Shown here piece after piece: positions 1 to 64,000 of a stretch of DNA of 64,000 nt. How positions within the stretch are numbered: position 1 is the stretch's first letter; each line of letters starts with the position of its first letter. The notes under the pieces are model-generated. The model searched no databases, was not told where the DNA came from, and saw nothing but the letters and a program-made list of their open reading frames with translations. Made by a program: the position numbers and the translations under genes. Source of the DNA: Fragilaria crotonensis (Eukaryota > Bacillariophyta > Fragilariophyceae > Fragilariales > Fragilariaceae); NCBI GenBank assembly GCA_022925895.1, contig JAKSYS010000019.1:176982-240981 (forward strand). Direction: 5' to 3'.

Positions 1-2489
1 AAGAACCGTCGCTGCAATTATCCTCGTATTGGGAATCTGGCGATTCCAGAAAGCTCTTCGCACCAAAGTTGTATTATGGCACTGATTGCGATGTTCGGAA
101 AGCTGTCATGGATCGAATTGAAAAATTGGAGATGGTTAACAGTATTGCTGCAGATTGGAGGACACTTGTAGATGGTGGCGATCAAGAGGATTTGTGTTCA
201 GAACACGACATCTTTATGATCAGGCATCGGAGCATGTACCTTGCATGTGCCTTGCGAAAATTTGTCGACGAGGCGAGCAAAACATCGAGGTGGACATGGC
301 AGCAATGTATCGAGTACTCAATTGGATTGATGAATGATGTCGGAGTTGAAAGCTACTCCCATTGGCGACCACTGGCAAGGTGGCACAGACGACTGGCCTA
401 CAGCCCGAAAGGCACCTTTATCAAATCACCTGTACCCAAAAATTGCTTGCCACCGTTCTTTATCGAGAATCCAGACGCAATGGATGCTTTCAGGAAACAT
501 GGAGTAAGCATTCTGAAAGAACTGTCGGTGGAAAGAATGCACACGTACGTGCTTGAAACATTGATTCCAACGATGATGGCAAGAGTTGAGCGAGGCATCG
601 AGGAGACTTCTGACAATTCGCAAGAAAATGACCTTGTTACACCGCCAGTGCTGGAGCTATCGCAAGAGACGAAGAGCTTCCTTCAAAGTTACCGTTTATC
701 TAAGATATCCATTGCCACAGTTGTTCGATGGATGCATGCCACGGGTTTCAGATACAAAAACCGCAGCAAGCATTATTTTGTTGATGGACACGAGAAGGCG
801 GAAACACTTGCTTATCGGCCTGTCTTCACAAAGCGATACATCGCTCATGAAGTTCAAGCTCATCGGTGGGTTCAGCTTAGTCTTGTAGCTTCTAAAATTC
901 TAGAGGCACAAGATTCGGTTGCAAAAACTGTGGCTATCATTACGTAGATCCTATCAGTAATGTTGAGATGGTGGAATATCACGTTGACGCCATTTCGAGT
1001 GAAGCAGTGGCGGATATAGTAGGGACGGCGTTCTTTGGAGCACACTTAAGCATACGACGGGACACAAGCAAGCCAATAGTCATCTTTGTCGGGCAGGACG
1101 AGGCCATCTTTAAGCAGTTCTCGTTTCTTTCAAAGATGTGGACAGGTCCCAAAGGCGAGCGTCCTCTCCTCCCCAAGGATGAAGGAGCGGGGTGATGATA
1201 TCATCATTTATCTGCAGGGAATATGGTTTGATCCAAGAATTAGATCAAAACACACTAGACTCGGTGAACGAGATACGGCAAGGAACGAGATATGCCGATG
1301 AAGAAGCAGCAATGGAAGTCTTAGGCTCTTCCCTTAAGCCCCTTCTATTAGCTGGCAAGTCGCCATTCCTAACATACTTCGACTACGGGGAAAACAAAGA
1401 GGGCTACTGGGATTATAATCACATGGTGCTACAGTTCGAAGATGTCGTTGATTGTCTAAAGGTTATGCATCCACAGGTCCATTTTGTATTTCTATTCGAT
1501 CATTCATCAGGACACGCAAAGCAGCGCCCCGATGGTCTCAATGCAGCTAAAATGAATAGATCATTTGGTGGAAAATGCCCAGTCATGCACCCGACTGTCA
1601 TTGAAAGGGAATCCGGCTTCCTCGGTCCATATGCACGTATCCTGGAGCCCGGCCAAACTCAGCGATTGACATTTACCGAAGTTGATGTTGGACCTTTCTG
1701 GATGATACCAAACGAACGCATTCTCAGTCGCCTTGATCAAGTCGATGGCGATCCGTCAAATGTCTCAAGAAACAAATCCGAATTAATCCTCGAACTACGT
1801 CGTCAAGGCATTAACACCAAAGGAAAGAACAAAAAAAGAACTGATCGCTATTTGTATCGACAAAAATATCCCGATCAATCGCGAAGTTCCTAAAATAAAG
1901 GAAGGTTGGGTGGGAAAGGCAAAGGGTTTGCTTCAGGTGTTGTGGGAGCGAGGATATATTGATATGAACAAGCTGTCAAGCTATACACTTACCGGCAGGA
2001 AGGATGAGCTCGGAAACGTGGACTTGAGCTTGAGTTTGCGCCATCTAATGGCGATGTGTTCTGATTTCTTGAACGAAGAAAGCATGATGGAGCATGTCGG
2101 AGCAAAAATTGGCGTGGAAGTCATGCTAACCCCCCAAGTGTCATGCCGAAATAGCAGGTGAAGGCGTTGAGTACATGTGGGCATGCAGCAAAGGTGCATA
2201 CCGCAATCTCACCTTAAAAGAAAAGAAAGGGAAGGAAAATTTCATGGCAGGCGTTAGATATTCTTTGTCGGAGAAAGTCCTTTCAATTGAACGCATTCGA
2301 AAATTTGCGAAACGAGCTCGTCAATATCTTCTTGCTTACCACGCCATTGATAGCGGGCAAGTCAGTGCTGAAATACAGCAAGACTGTGCAAAGTATGGTC
2401 CTGTTGCATTGGAGAAACTGCTTCGGGAGTTCAAAACACATCGATGTGTAATGGACTTCGATTTCAAGTTTGTGATGAATCCAGATTAG
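1..2489 (+). pseudogene. DDE-type transposase gene, open at left edge, frame-broken
   Basis: This reads as one long transposase in five consecutive frame segments, continuing past the left edge without a stop. The N-terminal part is basic and helical and may bind DNA. A middle segment has CGYHYVDP-like and FVGQDEAIFKQ motifs. The core, at about 1360–1530, has a YGENKEGYWDYNH block and FLFDHSSGHA, which look like catalytic-Asp neighbourhoods of an RNase H-fold integrase. The C-terminal part, at about 2145–2190, has an HAEIAGEGVEYMW block that would give the final acidic residue. These blocks recall an uncharacterised DDE endonuclease family repeated in fungi, algae and animals (from memory). 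Breaks fall at A5 (922–926), G4 (1189–1192), A7 (1831–1837) and C6 (2130–2135), each mended by a one-base change. The copy may therefore be intact in the real genome. The superfamily is not assigned. Confidence 0.7.
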
Positions 2490-3208
2490 AAACCTCGATC
2501 CATTTGCGTTTGCGTAGACTTAGTATACTTTCTACGTCTGAACAAAAACATTGAATACTACGACCTACGTGGGGCTACCTCGTGTACCCAGAATATGCAT
2601 CCAGCCATAGTACCGATTAGAATGCAAGGAAATGACGTCAAGCATGACGTCACAGTACTAACCCTTTCACGTGCTACATACGGTGATACAGTACTCCAGT
2701 AAGACAGTAACATATGGAGAGCACGCTGATTGGTACGGCTTGACGTCATTTCCTTGCATTCTAATCGGATCCAAGTAGTAATCGTAGTACATACTACCGG
2801 TAGTCAAAAAATATTGCTGGTACAAGTAGATTTCACGCTACTGTAGTAAGAGTGGTACTGTACTACTTTGAGGAACTTGTACTGAACTCCGATCATGTGA
2901 GAGGTGAGAGCGTGAAGAAGATCTGATGAGTGGTCCGCGCCGGCGTATGTCATACTGGTACTACTCTACTACACCAAACCCTCACGTTTCGGCACCATGC
3001 TTCATGTTCACCGAATCCTGCAGGTTGATGTTACACAGTGTATTATGTGCGTAGAGTTCTACTAACGCGTGTCCTCGATTCAACTCACCTGCATTTATCG
3101 TCGCTGAAATCTCTGTATCATATCTGATCGAATTCGACAGAGAACACTCGACACTCCCTCTCAGCAACTGGTCGTCTCTGTCGGTGCCGTGCGAATTCCT
3201 AACATCAA
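2490..3208. other. Intergenic span with MITE
   Basis: No coding region is supported here. The stretch holds the MITE at 2613–2768, then GTAC-rich spacer to about 2870. The last few hundred bases presumably hold the promoter and 5' UTR of the bL9 gene, but no defined motif was seen. Confidence 0.5.
2613..2768. mobile_element. MITE, copy 1
   Basis: This is a 156-bp non-coding element with terminal inverted repeats of about 30 bp. The left end reads CCGATTAGAATGCAAGGAAA and the right end is its reverse complement, with a TGACGTCA palindrome just inside each end. A related copy lies at 62551–62711. The two share CGATTAG termini, TGACGTCA and an internal block around TATGTTACTGTCTTACTG, in opposite orientation. 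No clear target-site duplication was found and no autonomous partner lies in the window. Confidence 0.8.
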
Positions 3209-3916
3209 ATGAAATCGTCTTTCATGATGTGGAACCAGGCTATCCTCCTCTTCGTCCTCATTCAATGTTCAAATGTTGTCGCGGCGCCGAGGATAACCCG
3301 AGCCTCGTTCGTCCCACCAGCCTCTCCTCGAATCGCCTCTTCTAGAGCTCCAACTTCCACAGTTGCTGGTGGTTATGGCTTGTGCGCAGATTCTAAGCTC
3401 TTTGCGAAGAAAAAGACTGTGGCTGCTGCTCCCAAGAAAGTTCAAGTTAAATTGTTGAAACACATTGCTGGAACAGGTCAGGCCGGTGACGTGATTATGG
3501 TGACACCAGCTTTCTTTAACAATAAGTTGCGACCGACGAAAAGTGCTGAGATAATTTCCGACGAGGAAGTCGCGAAGCAGAAAATTGAAGCAGAGAGAAG
3601 GCAAGCAGCGCTGGATGCTGCTGCTAATGCAGTTGTGAAAAACTTGGAGGAGTTTGTCTTGTCGATTCCGCGAAAGAGTGGCCCTGATGGGCAACTTTTT
3701 GGAGGAATCGGACCGAAGATTATCATGGAGGAGCTCGCGAAGCATATGCCTAATGACTTATGGAGTGAAAAGAATGTGAGAATCATTACCGTGACGGATG
3801 AAGAGGGAAACGCGTTGAAGGGAGACATCAAGCATTTGGGGAAGTTCAGTGCATCTATCAGTCTTACGAAAGACATTGTTGGCAAGGTGGCAATATCCAT
3901 TGTTGAAGAGTCGTAG
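3209..3916 (+). CDS. Plastid-type 50S ribosomal protein L9 (bL9), nuclear-encoded
   Basis: This 235-aa single-exon gene starts at the ATG at 3209. Residues 1–26 form a hydrophobic signal peptide ending near NVVAAP. A Ser/Arg/Ala-rich, acid-poor stretch to about residue 70 resembles a transit peptide, and together they look like the bipartite presequence of a secondary plastid. The mature part begins KVQVKLLKHIAGTGQAGDV, the conserved bL9 N-terminal fold that binds 23S rRNA. It is followed by the charged connecting helix (about 115–140) and the C-terminal domain with LFGGIGPKII and IKHLGKF blocks. The length fits bL9 plus a presequence. The product should act in plastid translation. The cleavage site lacks the usual Phe, so targeting is less certain than family identity. 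Confidence 0.88.
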   Translation: MKSSFMMWNQAILLFVLIQCSNVVAAPRITRASFVPPASPRIASSRAPTSTVAGGYGLCADSKLFAKKKTVAAAPKKVQVKLLKHIAGTGQAGDVIMVTPAFFNNKLRPTKSAEIISDEEVAKQKIEAERRQAALDAAANAVVKNLEEFVLSIPRKSGPDGQLFGGIGPKIIMEELAKHMPNDLWSEKNVRIITVTDEEGNALKGDIKHLGKFSASISLTKDIVGKVAISIVEES

Positions 3917-5099
3917 CTAGAAGGCGTCCGCGCCTTTGTTTATTGAATAGTTTTTTGTGAGAGCAGCACAATTGTTCGCGGTCAAAACGTAGAATGCTAA
4001 CGACGTCACTTCTTGTTTCGAAAGCTGAGGGATTTTTTACATGGTGTGCGATTCAGACAATCGATAATAAGTGAACGTTACAACCGCACTTGTTCTTGGA
4101 GGGTTCCAGAAGTCTTGGTGCATCGGGGTGCCGTTGCGGAGACGGATGCCAGGAGGAACCGGTGCCGCAAGTTGAAGCAGTTTTGCGAGATGCTCGATCC
4201 GTAGTTCTCGATATTTGTGCCATTCTCATATGAAGGTCCGGACGGGTGACGGAACATGGGCAAATGCATTGCCAGCACCTGTTCCCATGGCTAGAAGTAG
4301 GCTTTATTGGTGATGACTGCCCAGTGACGACCACATTATGTCCGCTCAACACAGGTGGCGTAGGGAGATCCATACTGCTCGACGAATTGCTTTATAGCCA
4401 CTTTTATTCACATATCTTCCTGTCAGGCAGCCATAGTGGATAGGCACACATGATATGAAAAGTAGTATTTATTACTTGGAGTAGAGATGAGCAGTTAGCA
4501 GGTCCCTGCTAACTTCGCAATACGTCCCCAATTGAACTCAAGGTCTACAGTGCGGAGTGCATGTAGTACTCGAGAACCAATACTTTAGTACTGGAGTATA
4601 TGATACTCGGCGAGACTCCAGAATCCATTCTGAGTTCTGAGAGAGAGGAGAGAGGATGAAGGAGTACTAGTACCATGTCCAAGCTAGTGCAATGAAAAGA
4701 GTAATAGCGGATACTGCATTTGCCTCTCGCAGTAATCGGAGCATGTAGATGACGGTCGGGTGGCCAGTGGCTCTGGAGTCTGGAGTCTGGAGTGGACAGT
4801 GGACGGTGGGAATCAAATTCTGTGTCAATGGCGAATCTGGCTACCGGTAGTCCCACACGAGCGCGTGCATTGGACAGACGGATCCAGGATCCAGTACAAT
4901 ATTGGAATACCAGGTACTGTAGTACCAGGTACACAAGTACTGTGCCTTATTGCTCTTGACGCGCTTTGCTCAATTGGAGCTCTATTCGATACTCGACGAC
5001 GTTCAGCGTGTTGAAGAACACACTTCTGGCGTCCCTGCTTATAGCATCGATTGGTTCAATTGTTCTCAACTTGTTCTAGCTCCTCTCCACTTACTGACG
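3917..5099. other. Intergenic span, no gene seen
   Basis: About 1.2 kb between the bL9 and CSN7 genes. Short open frames on both strands lack recognisable domains. From about 4540 to 4960 the DNA is rich in TAC/GTAC words, as in other spacers of this window. An in-frame extension of CSN7 upstream to about 4950 is open but has no family support. Confidence 0.45.
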
Positions 5100-5873
5100 A
5101 TGGAACAACCGCGAATGCTAGACACAGATCATGCTCTTCAGCCATTGTTACAAATGGCAAAGGAATCGTCCAAGAACGTTGATACGAATCGCACTCTTGT
5201 CTTGAAAGCGCTGTCAGATCCAACGATTTTCTGTGGATTTGATCAAATCAAGGCAACATTGGAAATCACGGACGATCACGTGTTAGGCAGGACATTGGAC
5301 CTATTCTCCTACGGCACCTATTCAGAATATAAGAGTGCGGAACCTGGCCATTTCATCAGTTTTTCCGACGCCCATGTGTTCAAGCTTCGTCAACTTACGG
5401 TGCTGTCCCTCGTTCAAGAAGCGTGTTCGCAAGCATCATCTGCCATATCTTATGATGATTTGTCACACGCTTTGGATGTAAATAACCAAATCGATGTGGT
5501 GGAAGACGTATTGGTGTCCTGCATTTACGCAGGCGTGGTTGCGGGTCAGCTGTGCCAGAAGTCGAAAAGCTTCCTGCTCAGCTGCACCATGCCATACCGT
5601 TCTCGAGACGTTCCCCGCACCCAGACGAAAAACTTGTTGGATCGCTTAAAGCAATTTCGCAACCGACTCGACGAAACGCTCAACCATGTGCATGCAGCCA
5701 AACTGGAGGCGCAAATGCTGAAGGAGAGTCATGATGCCTTTTGGCGCCAGAATGAGGGCAACCAAAAGGCAGGAACAGCAGACCGCTTTGCTCTTCGTAC
5801 TCGAGACCGCCCAACAGTTCGTGCTTCCAACAAGCGTAGTCGCGGAGGGTTCGCTGATATCGGGCGATTCTAA
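5100..5873 (+). CDS. CSN7: COP9 signalosome subunit 7 (PCI domain)
   Basis: This 257-aa single-exon gene is given from the ATG at 5100 (MEQPRMLD...). An open in-frame extension upstream starts without family similarity. The centre matches the CSN7 PCI domain: an LVLKALSDPTIF helix, LDLFSYGTYSEYK (the counterpart of the animal NLFAYGTYTDYK block) and FKLRQLTVLSL. A winged-helix part follows (ISYDDLSHALDV, VLVSCIYAGVVAGQLCQ), then a long coiled-coil helix (about 190–225) that would pack in the CSN helical bundle. The basic C-terminal tail is variable in the family. CSN7 is a scaffold subunit of the complex that removes NEDD8 from cullin–RING ligases. eIF3m and proteasome PCI subunits are less likely because of the FSYGTYSEYK block. 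Confidence 0.85.
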   Translation: MEQPRMLDTDHALQPLLQMAKESSKNVDTNRTLVLKALSDPTIFCGFDQIKATLEITDDHVLGRTLDLFSYGTYSEYKSAEPGHFISFSDAHVFKLRQLTVLSLVQEACSQASSAISYDDLSHALDVNNQIDVVEDVLVSCIYAGVVAGQLCQKSKSFLLSCTMPYRSRDVPRTQTKNLLDRLKQFRNRLDETLNHVHAAKLEAQMLKESHDAFWRQNEGNQKAGTADRFALRTRDRPTVRASNKRSRGGFADIGRF

Positions 5874-7134
5874 AAAAACTGAGTTCGATGACTAAACCCT
5901 CACTATTACTCTCAATTCAATGTAGATATGATATTTCAGGCCTCTCCTTTTACATGCTTTATAAGGCCATTCTATTCCTTGCCATTCACTCTTACACCTA
6001 CCGATAGATCGATTCCGCAAGGGCGGGTCTCGCCTTCGTTTTGGTCGACGGCTTCTCGATGCCCAGCTGTGGTTTTGACAGCAATGTTCTCCGCGTTCAT
6101 ATGATCATAACATCATGACATCATAACTATCCTGCACGTGGGACATGGGACGCTGGGACTACGCGTACTGTACTCCGAATTCCGAATATGACACATTACT
6201 CTCTCTACTCTCTAGAGAGAGAAGAACTGTAGACTTGGAGAAGTAGCAGAAACAGTGCGTACCCTGTACCCTGTGTCGTACACGTGTTCCGGTAATGCCG
6301 AGATGCCGAGTACGAGTATCGTACCGAGTACAAGTACCATTTCACTCCACGGGTTCGGACACCAGTGACTCCTGATGACGTCAGTCAAAATCACTTTCGT
6401 TGAATGCCATACGAGTACTAGTACCTGATGATCTAATTCACCCAAGTACATATATCCTACTCCTTTTTAAATTTGGTTTGTGCGTGTGTGTGTGTGTGTG
6501 TGTGTCTGTTACGGAGTATGACCACTCTGGGGTATTGTTGTACTGTTACGTGGATTACATGTACTACAGGTCTACAGTACATAAATCGACGGTAATTTAT
6601 GTTGAAACGACAGTGTCTTACATTACTGTAGTACTGTACTGTAGGAATTCAAAGTTACTGGATGGAATAGTCATTGAATTCGTGGTGAACAGGTTGCATG
6701 ACAAATGCTACTGTAAAACATACCGTGCGATGAACTGCAATACTGGGGCATGAGCACAACACTGGGGGTACATACTGTGTACTCCTGTAGTAGCTTACGT
6801 TGGTACGTACTGTACCAGGATACTGCATACTGTAGAACAACATGTGACACTTCTGCCTCGGGTACGACGTATTGTACTGTACGTCTACTGGAATAGCATA
6901 CATTCGAAAAAACACAAGAAGCTTCGCCGGTCATTGTTTTAGCCCTAACAGCCGTGAAAAAGTTATTCCGACTCACTGACTTCCCATCGAAAAATAGCAT
7001 TACCGGAGGTAGGTTGCGCATTTTTTTCAATTTTTCAATAGAAGCCCCGCCGGGCTGGTCAATTCGTCTCCCATGAAGGAGAGTTGGTTACCTAATTAAT
7101 CTGTTACTTCAGTGCTAAGTACTTAGTGTACTAA
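5874..7134. other. Intergenic span with dispersed repeat
   Basis: No gene is supported. The span contains a dispersed repeat at 6450–6726 with an internal (TG)n microsatellite, and otherwise TAC/GTAC-rich spacer. The final 200 bases precede the Helitron gene. A clear Helitron 5' terminus was not identified. Confidence 0.5.
6450..6726 (+). repeat. Dispersed repeat with (TG)n core, copy 1
   Basis: About 277 bp, beginning ATATATCCTACTCCTTTTTA and containing a (GT)n tract near 6483–6507. A clearly homologous copy lies in reverse orientation at about 55978–56284, where the dinucleotide tract has grown to about 31 CA units. Homology extends on both sides of the microsatellite through unique sequence, so this is a real repeat family. 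No coding content and no terminal inverted repeats were seen. Confidence 0.8.
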
Positions 7135-10100
7135 ATGTTCTCATTCGCTACCATTGATAATAACAGTTTGCAAAGAACTTCTTTCCAGCCAATCAGCATA
7201 TTTCTGCCATCATCTATGACGCCCAGTAAACGACCACCATCAACAAATCCACTTGCAATTGCAGCAAGGAAAAGGCGTGCCAAACTTCGTCTCCTGTCGC
7301 AAGAAGGTGGTGACACTGTGGCTGCTACTCAGATGGCTGCCATTGCCACCCAGGACCGGGAGCAGACACGACGTACACGTGCACAACATCTGCAGCGGTC
7401 TCAAGATGGTGACCCCGTGGCTGCCACTCAGATGGCTGCCATTGCCACCCAGAACCGAGAACAGACACGACGAACACGTGCACAACGTCTGCAGCGGTCT
7501 CAAGATGGTGACCCTGTGGCTGCCGCTCAGATGGCTGCCATCGCCATCCAGAACCGAGAGCAGACACAACGTACACGTGCACTACGTCTGCAGCGGTCTC
7601 AAGATGGTGACCCTGTGGCTGCCACTCAGATGGCTGCCATCACCATCCAGAACCGAGAGCAGACACGACGTACACGTGCACAACGTCTGCAGCGGTCTCA
7701 AGATGGTGACCCTGTGGCTGCCACTCAGATGGCTGCCATCACCATCCAGAACCGAGAGCAGACACGACGAACACGTGCACAACGTCTGCAGCAGTCTCAA
7801 GAAGGTGACCCTGTGGCTGCCACTCAGATGGCTGCCATTGCCACCCAGAACCGGGAGCAGACACAACGTACACGTGCACAACGTCTGCAGCGGTCTCAAG
7901 AAGGTGACGCTGTGGCTGCCACTCAGATGGCTGCCATTGCCACCCAGCACCGGGAGCAAACAAGACATACACGCCAAAGTCACCCACGCACCCATGGCGC
8001 AGGTTATTCATCTGCTCCTATCCCAGTCCGTCATGTACTTGGCCCATGCACATTTGAGTGTCAGGGATGCTCTGCTCTGCATTTTCAGGAAGAAACATCT
8101 GAAAGAGGCTTCTTTTCATCTTGCTGTGCCAAGGGCAAGGTATCTCTCCCACCTCTTGATCCCACACCAAATGTGTTGATAGAGCTTTTTCAAGAACCTG
8201 AAACATTCATGCCATTCATACGTGCCTACAACTCTGCCTTGAGTTTTGCCTCAATAGGCGTTAATGTGGATGATGGTTTGATTGATCGTACCCATGGAAT
8301 TTATACTTTTCGCATTCATGGCTCAATGTACCACCGGTTGGGATCATTGCTTCCAGCACCTGGACAGCATCCTGCATTTGCACAGTTATATTTTTATGAT
8401 ACTGAACATGAGGCAGACAATCGTTTACGTCATATGAATAAGTTGGACAAGCATACTGTTGAATCATTGCAGCAAATGATTCAGAATGAAAACCGTCTGT
8501 ATGGATTATTCAAGCAGGCTCTTGATGAGCAAACCTTGGTCAATAGTTCTGATGGCAATGATGTTGAATTGCCTGGCCACAATCTTGCAATGCATATCTT
8601 AGAGCAACCTGAATTGGACCACAGACGTTACAATCGTCCAAGTTCCAGTGAGGTGGCTGTGATACTTCCTGACCAAGGTTCAGGGAACCGCAATATTCGA
8701 GTACTGCATCATGGTGGAGTGATTCAATCCATCTCAGAACTGCATCCTGACTATTCTCCATTGGCCTATGTCCTTCTGTTTCCAACAGGGAGCCCACAAG
8801 GCTGGCATCCTGAAATGATGCAGACTGGTCCAAATGCTATGACTCCACCGTCTACAAAATTAACTTGCCTCATGCATGCTGCATTTCGTCTTTTTGTACG
8901 CCCTGCTCCTATGTTCTCCAATCACCTTCACCTTGCAGGAAAGCTGTTCCACCAATACATTGTAGACTGCTATGCCCAAGTGGAACAAGGTCGCCTTAAT
9001 TTCATCCGTCATAATCAACCAAAATTGCGTGCTGAACTATATCAAGGCATTGCAGATGCTGTTGCTGGAGAGGATGTGACTAACACACGACAGCTTGGGC
9101 GTCGAATTATTCTGCCTTCATCTTTCATTGGAAGTCCAAGGAACATGCACCAACTTTGTCAAGATGCATTGGCAATTGTGCGCCGAATGGGCAAGCCAGA
9201 TCTTTTTATTACAATGACAACCAATCCACAGTGGCCAGAAGTCATGGAAAATCTTCTTCCTGGACAAACTGCAAATGACAGACCAGATTTGGTGGCACGA
9301 GTGTTTCATCTCAAGTTCACAGAGATGATGAGTGATCTCCAGAAACGACAAGTGCTTGGAAGGGTTGTGGCTGCTATCTACACCATTGAATTTCAAAAGC
9401 GAGGATTGCCACATGCGCACATTCTGGTTATTCTGGCAGAAAATGACAAACCCCGTACAGAATCTGACATTGATTGTATCATTTCAGCTGAGATCCCTGA
9501 TGCATTGATAGATCCTGAGCTGCATGCAACTGTGAAGCGATGTATGTTGCATGGGCCCTGTGGCACCAAAGTTTCCCCAAATCGATGGCAAAGTCTGAAA
9601 TGTTGTAATAGTCCTACACACCACCCAGGTGAATGCACTGATAAGTATCCCCAGCCATTTCAAGATGAGACAACCCTCAATGATGATGGATTCCCTCAAT
9701 ATCATCGACGTGATGATGGAAGGACTGTGACTGTTCGAGGAGCCGAGTTGGACAACCGCTGGGTAGTGCCATACAATCGCTATCTTACCAAGAAGTATGA
9801 CTGCCACATCAACGTTGAGGTTTGCAACTCAGTGCAGGCTGTCAAATACCTCTACAAATATGTATACAAAGGCCACGACCGTGCTGCAGTCCAGGTTGGT
9901 GAAGATACTGATGAGGATGAGATCAACCTCTATCTTCAGGGACGTTATGTCTCTGCATCTGAGGCATGCTGGCGCCTCTTCAGTTTTCGTCTTCACACTG
10001 AAAAGCCAAATGTGATGCGCCTAATGTACCATCTTCCCAACCAGCAATCAGTTGTGTTTCAGGAAGATGAAACAGTTGATCAAGTACTTGCAAGGGGAGC

Positions 10101-12255
10101 ACCCCATACACAGTTGCTTGCATGGTTTGAACTCAATCAAAATGATCAATATGCTTGCCAGTTCCTGTATCATGACATCCCTCAGCACTATAGATGGGAT
10201 AATGCTGGGAAATGCTGGGTGCGGCGATCACCTAATCACCAGCAAAAATTCCCCACTGTATCTCGCCTCTACAGTGCTTCTCCTTCTTCTGGTGAGCGGT
10301 ACTTTCTGCGGCGCATGTTGACTGTTGTGAAGGGTGCAACAAGTTTTCAAGCTCTACGAACAGTGGATGGAGAACTTTGTCCAACATTTCAAGATGCCTG
10401 CCGTACACTAGGTCTTCTGGATGATGATACTGAGTGGCATAGAGCCATGCAGGAAGCCACACAGATAGTGTCAGCATGCCGGCTCAGAAGACTCTTTGCA
10501 ATCATCCTTTTCAACTGTGATGTCTCTGATCCAAAGTCCCTCTATCAGTCTTACTGGGCTGCAATGTCAGAAGACTTTGCACACCATCACCCTGGCTTCA
10601 CTGAACAACAGCTGCAGGACTTCCTTGTGCGTGAACTTGATGCCCTCCTGGGGATGATGTACAGTCATTCTGTATTTGAATGGGTACCATTCCTTCGCAC
10701 ACTTCTGCTTGAGCATCCAACTGCTGTGGATAATTCTATCAATCATTGGTTGCAATTACAGCTTTCGTCATCCAGCAGTGATATTCAACAACAGCTGGAT
10801 CGCTTCCCTCTTCTGAATGCCCAACAACATGCTATTTTTGATGCTGTCCTGGCATCTGTCAATAGTGGTACTCAAATTCAGCAAAATGTGTTCTTTGTTG
10901 ATGGGCCTGCAGGCTCAGGTAAGACAGAGTTGTTCAGAATGATCCTTGCAAAGGTGCGCAGTGAAGGACATGTTGCTCTTGCAACAGCTATATCAGGTAT
11001 TGCTGCCACCAACTTTGCTCCTTTGGGCCGTACACTGCACTATATATCTGGACTTCCAATTCAATTGTACGAAACATCCATGTGCAACCTATCAAAAGAC
11101 AAGGCAGAAGTTCTGAAGGTAGCAAAGCTTTTGATCATTGATGAGATCACAATGCTCAAGGGTGTTGGTCTTGATGTTCTTTCACAGTCTCTTTGTGACT
11201 TGCTTGAATGTGCTGATGCTCCTTTTGGTGGTTTGGTTGTTATCATGGGTGGTGACTTTCGTCAAGTGCTTCCTGTACTAAGCCATGCTGGACGAGCTAC
11301 CATTGTGCATTCAACTGTCCTACAATCTAAAGTCTGGCAGACTTCATCTGTGAACATAATGCAACTCTCTGAGAATATGCGATTGCGTATAGACTTAGAA
11401 AACACAAGTGACCCACAGCTGCAAGAAGTACTTTCCCATTTTGCATCATTCCTCTTGAGGATTGGTGAGGACATGGAGCCTTCCCCAATAAATCTACCAT
11501 TGTATATTTCTCAGCCTCAAGAAGTGAACGAACTGGTTGAGCATGTGTTTGATGATTTTTCTTCTAATGATCCACTCTATTGGTCTGAACGTGCTATCCT
11601 ATGTCCCAAAAACAAAGATGTTCAACAAATAAATGATATGGTATCATCAAGATTACCACATGATGAGCATATATTTCTCAGTATTGACAACATCATGTCT
11701 GAAGAAATTGATGATCCTGCATATACCCTCTATCCTCCTGAATTCCTGAACTCTTTGGAGCCATCAGGCCTCCCACCACATCGCCTCAGTCTAAAAAAAG
11801 GCATGCTGGTCATGTTGCTCCGAAACCTATCAAGTACACTCAGCAATGGCACCCGACTCATGGTTCGCCGTATCTCACGGTCCATCCTTGAATGTTCTGT
11901 TCCTACCTCTGGAGAAATTGTGGACATACCACGAATTGCACTCCTTTCACCAGAAGATGAACTGCCTTTCATCTTTAAACGACGACAGTTTCCAGTCCGA
12001 CCAGCATATGCAATGACCATCAACAAGAGTCAAGGTCAAACATTGCGAAAAGTTGGAATCTTTGTGCCACAAGGCATATTTGCACATGGTCAACTTTATG
12101 TTGCTCTTTCACGAGTTCGTAACCCACATGATCTTTTTTGTATTTACTGGTGGTCATCCACTGCACAACATTGTTTACAAGGAGGTCCTCATTTCAACAT
12201 TGTGCCCTCGGCATCATCAGCAACAAAATTAAACAAGTTCACTGGCTATTTATAA
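7135..12255 (+). CDS. Helitron Rep/helicase (HUH endonuclease fused to Pif1-type helicase)
   Basis: This intact 1,706-aa frame starts at the ATG at 7135. Residues 55–282 are seven tandem repeats of about 33 aa. A Cys-rich patch follows at about 305–335 (CTFECQGC...CC), possibly a zinc finger. The Helitron N-terminal and Rep region carries the HUH motif in GLPHAHILVIL (about 757–766) and the Tyr-rich block YLYKYVYKGHD (about 905), the nicking tyrosines. The C-terminal SF1B helicase has Walker A GPAGSGKT (about 1257), Walker B LLIIDEITML (about 1333), TINKSQGQTL (about 1628) and YVALSRVRN (about 1658). The protein would nick, unwind and strand-transfer the element by rolling-circle transposition. 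An undamaged frame suggests recent activity. The TC and CTRR-hairpin termini could not be located with confidence. Confidence 0.95.
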   Translation: MFSFATIDNNSLQRTSFQPISIFLPSSMTPSKRPPSTNPLAIAARKRRAKLRLLSQEGGDTVAATQMAAIATQDREQTRRTRAQHLQRSQDGDPVAATQMAAIATQNREQTRRTRAQRLQRSQDGDPVAAAQMAAIAIQNREQTQRTRALRLQRSQDGDPVAATQMAAITIQNREQTRRTRAQRLQRSQDGDPVAATQMAAITIQNREQTRRTRAQRLQQSQEGDPVAATQMAAIATQNREQTQRTRAQRLQRSQEGDAVAATQMAAIATQHREQTRHTRQSHPRTHGAGYSSAPIPVRHVLGPCTFECQGCSALHFQEETSERGFFSSCCAKGKVSLPPLDPTPNVLIELFQEPETFMPFIRAYNSALSFASIGVNVDDGLIDRTHGIYTFRIHGSMYHRLGSLLPAPGQHPAFAQLYFYDTEHEADNRLRHMNKLDKHTVESLQQMIQNENRLYGLFKQALDEQTLVNSSDGNDVELPGHNLAMHILEQPELDHRRYNRPSSSEVAVILPDQGSGNRNIRVLHHGGVIQSISELHPDYSPLAYVLLFPTGSPQGWHPEMMQTGPNAMTPPSTKLTCLMHAAFRLFVRPAPMFSNHLHLAGKLFHQYIVDCYAQVEQGRLNFIRHNQPKLRAELYQGIADAVAGEDVTNTRQLGRRIILPSSFIGSPRNMHQLCQDALAIVRRMGKPDLFITMTTNPQWPEVMENLLPGQTANDRPDLVARVFHLKFTEMMSDLQKRQVLGRVVAAIYTIEFQKRGLPHAHILVILAENDKPRTESDIDCIISAEIPDALIDPELHATVKRCMLHGPCGTKVSPNRWQSLKCCNSPTHHPGECTDKYPQPFQDETTLNDDGFPQYHRRDDGRTVTVRGAELDNRWVVPYNRYLTKKYDCHINVEVCNSVQAVKYLYKYVYKGHDRAAVQVGEDTDEDEINLYLQGRYVSASEACWRLFSFRLHTEKPNVMRLMYHLPNQQSVVFQEDETVDQVLARGAPHTQLLAWFELNQNDQYACQFLYHDIPQHYRWDNAGKCWVRRSPNHQQKFPTVSRLYSASPSSGERYFLRRMLTVVKGATSFQALRTVDGELCPTFQDACRTLGLLDDDTEWHRAMQEATQIVSACRLRRLFAIILFNCDVSDPKSLYQSYWAAMSEDFAHHHPGFTEQQLQDFLVRELDALLGMMYSHSVFEWVPFLRTLLLEHPTAVDNSINHWLQLQLSSSSSDIQQQLDRFPLLNAQQHAIFDAVLASVNSGTQIQQNVFFVDGPAGSGKTELFRMILAKVRSEGHVALATAISGIAATNFAPLGRTLHYISGLPIQLYETSMCNLSKDKAEVLKVAKLLIIDEITMLKGVGLDVLSQSLCDLLECADAPFGGLVVIMGGDFRQVLPVLSHAGRATIVHSTVLQSKVWQTSSVNIMQLSENMRLRIDLENTSDPQLQEVLSHFASFLLRIGEDMEPSPINLPLYISQPQEVNELVEHVFDDFSSNDPLYWSERAILCPKNKDVQQINDMVSSRLPHDEHIFLSIDNIMSEEIDDPAYTLYPPEFLNSLEPSGLPPHRLSLKKGMLVMLLRNLSSTLSNGTRLMVRRISRSILECSVPTSGEIVDIPRIALLSPEDELPFIFKRRQFPVRPAYAMTINKSQGQTLRKVGIFVPQGIFAHGQLYVALSRVRNPHDLFCIYWWSSTAQHCLQGGPHFNIVPSASSATKLNKFTGYL
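7297..7980 (+). repeat. Seven tandem 99-bp coding repeats
   Basis: Units start at 7297 (102 bp), 7399, 7498, 7597, 7696, 7795 and 7894. Each encodes about 33 aa of the form SQ(D/E)GDPVAATQMAAIA followed by a basic Arg/Gln-rich half. Divergence between units is a few bases, so the array is young. The predicted product is an alternating short hydrophobic and basic helical repeat, plausibly DNA- or RNA-binding. Confidence 0.92.
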
Positions 12256-12609
12256 CTAACATTTGGGCAAACTAAATTAGCAAATTTCTATGAAATCATC
12301 ACATCTTCCCTTATCTACAGTTACCACTACATACATAGGTTATTTACGTATTTACAATGCCTTTCAGTATTGCACTGGAAACCAATACTATGCTGCAAAC
12401 TGGGTACTGTACATCCTTTAATACCGAACATTGGAAACACAATACCCACAACCCACTACCTATAGACCACTCCGATCAATTGTGAGGCACCCACTAGTAT
12501 CCTTTATGCATACATCATTGTATATCATCCTCATGATGAACACGCTTCAATTGTCACAATCAGTGTGTTCGGGTTCCGCGTAGTGGATGCTTCGCATCTT
12601 TACAACGAG
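12256..12609. other. Helitron 3' flank and promoter region of the GST–HIT gene
   Basis: This 354-bp span has no coding content. It must contain the end of the Helitron, if the element stops here, and the promoter of the next gene. No convincing CTRR terminus preceded by a hairpin was recognised. Confidence 0.4.
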
Positions 12610-13825
12610 ATGAAGTACACTTCGCATTTTCTCGCCCTTGCTTTCTCATTCCTTAGTAGATGTGAGGCCTTCTCTGCCATCAGGATGTCGCTGAACTCAC
12701 AACATATCATCTACGACGTGCCAGTCTCTAACAATGGAGCTCGTTGTCGCATCATCTTGTACAAGAAGGAAATTGACGAAACGGAGGTGCACCTGGTTCC
12801 ACAGACCGAAATAGGTGGGCTCAAGGCCGCAGCATTCTTGTCGCTTAATGCCCAAGGCAAGATCCCGACCTTGCATTGTCCTGCATTAGGATTCAGTATC
12901 CCTGAAAGTGACACAATTTGCCGTTACTTACTGACGAAGTATGCCGACAGAGGACCTTCATTCTTGCCAGATGATTACAAGTCGAACCTCCTCAGTCGAT
13001 TCCATGATATGTATCTCACAACAATTCAAGGCTGCTTGTACAAGGACCGACCTCCATTTGGAATCTTTGGTACTAGAAAGGACGCATTGAGCGAATTTCT
13101 CAGGCAGATGCGCGTGTTGGACGATCTTTTGGTCGAAACTGATATGTATTTGTGCGGTTCCGAAGTATCACTTGCTGATGCAACTATCTTTCCAACCATG
13201 GTATTCGCCAAACACATGTTTCCAAAGTTTGGCTTTCCTGATGCCTTGCCTTCCAAGCTTGATGCCTGGTTTGAAAGAGTGAAGCTGAGCGATCCCGTTT
13301 TCAAGCGTGTTTTCGACGAGGTATGGTTGTCTTGTGCACGCGCTGCAATCGTTGCTTGTACTGCTGTCTCACTACTTTTAATGTCGACTACAATAGGTCC
13401 ACGGTGGTTTGCTTCAATGGGAAGAAAGGAAGCGATGGGACCCCATTTGGTTGGCAGGTGTGCGCGATGAAGCCCCTGCCACCCTCTTCGACAAGATTAT
13501 TTCAGGTGAGATTCCTGCAGCAATTGTGAAGCAGGATGACAAAATATTAGCCTTCAAGGATATCAATCCTGCTGCGCCAGCGCACATTCTTGTGATCCCA
13601 AAGGATCGAGCAGGTCTTACCAATATTCGAAAGGCTTCTCCAGAGCATATTGAAATCCTAGGCCGACTTATGGTGGCTGCTGGCGAGATTGCGAACGACA
13701 CAGAACTTGGCTTCGGCGACGGGGCCAGGATTGTGATCAACGACGGGACGGACGGCGGCCAAGAAGTCATGCACCTTCATATCCACGTGCTCGGTGGTCG
13801 AGCGATGACTTGGCCACCAGGATAG
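12610..13825 (+). CDS. GST-like / HIT-family fusion protein with plastid-type presequence
   Basis: The gene has two exons, 12610–13320 and 13397–13825. The 76-nt phase-0 intron (GTATGG...AATAG) joins two frames with no change of register, giving about 379 aa. The ATG at 12610 starts a signal peptide ending CEA-FSA, a diatom-type plastid motif with Phe at +1. Residues about 35–235 are GST-like: a thioredoxin-fold half with GKIPTLHCP and an ESDTICRYLL block, then an all-helical half with SLADATIFPT. Exon 2 is a histidine-triad domain (LFDKIISGEIPA, DINPAAPAHILVIPKD) ending in HLHIHVLGGR, with the catalytic His triad of HINT nucleotide hydrolases. It likely couples thiol transfer with cleavage of a nucleoside phosphoramidate or related bond in the plastid. 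Substrates are unknown. Confidence 0.85.
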
Positions 13826-14215
13826 AGTACATTAGATTTTAGGAGAGAAGATTATATAGATGTCGTCCCCGGTCAATCATGGTTCAGAATGAAGACTTGG
13901 GGATTAGGGCCTCGATTGCTTCAATACACGTAGTACGCCACCAGCCGTATCAGATGCACAATCCAGCAAGCGCCCTGGATAATAGGAACTACAGATGTCT
14001 ATCACCGATAATCCAGATTTAGTTGTTAACATAATTTTTGACAGCCCAACCGGCCGGTGAGAAAAAAATAGAGGGGAGTTCTTGGTGCGAGGGTCCCTCC
14101 AGTACCATGCATGCCAGTTGGCACTGCGAGATACGCGGAAGGCAAGATTATCAAAACGAGAGAGCGCATTTCAATACTCTAAACCACCCACCAATAAGTC
14201 TCCCCCCTGTCAAGT
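13826..14215. other. Intergenic span between convergent genes
   Basis: This 390-bp stretch separates the convergent GST–HIT and Dhh1 genes and must hold both 3' UTRs and polyadenylation sites. No coding region or repeat was seen. Confidence 0.4.
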
Positions 14216-15638
14216 TTAGCCAACGTAGAGGCTGCGATCGATGTTGGGTGGAATGGCACGGATTTCCGTTCCAAGCTCTGATTCCACGCGTCGCAGCGCA
14301 TGTCGATCTTCGTAAGTGATCAAGTTCACAGCCAAACCAAGGTGGCCAAAACGACCAGAACGACCAATGCGATGGAGGTAAGTTTCGCTGTTCTTGGGGA
14401 AGTCGAAATTAATTACAACATTCACGGATTGAATATCGATACCTCGGGTGAAAAGGTCTACAAGGGGCGATGTAAGTACAAAGAAGACATCGATGATGTG
14501 ATGTATGATGGATATCTTACCTGAGGTAACCAAATGCCTCGTCGCACCGTTCCGGAACTCATGAAAGACTCTGTTTCTGTTTGCTTGTTGCATCTTGGCG
14601 TGGATATAGTAGCAGGAGTACCCCAGTTCGGTGATTTTTTTCGCCAGGAGTTCAACGCGGTTAACCGAGTTGCAGAAGATGATGCTTTGGTTGATTTCAA
14701 GCTTCGAAAAGAGCGTGTTCAGGCAGTGGACCTTTTGTCTTTCCTCAACATATGCATAGAATTGGGAAATACCGCGGAGGGTAAGCTCGTCCATGAGGTT
14801 GATACTGTAGGGGTTGGGAACGTGTTTGTTGCAGAATCCTTTGACAGTGACGGGAAAGGTGGCGCTAAACAAACAAATCTGGTGAGCGGGATCGCACATG
14901 CCTATGATTTGCTCAAGGACAGGTTGAAATTCAGGTGACAGCAACTTGTCGGCTTCATCCATGATGATTGTTCGGCAATGGCTCAGATCGGCTACATTCT
15001 TTGACGCCAAATCAAGAAGGCGACCCGGTGTCGCAACGATGATATGGACTGTGTTGTAGAGACGCATGATATCGTCCTTTAAGGATGTTCCTCCAGTAGT
15101 AACCATACACTGAACCCCCATGTGTTTGCCGATTTCCTTGACGATGGCAGAAGTTTGCAGCGCAAGTTCTCGGGTAGGAATGAGGATAAGAACTGAAACA
15201 GAATATTCAATGGATCGTGAGAGATAAGGGTAGGTAACAAAACCTTATGGTTCCACTCCATTGCCCTCACCTTGAATGTCTTTCTTGTCGGTGTCGGTTT
15301 TCTCAGGCAAGGGATAATATAAGCAGCAGTCTTGCCTGTTCCATTTTTGGCACGTGCAAGAACATTACGGTTCTGTAGAATGATAGGAATTGCTTCCTCT
15401 TGGATGGGACTCGGTTTTCGAAGCCCTTCTCAAAGATGCCCATGAGCAATTCTCGCTTGAGGAAGAAATCTTCAAACTCTCGACCCTTTGTGTCGGTGAC
15501 GTCTTCTGTCTTGTATCTCGTATCTTTTGACGGGGCCACAAGGCCATCCCTAAAAGTTCCAGTTCCTGCGACTATTTGGCCGCCCCCGGCATTGCTTTTG
15601 TTTCCCCCATTGGCTGGAGGCTTCTGAACTGATGTCAT
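14216..15638 (-). CDS. DHH1: DEAD-box RNA helicase, DDX6/Dhh1 family
   Basis: The gene runs from ATG 15638 to TAA 14218–14216 with two introns: 15193–15270 (78 nt) and 14458–14520 (63 nt, a multiple of three and stop-free, so it can be read through). A Gly/Asn-rich leader precedes [22 protein letters not shown]. Motif I (AKNGTGKT), Ia (PTRELALQ), Ib (TPGRLLD), II (DEAD in IIMDEADKL), III (SAT) and VI ([10 protein letters not shown]) are present. CIFEKGF and NINFDFPK-like blocks mark the DDX6/Dhh1 clade, an activator of decapping and translational repressor in P-bodies. Two one-base losses break the frame: at T4 15415–15418, and near 15303–15307. With those restored the helicase is complete. 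The paralog eIF4A is less likely because of the clade-specific [14 protein letters not shown] motif. Confidence 0.9.
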
Positions 15639-16977
15639 GATTATTGCACTGCCTTCACGTCAATAGCAGCTCCTTCGATCCCTGATTCACTTATAATTCT
15701 CTTGTATAATTTGCAGTGTTCTATCCCGCCGGTATCAACTGGATCTCTCGAACTCCTTCAAAACGGAACAGAAGTACGGCCACGGGAGGTCTGATCGCGG
15801 TAGTGTCTTCTCGTAGAACGAACGTGGGAATTAGTAATGCCGCTAAACTTGCAAGGTTGACCTTCAAAATAAGGAATCAAACAACTCTTCTCCTCGTTTT
15901 GCTGATCCCTCTTTGTTGTCAATGTACTGTTGCGTATTCAATGAATTCACCTGATAAAGTTCAAGTGCTTTCAACAGAATCGTTCGATGGCTCTACTAAC
16001 ACTTTCAGAAGGTGTTTATGGCCGATTTCGCTGAGAACGACCTGGAGGCAAAATTATAGTGGTATACAAAGTTGGATATGAATGTATTTTACGATGCGAA
16101 GTGCAACCAGAGGCTGTCGCCCTGTCAAGGAGTCATCGACGGTCTTGCAGACGGAATTCCGTTGGGAGGAGGTCAAGCGTATCCATATTCGATATCTACA
16201 TATGTACAGTACACACTTAGAACAGTACAAATACTTGCTACTGTAGTACTTGTACCAGTATATGGAGTTTGCGAGGCATAGTATCATACGTCGCACTTGT
16301 ACCAGGGGTTCTTGCACTCCGAAATCCGATTTACACGATCGGATTCATCTGATCCCAGGTTCTACCGGTATCGTACCAGGCACAAGAGTACCTGGGAGTG
16401 TAGCACTTGGATGTGGAGCAGGGTGGTGCGAGGATTCCTTCAACACAAATGCTACAGTAGTAGCGTACTTGAGTATACCGGAGTACTTCAATCGGATTAC
16501 TGCCGGTCGTACTAGTGCATACGTTTACTGTTCTATGGTACTGCGTACCTCTGTACAGTATTGGAGTGTGAATGAGAGCGAGTATCAAGCAAACAGCAAA
16601 CGGTATGCATATATATGTCTACTCCAAGAGCTCCAATAGCGTTCTACAGTCTTTCGAGGTGCGCTTGTAACACCTTCTGCACTTCGTTACCATTGCTCTC
16701 ATCCTTCTCTCAACGCGAGAATGGATCAGGAGTTTTAGCTACATCTTGTGTCACCCAATAATCTGCACAGTCCAGGAAACCGTTATCTCAGGTAGGGTGC
16801 ATTTCTGCGACGAGCCAAGTTTGTGTCACCTGAGTGAACGAACAAAGTTGATCCGGAAGGATTAGCCTAGGATTCTATGCCACGGATTACATGAATGAAA
16901 CATGAGGCACCGAACTCGGCTGTACTCTAGCTCTCCTATTGTCGACTGTTAGCCGAATTTCCGCTAGGTACCAATAC
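15639..16977. other. Intergenic span, 5' of Dhh1
   Basis: An open plus-strand stretch at about 15716–16081 contains a hydrophobic segment (TTLLLVLLIPLCC) next to its only ATG (15941). It has no ATG upstream of that segment and no family similarity, so it is not called as a gene. From about 16190 to 16640 the DNA is GTAC-rich spacer. Confidence 0.4.
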
Positions 16978-17376
16978 CTATCGGGAGCGTGGTTCCTCAC
17001 CGAAATGCTTCTCTCCGAGGAGATCCAGATATTCTTGGAGCTGCCTTCGTTGTTCGTCGGTCAAAGGCGGAACTCGCTTCTGGCGATCCTGCTCAGCCCA
17101 ACGAGCGAATTCACGTGACTCTTCAAGCTTTTTCGTCGCAGACAAGTGATTCTTCTTTATTCCATCCATCATCAGCCCTCTCGCGAAGTCGAAGTAGTAT
17201 TGCTGCATGTACATGTTCGTGAGTCCTTGCACTCGGAAAATACAATCTTGGCAAGAGGAGAACAAAGACTACGCTCGCATTCGTACCTTGACAATGGCTC
17301 CAACAACTACAACGGACCCGCCAATCAACCAAGCTTGCTTCTGACCTGGTGTGAGTCTCTTGACCCAACGTAGCAT
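16978..17376 (-). CDS. Small single-pass membrane protein, unknown
   Basis: Exon 1 (17376–17287) encodes about 30 aa: a basic start (MLRWVKRLTPGQKQ) and a hydrophobic helix (AWLIGGSVVVVGAIV). Exon 2 ends at 16978 and encodes NMYMQQYYFDFARGLM, then a charged helical tail rich in Glu, Arg and Gln (ESREFARWAEQDRQK, LTDEQRRQLQEYLDLLG). A donor at 17286 (GTACGA) follows an AAG codon. The acceptor is near 17226, but the phase does not match exactly, so either the junction is mis-chosen or there is a one-base error. A size near 100 aa, one helix and a basic N-terminus suggest an organelle inner-membrane protein, which is an inference. The family was not recognised. Confidence 0.5.
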
Positions 17377-19129
17377 TGTTCCCCTTTAAACTTTTTCTCC
17401 TGCCGGTCCAATTCTTCACCCCGTCCTGTCCTCCAAGACGTCCAACTGAGAGGTGAGCACGTGATTCCGGTTCAGCTTGCCGTGTATCGTCTTGGGTGGA
17501 GAAGTTCCCCAAGCCATTTTAGGTGAGTCAGAAGTCAGAACACATCTTGGCGCCGCTGCCACATCACGAATCACGAACACTAAAATGTTCGTTTCGCCAT
17601 ATGTCACTTTGCCACATGCTCCGAGTACAGTTCCAGTACTGCATCAAATTTCCATTGCCTACTGCCTATTGCCTACCGGTACTGTATGTTCCGCTTTACC
17701 TGCGAGGCTGCGACTGGAACCTGGAAACTGGAGGCAACCAGGTACCAGTACTCCCATTACACGTACAATACGACTAACGGTAGTACATTACTTGTACCCG
17801 TTTTCTCATCACACAACACACAGCCGATGTTGCATGTCTACATGTCTACTGATTCCAAGACCTCTGGTGTAGCTTTTTCGTAGAAATATAACAGAATTGA
17901 AAGTGTGTACCAGGTACCAGGTACAAGTACCATCAATTTTCCCCTACATCATGTTACAGATAATGATGATATGACTTTGTTGGACTTACAACTTTACAAC
18001 ATCTAAGAAAGGTTTGTCTTTGCATTTGGAAGGTATCACAAGTGCTACTACATTCCATAATTCTTCAAGCATGCAAGCATGACATTTTTTTCAAGTGTAC
18101 TTTCCAGCAGATGTCAGTTGGTCCTTTAATACTCAAGCAATACAAGAGAGTGCTTGCAGCATTCATGTCATTCTTCCTTCATGGGTATCAGTCAGGCAAT
18201 CATTATGATAGGGACATGTGTTAATTACCAAAGTGGAATTCTTGACAGCAGTGATCCCATTGAACAAGTGTAGGTATATGAGCTTGAAGGCATAGCGTGC
18301 AGAATATCCATCTCCAGCAGACAAAAATTTTATTCATGGATAGTCGATACTCAGCCATTTCCTTTGACATGAAGGCAATATCAATTTGGATGCCTAATTG
18401 AGAGAAGTGGAGTGTAACATGAACAGAAGAAAACCCAATATAGAGTAAGGATGTGATCAATCTAATGAAAGTGGTGAAGAAGAAGGAAGTGCAGAAGCAG
18501 GGTGCAAAATCACTTGCTGTATGACACCTGATGGTAGGAAAGGAATTCAAGAGTATGTATGAACTATTGCTTGAAACTGGTAGTTGTAATGACAGGCGGA
18601 CTGCATCTCACGCATCATCATGGAAACAGTATTGAATACAAAGTGCAATCTCAATTTTCAATTTCAGGCAGCATACAAATGCTCCAAATGATGACACCAG
18701 CCATGCAGGTTAAACTTGATTACATTCATGTGCATGATAAATTCTCTCATCAATTGAAAATAAGTCTCAACTGGTGGAAGCATGTAAGATGAATGAGATG
18801 CACCAATTCAGTTTGTATTGGGGTCAATCAATCATGTCTACTGTGTTTGTGGTCACTTTGTTTATGGCTCAAATTGAGTATAAAATTGTATCTGTCAGCA
18901 ATGGAATCTCCATTTCTATTCTGTTTTTGTGATGACTTTTGGATTCCAGAAGGAGTTGTCAATTATTTTCTCATATAAGAGATGCGGCAAAATTCATGAG
19001 GGCGGAGAGGACAGAGCAAAGAAATTGATGTTGGACTTGCACAGTATGATATGCACGTTTGCATGTACTTATGCGCATTCCTGCGATATCCACAAAGATG
19101 AAAAAATCAGGATTGGCGGAGGAAAGGAA
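17377..19129. other. Gene-poor spacer
   Basis: About 1.75 kb with no supported gene. It is TAC/GTAC-rich up to about 17950. Beyond that it becomes AT-rich and shows only short interrupted frames, probably the outer part of the decayed element that follows. Confidence 0.4.
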
Positions 19130-20210
19130 ATGGGCATCTGCTGTTCTATGTGGTGGTGGTCCATATGTTTACTAAACGAGTCCAACGATTGACCCTTCAA
19201 ATATGGACTCGTTTGTTTTGAGCCATATTGGCTGTGCCAAATGCAAGGAAGAGGCTCCCTGATATAGCATGGCTTGTGCTTGGTAAGGCACTGATGTGGA
19301 TGACCACTTTGTTTTGCTGATGATCACGTCTCTGTGGAAGTTGCTTATTGATAAGGTGCTTTCGGATTGGGCTCACATTTGCGGTGGTGATTCGAAGTTG
19401 GATGTAGAACAAAGCGCAATATATAAAAATCCAAGATGAAAACATGCATTGGTGGTGTCGGGAGACTTTGGACCAGTATTCATTGACAGAATTGGGGAGT
19501 TGGAGCGCGGTGAAGAAGGGCGGGGTGGAGGAGGTAACAGAGCTTTTGGAATGCAGCAAGGATCATATGCAAACTTTTGATATTTGTTCATGGGAATGCA
19601 AATCATCATGTCTATTGGCATTGGTGAGAAAATTGAGGAATGGTATCACTGCATTCAAAATAAGTATGGAACAAAATTTTCAACAAAATCAAGGGGGGAG
19701 TGGCTGTCCAGCATGCTGGGGCAACTGTGCAATCATGCTTGTGACCCTCATGCCAACGCCCAGGAGTCTTCATGTCCTCATCTGGTGGCAGGAGCATGAA
19801 TATGGTTTTGGTGGGTGGAAAGCTACAAAGCTATTTTCCTATATTGAACGCGGTCGCTCCAAGCACACCATAATTTACCGCCGGAGAAAAAAATTGTTTG
19901 GACTTAAAAAGTGGGGTAAACATGGGCATACAGCTGATTTAGGCATATTAGATATTATGATATGCAGTGTATGGTGGGCAAACTAGTGTGAGAAACATCA
20001 TCAATGAATTGAAGAGAGATGAAGAAAATAGTGCAATGAATCCAAACCTTCTTGTTGTACAAAATGAAGATGCTTGTACTACTGAACTTTGCACCACTGT
20101 ATACTTATGTTGGAATTCTAGAGTTACTTCACACGGTGAAAAGATGGAGGGTTTCCTACAGTGGTCTTGTCACCCTACAGAGTTGTATCGTAGGTTATAA
20201 GAATTCTACC
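19130..20210 (+). pseudogene. Decayed coding remnant, family not recognised
   Basis: Protein-like segments appear in several plus-strand frames: SGDFGPVFIDRIGELERG near 19455–19510, and MQIIMSIGIGEKIEEWYHC followed by STKSRGEWLSSMLGQLCNHACDPHA near 19590–19760. They are interrupted by stops and frame changes. This composition is unlike random AT-rich DNA and suggests an old transposon or a dead gene. No domain was recognised, and boundaries are approximate. Confidence 0.35.
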
Positions 20211-21059
20211 GGTAGAAAGCACCACCACAGTAGTAGCTACTACTTCTAAAGCTTGATCGTTTGAGTGCGAGCTCGGGGCGTAGGCCGGACCTTAGCCTCG
20301 ACACAAACATGACACATTTTCTAGGATATACATGTAAAATGTGAATTGTGCTTTAGGATTGCTCAAATTCTTCATTTTACGAAAACTATGGCTAGACAAT
20401 AGTAAGAGCTTCTCCAGATGCACCGTTTGGTCCTGTCTACAGTGACTGTTTGCATAGCCCCTTGAATCAGTTCAGTCCAAGCATGACCTGATCAACGTAG
20501 GTGATCAAGCAAGTCGGGGTCCACGCCATTCTTGTCATGTCCATAGAAGGTGACTAGAAGTCATCTCATCTTCAATAGCACGCACATTCCGCTAGAGAAG
20601 CTCCTCGTGTGATCAGAGGAGGCGAGTCGCACAACATATTCGTCTAGCGTTTCTAGCAGTTTCTTGTTGATTTGCTCATTTCGCTCTTCTTAGATGGCAG
20701 CAGAATTTCTTCTTCTACTATATGGAAGATATAACCAAGACTTGATGTCTAAAGGAACCACTAAACCACATGATAACTGTGGTGTTTTTGTATGCAACAA
20801 CGCCCATCGTCCAATTTCTTTTACACCCTTACATGTCATTATGTCAATAGAGGAAACATAAATTGTATTTTATCATTATGCATTCTTCGTTTTGTAATTA
20901 CAACTACGGAGTACTGGTGTACAGTACATCTGTAAGTCCGTTTCCGGTTTCCGCGTAAGGTTTGGTTCGTTGTATGCAGCATACGGGCATCTGCTGGGAA
21001 CATACGGGAATACGGTTACGCGAAACTCATTGCGCTTCGCGCTTCACGAGGCGTTCTGC
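20211..21059. other. Spacer left of the two-gene transposon
   Basis: No coding region is supported. The last 120 bases show small internal repeats (CATACGGG, CGGTTACG) and form the left flank of the transposon insertion. Confidence 0.4.
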
Positions 21060-21061
21060 GA

Positions 21062-21099
21062 CACTAGAGACCATTCGGCCTCTGAACCACTGGCCCGAT
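21062..21099 (+). repeat. Left terminal inverted repeat of the two-gene transposon
   Basis: Thirty-eight bases from CACTAGAG to GGCCCGAT. It differs from the reverse complement of the right repeat at three positions (15, 29 and 30). Confidence 0.92.
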
Positions 21100-21489
21100 C
21101 CAGCCAGCCCCTCGTTATTACACCGTTATCACTCTTGCTCTTGTATAGTCCGAAACTTCATTCTTTATTGCAGACTCAATAACGGTTTTAGAGCTCATTC
21201 GAAGCTCGATTTCTCATCCAATTCCTCAAACGACGATGAGATCGTGCATCTTTACACTCGTTGGGTTGGCATGTACCACGAGATGCACGGACTCATCGTT
21301 GTTCGGCTTTTTGGTGAAGTCGATTTGAGGCCTGAAATTGACATTCCACGTGGATGAAAATTGTGACCTTACTAATTCCCACGTAGGCTTCACGTGAGCT
21401 CAAATTCTCGATTGCAAGAATTTGGGAAATCACAGTATCTTTTGAGATGAAAGCAGCAAAACACACTTCCATTGCAATCGACGTCAAGA

Positions 21490-24400
21490 ATGCAGCTGCA
21501 TGATCTGTACAAACGAGGTAGGAGCTACCCAATCACATGTCTTTCATTCGGAAAAAATAGGAAAGAAGACTATCCTGACCATTTTTTTTGCCATGGATGC
21601 GATTTGCTTGAGGATGCTGTCAACAACAACATAAAAAGAGCGAACCGTGAACAGAAAAAGTATGCTTGCACAGGTGGACATTCGGATCTTTCCCAACCCA
21701 CGACAATGAAAAGCAAGTATCGTGAAAAGAACACCAAGCAAATTGGAAAGGGAAGTGGGGATGATTCATGTCGCAATTCTTCTGCTTCTACCGGCTCGGA
21801 CAACAGGAAGATAAACACCCGCAATACTCAAGTCGGCAGGCAAGGAAACCAGGATGATTCATATTACATTTCTTCTACTTCTACCATTGCAAGTGATAAT
21901 GAGAATCAAATCAAATCACCAACTGCAAGTCCCACCAAGAAAAAGCCTCGACGACAAAATTCTGGGGAATTGACAGGTTGTAGTATCATAGATACTACTA
22001 CCGAAGGTGACGATGATGAAAGCGCTGATGGTGAATCAGAGCTTGCTGCGCCCCAAAGATTGTTTGTGTCATACCGGACTGACAATGATGAACTAGTTCA
22101 AGGTCATCGTAGTAGATTGTCTAGCAATTATGATCAAGGTAAGGAAAAGAGCAGCCCCGACAGCAGAAGTCAAGTACTGTCAAGCACCATGGCCACACAG
22201 TCGCAGTTGACAACATGCATCACCCCAACAAGTAATAACCATGACAATTTTGAATCAAAGAAAGACTTGTATACTGCTGTGCTTGAAGAGAAGAATGCCC
22301 GACTGCATGAGCGCGTTATTGAACTTGATCGCAGCCATGTCAATCTGGTTGTGCAAGTGGAGGCGCTCACGGCAGAGATAACTCGTCTGAAAGTGCATGG
22401 CGATGATGTACAAGAACAAGGCCATGTCATTGCTACTGAAGAAAGTCAAATGTGCGATGAGAATAACACTTCTGCAAAGTCAAGGAAGCATCGAATTCAA
22501 GTTGAGAATACTAAATTTTCTCGTGAGTTGTCCATTCTTATAAATGACTTTGTTACGAGCTCATGTTTTGCAGACAAACGAAGATTTCCAATCAGTCGCC
22601 TTGCAAAGATTGTTGTCGACAGCATTCTGTCGTTTCAATGGACTCATTCTGAAGTTGCAAAATTTTCTTCGCACTGCAATGCTGCAGATGCTTGGTCTAC
22701 ATTGTCAGAGCTCTTGAATGTAAGGAACATGAAACGATGTCGTGACAAGAGCAAAGCTGCAATTCTTGTCGATTGTATGTGGGATGATAACTTTCTTGAT
22801 GGTGAAGTTCAACGCTGCATGGTTGAAAAGGTTCGTTGTCATCTTCGAACTCACGTCTTCAGTCCATGGAAAATTTTGAAGGCCATGGATGTTTCCGGTT
22901 TCAAGTTAAGTCTGGCTGGGATCGAGGTCTTACGGCGTGTCGATATGACAAGTAAATATGGAAGGGGCATTCTTCCAAGCAAGTCGACAATACTACGAGC
23001 AGCCAGGATGCTAGAAGCAGAGGCCGAGAGGTTTTGTCCATTCTCCATGATCGGACAAACATTTCAGGGCGTTGACAAGAACAACCTCAATGACGGGAAT
23101 GACATTGGTGAGGGCTTCGAATTCGATGCCATCAAGGTTACCAAGACATTGTTTGAAGCATTTGGTCTGATGGAGGTAGCCAAGAGACGAGCAGTAGATT
23201 TGGCACTCACGTCGGATGGTGCTCAGCTGACGAATACTATCTCCCATGTAGCAGCGGGACTAAAGTTTAATGATATGGCAATCTGCGATCCATTTACGAA
23301 GCGTCCGCTTTTGCTTCACGAACCTGATTCGCTTGTTCAGAGTAGAAATCTCTGCTTTCCGCTTCGAATCGTGATTGCAAAAGACACGAAGAAGACTCTT
23401 GATGGATTTCGAGCTCTATACAACAAATTTAACAATGGTGAGGTTGCGCGGGCATTACTTTGTCAGTCGTTTAAGATGTCCTTTCCTGGAGATATGAAGC
23501 TCCAGTGGGGAGCCCTCGATGATGGTGGGGCAGCCAAGGTTAAGGATAAGTTTTGCTACATTTGCCCTTGCCGGTCTTCATCGCTCCATGTACCTCAAGA
23601 CAAGACAAGGTGCTCGATATGCAGAGAGAAGCCCATACAAGTTGATAACGAATGTTATCACTATCCATTTGTTGCAGATCCGGAAGTGAGGGGAGAGCTT
23701 GAGGATGAGCTTCGTGTCCTGACAGAATTAGTTCATGATATTCTTATTGATGCTGATGGTGGCGACAATAACGAACAAGTCAACGAAACAAATCCTCGTC
23801 AGAAGATGTATGTCCGTCGCTCAGGTGACATTAGAATTGAAGGCGACACATTTGATATCGACTTCAAAGCAAGTCAACAAAGCGATAAGGCAATCTGGGC
23901 TCGGCACATCACTGATGAACTCGCTAGCCGTTCAATGCCGGTTACAGGCACTCTCTATGATCGCCAGCAGCGACTCCGACAGCAGCTTGTAAATGAGCAG
24001 AGAACTCGAGATATAACACGAATGTTAGCAGACAGTGAACCAAAGGATCAAGCTATGTACCTGGTGATGCAGGCAGTTGTATGTATTTTGCATTTGGAAA
24101 ATCGAGTCGGGTTAAAATGTATCGAGAGCATTCTTCGTTCAGGACTCTCCCATGCTAGAAAAGGACTGCTGGACTGGACAGTAGCAAAGGGGGTGAGTCG
24201 AAGACAAGATGAGTATGTGCATCGCATCACAAGCACAATCGGCACTCAGATTCTTGGTACAGCAATGGCGCCTTCTCAATGGCGATTCCCACTTAGTGAG
24301 GATGGAAGTATGGGAACATTGTCAATGGACAATAACCGCACTCGGTCTGTTATGAACTCAATAGAGTTACTCGTTGAGGAGTCCTTTCCCAACTCAGATG

Positions 24401-24939
24401 CTAATAAACACCTGTTGCTTCGTTGCTTTCATCGATATCGGGCAGCAATGATTATCCTTCGGAAGAACACAGATGCCACCGAGGATGAGATACGAACCTT
24501 TCAGGACCATATAGATGCCTGGTTTCAAGACTGGGTTAAAGTATATGGAAAAGAAGGATGTACGAATTATACACATATGCTATCTTCTGCTCATGTAATG
24601 CGATACATGCAAGAGTGGAAGTGCCTACACCGCTTCTCGCAACAGGGATGGGAGGCTCTCAATGCATTGATAAAGGCATATTTTTTCCGTCGAACCAATC
24701 GAGGTGGCTTGGCAAGGAATACGGCGAGGAAGAGCAAGCTTTTAGGCATTGCTAGATGGCTCCAGCGACGAATGATGTGGTTCAGTGGTCATGGTGATGC
24801 CCTGTTTATAAAATGTGATGACGACAATGAAGATGAAACAAGTTCATTCGAGGACAACGATGAGGAAGGTAATGACAACGATGACACAAGTACTGACAGC
24901 GAATACGACAGCAATGACATTGACGATGACGATGACTGA
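21490..24939 (+). CDS. Large transposase-like protein of the two-gene element
   Basis: The protein is 1,149 aa from the ATG at 21490, without introns. In order it shows a Cys-containing N-terminus (FCHGCDLLEDA), a Ser/Asn-rich low-complexity region to about residue 250, and a coiled coil at about 256–307. A conserved-looking core follows: FPISRLAKIVVDSILSF, then LALTSDGAQLTNTISHVAAG with an Asp near 576. A zinc-knuckle-like cluster (CYICPC at about 689, CSIC at about 708) comes next. The C-terminal block reads YTHMLSSAHVMRYMQEW then FSQQGWEALNALIKAYFFRR (Glu near 1055), and an Asp/Glu tail starts at about 1112. The Asp and Glu could be part of a DDE site, which is an inference. Similar GWEA.N..(K).FF.RRT.GG blocks occur in unnamed repetitive proteins of several eukaryotes (from memory). 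An Academ-type relation is possible but unproven. Confidence 0.75.
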   Translation: MQLHDLYKRGRSYPITCLSFGKNRKEDYPDHFFCHGCDLLEDAVNNNIKRANREQKKYACTGGHSDLSQPTTMKSKYREKNTKQIGKGSGDDSCRNSSASTGSDNRKINTRNTQVGRQGNQDDSYYISSTSTIASDNENQIKSPTASPTKKKPRRQNSGELTGCSIIDTTTEGDDDESADGESELAAPQRLFVSYRTDNDELVQGHRSRLSSNYDQGKEKSSPDSRSQVLSSTMATQSQLTTCITPTSNNHDNFESKKDLYTAVLEEKNARLHERVIELDRSHVNLVVQVEALTAEITRLKVHGDDVQEQGHVIATEESQMCDENNTSAKSRKHRIQVENTKFSRELSILINDFVTSSCFADKRRFPISRLAKIVVDSILSFQWTHSEVAKFSSHCNAADAWSTLSELLNVRNMKRCRDKSKAAILVDCMWDDNFLDGEVQRCMVEKVRCHLRTHVFSPWKILKAMDVSGFKLSLAGIEVLRRVDMTSKYGRGILPSKSTILRAARMLEAEAERFCPFSMIGQTFQGVDKNNLNDGNDIGEGFEFDAIKVTKTLFEAFGLMEVAKRRAVDLALTSDGAQLTNTISHVAAGLKFNDMAICDPFTKRPLLLHEPDSLVQSRNLCFPLRIVIAKDTKKTLDGFRALYNKFNNGEVARALLCQSFKMSFPGDMKLQWGALDDGGAAKVKDKFCYICPCRSSSLHVPQDKTRCSICREKPIQVDNECYHYPFVADPEVRGELEDELRVLTELVHDILIDADGGDNNEQVNETNPRQKMYVRRSGDIRIEGDTFDIDFKASQQSDKAIWARHITDELASRSMPVTGTLYDRQQRLRQQLVNEQRTRDITRMLADSEPKDQAMYLVMQAVVCILHLENRVGLKCIESILRSGLSHARKGLLDWTVAKGVSRRQDEYVHRITSTIGTQILGTAMAPSQWRFPLSEDGSMGTLSMDNNRTRSVMNSIELLVEESFPNSDANKHLLLRCFHRYRAAMIILRKNTDATEDEIRTFQDHIDAWFQDWVKVYGKEGCTNYTHMLSSAHVMRYMQEWKCLHRFSQQGWEALNALIKAYFFRRTNRGGLARNTARKSKLLGIARWLQRRMMWFSGHGDALFIKCDDDNEDETSSFEDNDEEGNDNDDTSTDSEYDSNDIDDDDD

Positions 24940-24987
24940 CATCGCAGCTACTACAAAGAATCGAACTTGACATAGAAGAACATACTA

Positions 24988-26472
24988 CTATTCTAACATT
25001 TGTTGTATCTTGCGATAGACGGTCTCAACATCTCTGAACACTACAACTTCCAGAGCATTCACTTTTAAAGTCCTCCCGGTGTTGTCAAGTATTTTGTATA
25101 CCTTCGTAGCATGTATCTCGCCAACATTACTTCGGACTTCTTGTACTCGCATCACATACATACCGTCAATGAACTCCATTCCTGGTGTAATGATGCTGAT
25201 TCTTTCATTGTTGTTGGAAGCGATACGATGGCGAGCTCCGGCATCACTGACACCAACATCGACAAGTGAATGCAAGGATTCATTTGTAACGACAAGCTTT
25301 CGATATCTTAGAGAAATCTGAAGTGTACCCTCCGATGAGTCATAGGACAAGTCGATACCATCTTCTGTGCAGAAACGCTGAAATACCGAACATGTTGAAC
25401 AGTCACTCTTGTCGTCATCATCCGATTCTTTGCTTTCTGAAGGACACACAGCATTTACAACATCGTTTATACTCAACAGAAATGGGCCATCACTATACTT
25501 GGGTCGCTTCTTACGGACCCCGTATCCAGCCATCCTACCAAAGAGTCCCCGAAAAACATCCAACTTTTTAGCTGTGTCAAAACGCAAGACATCAAGGCAC
25601 CCGGTACGTCGGCGCGAATGATAGACAAGTCCCCAGGAAAGGAAGGCTTGAGGTTGGCTGTACTTTACTGTAGAGATGCTTTCTACACCTCCGGCTGCCA
25701 TTGCATTCTTGATAAAGTACCAAGTGCAACTTGGTAGTTGCAGCTTCGTATTCTTCACTGTGAAATCACCCTGTGACTGGGCAACACGGCAGAGCACTCG
25801 TTGCATTTCTTGTCTTATGTGCCGGATGGCATTGAATGTAAGTTCGCAATAATCCACTGACCAAAGCTTGTGAAAACTCTCAATTTGCCCTGGAAAAGGT
25901 GGGCATGTGTGTCGAGGGATCACAGAAACAATGCCCTCTCCTGAGATGCGATACTTTGTAACATAAAAATTTGACATTCCTCTGCAATCGTCAAAGGCAT
26001 CATCATCCTCGTATGCAACAAAAGCAAGGCCAGCAATGTCATAGGATGGTATCCAGTCAAATTCATTGACTTGGACAATTCTGTGCCATCCATTAAACCG
26101 ATCATCGCCCTGAGGAAAATCGCAACCAGAAAACAATGTGCGATCGTGAAAGATGTTCACCTTCACAAATTGCACTGGAATTTCATTTTCAAATCTATCT
26201 GGTGATGCAAGCAGATGGATGATTTGATGCTTTTCATGTTCAGGAACCAAATCGATTGATGTTGCAACTTCAACCACACGACCAACTCTCGGTGATTGCT
26301 CATCCACTCTACTCCGAGTACTGTATCTCACAAACGATCCAGCTGTCACAGAGATCTTCAGGGAAGGAATGTACACGGTGTTCTTAAAGGAAGTGGGATT
26401 CAGTAATTCCCAACTTGTTGAGGATGACTTGGTGGGCTGCTGCATCTGTGTCATATCATCATTGTCAGTCAT
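24988..26472 (-). CDS. Partner protein of the two-gene transposon, BAH-like region
   Basis: The protein is 494 aa from the ATG at 26472. The frame stays open upstream to about 26550, where a TTAG resembling an intron acceptor occurs, so an upstream exon is possible. The N-terminal half has a beta-rich region of VGRVVEVATSID, VQFVKVNIF and WHRIVQVNEFDWIPSYDI, then GLAFVAYEDDDAF and GMSNFYVTKYRI. This recalls BAH-type chromatin-binding folds, a weak resemblance. The C-terminal half has an acidic linker (SKESDDDDKSDCS) and no domain I recognise. It lies convergent to the transposase with 48 bp between stop codons, inside the same inverted repeats. A role in target choice, chromatin contact or transposase regulation is inferred from position only. 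Confidence 0.7.
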   Translation of the reverse strand: MTDNDDMTQMQQPTKSSSTSWELLNPTSFKNTVYIPSLKISVTAGSFVRYSTRSRVDEQSPRVGRVVEVATSIDLVPEHEKHQIIHLLASPDRFENEIPVQFVKVNIFHDRTLFSGCDFPQGDDRFNGWHRIVQVNEFDWIPSYDIAGLAFVAYEDDDAFDDCRGMSNFYVTKYRISGEGIVSVIPRHTCPPFPGQIESFHKLWSVDYCELTFNAIRHIRQEMQRVLCRVAQSQGDFTVKNTKLQLPSCTWYFIKNAMAAGGVESISTVKYSQPQAFLSWGLVYHSRRRTGCLDVLRFDTAKKLDVFRGLFGRMAGYGVRKKRPKYSDGPFLLSINDVVNAVCPSESKESDDDDKSDCSTCSVFQRFCTEDGIDLSYDSSEGTLQISLRYRKLVVTNESLHSLVDVGVSDAGARHRIASNNNERISIITPGMEFIDGMYVMRVQEVRSNVGEIHATKVYKILDNTGRTLKVNALEVVVFRDVETVYRKIQQMLE

Positions 26473-26658
26473 CACATGCAGTGGCTGTAGTACTCGAGCA
26501 GAGCGACGAGGATACTCATACTTGAGTGCCAAAAATGCGCGAAGAGGAAGCTAAGCAACTTACTTAAACAATTTTTTTAAATGTTATGCCTCGAAGATGA
26601 AGTGTGCATTTCATCGAAGACGTTAAAATCAGAGTCAAATTGTGGCTCATAACCAAAA

Positions 26659-26696
26659 ATCGGGCCGCTGGTTCAGAGGCCAAATGGTCTCTAGTG
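26659..26696 (-). repeat. Right terminal inverted repeat of the two-gene transposon
   Basis: Thirty-eight bases, ATCGGGCC to CTCTAGTG, the reverse complement of the left repeat apart from three changes. It is followed by ACGTACGT. Confidence 0.92.
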
Positions 26697-26918
26697 ACGT
26701 ACGTCACTTCACAAAAATCAATTGGTTTTTAAAAACGCCATGGGGGCGGACGGCGGACCGTGAAAACAAAATCGAAATATTCTTCGTTTCTGTTTTTTTT
26801 GTTGTTGACGTGTGAGCTTTAAGTATTGCCTTATCAGCATTGAAGGCGCCCCCGGGACCAAGCTTCGCATCCAATAATTTGTGGCAATAACTCTTAGAGC
26901 AGAACAAAAGGTGACATC
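26697..26918. other. Spacer between transposon and HMG-box tail copies
   Basis: AT-rich, with a run of T near 26791–26800. It contains a stretch (GAAAACAAAATCG...TTCTTCGTTTCTG) that resembles one near 37000–37040. No gene was seen. Confidence 0.35.
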
Positions 26919-27840
26919 AATCTAGAGCAGATCTGAGATTTGTATGCCTGTAGCCGGGGTTGCAGAAAATCTAGAGAGCAGATCTGAGATTTGTGTGCCT
27001 GTAGCCGGAGTTGCAGGAAATGGCTGTAATCGGTTCCACCAGTGAAGCCGTTCTACAATACCTTCCTTCTACTACCTTGGTATCGGTAGTGCAGAGTATG
27101 GGGTACCAGGTACATATTGCCTAGTTTCCCTATCGCGATACACAATGCGCTGTTGCTCCTGAAGAGCGGCTACGGACCTATACATTGAACTATCGAAGTA
27201 CGGCGCAGGGCCTGCTGAGGCACCACCAACCAATCCCGGAGGCGGAAGCGAGGGCAAATCTTGGATGTGCTGACGGACGAGCCACTGCCGGTCTCGAGGT
27301 GAAGCGGACAACGGAGGCGATCAAAAGTTGAGAATGAGCAAAATGGGCTATTGTATGTTAGGTAGAGAGTGATGATGATGGTGCAGCTGCCGATTCCATG
27401 TGGATACAAGCCAACAGAGATTGTACACTTCCGAAGGAACTGTGGGCAGCGGATGCGCCATGATATCCGTCTTGGAGAAGAACAAAGTTACTCTCAATCT
27501 AGAACAGGTGTAACGATTTGGTTTCTGTAAGTGAGGACGACGGAAAGCTAGGAATTCACACGCTACTCAATGCTGCTTCATATTGTTTCGTCGCCGCCTG
27601 CCGGCGGCTGATTTAGAATATGCTACATCATCCTGCACAGTTCCATCAAGAGAGCGTGTGCATCTCTGTAGGAATGGATTGCTGCTGCTGCCAATTGCGT
27701 GTGGGAACGAGCCAATGAAGATTGCACAGTTTAAAGGGAATGGTTTGATGGCAAAAGTGCAAGTTAATCTCAATCTAGAACAGTTCTCAAGATTTTATGT
27801 CTGTAATTAAGCACACCGGAGAGCCAAGTTCCCTTTCTTA
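26919..27840 (-). pseudogene. Partial tandem copies of the HMG-box gene's 3' end
   Basis: Downstream of the HMG-box gene the 3' part of its coding region recurs in broken form. At about 27075–27310 the minus strand reads SPRDRQWLVRQHIQDLPSL and PPPGLVGGASAGPAPYFDSS, matching SPWDRQLLLRQHLQDLPSL and PPPGLVGAAASGPAPYFDSS of the gene. At about 27567–27660 it reads DGTVQDDVAYSKSAAGRRR, matching the gene's C-terminus. Each copy is followed by a TCTAGA(A/G)CAG motif at about 26920, 27498 and 27775. A direct repeat of about 53 bp lies at 26919–27020. These are segmental duplications of the tail, not independent genes. Confidence 0.75.
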
Positions 27841-27843
27841 ACA

Positions 27844-29253
27844 TTAACGCGCTTCCCAATTCCCTTTCGTATTGTTTCCTCGCCGTCCGGCGGCGGCTGA
27901 TCTAGAACTTGCTGCATCATCAGGGACAGATCCATCTTGCCTAGTTTCCCTCAAGCTATCCATAATCCGCTGTTGCGCCTCAAGAGCCGCCATGGACCTG
28001 TACAGGGAACTATCAAAGTACGGCGCAGGGCCTGAGGCGGCAGCCCCAACCAATCCTGGAGGCGGAAGTGAGGGCAAATCTTGGAGGTGCTGACGGAGGA
28101 GCAACTGCCGGTCCCAAGGTGAAGAGGACAACGGAGGCGATCGAAGTTGGGAACGAGCAAAGAGAGCCAGTGCATCTCCGTAGGAAGGGGCTGCTGCCGC
28201 TGCGGCAGCAGATTGCATGTGGGAACGAGTCAATAGAGATTGTGCACTTCCGTAGGAAGGGTTGACGGCGGCCGCCAATCTCAAGTCTCCTGCGTCCACA
28301 ATTGCTTGCTGTTGTCTCAATATCTCAGAAGCCAGCAGTTGATCGTAAAGGAAGGAATCAGCTCCGCCCATCGGAGGAAGGCTTGACCTTGCGTGTTGTC
28401 CCAATAGCCACGCCTGCTTCCGAATTGTGTCAAGCTCGTGCATGAGTCCAGCTGACCTTTGTTCTGCATCCACCGTAAATCGTGACATCCCAAGAGACGT
28501 TCCTGGCATCAATGCAGACTCACGCGAAGGAGCGTTACGAAGCTCTTCGTGAAGATCACTCAAAAACGAGGGAGCAGGGATCGATTGGTGCTGGTTGAGG
28601 GTGGTCTGGACCTGGGCGGGAGGCGGACTGTAGTCATGTTCCTGATCTGGATCAAATGCAGTTCCTGCTCTTCTGGTTTTCGCTAGATTCAGATGGTATT
28701 CTTGCATTTCGCGTTTGTATCGTCGCATGTCGTTATCTGATTCAGCCTTACATGCAGCAAGTTCACTCTCCGAAATTGCTTTCCATTTCTTTCCTATCGT
28801 TTTTGCTAGTCGATCGAATCCCAAGTTAACAGATGGGCTCTTTCCGGCAGAGACCGCATCCATAGAACTTTGTAGCATTTTTGCACGTTCAGACCGGAAG
28901 AAGATATTGTACGCGCTGAGTGGACGTCGAGGCATGTCCTTAGGCTTTCGTGGTCTTGAAATCATTCCCTTCCCTACCCTACTTTTCTTGCGACTCTTGC
29001 TGTCACGATCGTCTTCATTGTCGTCTGGCGATGGTAGAGTCGCTGCACCTCTTTTCCCTGAGGCCGTCGCCACCGTCAAATCAAGCACAGGAACGACAGA
29101 CACATCGGACTGCTCACCAGCATCCCCTTCAAGCACTGGGGACTTTTTGGAATCGTTTTGATCAGAGGGGGAAGAACCATTGGAACTCATTCGTGATGGC
29201 GCTTCCTTCCGACCAGTCGTACGAATCAATAAGTTGCTGAGTTCAGGGTTCAT
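27844..29253 (-). CDS. HMG-box DNA-binding protein
   Basis: The protein is 469 aa from the ATG at 29253. An upstream in-frame extension begins only with GTG, followed by a GTGAGT that looks like a splice donor. The N-terminus is Ser/Asp-rich with a basic patch (SKSRKKSRVGKG). The HMG box is at about 108–189, starting PRRPLSAYNIFFRSERAKM and containing KTIGKKWKAIS and MRRYKREMQEYHLN, the L-shaped minor-groove binding fold. This PRRPLSAYN version is common in diatoms (from memory). The C-terminal half has Ala-rich runs and repeated PSYG(D/S)A motifs, low complexity without domain support. It is probably a nuclear architectural or regulatory protein. The 3' part is duplicated downstream. Confidence 0.85.
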   Translation of the reverse strand: MNPELSNLLIRTTGRKEAPSRMSSNGSSPSDQNDSKKSPVLEGDAGEQSDVSVVPVLDLTVATASGKRGAATLPSPDDNEDDRDSKSRKKSRVGKGMISRPRKPKDMPRRPLSAYNIFFRSERAKMLQSSMDAVSAGKSPSVNLGFDRLAKTIGKKWKAISESELAACKAESDNDMRRYKREMQEYHLNLAKTRRAGTAFDPDQEHDYSPPPAQVQTTLNQHQSIPAPSFLSDLHEELRNAPSRESALMPGTSLGMSRFTVDAEQRSAGLMHELDTIRKQAWLLGQHARSSLPPMGGADSFLYDQLLASEILRQQQAIVDAGDLRLAAAVNPSYGSAQSLLTRSHMQSAAAAAAAPSYGDALALFARSQLRSPPLSSSPWDRQLLLRQHLQDLPSLPPPGLVGAAASGPAPYFDSSLYRSMAALEAQQRIMDSLRETRQDGSVPDDAASSRSAAAGRRGNNTKGNWEAR

Positions 29254-30501
29254 AAACGGTCCACAACTGCGCGATGACGTAACGTTATTCCTTTCAATAT
29301 TATTTGACCCACTCACGTCGTCTCACCGAGTCAATCAGAGTCCCTCTTTCTGTCTCTGACTGATACGCTGGGTGATATTTTTGATCGGGCTGTAACTGGA
29401 GGTGAACAATAGATGAAACCAGCAGCTGAATGCGACTACTTGTACCGACCAAGGATGTGCATTGGCGACAGGCTGACTACTCGATTTTCGGGAAACACCA
29501 AATAAACCACAGGACTTCATTTCCTGGTACCAATCGTATTTAACATGATGATGCGTATATTCGAGATATAGAAGGCATGCGAACGCGTCGCTCTATATTG
29601 AAGAAAGCGTACCCGTAAGTCTGTACCAATGACTGGTACACGGTATCGCACCTCGCATGTGCACACGCCGGGAGCAATACAATTGCAGCCAAAAATCCTT
29701 ACACCGTTAAGAAGGTTACATCTGGAAACATATATAGGGTCGTAGTACTTGTAATGTCCTCAACGTGAAAACCGCGCTTCCATGAGAACGTTAACTTGAA
29801 CCTGAGGTATTCTTACAAATGCAAAGCAAAACATGGCAACATCTAGTAGAGACAATCCGGAAAGAAACGCCGGAATTTCAGGATGTCCCTTGTCGTCGTT
29901 TATATCAATATTGAATTACTACGTATCCTTCACGTACAATGCGGTACATTTTCGAATTTCGAATAACCGCCTTTCGGCCCCCAGAGTAGAATCCAACGTT
30001 CTATCTAGTATGGGCGAATCGCCCATTTCGTATAACCTTGCTGGAAAATGTTAACTTGGACCAATCGACCAGGACCGACTTCGTTTTGTCACTTCCGTAC
30101 TCAAAACACGATACTGGAGATGAACTATAAAAGTACAGAACATGAAGCATATGCCCTTTCATCAGGTCATCCGTCATTCGCAACCATCGTTCATTCCTAT
30201 TGTACTCGGAGTACGACGTACTGTACATCATACTCTTCGTTTCGACTTATGACTTATGCTGATGCACAACGGCCATCGATTAAATATTTTCCTTTTTCCG
30301 ACTCCCGACATGACTACTCCAGTACCTGGTACTACATTTTTTCGTGTTCCTCTCTTTCAGCTCAAAATTTATTACGTGTTCACCACTCTATCTGGAAAGT
30401 CCTATCGACGCGAAATTCAGTGCAAGTACCATACAATTTAGATCCGTCACTGCCGGACCTGCAAGAAATTCCGAACTACCACAACTGCCTGTTTCATTTA
30501 C
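29254..30501. other. Intergenic span upstream of the HMG-box gene
   Basis: About 1.25 kb with no supported gene. The first 200 bases would hold the HMG-box promoter and 5' UTR. The rest is spacer with scattered GTAC words. Confidence 0.4.
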
Positions 30502-30690
30502 GACTCCAGAGCAGAGTCCTGCACTGGGTACCCATACCCAGTACCCACCCAGTACCCACCCATACCCATGGATAATGGGTGGGTATGGGCACGCCCAACC
30601 AGTGGGTGGGTGGGTATGGGTGGTCCAAACTCCACTGCGCAAATCGTGGGTGGGTAATGGGTGGTCTAACCTGCCCACACGAATCGACCA
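30502..30690 (+). repeat. GGGTGGGTA-type minisatellite, left locus
   Basis: CTCCAGAGCAGAGTCCTGCA leads into short TACCCA/CCCAGTACC repeats, then TGGGTA-type repeats on the same strand up to about 30670. The G-rich arrays have many GGG runs that could fold into a quadruplex. A related locus lies at 35565–35745. Confidence 0.75.
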
Positions 30691-30769
30691 TTGCACTCCA
30701 TTTCTCCAAGTATCCTGTATCCTGTAGCTAGTAGCCATAGGGCACTCCAGTACCATTTCCTAGTGTGGT

Positions 30770-33700
30770 GCGAGGCGCAAATCAATGTTGATTGTCACAA
30801 TCCCCAATTTAATTCATATTCTGTGTTCAGACTTGGAGTTGCAGAAAATAGTCCTATCAAATGCTTCATTGGTGATATTGATGGCACCCTTGGATTGTAT
30901 GTACTAAGCTTACTCATAGACTAGTACACAAATCAATGTGCCTCAATCCCAAAGAACAGCATGTCCTGGGTGCCAAATTCCTTTGTAAATGCAAAATGTG
31001 AGGGCTGAAATGGAGATGCAAAAAATGCAACTGTCAGGAATTATGAAGATTTTTTGGTCGTAGTACTGATGGCAGCCATTGATTGCAATGGATAGTATGC
31101 AAACTGATTGACTAGTGGGCAATTCAATGAGCAATTTGCAACTATAGCACAATTGATGCTTTCCACTTAAATGGATGATATTCAGTAGGCAGACAGTGAG
31201 ATAAAACAAAATTGTACTGGTGTGGGTTGCTTGGTGTGCATTGATTGCATTGCTTGATGGCATCCTTGGAAGCGCTTCACTTTCCAAGCTCATTGACTTC
31301 TTGAACAAGATTCAATGCATGATCCCAGAATGCAATAAAAATACTATGCAGAAATTCTCATTTTGGAAATGAAAAACTAGCTGTCATCATGATGGTTTCT
31401 TAAGTGTGTATTGGGTGTATTGACAGCACCCTTTGATTGTCAGTACTATCCATGCCCATCAACACTTGTTGAATTCAATGCACAAATCAACACTTTGGGT
31501 GTGGGATCCTAGTTAAAGAGGTGCAAAATCTGTGGTCAACCTGGGAATTGGAAAGTTTTGGTCAATATTTGTTGAGTTTTTATTATGTGGTATTGATGAC
31601 ACCCATTGATGGTAACTGACTTCTGGTAAACTCAGTGCACAAGCAAATCCAGCACACTTGTTTACTTGGTGTAGGATCCGTGCTCAAATGCAAAAACTGC
31701 GGTCAGCTATGGGCATGGAGAAATTATTCTGTCAGTGTTTGTTGTATTTTCTTCGGTTGTTTTGTTGACCCTTCTTGATTCTAACAACTTTCAATACAAA
31801 CTGACTGTTGCGCAAACAAGTATGCAAAACCCCGGAGTACACAACTTTTGCAGATTGGGGGTTCCCACTTCAATTCATATTCTGTGGTCAGACTTGGAGA
31901 TGCGGAAGATGGTCCTGTCAAAGTCTCTTTCAGTTGCATTGGTGATAATCATGACACCTTGGATTTTTGTAGTGAGCTTACTTATTGGTTGAATCACAAG
32001 GCGATGCACAGCCAAGCCCCAAATATACAGGGTGCAGAGTCCCCATTGTAATGAAAAATCTGAGGGCTGCATTGGAGATGCAGAACAAATCTTCTGTCAA
32101 GGAATGTTGAGGGTGTATCAGAAATGTTTTTGACACCTAGGATTTTGTAGTGAGCTTACTTATTGGTTGAAAGGCAAGTCAGTGCACAAGCCCCAAACAT
32201 ACAGGGTGCAGGGTCCCCATTGTAATGCAAAATCTGAGGGCTGCATTGGAGATGCAGAACAAATCTTCTGTCAAGGATTGTTAAGTGTGTATCAGAAATG
32301 TTTTTGACACCCTAGGTTTTTTTGTAGTGAGCTTACTGATTGGTTGAAAGACAAGTTAGTGCACAAGCCCCAAATATACAGGGTGCGGGGACCCCTTTGT
32401 AATGCAAAATCTGAGGGCTGAATGAAAGATGCAGAAAAAATGTTCTGCCAGAGTTTGTCAAGTTTGCATTGATGATACCGACGGCATCCTTTGAGTGGGT
32501 ATATATACCCATTGACTAGTGTGCAATTCAGTGGGTAATTTGCCACAATTGCCGATACAGGGTTTTTTGATTAATGAATATTCTGCAGTCAGACATTAAT
32601 ATTCAGAATTGTACTGTTGTATTTTGTTGAGTGTGTATGGATTGTATTGATGGCATCCTGAGATCCTTTCAACCTTTTTTGCTCATTGACTTCTTGAAGA
32701 TTCAATTATGATGCCAAAATGCGAACAAAAAAATACACAAAAATGATCAATACTCAATGGATTTTGGATTTTAAAAAATCAAAAACTGGCATTTACTCCA
32801 TCATCAAATGCCTGAGACTCATTGGCTGAAGCTCCCGCAACAATATTTGCTTTGGGAGTTAGTGTTGGTGTTAGCGACATAAGTTAATGTGAAATTTAGG
32901 ATGGGATCACATGTTATCTACTAGTATTGCAATCACACAAATCAGAAGTACTTTATGTTCTGAGCTTGTCAGTTGCACTATAACAACCCTAGCATTGACT
33001 TTCGTTGCTGGAGCTTCTGTAAATGAGTCTCAGGCATTTGATGATGGAGTAAATGCCAGTTTTTGATTTTAAAATCCAAAATCCAATGAGTATTGATCAT
33101 TTTTGTGTATTTTTTTGTTCGCATTTTGGCATCATAATTGAATCTTCAAGAAGTCAATGAGCAAAAAGGTTGAAAGGATCTCAGGATGCCATCAATACAA
33201 TCCATACACACTCAACAAAATACAACAGTACAATTCTGCGGAATATTAATGTCTGACTGCAGAATATTCATTAATCAAAACCCTGTATCGGCAATTGTGG
33301 CAAATTACCCACTGAATTGCACACTAGTCAATGGGTATATATACCCACTCCAATCAAAGGATGCCGTCGGTATCATCAATGCAAACTTGACAAACTCTGG
33401 CAGAACATTTTTTCTGCATCTTTCATTCAGCCCTCAGATTTTGCATTACAAAGGGGTCCCCGCACCCTGTATATTTGGGGCTTGTGCACTAACTTGTCTT
33501 TCAACCAATCAGTAAGCTCACTACAAAAAAACCTAGGGTGTCAAAAACATTTCTGATACACACTTAACAATCCTTGACAGAAGATTTGTTCTGCATCTCC
33601 AATGCAGCCCTCAGATTTTGCATTACAATGGGGACCCTGCACCCTGTATGTTTGGGGCTTGTGCACTGACTTGCCTTTCAACCAACAAGTAAGCTCACTA

Positions 33701-33900
33701 CAAAAATCCTAGGATGTCAAAAACATTTCTGATACACCCTCAACATTCTTTGACAGAAGGTTTGTTCTGCATCTCCAATGCAGCCCTCAGATTTTTCATT
33801 ACAATGGGGACCCTGCACCCTGCATATTTGGGGCTTTTGCATTGACTATCATACTAGCTAGTCAGCATTGAATAAAGGGATACAAAGATCCATGGGTAGA
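30770..33900. repeat. Degenerate satellite, period about 175 bp
   Basis: A recurring unit contains CAAGCCCCAAATATACAGGG, GGTCCCCATTGTAATG, a CTGAGGGCTG(C/A)AT block, TTCTGTCAAGGA and GTAGTGAGCTTACT. In 31960–32350 the GTAGTGAGC block recurs about every 175–180 bp. More diverged units extend back to about 30790 (AATTCATATTCTGTG..CAGACTTGG). From about 33010 the units are inverted. No coding content was seen. Confidence 0.75.
32005..33845. repeat. Long inverted repeat (palindrome), arms about 830 bp
   Basis: The left arm at about 32005–32830 is mirrored by the right arm at about 33010–33845 around an axis near 32922. For example AAATGCCTGAGACTCATT near 32806–32823 faces AATGAGTCTCAGGCATTT near 33022–33039. 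Identity is high over most of the arms and fades at the centre, where about 180 bp separate them. Each arm carries satellite units at its outer part and non-satellite sequence nearer the centre. Confidence 0.88.
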
Positions 33901-34429
33901 ACAGTGAGAAAACCTTTAAGAATTTGTTTTGTATCTCTAACTCAGACTTCAGATTATGAACGAAAGCAACGTGTAGTAAAAAGACTGTGTACTGGTTACT
34001 GGTGTACTGAAATCGCTGAACACCGGAGGTAGACTAAGGTGCTACGGTAGTACACCAAGTACAATGATTACAATTTGCCGACAACTGAGTAAATTGATTT
34101 GACTTTACAACAATAAGAAATTGTACAAACACCAGGACCATTTTGTAGTAGTAACTGAGAAGCCCTGATGGCATTAGATGTATTGCTACTACTAGCTACT
34201 AGTATGCAAAGTTTAGTACCTAGTACTACATAGATAGGATGGGGGATCGGGAAGAGCACTGCCAAGTTCTAGTATACCTGCTGCTACCATAATGATTTTA
34301 CTGTACTTCCATCAAATACATTTAGCTGCTGTTTTTCTCTGTCTGCCAAAGCCAAGATATCTTCATCAGCAATCATGTCGACTCCACCAGTCAGATTCCG
34401 CGTCAGGCATTGTCATCGTTCTCCTCTTC
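33901..34429. other. Spacer between palindrome and hAT-like remnant
   Basis: About 530 bp of AT-rich spacer, GTAC-rich near 33990–34060 and 34180–34240. No gene was recognised. Confidence 0.35.
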
Positions 34430-35400
34430 AATCATCAGGTTCTGGCATGCAAGATTGTCTTCAGCAGCAGCCAGCAAGAAATGGAGATCCAAGATGTTGC
34501 AGCCACCACTTGCAGAATTGAGAACTTCTTGTTGTTGTGTCCATTTTACGGAGAAGAAGAAGGTGCTTTGCATTAAAATGTATCGCAGTCCCGGCCCCTG
34601 TCTCAACCTTTGCAGCACCTAACCGGGCACACAAGCGACTGTGCACATGTTTTGGCGACTTGTGGTTTCTCTCTCGCCCACTTGCTCCAGCTACATTGCG
34701 GTGAACTGCAGACAGCAGGTGTTTGATTGAACTGTAGTCAGAGTCGTTGGACAACATCCGCAGCTCTGACGGTTTCATCATTGTATCCTTGAAGTTGCAA
34801 AACATCTCTTCATTTGAATTGTTGTGCTTGTTGGACCTTGTAATGTAAGTGGCGAACTCACCGAACATTTTCTGATGATGGTCATCATTGCCGTTTGCAA
34901 GACAAGCGAGAGCAATCTTGGCTTGTTGATTAATTGACGGCTTCCCCAGTTGAAGGAACTCTTCTCCAAATTCACCTGCAATCCTTGTCCGCCTCTCAGT
35001 ATACATTGGATGAGTTGCAAAGGCAAGTGCATGTGCTTCTGTGTAGATGGTTGCAAGACAATGGTCTGTTAGAATTGTCATTCAAAACAATATCATCATT
35101 ATTCAGGTTCAAGCCTTACTTGACAGCACCATCAACAAGGCAGAAGGTAGCATCCTAGCCAAGGCAGAAGGTAGCATCCTTGCCTTCAAAATAGGTGGGA
35201 CAGGAACTGATTGTTCGAAAAAGGACTTCGAAAGCGGCGACGCCCTTCCAATACGCCGGATCTGCGACAAGCTGCTTCAGCTTGTGCAGCTTGTCACACA
35301 TGTCGATGTCAAGAGAGGGGAGTAAGGGGTTGCTGTTTGATGGACAGCACGTGCAAAAAGCATGTTTAACTTCTGCATTTCGTCTGCCTTGAGAGAATCA
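34430..35400 (-). pseudogene. hAT-like transposase C-terminal remnant
   Basis: A minus-strand open stretch of 206 aa (35081–34461) begins with YTEAHALAFATHPMYTERR and continues with a GKPSINQQAKIALACLA block. Its C-terminal half has HRNVAGASGRERNHKS, HSRLCARLGAAKVETG and FNAKHLLLL. This succession (helical region, a SA..A..GERNHK block, then KVETG.AI.FN) recalls the C-terminal part of hAT-like transposases in protists and fungi. The frame shifts at its C-terminal end near 34600. No N-terminal or catalytic region is present, so this is a fragment. Confidence 0.5.
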
Positions 35401-35564
35401 AAGTGTTGCCAACCGCCAGAAAAGAATGATGAACTATTATACAGGTGTTGTAAACAGCGTGTATTAAACAGCAATTAAACAAACACATCCATAGTTATAG
35501 TTCGCGGAGTGCGTACTACAGTGTGCTCTCGTTTTGTGTCGAACAGGGACTTCTACGCGCGGAC

Positions 35565-35745
35565 AACGGGTAATGGGTAATGGGTGGGTATGGGTACGAC
35601 CTAGTGGGCATGGGTGGGTAATGGGTGGTCCGAGCTCGACCGTGCGAAGAGTGGGTGGGTCATGGGTGGTCCAAGCCTGCGTACCGGCTGTCTTGGGTAC
35701 CCATGGGCACAGGCGTCATACCCAGTGCAGGACTCTGCTCCAGAG
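35565..35745 (+). repeat. GGGTGGGTA-type minisatellite, right locus
   Basis: TGGGTAA and GGGTGGGTA repeats on the plus strand, closing with CCCAGTGCAGGACTCTGCTC. The closing sequence is the reverse complement of the lead-in of the left locus. The G-rich parts themselves lie in the same orientation at both loci. Confidence 0.75.
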
Positions 35746-38399
35746 TAGAAATTTACTTTACCAGGTTACCGTGTTACTACCGGTACTACTAGACTTTCCA
35801 GTACATTTGCATACAGAATCACACCGGACCCCGGACCCACGACAAATGACGATGTCGAATCGACATGCGACAAATGATGTACTTTGAGTAGAAGGTAGAA
35901 GGGAGTGTTTGTCTCGGGGTGGATGCTTGGTGTTATGATAGTGACAGGGCCTTTCGATTTATTGATATATGTCGAATCAACAATTCATACAAAAATTAAT
36001 CCAGAAAAAACCTTACACACTCGTAATTCTCTTGTAGTCTAGGGCTACAGTGCGATATATCATACTCGTATGGTATGCACAAAGCACGAAAATACTTCAA
36101 GAATCTGAAGTAGTCGGTTTCGTACCCTTTAAGTACTTGTATACGTACCTGGTACCACTCCTTTCCTCCTCGTTACGATGCTACATAATACATATGATAA
36201 CACATAATACAGAGATCACAGAGCACACGCCTTATTTCCCCCCCCCCCTGATCTTGCCGGCGTGGATGAGTACAGGCGACGCTTCGGAACAATAAAATTT
36301 CACAACTGACGTCTGGTATGAAAAATGAAAATAATAAAACATATTAACATATACACAGTTGTAAGAGTAAAGTGTTTGTATACATATTAAAAAAAATCTG
36401 TATAGTAGGGATTTACGTATTGCAATCGTAAGCCGAGCTTGATGAGGAAAGAAAATACATACACACGTTTCTCAACGGCGGTTCAACAGATGTAAATTTT
36501 TGAGCTGGGGTGTCCTATTTAAGGTACGTCCGTTATTTTTCGACCAACGATCATATTCGAGACTTACTTAAATTGGCCAGTGCAAAAAAACAAGAACAAA
36601 ATATTTGTTTCGCTGATGAAGAAATTGTACTCGACGGCCTTGTTGTGGTACAATTTCTGCTTGTGTCGACGCTTTCGCAAATATTCGTATGAGTACACAT
36701 GTATCTCAAGTTTTTATTTTTGACCCACCGGTGACATTTTTTCTCGTATTGTTGTCAGAAGGTATGTCACAGTGTTGCGTCGTCATTGCGAAAGTACATA
36801 CTTCGTACCAGCATAAGTCAAACCTAAGCGAATTTTGACGGAATCTGGAACGAAAAAAAGGCAAATTTTTTTTGGTCTCATCAGCAACAAAATCGATAGG
36901 GTGCGATTTTGTTGCGGATCTGGTTATGAGCACAGCATCAGCAAAAAGATTTTTTGTTTTGTCGCAAAATCAGACCGTAAGGCTGTGGAAGCCTTGAAAA
37001 CGAAAACAAAACATTTTTTGTTTCTGTTTTTTGTGTCCTGTAAGCAATGGCCTTTAAGAATGAAGAGCATTTTTATGTACTGAAATGTCCAGAATTCTCC
37101 CACCTGCAGTGCCTTTGGCATTTTGGCCCCGCTATTTCCAACTTGACACGCTATATGTGAGGTGATAAGAATGAAAATAGAGAGTGAATGCAAAATTGTT
37201 GTGTGCCTGTTTTTGACCGGTTCGACTCAAAAATGTTGAGTAATCGAATCATCCGAATGAATACTGATCCATCCGACTGCAAAACTCTGCAAATTTTCGG
37301 CGTGACACTGTCTACAGGTGCATTCAAGTTCTGCAAAACAAAATGTTTCTGATGCAAATACTTAAATCTATCTTCCTCATTCATCAGCAAAATCCAACTT
37401 GCTGGTGTGTGCCCCATAAAGTTGAGATTTGGTTGCCACAAGATTTAGAATTTAGCATGACACCGGCGCAAAAACGACAACACGCAAGTTTCACGTGGCA
37501 CCGGTGCAAAAAAGACACCGGAAATCTACGACAATAGATTTCTAAAAACGCTACTGGGGGGTGTCTTTGGAAATCAAAACAGCATGAACCGGTGGGGATG
37601 CTCTAAGGCCTCAAATACAGCCTTATATAAGCATGTTTTGATTCTACACAAGGCGTTGTTCCATAGAATCATACATACCTTTTTGTACGGAGAGCCCAGA
37701 TGTCATGGCATTTGAAATTGATCTACCCTGCTGCCATCATAAGTATAGATTAAAAGAGCATGTCCCCTGAATTAAGTTTGGGTATGATGATGTACTCAAT
37801 TAATCGAAGATAAAGTTGCCATACATACTAATCTGACTGAGACCGTAGTAGCATAATCTGAGATAGGGTCTAACAACGTAGTGACTGACAAGGCAAACGC
37901 CAAAGGCCATAACTATCATTTCAACATCAAAAATGGGAGCCATTAGGAAGCAATATCTAGCTTGCAATGCTGCACTGTTTGATGACTTATTCTTGATATT
38001 TGAGGAGTTTGATCTGTTCTCATTACATGATGTAGTGTCAAGATCGTGTTCATATTGACCGTCATGGTCAAATGTATTTTTGAGTAGACAGCAGGATTGT
38101 ACCTACACAATCTTGTTTTTAATAGGGTAAAATAAGCAAATGACGGCGTTAGTTGATCCCATGGGCCTGGGTGGATAGCATTTTCTCCTTAACAAGCAAG
38201 GTCCCAAAAGGATAATCATCACAGACCTTTGTTGAATCATCAACCAACAAGGATCCAATGTCTTAGAAGTGTGGTATGATTTTGAAGCTGTGTTGAAGGA
38301 CACACATTGTAACTATCATGTGGCCTATAAACCCATCAAGAAGGGGGTTGTACATTGATGGAGAGCAGCATGCCATGCTGGCTTATAGTAATGCTCTAA
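35746..38399. other. Gene-poor AT-rich span
   Basis: No supported gene in about 2.65 kb. It contains a C13 homopolymer near 36239–36251, A/T runs around 36380–36400 and 36860–37030, and short frames without domains. The final part, from about 37900, may belong to the Copia remnant that follows. Confidence 0.4.
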
Positions 38400-38965
38400 A
38401 AATCCTGATACTATGTAGCCAGGCTGTGCAGAATTCATCAAGGCATCATTGGAGGAAGAAATCCATAGTTAAACCAAAAATGAAGTCTGGGAGTTGATGC
38501 ACAAATATCATCAGCTCCAGCACAATCCAAGATTGGGCCATGCAGAGGGACAAGCACATGCCAAATTTCTACCCGGGAAGTCTACAAATGGAAAGTCAGA
38601 CTAAGCATTTATCCTAGATGAAGCAAGCAAGAGGAAGGAGTCAATATCCGATTCAACCTTCTCACCAATGGCACCATGGGTACTAGCTATCACAATGGTG
38701 CTCCTCACTACTTTGATTCATGGATGCTTCACCAAGCAAATTGAATTTGTCTTGATGTGTACTCATACACCAGAACTGAACTGCCAGCTCCCCCTTACCA
38801 TAATACTGCAAGACCCTAGAATTTCATATGATGAAAATTGTGATTTGTTTACTTGGAGCTTGGGCCTGAATAAATCGTGCACTATGAGGAGGAAGGGCAA
38901 CCTGCTGCACTTATTGCAGAGAAAGACCACAATGCTTCATGTCAAAGGCTTGTTGCATGAATGAA
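38400..38965 (+). pseudogene. Copia (Ty1-like) reverse transcriptase remnant
   Basis: The plus strand, with stops, reads AEFIKASLEEEI, VWELMHKYHQ and APWVLAITMVLLTTLIHG, then TKQIEFVLMCTHTPELNCQL. The order matches the start of Copia reverse transcriptase (...E.F..AM..EI..H....W..V, then P...W..IR..L.LA..., then TKQID(Y/F)VLAY.QAP). Many substitutions and stops show it is old. The catalytic YxDD region was not recognised. Confidence 0.6.
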
Positions 38966-41900
38966 GCCACCTTGAAATTGAATAAAGAATACCAAAGGTT
39001 AAAACAAGAAATTGTGGTACCACCGAGTAGAAGTGGCTTCGAGCCATTCATTAGTAGTACAGTATCCACAAGAACGCTACTCATTATTACTTAAATGACT
39101 GCTTAATGTATGGAAAAGATGTTTCGTTCCGTAAGGAGCTCCTTTCTGTGGTGTGCTTGCTGGGAAGAATACGCACCGTTTTGAACGGCTCTGTGCTGAT
39201 GATTGCACTGGAAGTTGGTAACTCAGAACTTTTGCACCTCCCAAATCTTGTTACTTTAGCAACGCGCCAGGCCTCCATATTTGATCTTGTACCACTCCAC
39301 TTCTAAATGAATGCAAAAAAAAATTTGACATTATGTTTTGGTTGGCATGGTGTGACAGCACTGTAGCTGATATCTAGTGGGGTTGTTGTATTCGCCCCAG
39401 GTAATCCATAGTACCCGTATAATCAGCTCATGAGAATAATACCAAGTAACGCTGATGAAGTTCAAATCATCAAATGGTGGAACAAGAAGTGAAGTGATGG
39501 ATTGCTTATAAGAGAAATGCTTAGGTTCTTTAAATAGAATTGAATAAATGGCTTTGGCCCACTAGAAAACAGAAGGCTTTGCAAATTCATCAACATCTCA
39601 ATCAATTCATGGTGCTTCTGGAATGATTTAACATTCTGACCGTGATCTCAAGTTCTCTCCACCTAAGTCAACCTAGGAAAGTACAAAAGTTTCTACCGCA
39701 TTGTTTGCTTCTTTGCATGGAGCACCTTTCAACGTGCTACAAGTTGTGATGATTGTTGAGCTGATGGAAGCTTCACATTCATATCTTAAACATGCTTGTT
39801 CGAGTGATTGCCTGCATTACCTTATGAGATTATTAATCATTAAAGGACTGCTGGATCGTACATTTTTCAAAATTGATAATTCTCTTACTTACAAATAACA
39901 TATTTGTCCTTTAATAGTACCAAAAGGAAGGTTGTGGGTTGTCAACTCTATGCCTTAATAGCGGCTCACCAAAGACATGTTTAGGTGGTACTGTACTTCG
40001 ACCTGTTTGGGCTTCGAATTCTTGTCAAGGCGCCGGCAGGGTACGATATGAATAATCACCTTATTACTAGAGCTAGCTAGAGGACACCATGGAAGTATCA
40101 AGATGATGTAAAAATCAGACCACAACCACAAAGGTGATGGTTATCTTTGAACATATGGTGTAGATTGAATATCAATGCCATACTTTTACAATTTTACAGT
40201 CAATCACCTACTGCTGACAACACATACTGCCAACCACAATCAAGCTATATTCTTCTGAAATGCTGGAATTGAATTGCATTTTTGGATTGGAATCCTTTCA
40301 ACCCACCTCAATCTTGTGGGTGATGTGGTGGCGCTTGTTTGGTGTCCGTACACTATTTGATTTGATTGCTGTATCCAAAGTCATCTTGAGTCAAAGTTTT
40401 AACCCTTCAATCAGTATGCTCCACAAACCCCTCTCCTATGTGAATCGTGCTTGACTTTCCCACCTCCCTCAGATTCGGCTAAAAAGCTTTGCTGTTACCC
40501 ATCCACTGATGCCAACTTGATATTCTTGCCACAGTTCAAACAAGTCTTTTGAATTTGGGCTCAGTCTTGCCAGGGCCACCTTGTGTCCAGTCACTATTGG
40601 CAGTCATCGTGTTCCACCAGCCAGTTACTACAGTAGTTGCCTGATGTCATCATGTTCTTTCCATCACCTGTTCTACCTATGCTGATGCCCCACTCTCCTA
40701 GTTGCAAGGCAATTCTACTGCTTTTCTTATTCATGATATTGAAGCCCTTCTTTGTAGAACGTTTGCCTGCCACTTGTTGCATCCTCAACTCATGTAGCTT
40801 ACGTCATGCCTGACTGGCAAGTGACTGGTGGGCAGCGAAAAATTTGGCTGATAACCCTCCTATCGTATGGGCCAGCATTTCTACCATGACAACCATTCCC
40901 TGGCCGAATAATCCAATTGTTGTCACCTCCAACCTTCATCAGCAGCAGATGTTGTCGAAAGGAGCAATGGCTTTCATATGCTCACAACCTTCGGTTTTTC
41001 GTCGCCGCAACAATCAGCAGATTGCAGTCTGGTACCGTGACATTAACTCATGATTTCTTTGTCGAGAAGGGGTTAGGCAGAATCTTATTCAATTCCAATC
41101 GGATACCGTTTTTGAATTCGCCTGGAACCGCATGGCTGCTGGTGGTTCACAGCAGCATTATCATATGGTGAATGGAATCAGGCAAAAAGAAATCCTTTTC
41201 CAAGTACAAGCGATGACAAAGCAGGTAACATTTTTGTGATAATTCTTGGTATCACATTGCTTGGAACAAGAATGACGGTCCTCATCATTGCAAACATGGA
41301 TGTACTTGCTTTCATCCTCGTCTAGCTACTGGTTAGTCAACTCTATGGGAAAACAAAGTAGCATGGTGCCCCACCAGGACACAACTTTCTTCAACTTCAT
41401 CATCCAGGTTTGGATTCTGCGCATTCATATCCCTTTTAAACTTGAGCCTTCTACTATTATCAACTACCTTCAAGAATATTCTTGTAATCATCTATGCTGC
41501 AGCCCAACAATGTGCATGCATTTACTGCAAACTGTGAATGGGGTGACTTCCCAGGGTCTCATCATCAGCTCTTTCAGTGCCAGTGAAGCCTTTCGTGTTG
41601 AAAATCTTGATACGCATGTTGTGAGCTGCCACTTTTGACTTCTTACCTCCCCTGCAGGAATAGAGCTGTCATCATAAAAAACAAAGAATGAACATCAAAA
41701 GCAACAATGCAATGGGGTTGTTCAAGGGACCTCAGATTAAGTTCCATCCACAATGACAGAATTCGTAATGACTTGTCATAGTGCATCTGAATTTTTGGAT
41801 CAGTTCTGCCTCATCTTCATTGCGTTTCAAAGGAATTGTGGACCCGGATGTTTTCAAGTACTAATTCCTGTCTTGTATTGTCGCGAATGAAACGAACAAT

Positions 41901-42949
41901 TATAAGAAGAAATTAAAAGTTGTGAGTGCATTCAAACCAGCCATATTGCCAAATCAAGGAGTCCCTCTGATTCTATAGAACTCAACATCATTCATGATCA
42001 GATGCTTGGTTTCTGTGGGCGCACCTTGTTGCTTTCGAACTTCCTTCTTTTCAATCCGCCACTTGTTAGTATGGCTGTTGCCTTTGATGCGTCTGGTGGT
42101 AATTTCCTCATTTCCGCCCAAAACCCAAACAAGAATCAGGCATATAATAAGAAAATTTCCTTCTTGAACTATGCACCAAGTAGCTAAGTCACGCTATGCC
42201 AACGGACGGCTTGCATTGGTTGGAGTATCTGTGATGATTCCTGGATTCAAGATAATCCAGCAAACACAATCCCTCTTTGGACATAAGCATATGCTCTCAT
42301 CAAATATATCTTTACTACCGCAGATAGTGAACTTAAGAGACAGGAATCGTCATGGAATTACCAAAATGGAGCTAACCTTCCAGTGTACATTTTTGGTCCA
42401 ACAGAAAACTAAATAATGAACATTCATACTCGTCTTCCTGTATTTAATGTTTTACATTCACAGAAACCTCTCATTGAGCACTAGAATATCTGAATGACCT
42501 GACACTTTGGTTGAATGCCAGATTATGCCAGATTTTCCCGATGCAAAATGGCATGGCAGAGTTTCTTCGTGGCGCATCATGTTGTAGTACGTAAGATTCC
42601 GTCCTTGGAGCTTATCTTCCGGTGAAGTGGTTATATTTCCTCTATTTTCGGTAGTGTACGTCATCCCTCTCCCTTATAACACACACCATTCTGTGCAGAT
42701 GATAGTTAATAGTATTTCGTAGCTAGTAGCTGTTAAGTGTACGCTTGTATTGCTTCACCACATCTTTGATTGGTTGCATCATTGTACATGGAGAAATCTC
42801 GTTGTCATTGATGTAAGTGCTGCATTGCAAAGTACGCCTGTAAAGTCTGGTTCTTGCCGCAGAAACATAATGTTCTTACTAGGTTGACTAAGAATGCTGC
42901 AATTGTCATGTAGTGTTTTTCAGTGGGACTCTTCAACACGATCATTGCT
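38966..42949. other. Gene-free, decayed repeat DNA
   Basis: About 4 kb of moderately AT-rich DNA with only short broken frames on both strands. It lies between two Copia-like remnants and is probably old transposon sequence, but nothing specific was recognised. Confidence 0.4.
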
Positions 42950-44330
42950 GCCTTGATAACTAGGAAGGACTAGTCCATCATGATGTTCGAAAATTGCCAT
43001 TCAACAACTTCATGCTGCATTTCAGACATCTGTGTTTTCCATGCAGCTTGATGAGATCCTTGGGGTGGATTTATGTTGCCGCCAAATACAGCATATGCAT
43101 ACATAGAGTGCTGTGGATAGACAAGATCCCCAAACAGGGAGTATACAACCATGCCACCAGCAGATTGTTGAGCACTATGAGGCTCTGGCATGACGAGACG
43201 GAGTTGCTCCATTGGCCGACTCCTGACATGCATGAATGAATCATTCCGATTTCCAGCTCTTGGACCAAACATACAAGCAAAAAATTCATCTGGTGTTTCA
43301 ATTGATTGGAACTTGATTCCATAGCATTGTTTGTGCCCACTTCAGCATGACGCTTTGACATGCATGGAAACACTGCCAAGTCAAGATTGTTCATGTGTGG
43401 AATCTGTGGGGCCTGTGGTTGCCACATCCACTGATTTGCTTTGCAGTAGTATTCTTGCTTGCAGAATGCAACAAATGCCCAGCATGATGTGGTCCTGCAT
43501 TGTCGCCTTGGACAATAGGTATGTTCCCCACATATTTGCCATTGTTCCCAACAAGCTTGTCAGCTCGAGGAAATGGGAGGAGATGGGAGTGATCAAGGAA
43601 ATGTCTCAGAGCAAACTTTGGCTTGTCTGATGTTCAAACATCGGATCCAGTCACAAAGCAAGATACCATCTAGACATCTTCCTTCTCTCCAACAATCATG
43701 TCACCATCATAAACTTGTTGTCCCACTTGTGTCTTCCAGCCTGCTCGGACACGCTTGTTGGCAATTCCTGCTTCCGGCACTCAATGCATCATGATCTCCA
43801 GCCCGTGTTCATCATTCTCAATGTTTTCATTGAGCGAATGAATAGCTTGTCACAGCAATAATCATTGTTTTATTGATGTGATGTTTGTGATATAGAAATA
43901 CAAGATTCTTTTCCAAACCGAGTTCCTCTCACTTATTTGCATTTGCATGCTGTCCAAGCCAACCATAGAAACATTTTTCATCAAAGTTCACCAACAGATA
44001 CTTTATTCCAGCAACCATGTCAAGTCCCCAGTGATATCAAACAAGCAGTGTGGCAAAGTCAATGTGCTGTTGCAACTGCTTTTTCTGAGCAATGGTAGTA
44101 GGATCCCCTCAACCAACATAGACACTGTGCTAAGAGCCATGCAATGAGAGCAAGACTGAATTGTTGTTGAAAAGCACCAGTGGTCAATATCTGCTGCAAT
44201 CTTTTCAGACACTTTGCTGGTTGGACTATTCCGAATTGTCTCAATGATTTGGTCGTGGATGTACGGCTGTCTCTCATCATGGTTCCTTTGCGTGAAACTT
44301 TCATTCTTCCCTGGCAGCATCACCAAGGAG
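42950..44330 (-). pseudogene. Mariner-like DDE transposase remnant
   Basis: Read on the minus strand in shifting frames. The N-terminal part near 44300–44010 has FTQRNHDERQPYIHDQIIET and a DNTGDLTWLLE block. The centre near 43600–43470 has VQGDNAGPH, typical of the second catalytic Asp in Tc1/mariner-like proteins (DNA..H). Near 43425–43340 is WQPQAPQIPHMNNLDLAVFP followed by CMSKRH, matching the P.Q.P..N..D..VF..(L/M) block before the third acidic residue. Stops and frameshifts are numerous, so it is not functional. Boundaries are approximate. Confidence 0.6.
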
Positions 44331-45089
44331 ATCCCATTTGGCTTTTGCTTCCTCCATCAATGTATAGTTTGTTCTTTCAATGACTCATATGCCAATGTCT
44401 CAGCTTCGCCTTGTATAGCTTGGACTTGTTTTTCAACAAAAAGCTGCTGCAGTGTGTAGTATCATATATGCCTTTGGTGCCTCATGGTTGTTGGCCACAC
44501 ATAGTCTGCAAGGTTGTTGGCACAGTGAACACCACGCCCCAAGCAGATTGTTAGTACTACTTGACAGTGAAAGGGTTTGTGCTGATCATTCATTACTTTC
44601 CATTACCCCTGACCACACAATTCTCGCTCACTATGCCTTTGCATTTCTGGAACAGCTGACAGAAAACCAGGCAGCTCAGCCAGATCACAACAAAAGCAAC
44701 AATGAAAGGGTACACTCTTTGTTAAGTTGGATGCTTTCCAAAGTCCACCTGTAATGTCCTCCATCCTTTTTACTTGCCATATTGACAAGCACTTCTGGTT
44801 TTCTGGAGGCGGTGTTGTCATTTGTTGTGCTATTTGACCCTTGCTTCTAGCAGAGAAGCTGCCCTTGTGCCAGGCACGATTCTTCACATTGTTGGTGCTC
44901 GTCGTGTTTTGTTTCCTGCAGCATTTTTGGCAAACTCGGCTTCCCCTAGTACCATGAACAGCCTGGACCCAGGCATCTCCACCATGTGAAAACTTTCAGA
45001 ATTGGGAGTATGTCTATGGAGATTTGTCTGAGGAACGTCCATTTGATATGCATGTCCCACTATGAAAACCTGTTGAGATTTCTACATTT
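44331..45089. other. Spacer between remnants
   Basis: No recognised feature. Short frames only. Confidence 0.3.
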
Positions 45090-45640
45090 GAAGATGTGAA
45101 TTTGTTGCATGACCATGTCACTGAGTTTTCTGCAATGGGTATTGCACTTTGTGAATCAGACGCATGTGGAGTGCTTCTCCAAGCAACAGAATAGTGCGGA
45201 AACTGCTTCGTACGGTTCTGAATTTGTTGTTGCTTGGACTGCAACTGGATGGTTACACAATTCACATGCTCGGTGTGCCTTTGGACAGTCCTGTTTGGAT
45301 GTTGTTTGGTGACAATTAGAGATGTTGTTAAGTCTGCCACAATCCTGCATTCATCTCTGATCAAGCGTCACAATGCTTTGGCATACCACCGTGTTTGTGA
45401 AGCAATTGCTGCTAAAGTCTCCATTCTGTCATTTCCCTGGTAAGAATCAGAATCCTGCTGATGTTCTTACAAAGTTCTTGCATTCTTGGGCCACATCTTG
45501 GCAATTGATTGAGCCCATTCTGTTTTGGAAGGGGGAGACCGATAAGTCTGCATCGACTGATGATCATCAGGAGTTCTCCTTGAGTATTGCATCCATCACA
45601 GAGGGGTGTGAGCAAACCCTACTTGACTACTGGTAGCTAT
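45090..45640 (+). pseudogene. Copia RNase H remnant
   Basis: In shifting plus-strand frames it reads AETASYGSEFVVAWTA (E..T..SE near the RNase H catalytic Glu), then RHNALAYHRVCEAIAAKV. KNQNPADVLTKF and LIEPILFWKGETDK follow. This order is the end of Copia pol as in diatom elements (NPAD(V/I)L(T/S)K, then a ...P.L.W.G(E/D)T tail). It lies 6 kb from the reverse transcriptase remnant. Either one element was split by later insertions or these are two copies. Confidence 0.7.
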
Positions 45641-46639
45641 GGTTGAACTGTTGTTGGGTACTGTGTGCTTGAATACTGTACTACTGTTTGTTTCCTGACA
45701 TGACACTCCATTCTACATCCATGGTACTAGTATGTTTCTACACTGTTTTTATGTGAATTGAATGATGGAAATCCTACAATAAAACCACTACATTTGTTGT
45801 TGCCAAAATTGATAAGTATCATCGGTAGATTGTTCAGATTGGTCACCCATTTCAATCTATCATACCAATGTTTGCCCCTGTTTTGTACTGTTGTTTGCTC
45901 ACTGATAACCCCAAATGAGCTGACGTAACCCCACCATGTATTTCAGGGCATGGAAGAGATCTCTACTTAGTCCAATGACAATCTTCCCAATGAATGCACT
46001 TTATTCGCTCCATTCTCAATATGTCCAGGTCTGTTGTGATTTTGGTCTTCCAGATACTATTTTTATGCCTTATTTCTGTGGTACTAGAAATTTCACTCTG
46101 GTCAAAGTCACAAATGTCCACGAGAATTTCTAGAACACTTTCTATGGCAAGAAGAGTACTCGGAATACAACAAAAACCGCTCATGAAGCGCAAAATAGAG
46201 AAGAAAGTACAAAGTGCACCCAAGGGCAGTGCACTTTGTGGACAGGAGGACTGAAACCGTACATCCATGATCACTCCCGCCGGTGGTTATCCACGATAAT
46301 GCTGCTTGGAACTCCGGTGGTCGTGACAACCCAGATTGCTTTGTCAGGCAGGTGGTACCAAAAACACTTGGCATGTGAACAGACGCATCTGAATGCCTCT
46401 CGCTCGTTGTTGTTCAAACCAGGTCCTATGAACCAGTTGGCAATGAAGAAATTACCGCCGCACACCAACAACAAATCTGCTACTAGTTGAACAGTGACGT
46501 CCGGATGACCTGGCATTTGGCTGCCAGCCCTTCTTACTAGTTTCCCATTCAAGAAGCCACAGTTTTCTTCTCATGGCTTAGTAGAGTGACTCTCAAGCAA
46601 ATGAACTTAGTTGGTGATGAGAGCAACTACCCTTCAGGC
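45641..46639. other. Gene-free spacer
   Basis: About 1 kb. A minus-strand frame at 46552–46271 with a Cys/His pair (CVCSHAKCFWYHL) has no recognised family and no flanking support. Nothing was called. Confidence 0.35.
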
Positions 46640-48300
46640 AATAGACATTTGGTGGGCGATGTGGAAGCGTATATTGGAGTGATTGCTTGTCACGCCTGTG
46701 AAATCTTGCACCCTTCCAGCCCACCACATCACTCGCCACCATGAGGACCTCGCACGCCTTGAACCATCATGCAAGCGTCTCCCCACGAAAGCAAAATGGC
46801 ACCAGCTCCTTGGCGAGCTATGGTCCATGTTGCCTGCTCTCATGGGCATGCTAGGGCTTGTTGCATGCGCTTGAATCATCACGTCCATGACGCAGCAACC
46901 AACTTTCGTACACTTGTCGTCCGGCGCTGCCCGTCCGACTCTCCTCCAGGCATAAGAGACTACATCCCCTTGTCACCTCGGCGCTGTGATGCATGCCACC
47001 TCCTGGGCATGTGGGAGTGCGGTTCAATGCCTTGGATCCACAAGCACTCCTTGTACTCTGGCACGCACCATTCCCTACCCACATCTCCAACGCGGCGCTG
47101 ATCAAAGTTGACACTCCCATTATTTTTGCCTATCTCCGACATGGAATGCTTCTTGGGTGCTGTCATCGCGGCACACAAGGAAATGTTTGCGTTTCATCGT
47201 AATGTTGTCAAGAGCAGGATGGTGTGCAATGCGCAATAATCGGGCCGCGGTTTCCTGGGCTAACAAGGTCTCCTTGATGTTGCTGCTGGCGGTGCGCGCC
47301 CACCTCCTTCATTTCAATGTGCTGCACCAATGTCAGCATTGCTTTATGGCCCGTAATCATTGTATTCTGGGTCACGTTAATGTTATGGCAGAGGATGCTG
47401 CTGGCCATATGTGGTGCTGGGGCTTGCCTGATGACCAGCAATTGCTCACCCATATTAACTCTAATATACCTAGTCGGTCTCCTGCTGGAGAATGCTGCAC
47501 CTACTGCCCGCAAGCAATGGCATCTTGATTGGTGCACTCTCCAAGGAGCCCAAGCCACTTGCGGCTCTGCTCAGTGGAGTGCCAAAGCATCAGCCAATGC
47601 CTGGACCCTGTGGGAGGCCTTCTGTGCCACCATGGGCACCATCCCGGCCCTCCACTTACTTGCCCAAGACCCCTCCCTCCTCTTCTTAAGCTCTATGCCC
47701 AACACTACCCTTGTACCCAGTCATCGACCTGTCCGGGCTTGCACTGAGGAGGATACCCTATGAGTCGTGGACCAGGCATAAACCAGGTTTGGGGCCTTGG
47801 AACCTTGACTTAATCCTCCGGTCAGCAGATGACACGGAAAATTCACGGCCACACCCAAGCTAAAACCTCGGCACTTCCCCCGACTGACGCAGTTCCGCCT
47901 CGGTAACGATCGGTTTAAGATCGGCTCCCATGCCTTCTTGAAGCAGCTCTTCTTTGGCCCTGATGCCTATGTACTTGCTTCCACATTTGTCCCACCACTC
48001 TCGGTTAATTGCCAAAATGGTGTCCGCAACGAGATGATAGTACATGGTCACTCGGGTCATGCTCACTTATGTCCTGCTCACTTCCTTGGGCTCAGCATCC
48101 TTGCACTTGTTTGTACCCAGAGGGCGGTTGCTGACACCATGCCATTCAATGCTGTGTGCGCGTCTCGTCCCGCTGCCCAATGGCCAATGGGTCTACGGTA
48201 TTTCACGGAGATAGTATGCAGCACCCCGCCGCGGATTCCTGTACCCACCAGCACCCAAAGATTCTATGAACAATTGGGTACAGTTCTGACCAAACGTTAA
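46640..48300 (+). pseudogene. Remnant of a tyrosine-recombinase retroelement
   Basis: In broken plus-strand frames it reads KMAPAPWRAMVHVA and, in another frame, KWHQLLGELWSMLPAL, resembling the K.H..LGELRSM...L block of an RNase H-like region. ALSKEP follows, then ANAWTLWEAFCATMGTIPAL and SHRPVRACTEEDTL, matching the ...A..W..F...G..P, then (G)..VR(A/S)RTVEDALR block at the start of tyrosine recombinases in protist retroelements. The match is from memory of DIRS/Ngaro-like proteins. GC content is higher than in neighbouring remnants. The element is inactive. Confidence 0.5.
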
Positions 48301-50098
48301 GTATTGTAAATCTGTGTAGACGATCATTGTAGTAATGTGCTCGTCAAGTCAATCATTTTTCTACCCGGAATGTCATACGTATCTCATCATCCCAGAAGTG
48401 CTGTGCAACAAACAAGTGGAGATAGTTGGCATCAACGAGCACAATCGAGGTCCTTCCTGTGAAGTGCATCAATGCCGCAACAAAGTGATGACCTTGGGCA
48501 TGGTTCTACACATGCAAAAAGTTGAAATACTAAATGGTACATTGTGAGTTGAACTACTAAATGGTACATTGTGACTGTGTTTTTACTGAGCACTCACACA
48601 AATGCACACCATCAAACATTCTTCACTCCTATACACAAAAACAATGAAGAAACAGCAATTGCTGCGTATTTGATTACTATGGTGTGGATTGATGTTGCAT
48701 GGGATTCTTACCCCTGCGTTGCAATTGCCGAGCCAATTATTATGGGCTGATGATGGTCATATAGTGCAGCCAGGTAGTAGTTGCCTTGCTTGTTGGAACT
48801 GTCTGAAAACTTAGAAAGGCAACATTTGCGCAAAAAGCAAGGTGCAAATGCAACATAATTGATTCCAAAAGTGAAAGAATGAACACACACTTGGGTGAGT
48901 AAGCTCCACCTGCTGCTAACACTCATGCTCTTGCCATTTATATCGTTGTTGCTTCTGGTTCATCAGCCAGAGAGTGACAACGATGAAGAGGAGGAGGACC
49001 CAAAAACCAAGAACTACTCCAAAAGGAGCAATGACAAATGCAAGAACAAGGACAACAATCCTAACTTGACTTGTCTAATGCTTCAAATCTATCAATTTTG
49101 TTCCTGAGTGCCTGTCATGGGCGTGCCTGACATGGCGGTATCGTTGTATCCCAACTATGCGGCAGGCAGCATGCTGCTCAGAATGAATTCTCTTCCCCAC
49201 CATATTGAAGAAGTTGGTCAATTCTGTCAAGAATATGGAGCTGCTGTAGATTTACAATGTGGCTTGTTCACAGGTTGTGATGTTTGGCAAGAACTTGTTG
49301 TGAAGTTGGTGTGTGGGAAAAGGAAGTCCAAAATGTGGAGCACCAATTGTAGTATGTCCTTTGTCCAATTTTTCACGTAATCCTGCCTCCATCTGCAGTT
49401 TTAAATGAACCTTGGGGTGGTACAAATCTCTGTGAAATATGGTAGTACATCCGTCCCTCCAACTTGACCTCACACCTTTGCACCGCCTTGATCTTGCACC
49501 CCAAACCGGCCTTTTCTGTTGCTGATGTTTTGATATGTTCAACTCAGCAGGCAGGTGAGGCAATGGCATTACTCTGCACAGGCATCAACTCTGACAACCG
49601 CATCCGACTCCTAGCAGGCCATTGTTTGGCACTCGGATAAAACGTACCGCTACATACACGTCCAGGTACAGCCTGTCATGTCCGGCATCTCTGCAGCTAT
49701 GCTGCGAGGCAGCTCTTTCCGGCTCACCCCTCTGGCTCACCCCACCCCACCTCCGGCTTCGACTCCACAACCTGGCCTGCCCTTGGCCTCTGCTGGGCCG
49801 CAGGCGACGACGACAAGCACTCTACTGTTCGTGTCGATGGAGGGCATGGTAACTCCTCCTATGGCAGCAGGAGCATGTGACAACGTCACAACCCCGCCAG
49901 CTATTACCTACCGGTAGTGCCTCTAGTGTCACTACCAATTTCGAAGTCCATTGCGACAAACAGCCGACGAGCGAGGTGGGAGAGCTGAAGAATCCCGCAG
50001 AATACCAGAATCCATGCAGAAAACAGTTTTCATCGGCGACATGTAATCCTCAGTTCTCTCTAAACTCAAAGGGAAAACCAAAAAAACAGGAGTCCTTC
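48301..50098. other. Gene-poor span upstream of spermidine synthase
   Basis: About 1.8 kb without a supported gene. Short plus-strand frames at 48895–49380 lack domains: one has a hydrophobic start and acidic middle, the other has no signal. A Pro/Thr-rich frame at about 49680–49915 looks like low complexity. Confidence 0.4.
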
Positions 50099-50216
50099 AA
50101 TTCTGGAGCGAACACTTAACGATCCACCGGCCCTGCTGCTGGGGAGGGACAATATCGAATTCTGGAGCGAAAACGTAACGATCCACCGGCCCTGCTGCTG
50201 GGGAGGGACACTCTCG
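50099..50216 (+). repeat. Two tandem 59-bp repeats in the spermidine synthase upstream region
   Basis: Copies at 50099–50157 and 50158–50216 share AATTCTGGAGCGAA, TAACGATCCACCGGCCC and TGCTGCTGGGGAGGGAC. They lie 110–230 bp upstream of the spermidine synthase start. This might duplicate a regulatory site, but no known motif was recognised. Confidence 0.85.
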
Positions 50217-50326
50217 ATGCTGGAGGTGACGTACAGACGGGAGCCGATGGTGTCCTATCGTCGCATCACACGGTCTACTGTCTGCAACTGTCAGCGTCCA
50301 CCATCCAATTTGGACATGCCTCAACC

Positions 50327-51406
50327 ATGAGATCTACTCGAGGCACATCAATTCTAGCCCTTGTCTGTTCTGTTGTCCTTTCCTTCCGTCTTCTCGCTTC
50401 TGCTTTATCTACCCATCACACTAATACCATTCCAATGAGTGGTGAGAATGAATCACAGGGCATTAAGTAAGTGAAACGATTTTAAGGATTACCACTTACC
50501 ACCAAGGATTTTCGCATGTTCTCATGACAACACGCCAATAGTGGTATGGACCTCATCATTGACGGCTGGTTCCATGAGCGAGGTGAGCTGTGGCGTGGCC
50601 AAGCCATGTCTCTCAAAGTTAAGAAAGTAATTGATCATCATCGGTCGCTCTTTCAAGATATCCTCGTCTTTGAGTCGGAAGCCCACGGCAATGTTCTGGT
50701 ACTTGATGGTGTCATCCAGGTCACGGAACGCGATGAATTCTCGTACCAGGAGATGATCGCACACATTCCATTGTTTGCACACGAGAATCCGAAGAGAGTA
50801 CTGGTTATCGGGGGAGGAGACGGCGGCGTTCTAAGAGAAATCTCAAGGCACCCAGGAGTCGAGGAGATTGTCATCTGCGAGATTGACCAGGGCGTTATTG
50901 ACGTTTCCAAGAAATACCTTCCAGGCTTGGCCAAGGGGTACGACGATCCACGCGTTACTGTGCATGTCATGGATGGGGCAGTCTTTATGGAGCAGAATCA
51001 GGATTCTTTTGATGTTATCATTACAGACTCTTCCGACCCGATCGGCCCCGCATCAGTGTTGTTTGAGACACCCTTCTTCAATGCTATGAACAAATGCTTG
51101 CGTCAGGGTGGTATCGTTTGCACTCAGGGCGAATGTATGTGGTTGCATGTTCATCTCATTCGACCACTTATCAAGAGCATTTCCCAAACATTCACCGATG
51201 TTGGCTATGCCTACACCACAATTCCAACGTATCCAAGTGGTCAAATCGGTTTCGTGGTGGCCACCAAGGGGCGCGGGGCGTGCAATGTGCCTGCTCGCAG
51301 GCCCAGTGATGAGGTTCAGAAACAGCTGCGCTACTATACGCCTGAGCTCCATGAGGCAGCCTTTGTCTTGCCAGCGTTTGCAAAGAGAGCCATCTTTGAA
51401 GATTAA
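50327..51406 (+). CDS. Spermidine synthase with N-terminal presequence
   Basis: The gene has two exons, 50327–50466 and 50542–51406, with a 75-nt intron (GTAAGT...AATAG) that restores the frame, giving 334 aa. The first exon encodes a hydrophobic signal-peptide-like segment ending ASA-LST. A downstream Met (MSGENES) could start a cytosolic form. The catalytic part begins with a GWFHERGELWRGQAMSLKV-type strand. It has VLVIGGGDGGVLREISRH (about 133–150), the dcAdoMet-binding CEIDQGVIDVSKKY, and DSSDPIGPA with the catalytic Asp near residue 208. The enzyme moves an aminopropyl group from decarboxylated AdoMet to putrescine. In diatoms polyamines also feed silica-associated long-chain polyamines, so an ER or plastid form would matter, which is an inference. 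The 3' end overlaps the convergent aminotransferase. Confidence 0.9.
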
Positions 51407-52665
51407 ATATTAGGCGACACGGTACCATGTGATAATCTTTCGATCAATAGCTTGCAAGCGGCGTCGACGTCATCTTCTGAGCGACATGCTGCAAAACGAA
51501 GGTATTGGCTGCGATCTTCGATAGACTTTCCATAAAAATTATCGCCTGGAACACATGCGACACCTACTTCTTCTATCAAATACATCGCAGCTTCCATAGG
51601 ACTCATGCCTTGGAGCTTGGCGACGCCTGTGTAGTTGGAAAAAAGATAGTATGCCCCTTGCGGTTGGGAGACTTTGAAACCAACGTCTCGCAAAACCTTC
51701 ATGAGCTTGACTATGCGCCCCCAATATCGTCCGCGCAATCCAACGGTAAAGTAATCATCTGGCAGGCGCAAATAGGTAAGCGCAGCGACTTGCATGGGAT
51801 GCGGACTCATGACAACTAGTTGATCGTGAATGCCGCGGTACACTTCTGTCAAATGAGGAGGGTGGAGGCACCATCCCAACCTCCAACCAGTTGCAGAGGC
51901 TGACTTGCCAATCGAATTGCACATCAAGATGCGATCTTTAGCGTCCGGAAAACTTTGAGGCAGCAAGTGGTGGCGCACATCGACGGGATAGATCATGTGT
52001 TCGTAGATTTCGTCAGTTACAATGTATACGTCAAATTCAGTACACCAATGGACGATTTCAGCGAGCTCCTCCAGACTAAAGACTTTTCCTGTTGGATTGT
52101 GTGGTGAATTCAGCAATAGGATCTTTGCTCCAGAGAGGGCTTCTCGTAACTGGTCTGAATTATACTTCCAATCCCCGCCTATCTCCTTCAGCGTCACATA
52201 GACGGGTTCGAGATGGAATATCTTGCATTGATTTGGATACAATTCGTGGAATGGTTCGAAGATAACCACCTTGTCGTTGGGTTTCCCAACTGTTCTCAGT
52301 GCCGTGGCGACCGCTTCAGTTGCACCTAGTGTGATGGTGATGTGATTGGCATCGGTTTCCTCGTAATTGTACAGCCTACTGTAGTATGAAACTATACTCT
52401 CTTGGACGTCGCGTCTTCCCATGGGAGGGGAGTACTGATTGGTAACATCCGACTTCGAATTTGACTTCGTTTCCAATGCAGTGATGAGACTCGCCTTGGT
52501 CACTGTTTCGGTCGGAACTTGACCTGTAATCACAGAGTATGCCAGCGCAAATCGCACCGACACTGGAGGTGCTTCATTTGGAAATCCTTGACTCAGATTG
52601 ACCGCTCCGTATTCATGCGCAAGGCGCGTCATTTTGCGAATCGTCGACTCCGAAACGGCGGCCAT
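51403..52665 (-). CDS. PLP-dependent aminotransferase, kynurenine aminotransferase-like
   Basis: This 420-aa single-exon gene is given from the ATG at 52665. The upstream in-frame extension starts only with TTG. It is a fold-type I class I/II enzyme: AVNLSQGFPNEAPP at the start, NQYSPPMGRRDVQESI, LGATEAVATAL, FHELYPNQ, NSPHNPTGKVF (substrate Asn, about 184), VTDEIYEHMIY (PLP Asp), and NSIGKSASATGWRLGWC with the Schiff-base Lys near 254. The final RFAACRSEDD has the carboxylate-binding Arg. The NLSQGFP and GKSASATGW pattern fits the kynurenine/glutamine (methionine) transaminase clade. A short insert (TETVTKASLIT...) lies between the first two blocks. No presequence was seen, so a cytosolic enzyme is likely. 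Substrate preference cannot be read from sequence. Confidence 0.88.
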   Translation of the reverse strand: MAAVSESTIRKMTRLAHEYGAVNLSQGFPNEAPPVSVRFALAYSVITGQVPTETVTKASLITALETKSNSKSDVTNQYSPPMGRRDVQESIVSYYSRLYNYEETDANHITITLGATEAVATALRTVGKPNDKVVIFEPFHELYPNQCKIFHLEPVYVTLKEIGGDWKYNSDQLREALSGAKILLLNSPHNPTGKVFSLEELAEIVHWCTEFDVYIVTDEIYEHMIYPVDVRHHLLPQSFPDAKDRILMCNSIGKSASATGWRLGWCLHPPHLTEVYRGIHDQLVVMSPHPMQVAALTYLRLPDDYFTVGLRGRYWGRIVKLMKVLRDVGFKVSQPQGAYYLFSNYTGVAKLQGMSPMEAAMYLIEEVGVACVPGDNFYGKSIEDRSQYLRFAACRSEDDVDAACKLLIERLSHGTVSPNI

Positions 52666-53255
52666 GGTGGAAACAACAAGAATTGGGCGAGAAGAGCTAC
52701 TGAGCAAAATTTGGAATGATTGGGAATTGGAAATTTAGGCGTTGGTCGGTCGCAATAAATCTGCCCCTTGTTGTCATGCTCGTGCACCTCGCACGCCTGC
52801 CGTGTCACACAGACGCCTCAACCGTTGGGATGCGTCAAATTTAGCGTGACTACTGAGTTCATCACCGTATATGATATAAAATTCAATATGCTCTTGAATT
52901 CGACAAATTTCAATCATCCATGGTGCGGATGACCTGGGATTGAAAAATGGTACATGTATACTTTCCTTGCGAGTGAGCATTTTCGCGCCTCAAGTCTTGT
53001 TTTCGAATATCCTGCCAATCCTACGTCCTACATAGCTTTTAAGTTTCATGGTGCCGCACCGAGGATGCCATAATAGCAAATTGATCGGAATAATAGAAAC
53101 GGCCAACATCCCACTACAAGACTCGCAACACATACAACATCACCACATCTTGCCCTCTAGCTACCGTAGGTCATCATTGCTGTTAACATCTAAGGGAAGC
53201 AGGCGACGGGGCCATTGAGTTAAGAGTCACCGCATTGTTGGCCCATAGTTGTGCC
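52666..53255. other. Shared promoter region of divergent genes
   Basis: A 590-bp spacer lies between the divergently transcribed aminotransferase and membrane-protein genes and must hold both promoters. A minus-strand frame (52980–52774) has no support. No motif was recognised. Confidence 0.4.
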
Positions 53256-55661
53256 ATGGGAAACACTCATATCTTTTATCACCGTCTCCCAGCACTCTCC
53301 ACGGCCGTTCTGGCATCGATTGCATACAGCTTTGTGCTCGTGGCCGGAACAACATGCGATTTCATCAATGTCCAAGCGAACCCAGGATCCTTCTTGGAGT
53401 ATGTCACTGATGAGGGCATTACCGTGGATATTACCGAAACTAAACTTGGACTTCTCTGCGAGACGCCCCGTTTTCGTGCGGGAACTGACCAGTTATGGTC
53501 CATGAGCCTCTACTTTTGGATTGCATCTTCCGTCGTTGGAGCCCTCGGTGTGTCGCTTTCGTGGGCACTGACCATCTTCCTTGGTCCCACGGATTTGAAC
53601 TGGAAAGTTCTTTCTTTTCTCGCGGGCGTGTCGGCAATCCTCCAGTCTCCCATGTATGTGATCTTCGCTTCAGAACCCTGCAAGGAAAATGTTTGTACAA
53701 TGTCTACAGGTTGCATCATGCTCAGTATCTCCACTATATTCTGGGTTACTCTAACAATCTTGACTCAGTGTCAAGATCCACCCATGTGGGCGAACGAACT
53801 CAATGCATGGCGAGTCCAGAAGGAGCGCCAGGAAGGCATGGCAAGACAGCCGCAGTTGGAGTCCAGATGGAGTCGTTGGATCAAGCGAAGAAAGTGGGCC
53901 ACGGGTCTCGGTTTGGCAGCCACAGATTCGGAATCCGTGAATGACGTGTCGCGCATGGAGCTGTTGGAGAATGGAAGTTATTATGCAGATTCCAACAACT
54001 CGAGATTAATGCTCAAGGTCATGCCCGACGGAAAACGACCAGACGACGATAACAAGTCTGTGGGAACTTTGGTGATCTCGAGGATATGGTGCAGTATGCC
54101 GAAGAACAGCGCACATTTGCTCAATTGGAACCACTGCCACCGGATTTACTTGATGATGAAAACGACCCGCACAATACTTCTGGAGATGGCATGCCCATTC
54201 AACAACCACGTGAACTCCTGACCATTCATTCCCACACGGAAGCGCCGCCTGCGTTGGAATTAGGAGAGGAGAAGGCATTCCTCTTGGGGGACGGCGAATC
54301 GCCGAACGCGTCTTGCATGCAGCCCCCACGACAGATTATAATCACAGGGATCCGCTCCCTAGCGGAACGAATGAAGCGCGAAACGACGCGCAACAAGTCG
54401 CGATATTCTCACCTGGACGACGACGGAGATTCCGACGCTGATGTTGAGGACGAGATCGACGGTCTCCCAGAAGATTTTACGTCTCCCATGTCTCCACAAG
54501 ATCTGAGCAAACTCTGTCAAGAAGAGACGCCTTCGCCGCCGGGCGCTAAGGATTCGAGAAGTCAAGTATTACTCCACGATTGGAATGCATTGCACGCCGC
54601 GGCAAATGCTGGTATCTTGTTGCCAACGACTATTTCGATCGCAGATACTGTGGACCCCGAGCCCAAGATTTACAGGGCTGAAGATAGTGCCAGCGAGATT
54701 TCTTTGGCATCGTACGGTGACTTCCGGATGATGAAGAGGTGGACGGTGGTGTATCTGGATCATCAGTATCGTCTGATTCATCGAACGACGAATCTCCTCG
54801 AAAACACCGACGCCATCGGCGCCGTGTCCGACGAGCCTACTCGGCAACGAACTCGGTAGGTTCACGCACGTCATTGCTGGACCTAACAATTGAAGAAGAG
54901 ACAGCAGGAGATCTCCAGAGATGGGATCTTCAGGCGACGAAAGGAAGGTCAAAAAGAGTTTATCTCAGGACTATACTTTTCGAGGAGTTAAATCAGCTCC
55001 TGATCGGTTGGGCTTTGCACTTACGGAGACGAAGGAGTCTGGCGTCAATCAATCAGATTCGCTCCTTCGTCTAGAGCTGGACTGCGTTTCGGAGGATTCT
55101 GACTCACATGTCAGTGACATCCTTGGCAAAGCTGGCGAAGCGACAGGCGAATCCCAGGTGGACAACAGTGAGGAAAGTACAGAGTTGAGTTCCAGCATTG
55201 GTTCTACAAAGGACATGACACTCGATCAGCCGCAGGTCACCCTCCGCAACGTGGCCGCGGCATGAGTGTCCCGCGCAGAAAGCGGAGTTCTGTTCACCCT
55301 CTTTCTCCAACTCCGACTCCTCGTGGCAAGTCTGCAGCCGCCAGGTTTCGCGCTGAGCGCGTTGAGAAAGCTGGCATTCACTCGCCTCACATAAATGTGG
55401 TTTCGGATGATTCATCTGCTTCCGAAGATAGTCTTGCCGACAGGTCTTTCCGAAGCACAGTCTCACGTAGGGCCTCGCAAAGCTCGTGTCAGACGTATGC
55501 ACGAGGACACAGTGCGTCGACGAGCCCGAACTGTCGCCCCGTCCAACAAACGCCGTGCTCCACCACAACCAGAAGTTATCATTTTCGACCCCACATTGCG
55601 AGCAATCTTGGTGAGCCGGGATCCCGGTAAAGAGTATGGTCCAGATGAAGCGTCCCTGTAA
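53256..55661 (+). CDS. Multi-pass membrane protein with long cytosolic tail, unknown
   Basis: The ATG at 53256 starts MGNTHIFYHRLPALST. The first about 180 residues hold four hydrophobic segments (near 15–30, 90–115, 125–145 and 158–180). Cys residues in the loops (CDFINVQ, ETPRFRAG, EPCKENVC) could pair outside the cell. A long hydrophilic tail follows, rich in Asp, Glu, Ser and Arg, with LDDDGDSDADVEDEID and RRRVRRAYSAT stretches, ending near 55661 in SRDPGKEYGPDEASL. The tail is spread over five frames with breaks near 54075, 54730–54850, 55000, 55260 and 55500, each consistent with small indels. Tetraspan proteins of this shape are numerous in diatoms (from memory). Function is unknown. 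Confidence 0.6.
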
Positions 55662-56192
55662 GCTCTTGGATCTGATTCGCGTAGCTGTGTATGAATTTTA
55701 AGTTGTTGTGCATGCTCTCTGATTTCTTCTCAATTACTTGTTCAATGAATGCGCCCATGTAGCATGTGGGTTTAGAGCTCAGTGAGTGCGCCGTGTATGC
55801 TCGGAGTCTACCGGCGTACGACTTGCATCATACTGGAGTTTGTAGGAGTTACTTGTTGCTTCACGAGGTACAGTGGTACCGTAGTAGCATGGATGATGCT
55901 GTAACACATGTCACATGTCATATATTTATATCTACTAGTGGGTTCCTCACAACTGATCGGAGTATGTACGATACATTCTGGTGTTTTACAGTATTCATAG
56001 AGCATTTGCGAAGCAACCTGTTTACAGCAAATTCAATGAGTATTCCGTCCAGTAACTTTGAATCCGTATAGTATTTTACTTCAGTAACGTAGGACACTGT
56101 CGACATAAATTACCGTCGATTTATGTACTGTAGACCTGTAGTACATGTGATCCACGTAACAGTACAACGGTACCTCAGAGTGGTCATACTCC

Positions 56193-56259
<67 letters not shown>

Positions 56260-56641
56260 CAAATTTAAAAAGGAGTAGGATATATGGCTTTTTAGTAATG
56301 CTACAAGGTATGTATTCCACCATTACGCTCCGAGTCCAAGGAGTATGCACCGGCTACAAGTACTCGAGTACCGGCATCGAAGGAACATGCAACATGCATC
56401 GTCAGTCGTCGCTCGCTAGAAACACGATTCGTGTAGTGTGCAGTTCAAATGCGTCAGATTCATTGTTCATTTCCGCCAACATCATCGAGTCACTTGTCAC
56501 TTCATGCACGTCTATGCATTGAGCACATCTGAAGAACAGAATTAACAAAAACCTTCGCACAAAAATATTCCCTTGGTTTAAGCTCCTCTCTTCACTTTCA
56601 TACACCCCAAGCAAGAACAACGTTGATAACCTCTTCACCTG
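55662..56641. other. Intergenic span with dispersed repeat
   Basis: No gene was seen. The span contains the second copy of the dispersed repeat with its long CA tract. The last 350 bases precede the ABCG gene. Confidence 0.5.
55978..56284 (-). repeat. Dispersed repeat with (CA)n core, copy 2
   Basis: This is the reverse-orientation homologue of the repeat at 6450–6726. The (CA)n tract at 56196–56257 is about 31 units, much longer than in copy 1. Flanking unique sequence aligns on both sides (TGTTACGGAGTATGACCACT, then ACAGGTCTACAGTACATAAA). Confidence 0.85.
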
Positions 56642-58786
56642 ATGATAAGTGAAAACCACGCCAACACTGACGTTGAGGCCAATCCCCAGGGACTTGCCAT
56701 CTCAGAACTTTGGCTTTCATTTGAGATGGAGTCGAATAGTAAAGAAGGTGCAGGTGAAGGAGTTATCGTCAGGTTTGCTGAGGGGGTCCATCGCATCACA
56801 AACTGCAGGCTCCAGGGATTCCCTTTCTAGGGCATGCCCAGTGGTCAAGACCATTTTGGACGAAGTATCAGGATCGGCCGAACCTGGCGAGGTGCTGGCA
56901 TTGATGGGTCCATCTGGTGCGTATTTGCTCCTCCCTCTCCCTCCACGTTGTGGCAGCATCTCACTCTCCTGCCTCAGGTAGCGGAAAGACCAGCTTGCTC
57001 AATATTCTTTCTGGTCGCTCGAGCTATGACACTGGTACTATTAGTATTAACGGCAGGCCTCTTACTTCTCAATCAAGAAAGAAGCTCATGTCCAAGATTG
57101 CGTACGTCAAGCAATCTGATGTTTTCTTTGACCACTTGACAGTCAAAGACCAGCTTGTCTACACTGCCCTTCTCCGGCTTCCGTCCACGGTTTCAAGGGA
57201 AGATAAGATTGTTGAGGTTGACAAGGTGATTTCCCTGCTAAGATTGAACAAGGTGGCGGGTTCTCCCATCATGCTTTGTTCCGGAGGTGAAAAGAAGCGA
57301 ATAAACATTGCTACAGAACTTCTCACAGATCCCGAGGTGCTCCTCTTGGATGAACTCCACAAGTGGTCTTGACTCCACGAGCGCGGTTGCGCTGATCGAG
57401 CTACTACATAAACTATGCCGCTCAGAGAAGAAGACAGTGATCACAAGTATACATCAACCAAGTTCTGCTCTTTCGATCCTTTGATAAGCTCCTCATGTTG
57501 GCGGAAGGCAATGTGGTCTTCTTTGGAACTCCCGTTTGCTCATTGTCATATCTTAGTGACCTTGGGTTTAAGACACCGGAAGGGTACAATGCTGCTGATC
57601 ATTGGATGGACTTGCTGGTTTCCGATAACTTCGTCGAGGATGTTGTCTACGGCCTAGCCGATAATGATTCCACACGTACGAAAGGCGCAATTCAAACACC
57701 ATCTATACTCTTGGATGGACCAACGGGGGAAGACAAAGATACTCCTGACGCTTCCTCCCAACCCCTCCATCATCGTCGTAAATCATCCTTGGTCGACGAA
57801 GGCAAACCTCGTGGACGTCTAATTGATTCGTGGGACAATGAGGCGCTTGCGAGGGAGCAGGACATGCATGTCGTGGAATCTTGGCCGAGCGAAACACCGA
57901 AGGATCAAAGTTTGTTGGAAAGCATGAACAAGTACAACACTAACTGGTTATCTCAGTACCTTGTGCTGACACACAGGAGTATGAAAAACAGTCGCTCCGC
58001 CATCTTCACTCTCTCAACTTTATCAAGTCTGCTGCCCTGGACTTGTCACGGGTCTTTGTATTTCCAGTTAGGAAACACTGAAGCATCAGTGCCAGACACC
58101 TCGTCATTCTTGTTCTTCGCCATGACATACTGGGTGTTTGATTCCATGTTCAATGCTTTGATGGCCTTTCCTACTGAGCGTGACGTGATTCTCAAGGAAC
58201 GTGCAAGTGGATCCTATCGATTGAGTGCCTACTTTTTGGCCAAGACGACCAGTGAAGCTCCGACCCGCCTTATCCTTCCTCTCATCTACACCATCATTTC
58301 CTTCTGGATGTCTGGAGTCAACGGGAAGTTTACAGTGTTTCTCGGAGTGACAGGATGCAGTTTGCTAAGTGTCTTGTCTGGTGAAGCAGTTGGTCTCCTC
58401 GTCGGCGCTAGCATTTACGACCTGCAGAAGGCGCTTGCTGTAATGACTGTATTTGCGTTGGGACTGATGCTGCTCGGCGGCTTCTACGTCGAGAACGTTC
58501 CCGCCTTTGTTTCTTGGGCTCGATATTTGTCGCCTTTCAAGTTCGCTTTTGATGCAGCGCAACAGCTCGTGTTTGATGAAAATGTCCTTGTGACGGAAGC
58601 GGAGTCCTGCAGGATATATGTGGAGATTCTGACACGGGATACGCAACTCCTGATCAAGTCAAGGCGTTCCTCAGGGTGGATGGCTCACTTGCTTTCAACG
58701 TGGGCATGCTTCTTGTCCTCAGCACTGTTCCGAGGTACATTGCTTATCTGGCTCTACGATCGAAAAAGAGTGGTGACAGGGAGTGA
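56642..58786 (+). CDS. ABCG-type half transporter (ATP-binding domain plus ABC-2 membrane domain)
   Basis: The gene is given from the ATG at 56642, with one intron at 56917–56977 (61 nt) inside the Walker A: GPSG at the end of exon 1, SGKT at the start of exon 2. The nucleotide-binding domain has ILDEVSGSAEPGEVLALMG, a Q-loop (IAYVKQSDVFFDHLTVKD), the signature LCSGGEKKRINIA, Walker B LLLDE, the D-loop SGLDSTSA and the H-loop region TSIHQPSS. The ABC-2 domain from about 57950 has the ABCG-type MAFPTERDVILKERASGSYR and at least five membrane helices. NBD-then-TMD order and half size mark ABCG, a lipid, sterol or xenobiotic exporter that works as a dimer. Breaks fall near 56815, 57355, 57470, 58010–58070 and 58635. 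The best C-terminus (YLALRSKKSGDRE) stops at 58786. Confidence 0.87.
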
Positions 58787-59076
58787 CTTATGAGATGCCC
58801 TTGGGTAGCATAGCCGGAGTAATACTGTAGGTCGCGGCCTAAATTCGGTCCCCTCGGCATACAAGGATCATGTGCAAACCCGGAGTACTCCAGTACTGTA
58901 TCCTATACCGTAGACCGTAGAATGCATATCGACTGTGAACACAACTTGTGGAATCCCTCCTCAGGTTTTGCACATCATACCGTGACGACCCATTAGGTCT
59001 GTCTACATAGGCAGTGATCGATACCCTCCGCACAGTCATTAGAACACCAATTCATCACGCACTAGCATCCACAATA
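58787..59076. other. Intergenic span upstream of HAD phosphatase
   Basis: A 290-bp spacer with a GTAC-rich stretch near 58880–58920. No coding content and no recognised regulatory motif. Confidence 0.35.
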
Positions 59077-60170
59077 ATGAAGATGTCAATCGTCTTGGCA
59101 TCCATGCTTTCGCCATCCCTCTCCTTCGTGGTCCGCGTCTCGGCACGACAGATCAACCATGTGTGTGCAACTCGGTCCATCACCGACATTATGCTGGAGG
59201 AATCAGTGCAGGAGACCCAGAAACTAATTTCACACTACGGAAATATTATGTCTTCCAAGAAGCCTGTAATTTGGACGTCAAGAGAGGAAGCGGCATCATT
59301 TGTGAAGGAAAATGTAGATGCAATCCTGTTTGATTGCGACGGCGTCCTCTATCGTGGCAAAGACCTGTCACCCAACGCCTCCGAAGCTCTAAAGACTTTG
59401 CTAGAGAACGGCAAGAAGTGCTTCTTTGTTACGAATAATGCAGCTATGAATCGACAACAGCTTCAGTCCAAAATTTCGGAAATCATGGACTGTGACGGTC
59501 TTACCGTAGATCAAATGGTCGGAAGCATTTATGCTTGCTCACAATACCTGAGGAACAACTTGCCAGGTGGTTCAAGAGTGCACGTTGTGGGATCGGAAGG
59601 ACTTTGCTCAGAAATTCTGGGTTTATTGTCTCCGGTGGTACATGCGCGGATCAACCGGCCTCCATGAGCCGCGATGAGTTGGCCGACTACAATTTTCCAG
59701 AGAATCCAGTGGACGCAGTGTGTGTTGGCTTGGACACGGCCTTCAATTACCGAAAGCTCGCAATAGCCAACGTGCTACTTCAGCGAAATCCCAACGCTCT
59801 TTTCATTTCCACCAATCAAGACTCCTTTGACCTGGTGGGTGCCGATGGTAGACATTTACCGGGAAATGGATGCATTGTCAAGGCGCTTGAGCACGGCTCA
59901 CGGCGAATGTCGATCAATGTAGGCAAGCCAAGCCCTGTACTGGCGCAAATGATAATCAAAGAGCACAATCTGCATCCTGCACGAACCATGTTTGTTGGAG
60001 ACCGGCTAGATACCGATATAAAGTTTGGGGAAGACAGTGGAATGATCTCAGTCCTCGTCATGAGTGGAGTCACAACCGAAGAAAATGATCTCGTTGGGAG
60101 ATACAGGCACGTCGGAAGAGCCTATTCCACAAATCATTATGCCTTACATGGGTTTATTGGCCTAGGGTAA
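59077..60170 (+). CDS. HAD-family phosphatase, phosphoglycolate phosphatase/PGP type
   Basis: The ATG at 59077 starts a signal-peptide-like segment ending SLS-FVV, compatible with plastid targeting. HAD motif I is AILFDCDGVLYRG, with the nucleophile and acid Asp residues. FVTNNAAMNR gives motif II. A C2-type cap follows with NPVDAVCVGLDTAFNYRKL and LFISTNQDSF. GKPSPVLAQMII (motif III Lys) and MFVGDRLDTDIKFGEDSGM (motif IV) close the core. The order and the GVTT ending fit the PGP and p-nitrophenylphosphatase-like group. In the plastid this enzyme removes phosphate from 2-phosphoglycolate from Rubisco's oxygenase reaction. A frame break lies at about 59607–59615, where CTCAGAA occurs. A lost tandem copy of it (7 bp) would explain the shift. 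The exact C-terminus is uncertain. Confidence 0.85.
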
Positions 60171-60202
60171 ACGAGAGAAAGCACCTCCTTGCCTTTGACT
60201 GC

Positions 60203-62295
60203 TCACTGTTTCACAGCGTTGGTGATTGTTTGTATTATTGAGTCGACCGCGGATGGTTTCGACTTCTTGGCAGTCTCTGTTTGCGGTTGATTGCGTTGAC
60301 GCTTCTTCTTGCCCTCTGGCTCTGCAACCAAAAGATCATTAACCCATGCGTCGCCCTTGTTTAGCTTACGTACAGCATCCTTCCAGGCATTCTCTCCATT
60401 CAAGAAAGCGTTCACAGCACAGGCCTCCATGATGCTCCTACCCATTGCACTTCCTCCAAGCCGGTTGCTACCCTGAGCTAATTCAGCCGTCAGTACTGCC
60501 TTGTCGTCCAACTTCAAGGCATCAAATAGCTTCATCACGCAATGATGACCGACGCGATCAGACGCCAGGGCAACCCACCGACCACTCAATCGTTTCAAAA
60601 GATTGCAAGCGGCATGTTGAAAGGGTTTCTCACTAATAGGGCCATCCAAAATGCCGTCCCAAACGCATCGACTCCCCAATCCATCTTTTGCTAGCATCTC
60701 GAGCTCGTCTGGAGTCATGCTCGTTAATCCATCGAGCAGGCCACCACATAGTTTGGGCTCAAAACGCAGAAGATGGTAAATGGCCCTGGTTCCTTCCACC
60801 CCTAATGTGAGGCGATCGCCATGTTTCAAAGGAGCTTTGAGATTAAGCAAGGGATGAATGCAGTCTTTCAGCGGGACAGGGGAAGCCTGTCGGCGGCTTT
60901 CTGACGAGTTCGCTCCTTGTTCCAGAACTGGAACATCCCCATCGAGTGTCATCAATGCCCCTGTTCCAAGGCTCAATGCCTTGAGAAGCGGTTCCTGGTG
61001 TACCTGGAACTTTGCAGCTAGTTCTGCGGCTCTCCAAAAGATACCCACCCGACTCTTTCTTGAGTCAATGGCGTAGCCGTTTGCAACGAGCCTTTCCACA
61101 CTTCGGAGCAGTTGGCTTGCTCCTTCGTACGAACGGTGCAGAACAATGTTTGCACTACAAAGTTGCTCACATCGTGCCACATATTCTTGCAGGGTGTTTG
61201 CAAAGTCACCCTTGGCTAAAATAATTTTGTAGATTTCATCAGGGCTGATCCGCATCAGTAATTCCAACACATGTGATCCACGCGGTTCACCGGACAAACC
61301 GTAAATGATTTCTCCAACTTTATCCTGCTTTGAATCATTCAACAACAAGAGTCGCTTGACCAAGTCGTGAGCCGGAGAACCGAGTTCGTACTGAGGTTGA
61401 GCTTTGAGGATTCCGAGTTTATTGTTGTTGCCTTTCTCGCCAGAGTCAATCCAATTGTCCGTGTTCGCGCTGTAACAGAAAGTCAGAACGCGAAGGCAAA
61501 CCATCAGGAGTGGCCCAGCGCTAGGGTGACACGCTATTTTCTGCAGTTCACCGAGCTTGTCAGATCCCCAGAAAGAGTCCAAAGGGATTGAAGCGACTTT
61601 GTCCGCAAAGAATCTGGAACTCTTGGGTGCAGGGCTCATTTCCAGAATGCCCGCATTGGTGATTTGCTGCGAGTCGTCTTGCTTTTCTTTTTCTTCTTTT
61701 TGTCTTTCGCGACCGCGTCGAGCAGAACTTCTCTCCGGCTGATGTAGTTGCACGCCTCCTAAACACAAACAAGCGATCGCAGAACATGTGACCCACAAAT
61801 ATGCACGGCCAGTTCTGGAGCCGAAGGCGTTAATTCCTCGACCATGCAGGTGATCAATTCTTGAAGGAAGATTACTTGTAGAAAGCTGCGGAGCATCATC
61901 ATGTTGCGCTAACTCCGTCCGAGGACGACGTCACTGCAAGCTGCAAAATCGTCTGCACGATGAGATCCGTAGCGATGGGTCGCTAGATGTAAATGATAGC
62001 CACTCAACCCTGCCATTAGAATACGAGCAGCCGTTTCTGAATAGGGAAGGAAATATGCGCCATGAGTTCGATAATCTGTGCACCATCTTCGTCTCCCGCA
62101 AGGAAGCAACTTCATGACGAATTTCGTCAATAGCGGCCATGGAGGCTGCCAAGAGTGAAGGGAATTCTTTGTCGGATTTGTCAAGAAACTTCGAGATCTC
62201 TTCCTTAGCAGGGACAAGAGATAGGGAAGAGACTTGAGGTAGGCGATGGTCTCAGGATTGGGCCGTCTTGGGCGATTATAATCGAAATCCGCCAT
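60203..62295 (-). CDS. NOP9: NOP9-like Pumilio-repeat protein
   Basis: The gene is given from the ATG at 62295 (MADFDYNRPRRPNPE) to a stop at 60203. The C-terminal part (about 530 aa from 61798) is one clean frame. It has Puf repeats with a CHPSAGPLL block and GEPRGSHVLELLMR, then GSRCVWDGILDGP and RWVALASDRVGHHCVMKLFD. A Lys/Arg-rich tail (GKKKRQRNQ) looks nuclear. The N-terminal exon shows Puf-like RYGSH followed by VQTILQLAV, but the reading moves between frames near 62210, 62095, 62045, 61955 and 61915. At 61750–61765 a TTGTGTTTAG could be an acceptor, although reading continues in frame across it. NOP9 binds pre-rRNA in early small-subunit assembly. Assignment to NOP9 over other Puf families rests on these blocks. 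Confidence 0.75.
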
Positions 62296-63138
62296 TGTCG
62301 ACTCTCAGTATTTTCCTATCGAAGATGAAGGAGTATTGTGTATTGTATTTCCTCTACTCTAGGAATGAGTGGTGAGTCGCCAGACCGTCAACATGTACAG
62401 CGTAGAGTCGATTAAATCTGTCTTAACGCTGCTCATACCGTACGGGTACTTGTACCTGGTACCCAGAAGCTGGTACTCTACTACCGCCTGATAGTACAAT
62501 ACCCAGTACTGCAGAGTTCTGATGTGCGCCGTCCGCTACAGTAACCAGATCGATTAGTTTCCACCAATTTGACGTCAGCGCGTATTTCATACCAATCACG
62601 ATGCTCTCAGTATGTTACTGTCTTACTGTAGTACTGTATGTCAGTACGTTGAACGTGAAGACATCAGTACTGTGACGTGGGCGCTGACGTCAAATTGGTG
62701 AAACCTAATCGGACCCGTATGGTTCAGTCCTACGTACTGGAACTACTGTACCTGGTACAGTAGCACACCGGTAGTTCTCGACAACTGGAGTACACGTACT
62801 GAAGAACTGTAGTGTACTGGTGCACTGGTACCGCTGAGAACTGAAGAAGTCATTGAATCTGTGTACTAGGTACTGTACATAGATACAGTGTCATCACTAA
62901 CGGTTACATAGACGTTGCATTGAACTACCGGTAGAACTCCGTAACCAGTAACAACTGTCATGCATTTTTGGCGACAAACTTACTAGTACCATGGTACAGT
63001 ACTGCAGGAATGCAGGAATCATACGAAATTACCACTCAAAGCTGTAGAGCACATGTTGTGAATGCTTCTTCTGCACACTGTGCATGGATGTTGGCCTTTG
63101 ATAGGGTCAAACTCGATGCATAAATTGAACGAGGAACT
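62296..63138. other. Intergenic span with MITE
   Basis: No gene was seen. Contains MITE copy 2 (62551–62711) and dense GTAC/TACCGGTA words on both sides. Confidence 0.5.
62551..62711. mobile_element. MITE, copy 2
   Basis: This 161-bp element has inverted ends: CGATTAGTTTCCACCAATTT at the left, mirrored at the right with one or two changes. TGACGTCAGCGC lies just inside both ends. It is the same family as the copy at 2613–2768, in the opposite orientation. Between the copies the terminal part has diverged more than the internal CCAATCA...TGCTCTC...TATGTTACTGTCTTACTG block. Confidence 0.8.
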
Positions 63139-64000
63139 ATGAAGAAAATCCAACCCTTCATGCTGTTTGTTGCCATTTCGGCGGTGGGTATGATGACGTT
63201 GCTGTCATTCATGAGCTTTCTCCCGGCAAATGTGCAACCAAACAACCACCCTTTACTTGAAATCTCTGCAGCCCAAGGCGGCTACCAAATCCGACAAGAG
63301 CACAAGCCAAAAGTTCGGGCCCCAACTATCATATGGTGTTCTCGACAAGTTGCTCGCCATTTCAAAACTGGCAAGGAATGGCGTTCTTTCACTTTGCCAA
63401 GAAAGGAAACAGGCAGGAACTGTGACAAGATTGGTTTCAGGGTGCACAAAGAAGAAGCGGCGGCGTTGACGAGATTCATGCGGAAAAGATTGCTCCACTT
63501 AGCGCAGACTTTCAGATGCACATAACTCCTGATTTCGACGTGCATGACAACCAAATATTGGAACAAACCCCATGGCTTGTTAGACTGGATGGAAAAGGAA
63601 CTTGGTTTTCCGGAGAAGCAGCTGATCATGATGATCCATAATTATCATCGTGGATCCCGACATGATGCTTCTGAGACCGATTTCACATGATTTTGGCAAC
63701 TTCAAGCCTACATGGATTGGGGCACTCAAGGGCAACAAGGTGGTCCACGGATTTCCGATCGCTCAACAATATGCATATGGCTCAGCCTGGTTGAGTTGTT
63801 TGAATGGAAATGTGTCGCATGTCGTGGGACCTGACTCTCCGGTTCATAAGTTGACAGATAGAGAAGCGGCGTTGTATTATCCAGCTGGTCCGCCGTACTT
63901 GGCCACTGGCAAAGATATGTATGCTATTGCCAAACACTGGGTCAAGTTTCTACCTCGCGTGCACGACCTCTTTCCTTTTCATGGCTGAAATGCATGCCTA
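63139..64000 (+). CDS. SGT1/HPAT-type glycosyltransferase, cut by right edge
   Basis: The ATG at 63139 starts MKKIQPFMLFVAISAVGMM, a signal anchor with one membrane helix near 5–28, as in Golgi type II enzymes. In shifting frames the catalytic start reads LSLCQERKQAGTVTRLVSGC, then a HITPDF block, DWMEKELGFP, IIVDPDMMLLRPISHDF with a DxD-like metal site, and GPPYLATGKDMYAIAKHWV. These blocks match peptidyl-serine galactosyltransferase and hydroxyproline arabinosyltransferase proteins (VDPDM(M/I)L..P, YP.GPPY). The role would be O-glycosylation of secreted proteins. Several small breaks lie between 63290 and 63660. The frame ends at 63988, but the fold would need more sequence, so the gene probably continues beyond the window. 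Confidence 0.8.

Follow-up and report, generated by a model that had tools for sequence, protein, structure and literature searches.

What kind of mobile element lies at this locus in Fragilaria crotonensis, and how does it join its target DNA? The window, meaning the whole stretch of 64,000 nucleotides that was analysed, contains a complete transposon at positions 21062-26696 (5,635 bp) with ends reading CACTAG...CTAGTG, and the same termini bound copies elsewhere in the genome. Its terminal inverted repeats (TIRs) are 38 bp long (left, 21062-21099 on the plus strand; right, 26659-26696 on the minus strand) and identical at 35/38 positions. Between them lie two undamaged convergent open reading frames with a gap of 48 bp between their stops: ORF1 on the plus strand (21490-24939; 1,149 aa), encoding a putative DDE transposase, and ORF2 on the minus strand (24988-26472; 494 aa), encoding a putative accessory protein. 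Rfam had zero matches inside the element. A sequence-only reading of this DNA had proposed a complete two-gene transposon with intact genes, which stands, and had placed it at 21060-26698, which is two bases out at each end because a GAC target duplication was assumed. We read the element as an intact autonomous cut-and-paste transposon of a divergent CACTA-like lineage within the CMCT clade, with a joint staggered by 1 nt and an accessory protein, and put the probability of this reading at about 0.8.

Both genes have relatives throughout the 62-Mb genome, where tblastn returned 48 matches for ORF1 and 47 for ORF2. The TIR word CACTAGAGACCATT, allowing at most 1 mismatch, had 121 genomic matches versus 12 for its reversed control. 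When the ORF1 and ORF2 match lists were compared side by side, the two genes adjoined one another in at least 26 loci, and in every one of these they were convergent. Further copies with both genes, and termini conserved between copies, on which the sequence-only reading had staked its proposal, are thus both found. The relatives split into two clades, both of which are represented among these loci. In clade A, which includes the window copy, TIRs start with CACTAGAGACC, as in the window, or with CACTACAGACC, and ORF1 is 51-78% identical to the window ORF1 over the aligned parts. Clade B TIRs start with CAATAGCGACC (94 matches versus 3 in the control), so that the ends read CAATA and not CACTA, and clade B proteins are about 31-38% (ORF1) and about 25-31% (ORF2) identical to those of the window. 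Short non-autonomous elements are found in both clades. Those of clade A measure about 330-1,700 bp and those of clade B about 105-230 bp, and clade B also contains some longer elements of about 1.9 kb. At L075 (C613:12520-15950), a clade A non-autonomous copy has inserted into a copy of its own type, and one more similar copy (L076) lies nearby.

Taken as a whole, the family is young and recently mobile. Non-autonomous copies of clade A that occupy different sites reach up to 99.8% identity, and the clade B autonomous copies C38, C274, C29 and C35 are about 99.8% identical; near-identical copies at separate sites indicate that the family moved recently. The earlier suggestion of young termini and a recently working system therefore fits the family but not the window copy, for which the closest ORF1 shares 75% protein identity at a dS of 0.84; this copy itself may be active. 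ORF1 is under purifying selection (dN/dS 0.18 versus its nearest relative), as is ORF2 (dN/dS 0.12-0.22 within the clade), which makes it probable that the family has depended on both genes through most of its history. The second protein had been described as found only in this context, and at least 26 copies do adjoin ORF1, but in at least 2 elements bounded by TIRs ORF2 is present and no ORF1 could be detected. Both are of the clade B type and about 2.9 kb long: one (C76:102397-105297, within L133 1-2936, C76:102380-105315) has an intact ORF2 of 476 aa, and the other (C38:80020-82916) has an ORF2-like gene.

Insertion of this family duplicates a single target base. Among 65 insertions for which both ends were available, the base before the left end is the same as the base after the right end in 53, compared with 17.8 +/- 3.5 expected by shuffling and a maximum of 32 in 20,000 shuffles. 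Other registers (-3 to +3) and lengths (1 to 5 bp) were at or near chance, and over the whole set all four identities of the duplicated base occur. The GAC duplication proposed earlier corresponds to ends shifted inward by one base with 3 bp duplicated, a register that fits only 1/65 insertions, that of the window itself, and we reject it as a coincidence. In the window the putative duplicated base is an A, with its left copy at 21061 and its right copy at 26697; this assignment follows the family-wide scan and is weak evidence for the window copy alone. Of the 12/65 insertions that lack a 1-bp match, some have altered terminal bases, and two for which empty sites exist (L072 and the inner insertion of L075) show 0 bp.

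Paralogous empty sites, found by searching the same genome with joined flanks, give the same duplication length for six insertions, in which the shared base occurs once in the empty site and twice in the filled one, that is, exactly 1 bp. Four of these insertions belong to clade A (L079, L033, L040 and L044, with two paralogs each except L033) and two to clade B (L170 and L159). We infer from this a stagger of 1 nt in the target joint. In the open-access literature searched, we found no report of 1-bp target duplications. Two short elements, L127 (C183:51384-51606) and L129 (C387:8219-8430), read GAATAG...CTATTC instead of CAATAG...CTATTG at their two ends and have no 1-bp duplication, which may hint at a role of the terminal C in the joint.

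ORF1 consists of an N-terminal Cys/His (CxxC) knuckle, a coiled coil, a putative catalytic core and an acidic tail, and the knuckle, plausible DDE core and acidic tail noticed in the sequence-only reading are confirmed. Alignment across the two clades leaves 145 invariant core residues. These include, all on the plus strand and in all 11 sequences of the two clades, candidates for the first catalytic Asp (D576, in SDGAQL; 23215-23217), the second Asp (D668; 23491-23493) and the catalytic Glu (E1055, in SQQGWEALN; 24652-24654). Also invariant are the two halves of a putative zinc site, C689-x2-C692 (23554-23565) and H1029-x5-H1035 (24574-24594). D595, which is also invariant, could replace D576 in the motif pattern as the first Asp. 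When residue identities were shuffled among the 145 invariant positions, the D/D/CxxC/H-H/E arrangement arose in 0/100,000 shuffles, with the caveat that H(5)H was admitted to the pattern only after the sequence was seen. From this conserved pattern we would expect ORF1 to use DDE chemistry, and C689/C692 together with H1029/H1035 may bind zinc.

The same family of proteins gives no sensible match in Pfam, NCBIfam or PDB. Transposase_21 and other CACTA profiles were not matched by hmmscan with 11 relatives at E values up to 10, and a search of genomes with the PF02992 profile returned zero matches, as it also did in control genomes, and so carries no information. PDB profiles likewise gave no match that would indicate homology to the RAG1, Transib or CACTA transposases. 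Searches for viral and prokaryotic relatives found none, and the motif patterns run on viral contigs for CACTA proteins matched unrelated genes only. AlphaFold models built from single sequences had pLDDT values of 34.5 for the ORF1 core and 31.4 for ORF2, too low to be of use. Two pairs of ORF1 stretches, CILHLENR with HIEKNV and GWEALNALIK with PFERYLKVLK, have what we take to be a CACTA-like appearance, and we treat them as leads only.

ORF2 contains no domain recognised in Pfam, NCBIfam or PDB. An impression that its N-terminus resembles a BAH or Tudor domain came without any Pfam match and was set aside as a weak lead. By analogy with the second protein of CACTA elements, ORF2 is most likely a DNA-binding accessory, and it is probably a required, or at least strongly selected, partner of the putative transposase.

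Several internally deleted, non-autonomous clade A elements retain both end regions of the element. By blastn and alignment against L037, L054, L072, L073, L075, L076 and others, the left region kept corresponds to 21062-21423 (about 362 bp) and the right one to 26560-26696 (about 137 bp). The left region contains a subterminal inverted repeat (21229-21303) with arms at 21229-21251 and 21281-21303. Across 13 autonomous and non-autonomous copies, 81% of cells pair between these arms, compared with 24-40% when the arms are slid. Eight pairs have changes on both sides, and there are 27 double-change cells versus 13.2 after shuffling, a value reached in 0/500 shuffles. Arm variants that change together include AACGACG/CGTCGTT, AACTTCG/CGAAGTT and AAGTTCG/CGAACTT. 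This covarying repeat is a candidate for a palindromic site bound by ORF1 or ORF2, or for a hairpin in the ORF1 leader. A clade B element on C38 has, at a comparable position about 100 bp from its left end, an inverted repeat of 48 nt that is unrelated to this one (L080 2094-2196).

Comparison with described superfamilies places the element near CACTA/EnSpm. Elements of the CACTA type end in CACTA/TAGTG and carry two ORFs (PMC4158355), and the family described here resembles them in the CACTA...TAGTG ends of clade A, in two ORFs that include a putative DDE transposase, and in many internally deleted copies that retain the ends (PMC4158355). It differs from them in its 1-bp rather than 3-bp duplication, its convergent genes, its single-exon ORFs, the lack of a match to Transposase_21 and the CAATA ends of clade B. 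The broader CMCT clade of Kojima, which comprises EnSpm, Mirage, Chapaev, Transib/RAG1, Plavaka, ESTA and Lanisha, is characterized by the residues D, D, C(2)C, H(3-4)H and E, by CA...TG termini and by duplications of 2-5 bp (PMC12730594). ORF1 shares the order D, D, C(2)C between the second D and the E, paired His, and E, and both clades have CA...TG ends, but its histidines (H1029/H1035) are spaced as H(5)H and not H(3-4)H, and its 1-bp duplication compares with 2-5 bp. The corresponding residues of mouse RAG1 are D600, D708, C727/C730, H937/H942 and E962 (PMC4914335). RAG1 and ORF1 have the same spacing of 20 between the second His and the Glu, and the second Asp and first Cys lie 19 apart in RAG1 versus 21 in ORF1, but there is no sequence homology to RAG1/Transib detectable in PDB.

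Other groups resemble the element in fewer respects. Plavaka A/B and ESTA are likewise divergent CMCT lineages with short duplications, of 2 or 2-3 bp (PMC12730594). Plavaka differs in its termini, TGT..ACA or CATCA..TGATG versus CACTAG/CAATAG plus 1 bp here, ESTA differs in its TA duplication versus 1 bp here, and the proteins described here have no Pfam match. The brown alga Ectocarpus has Harbinger elements in which two genes likewise lie tail to tail (PMC12477816), but PIF/Harbinger elements make 3-bp (or 0/2-bp) duplications and their Nuwa families have a Myb/SANT partner (PMC12730594). Neither of the two proteins here matched a Harbinger-type transposase or a Myb/SANT domain. The KDZ (Kyakuja-Dileera-Zisupton) group differs in its 7-8 bp duplication and its KDZ profile, against 1 bp and no Pfam match here. 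Academ elements encode XPG nuclease and helicase domains, and no Pfam match to these domains was found.

The earlier statement that no superfamily could be named for the large protein survives in part: no Pfam, NCBIfam or PDB match was found, but the CACTA...TAGTG ends, the two ORFs and the D/D/CxxC/HxH/E order point to the CMCT clade. A clear match to CACTA, which the sequence-only reading had named as evidence against itself, was found at the level of motifs and not at that of sequence. The element appears to work like CACTA, and we do not claim that it is CACTA proper, an assignment that fails because there is no 3-bp duplication and no profile match. Motifs and termini speak for a place in the wider CMCT clade, the duplication length falls outside the range of that clade, and the assignment is one made at the motif level only.

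Several other explanations have to be weighed against this reading, and the target site decides between some of them. That the two ORFs are host genes or unrelated frames between chance inverted repeats would agree with the failure of either protein to match databases, but the same genes in the same order and orientation, with the same termini, recur in dozens of dispersed copies, which refutes it and leaves its probability negligible. A second possibility, that there is no target duplication and the matching base is part of the element or a product of excision or repair, we consider very unlikely. The empty-site comparisons for L072 and for the inner insertion of L075 do fit 0 bp. In addition, the nearest paralog of the window site (L112, C556:32740-32910) reads cgaTacg versus cga[element]acg in the window. 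This additional T, which sits exactly at the junction, may be an excision footprint, a mutation or a base that was there before, and the window copy by itself therefore does not prove its own duplication. Against this, any of the four bases can be the matching one across the family, and six insertions have it once when empty and twice when filled.

An ordinary CACTA/EnSpm element, with 3-bp duplications that have decayed or been misread, would account for the CACTA...TAGTG ends with two ORFs (PMC4158355) and for the CMCT motif order. A 3-bp identity at the termini occurs in only 1/65 insertions, though, and the six paralogous empty sites show exactly 1 bp, so that the duplication this explanation calls for is refuted. 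Some copies are moreover about 99% identical, which makes them too young for duplications to have decayed, and Transposase_21 is not matched; we regard this explanation as improbable. A separate DDE superfamily that converged on CACTA-like ends and a Cys2His2 insertion is somewhat less improbable but still doubtful. It would explain the lack of sequence-level homology to known families, the use of H(5)H instead of H(3-4)H, and a duplication of 1 bp outside the 2-5 bp of the CMCT clade (PMC12730594), but the ordered D, D, CxxC, H-H and E, with distances like those of RAG1 and in combination with CACTA termini, are much to ask of convergence. On the rank of the lineage our opinion is evenly divided: it may be an undescribed DDE lineage at the superfamily level, akin to CACTA and RAG1 in active-site layout only, with a 1-nt stagger and an obligate partner belonging to a new fold family. 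Its novelty is best read as residing in the duplication length, the lack of a match in the libraries searched (Pfam, NCBIfam and PDB) and the partner protein.

For a divergent CACTA-like transposon of this kind, we envisage that the putative transposase would bind the CACTAG TIRs and excise the element, and that the 3' ends would be joined to target phosphates one nucleotide apart. Repair of this 1-nt-staggered joint would leave a single duplicated base. ORF2 would probably bind DNA near the ends, with the palindrome in the left subterminal region as a possible site, and by analogy with CACTA may assist excision or assembly. Movement in trans would account for the non-autonomous copies, in which the left end region (about 362 bp) and the right one (137 bp) are kept.

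The length of a target duplication mirrors how far apart the two active sites of the transposase complex lie on target DNA. If the reading is correct, a 1-bp duplication would put this CACTA/RAG1-like enzyme at an extreme of that geometry, in a clade for which 2 to 5 bp are published (PMC12730594), and would be relevant to the way in which strand-transfer spacing varies within the RAG/CACTA branch. A young family with both partners and many non-autonomous substrates makes this directly testable. The family also adds two protein families that are absent from the domain libraries searched, and automatic annotation would for that reason miss them.

Two other features of the window were observed outside the element. 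An open frame at 7135-12255 encodes a Helitron protein of 1,706 aa (Helitron_like_N plus PIF1 helicase), the N-terminal part of which contains a 99-bp in-frame tandem repeat (7185-8075). An imperfect palindrome of about 1.9 kb occupies 31957-33847, with nested arms of 76-356 nt (for example, 32143-32498 and 33350-33705) at 99-100% complementarity and tandem units of about 176 bp in each arm.
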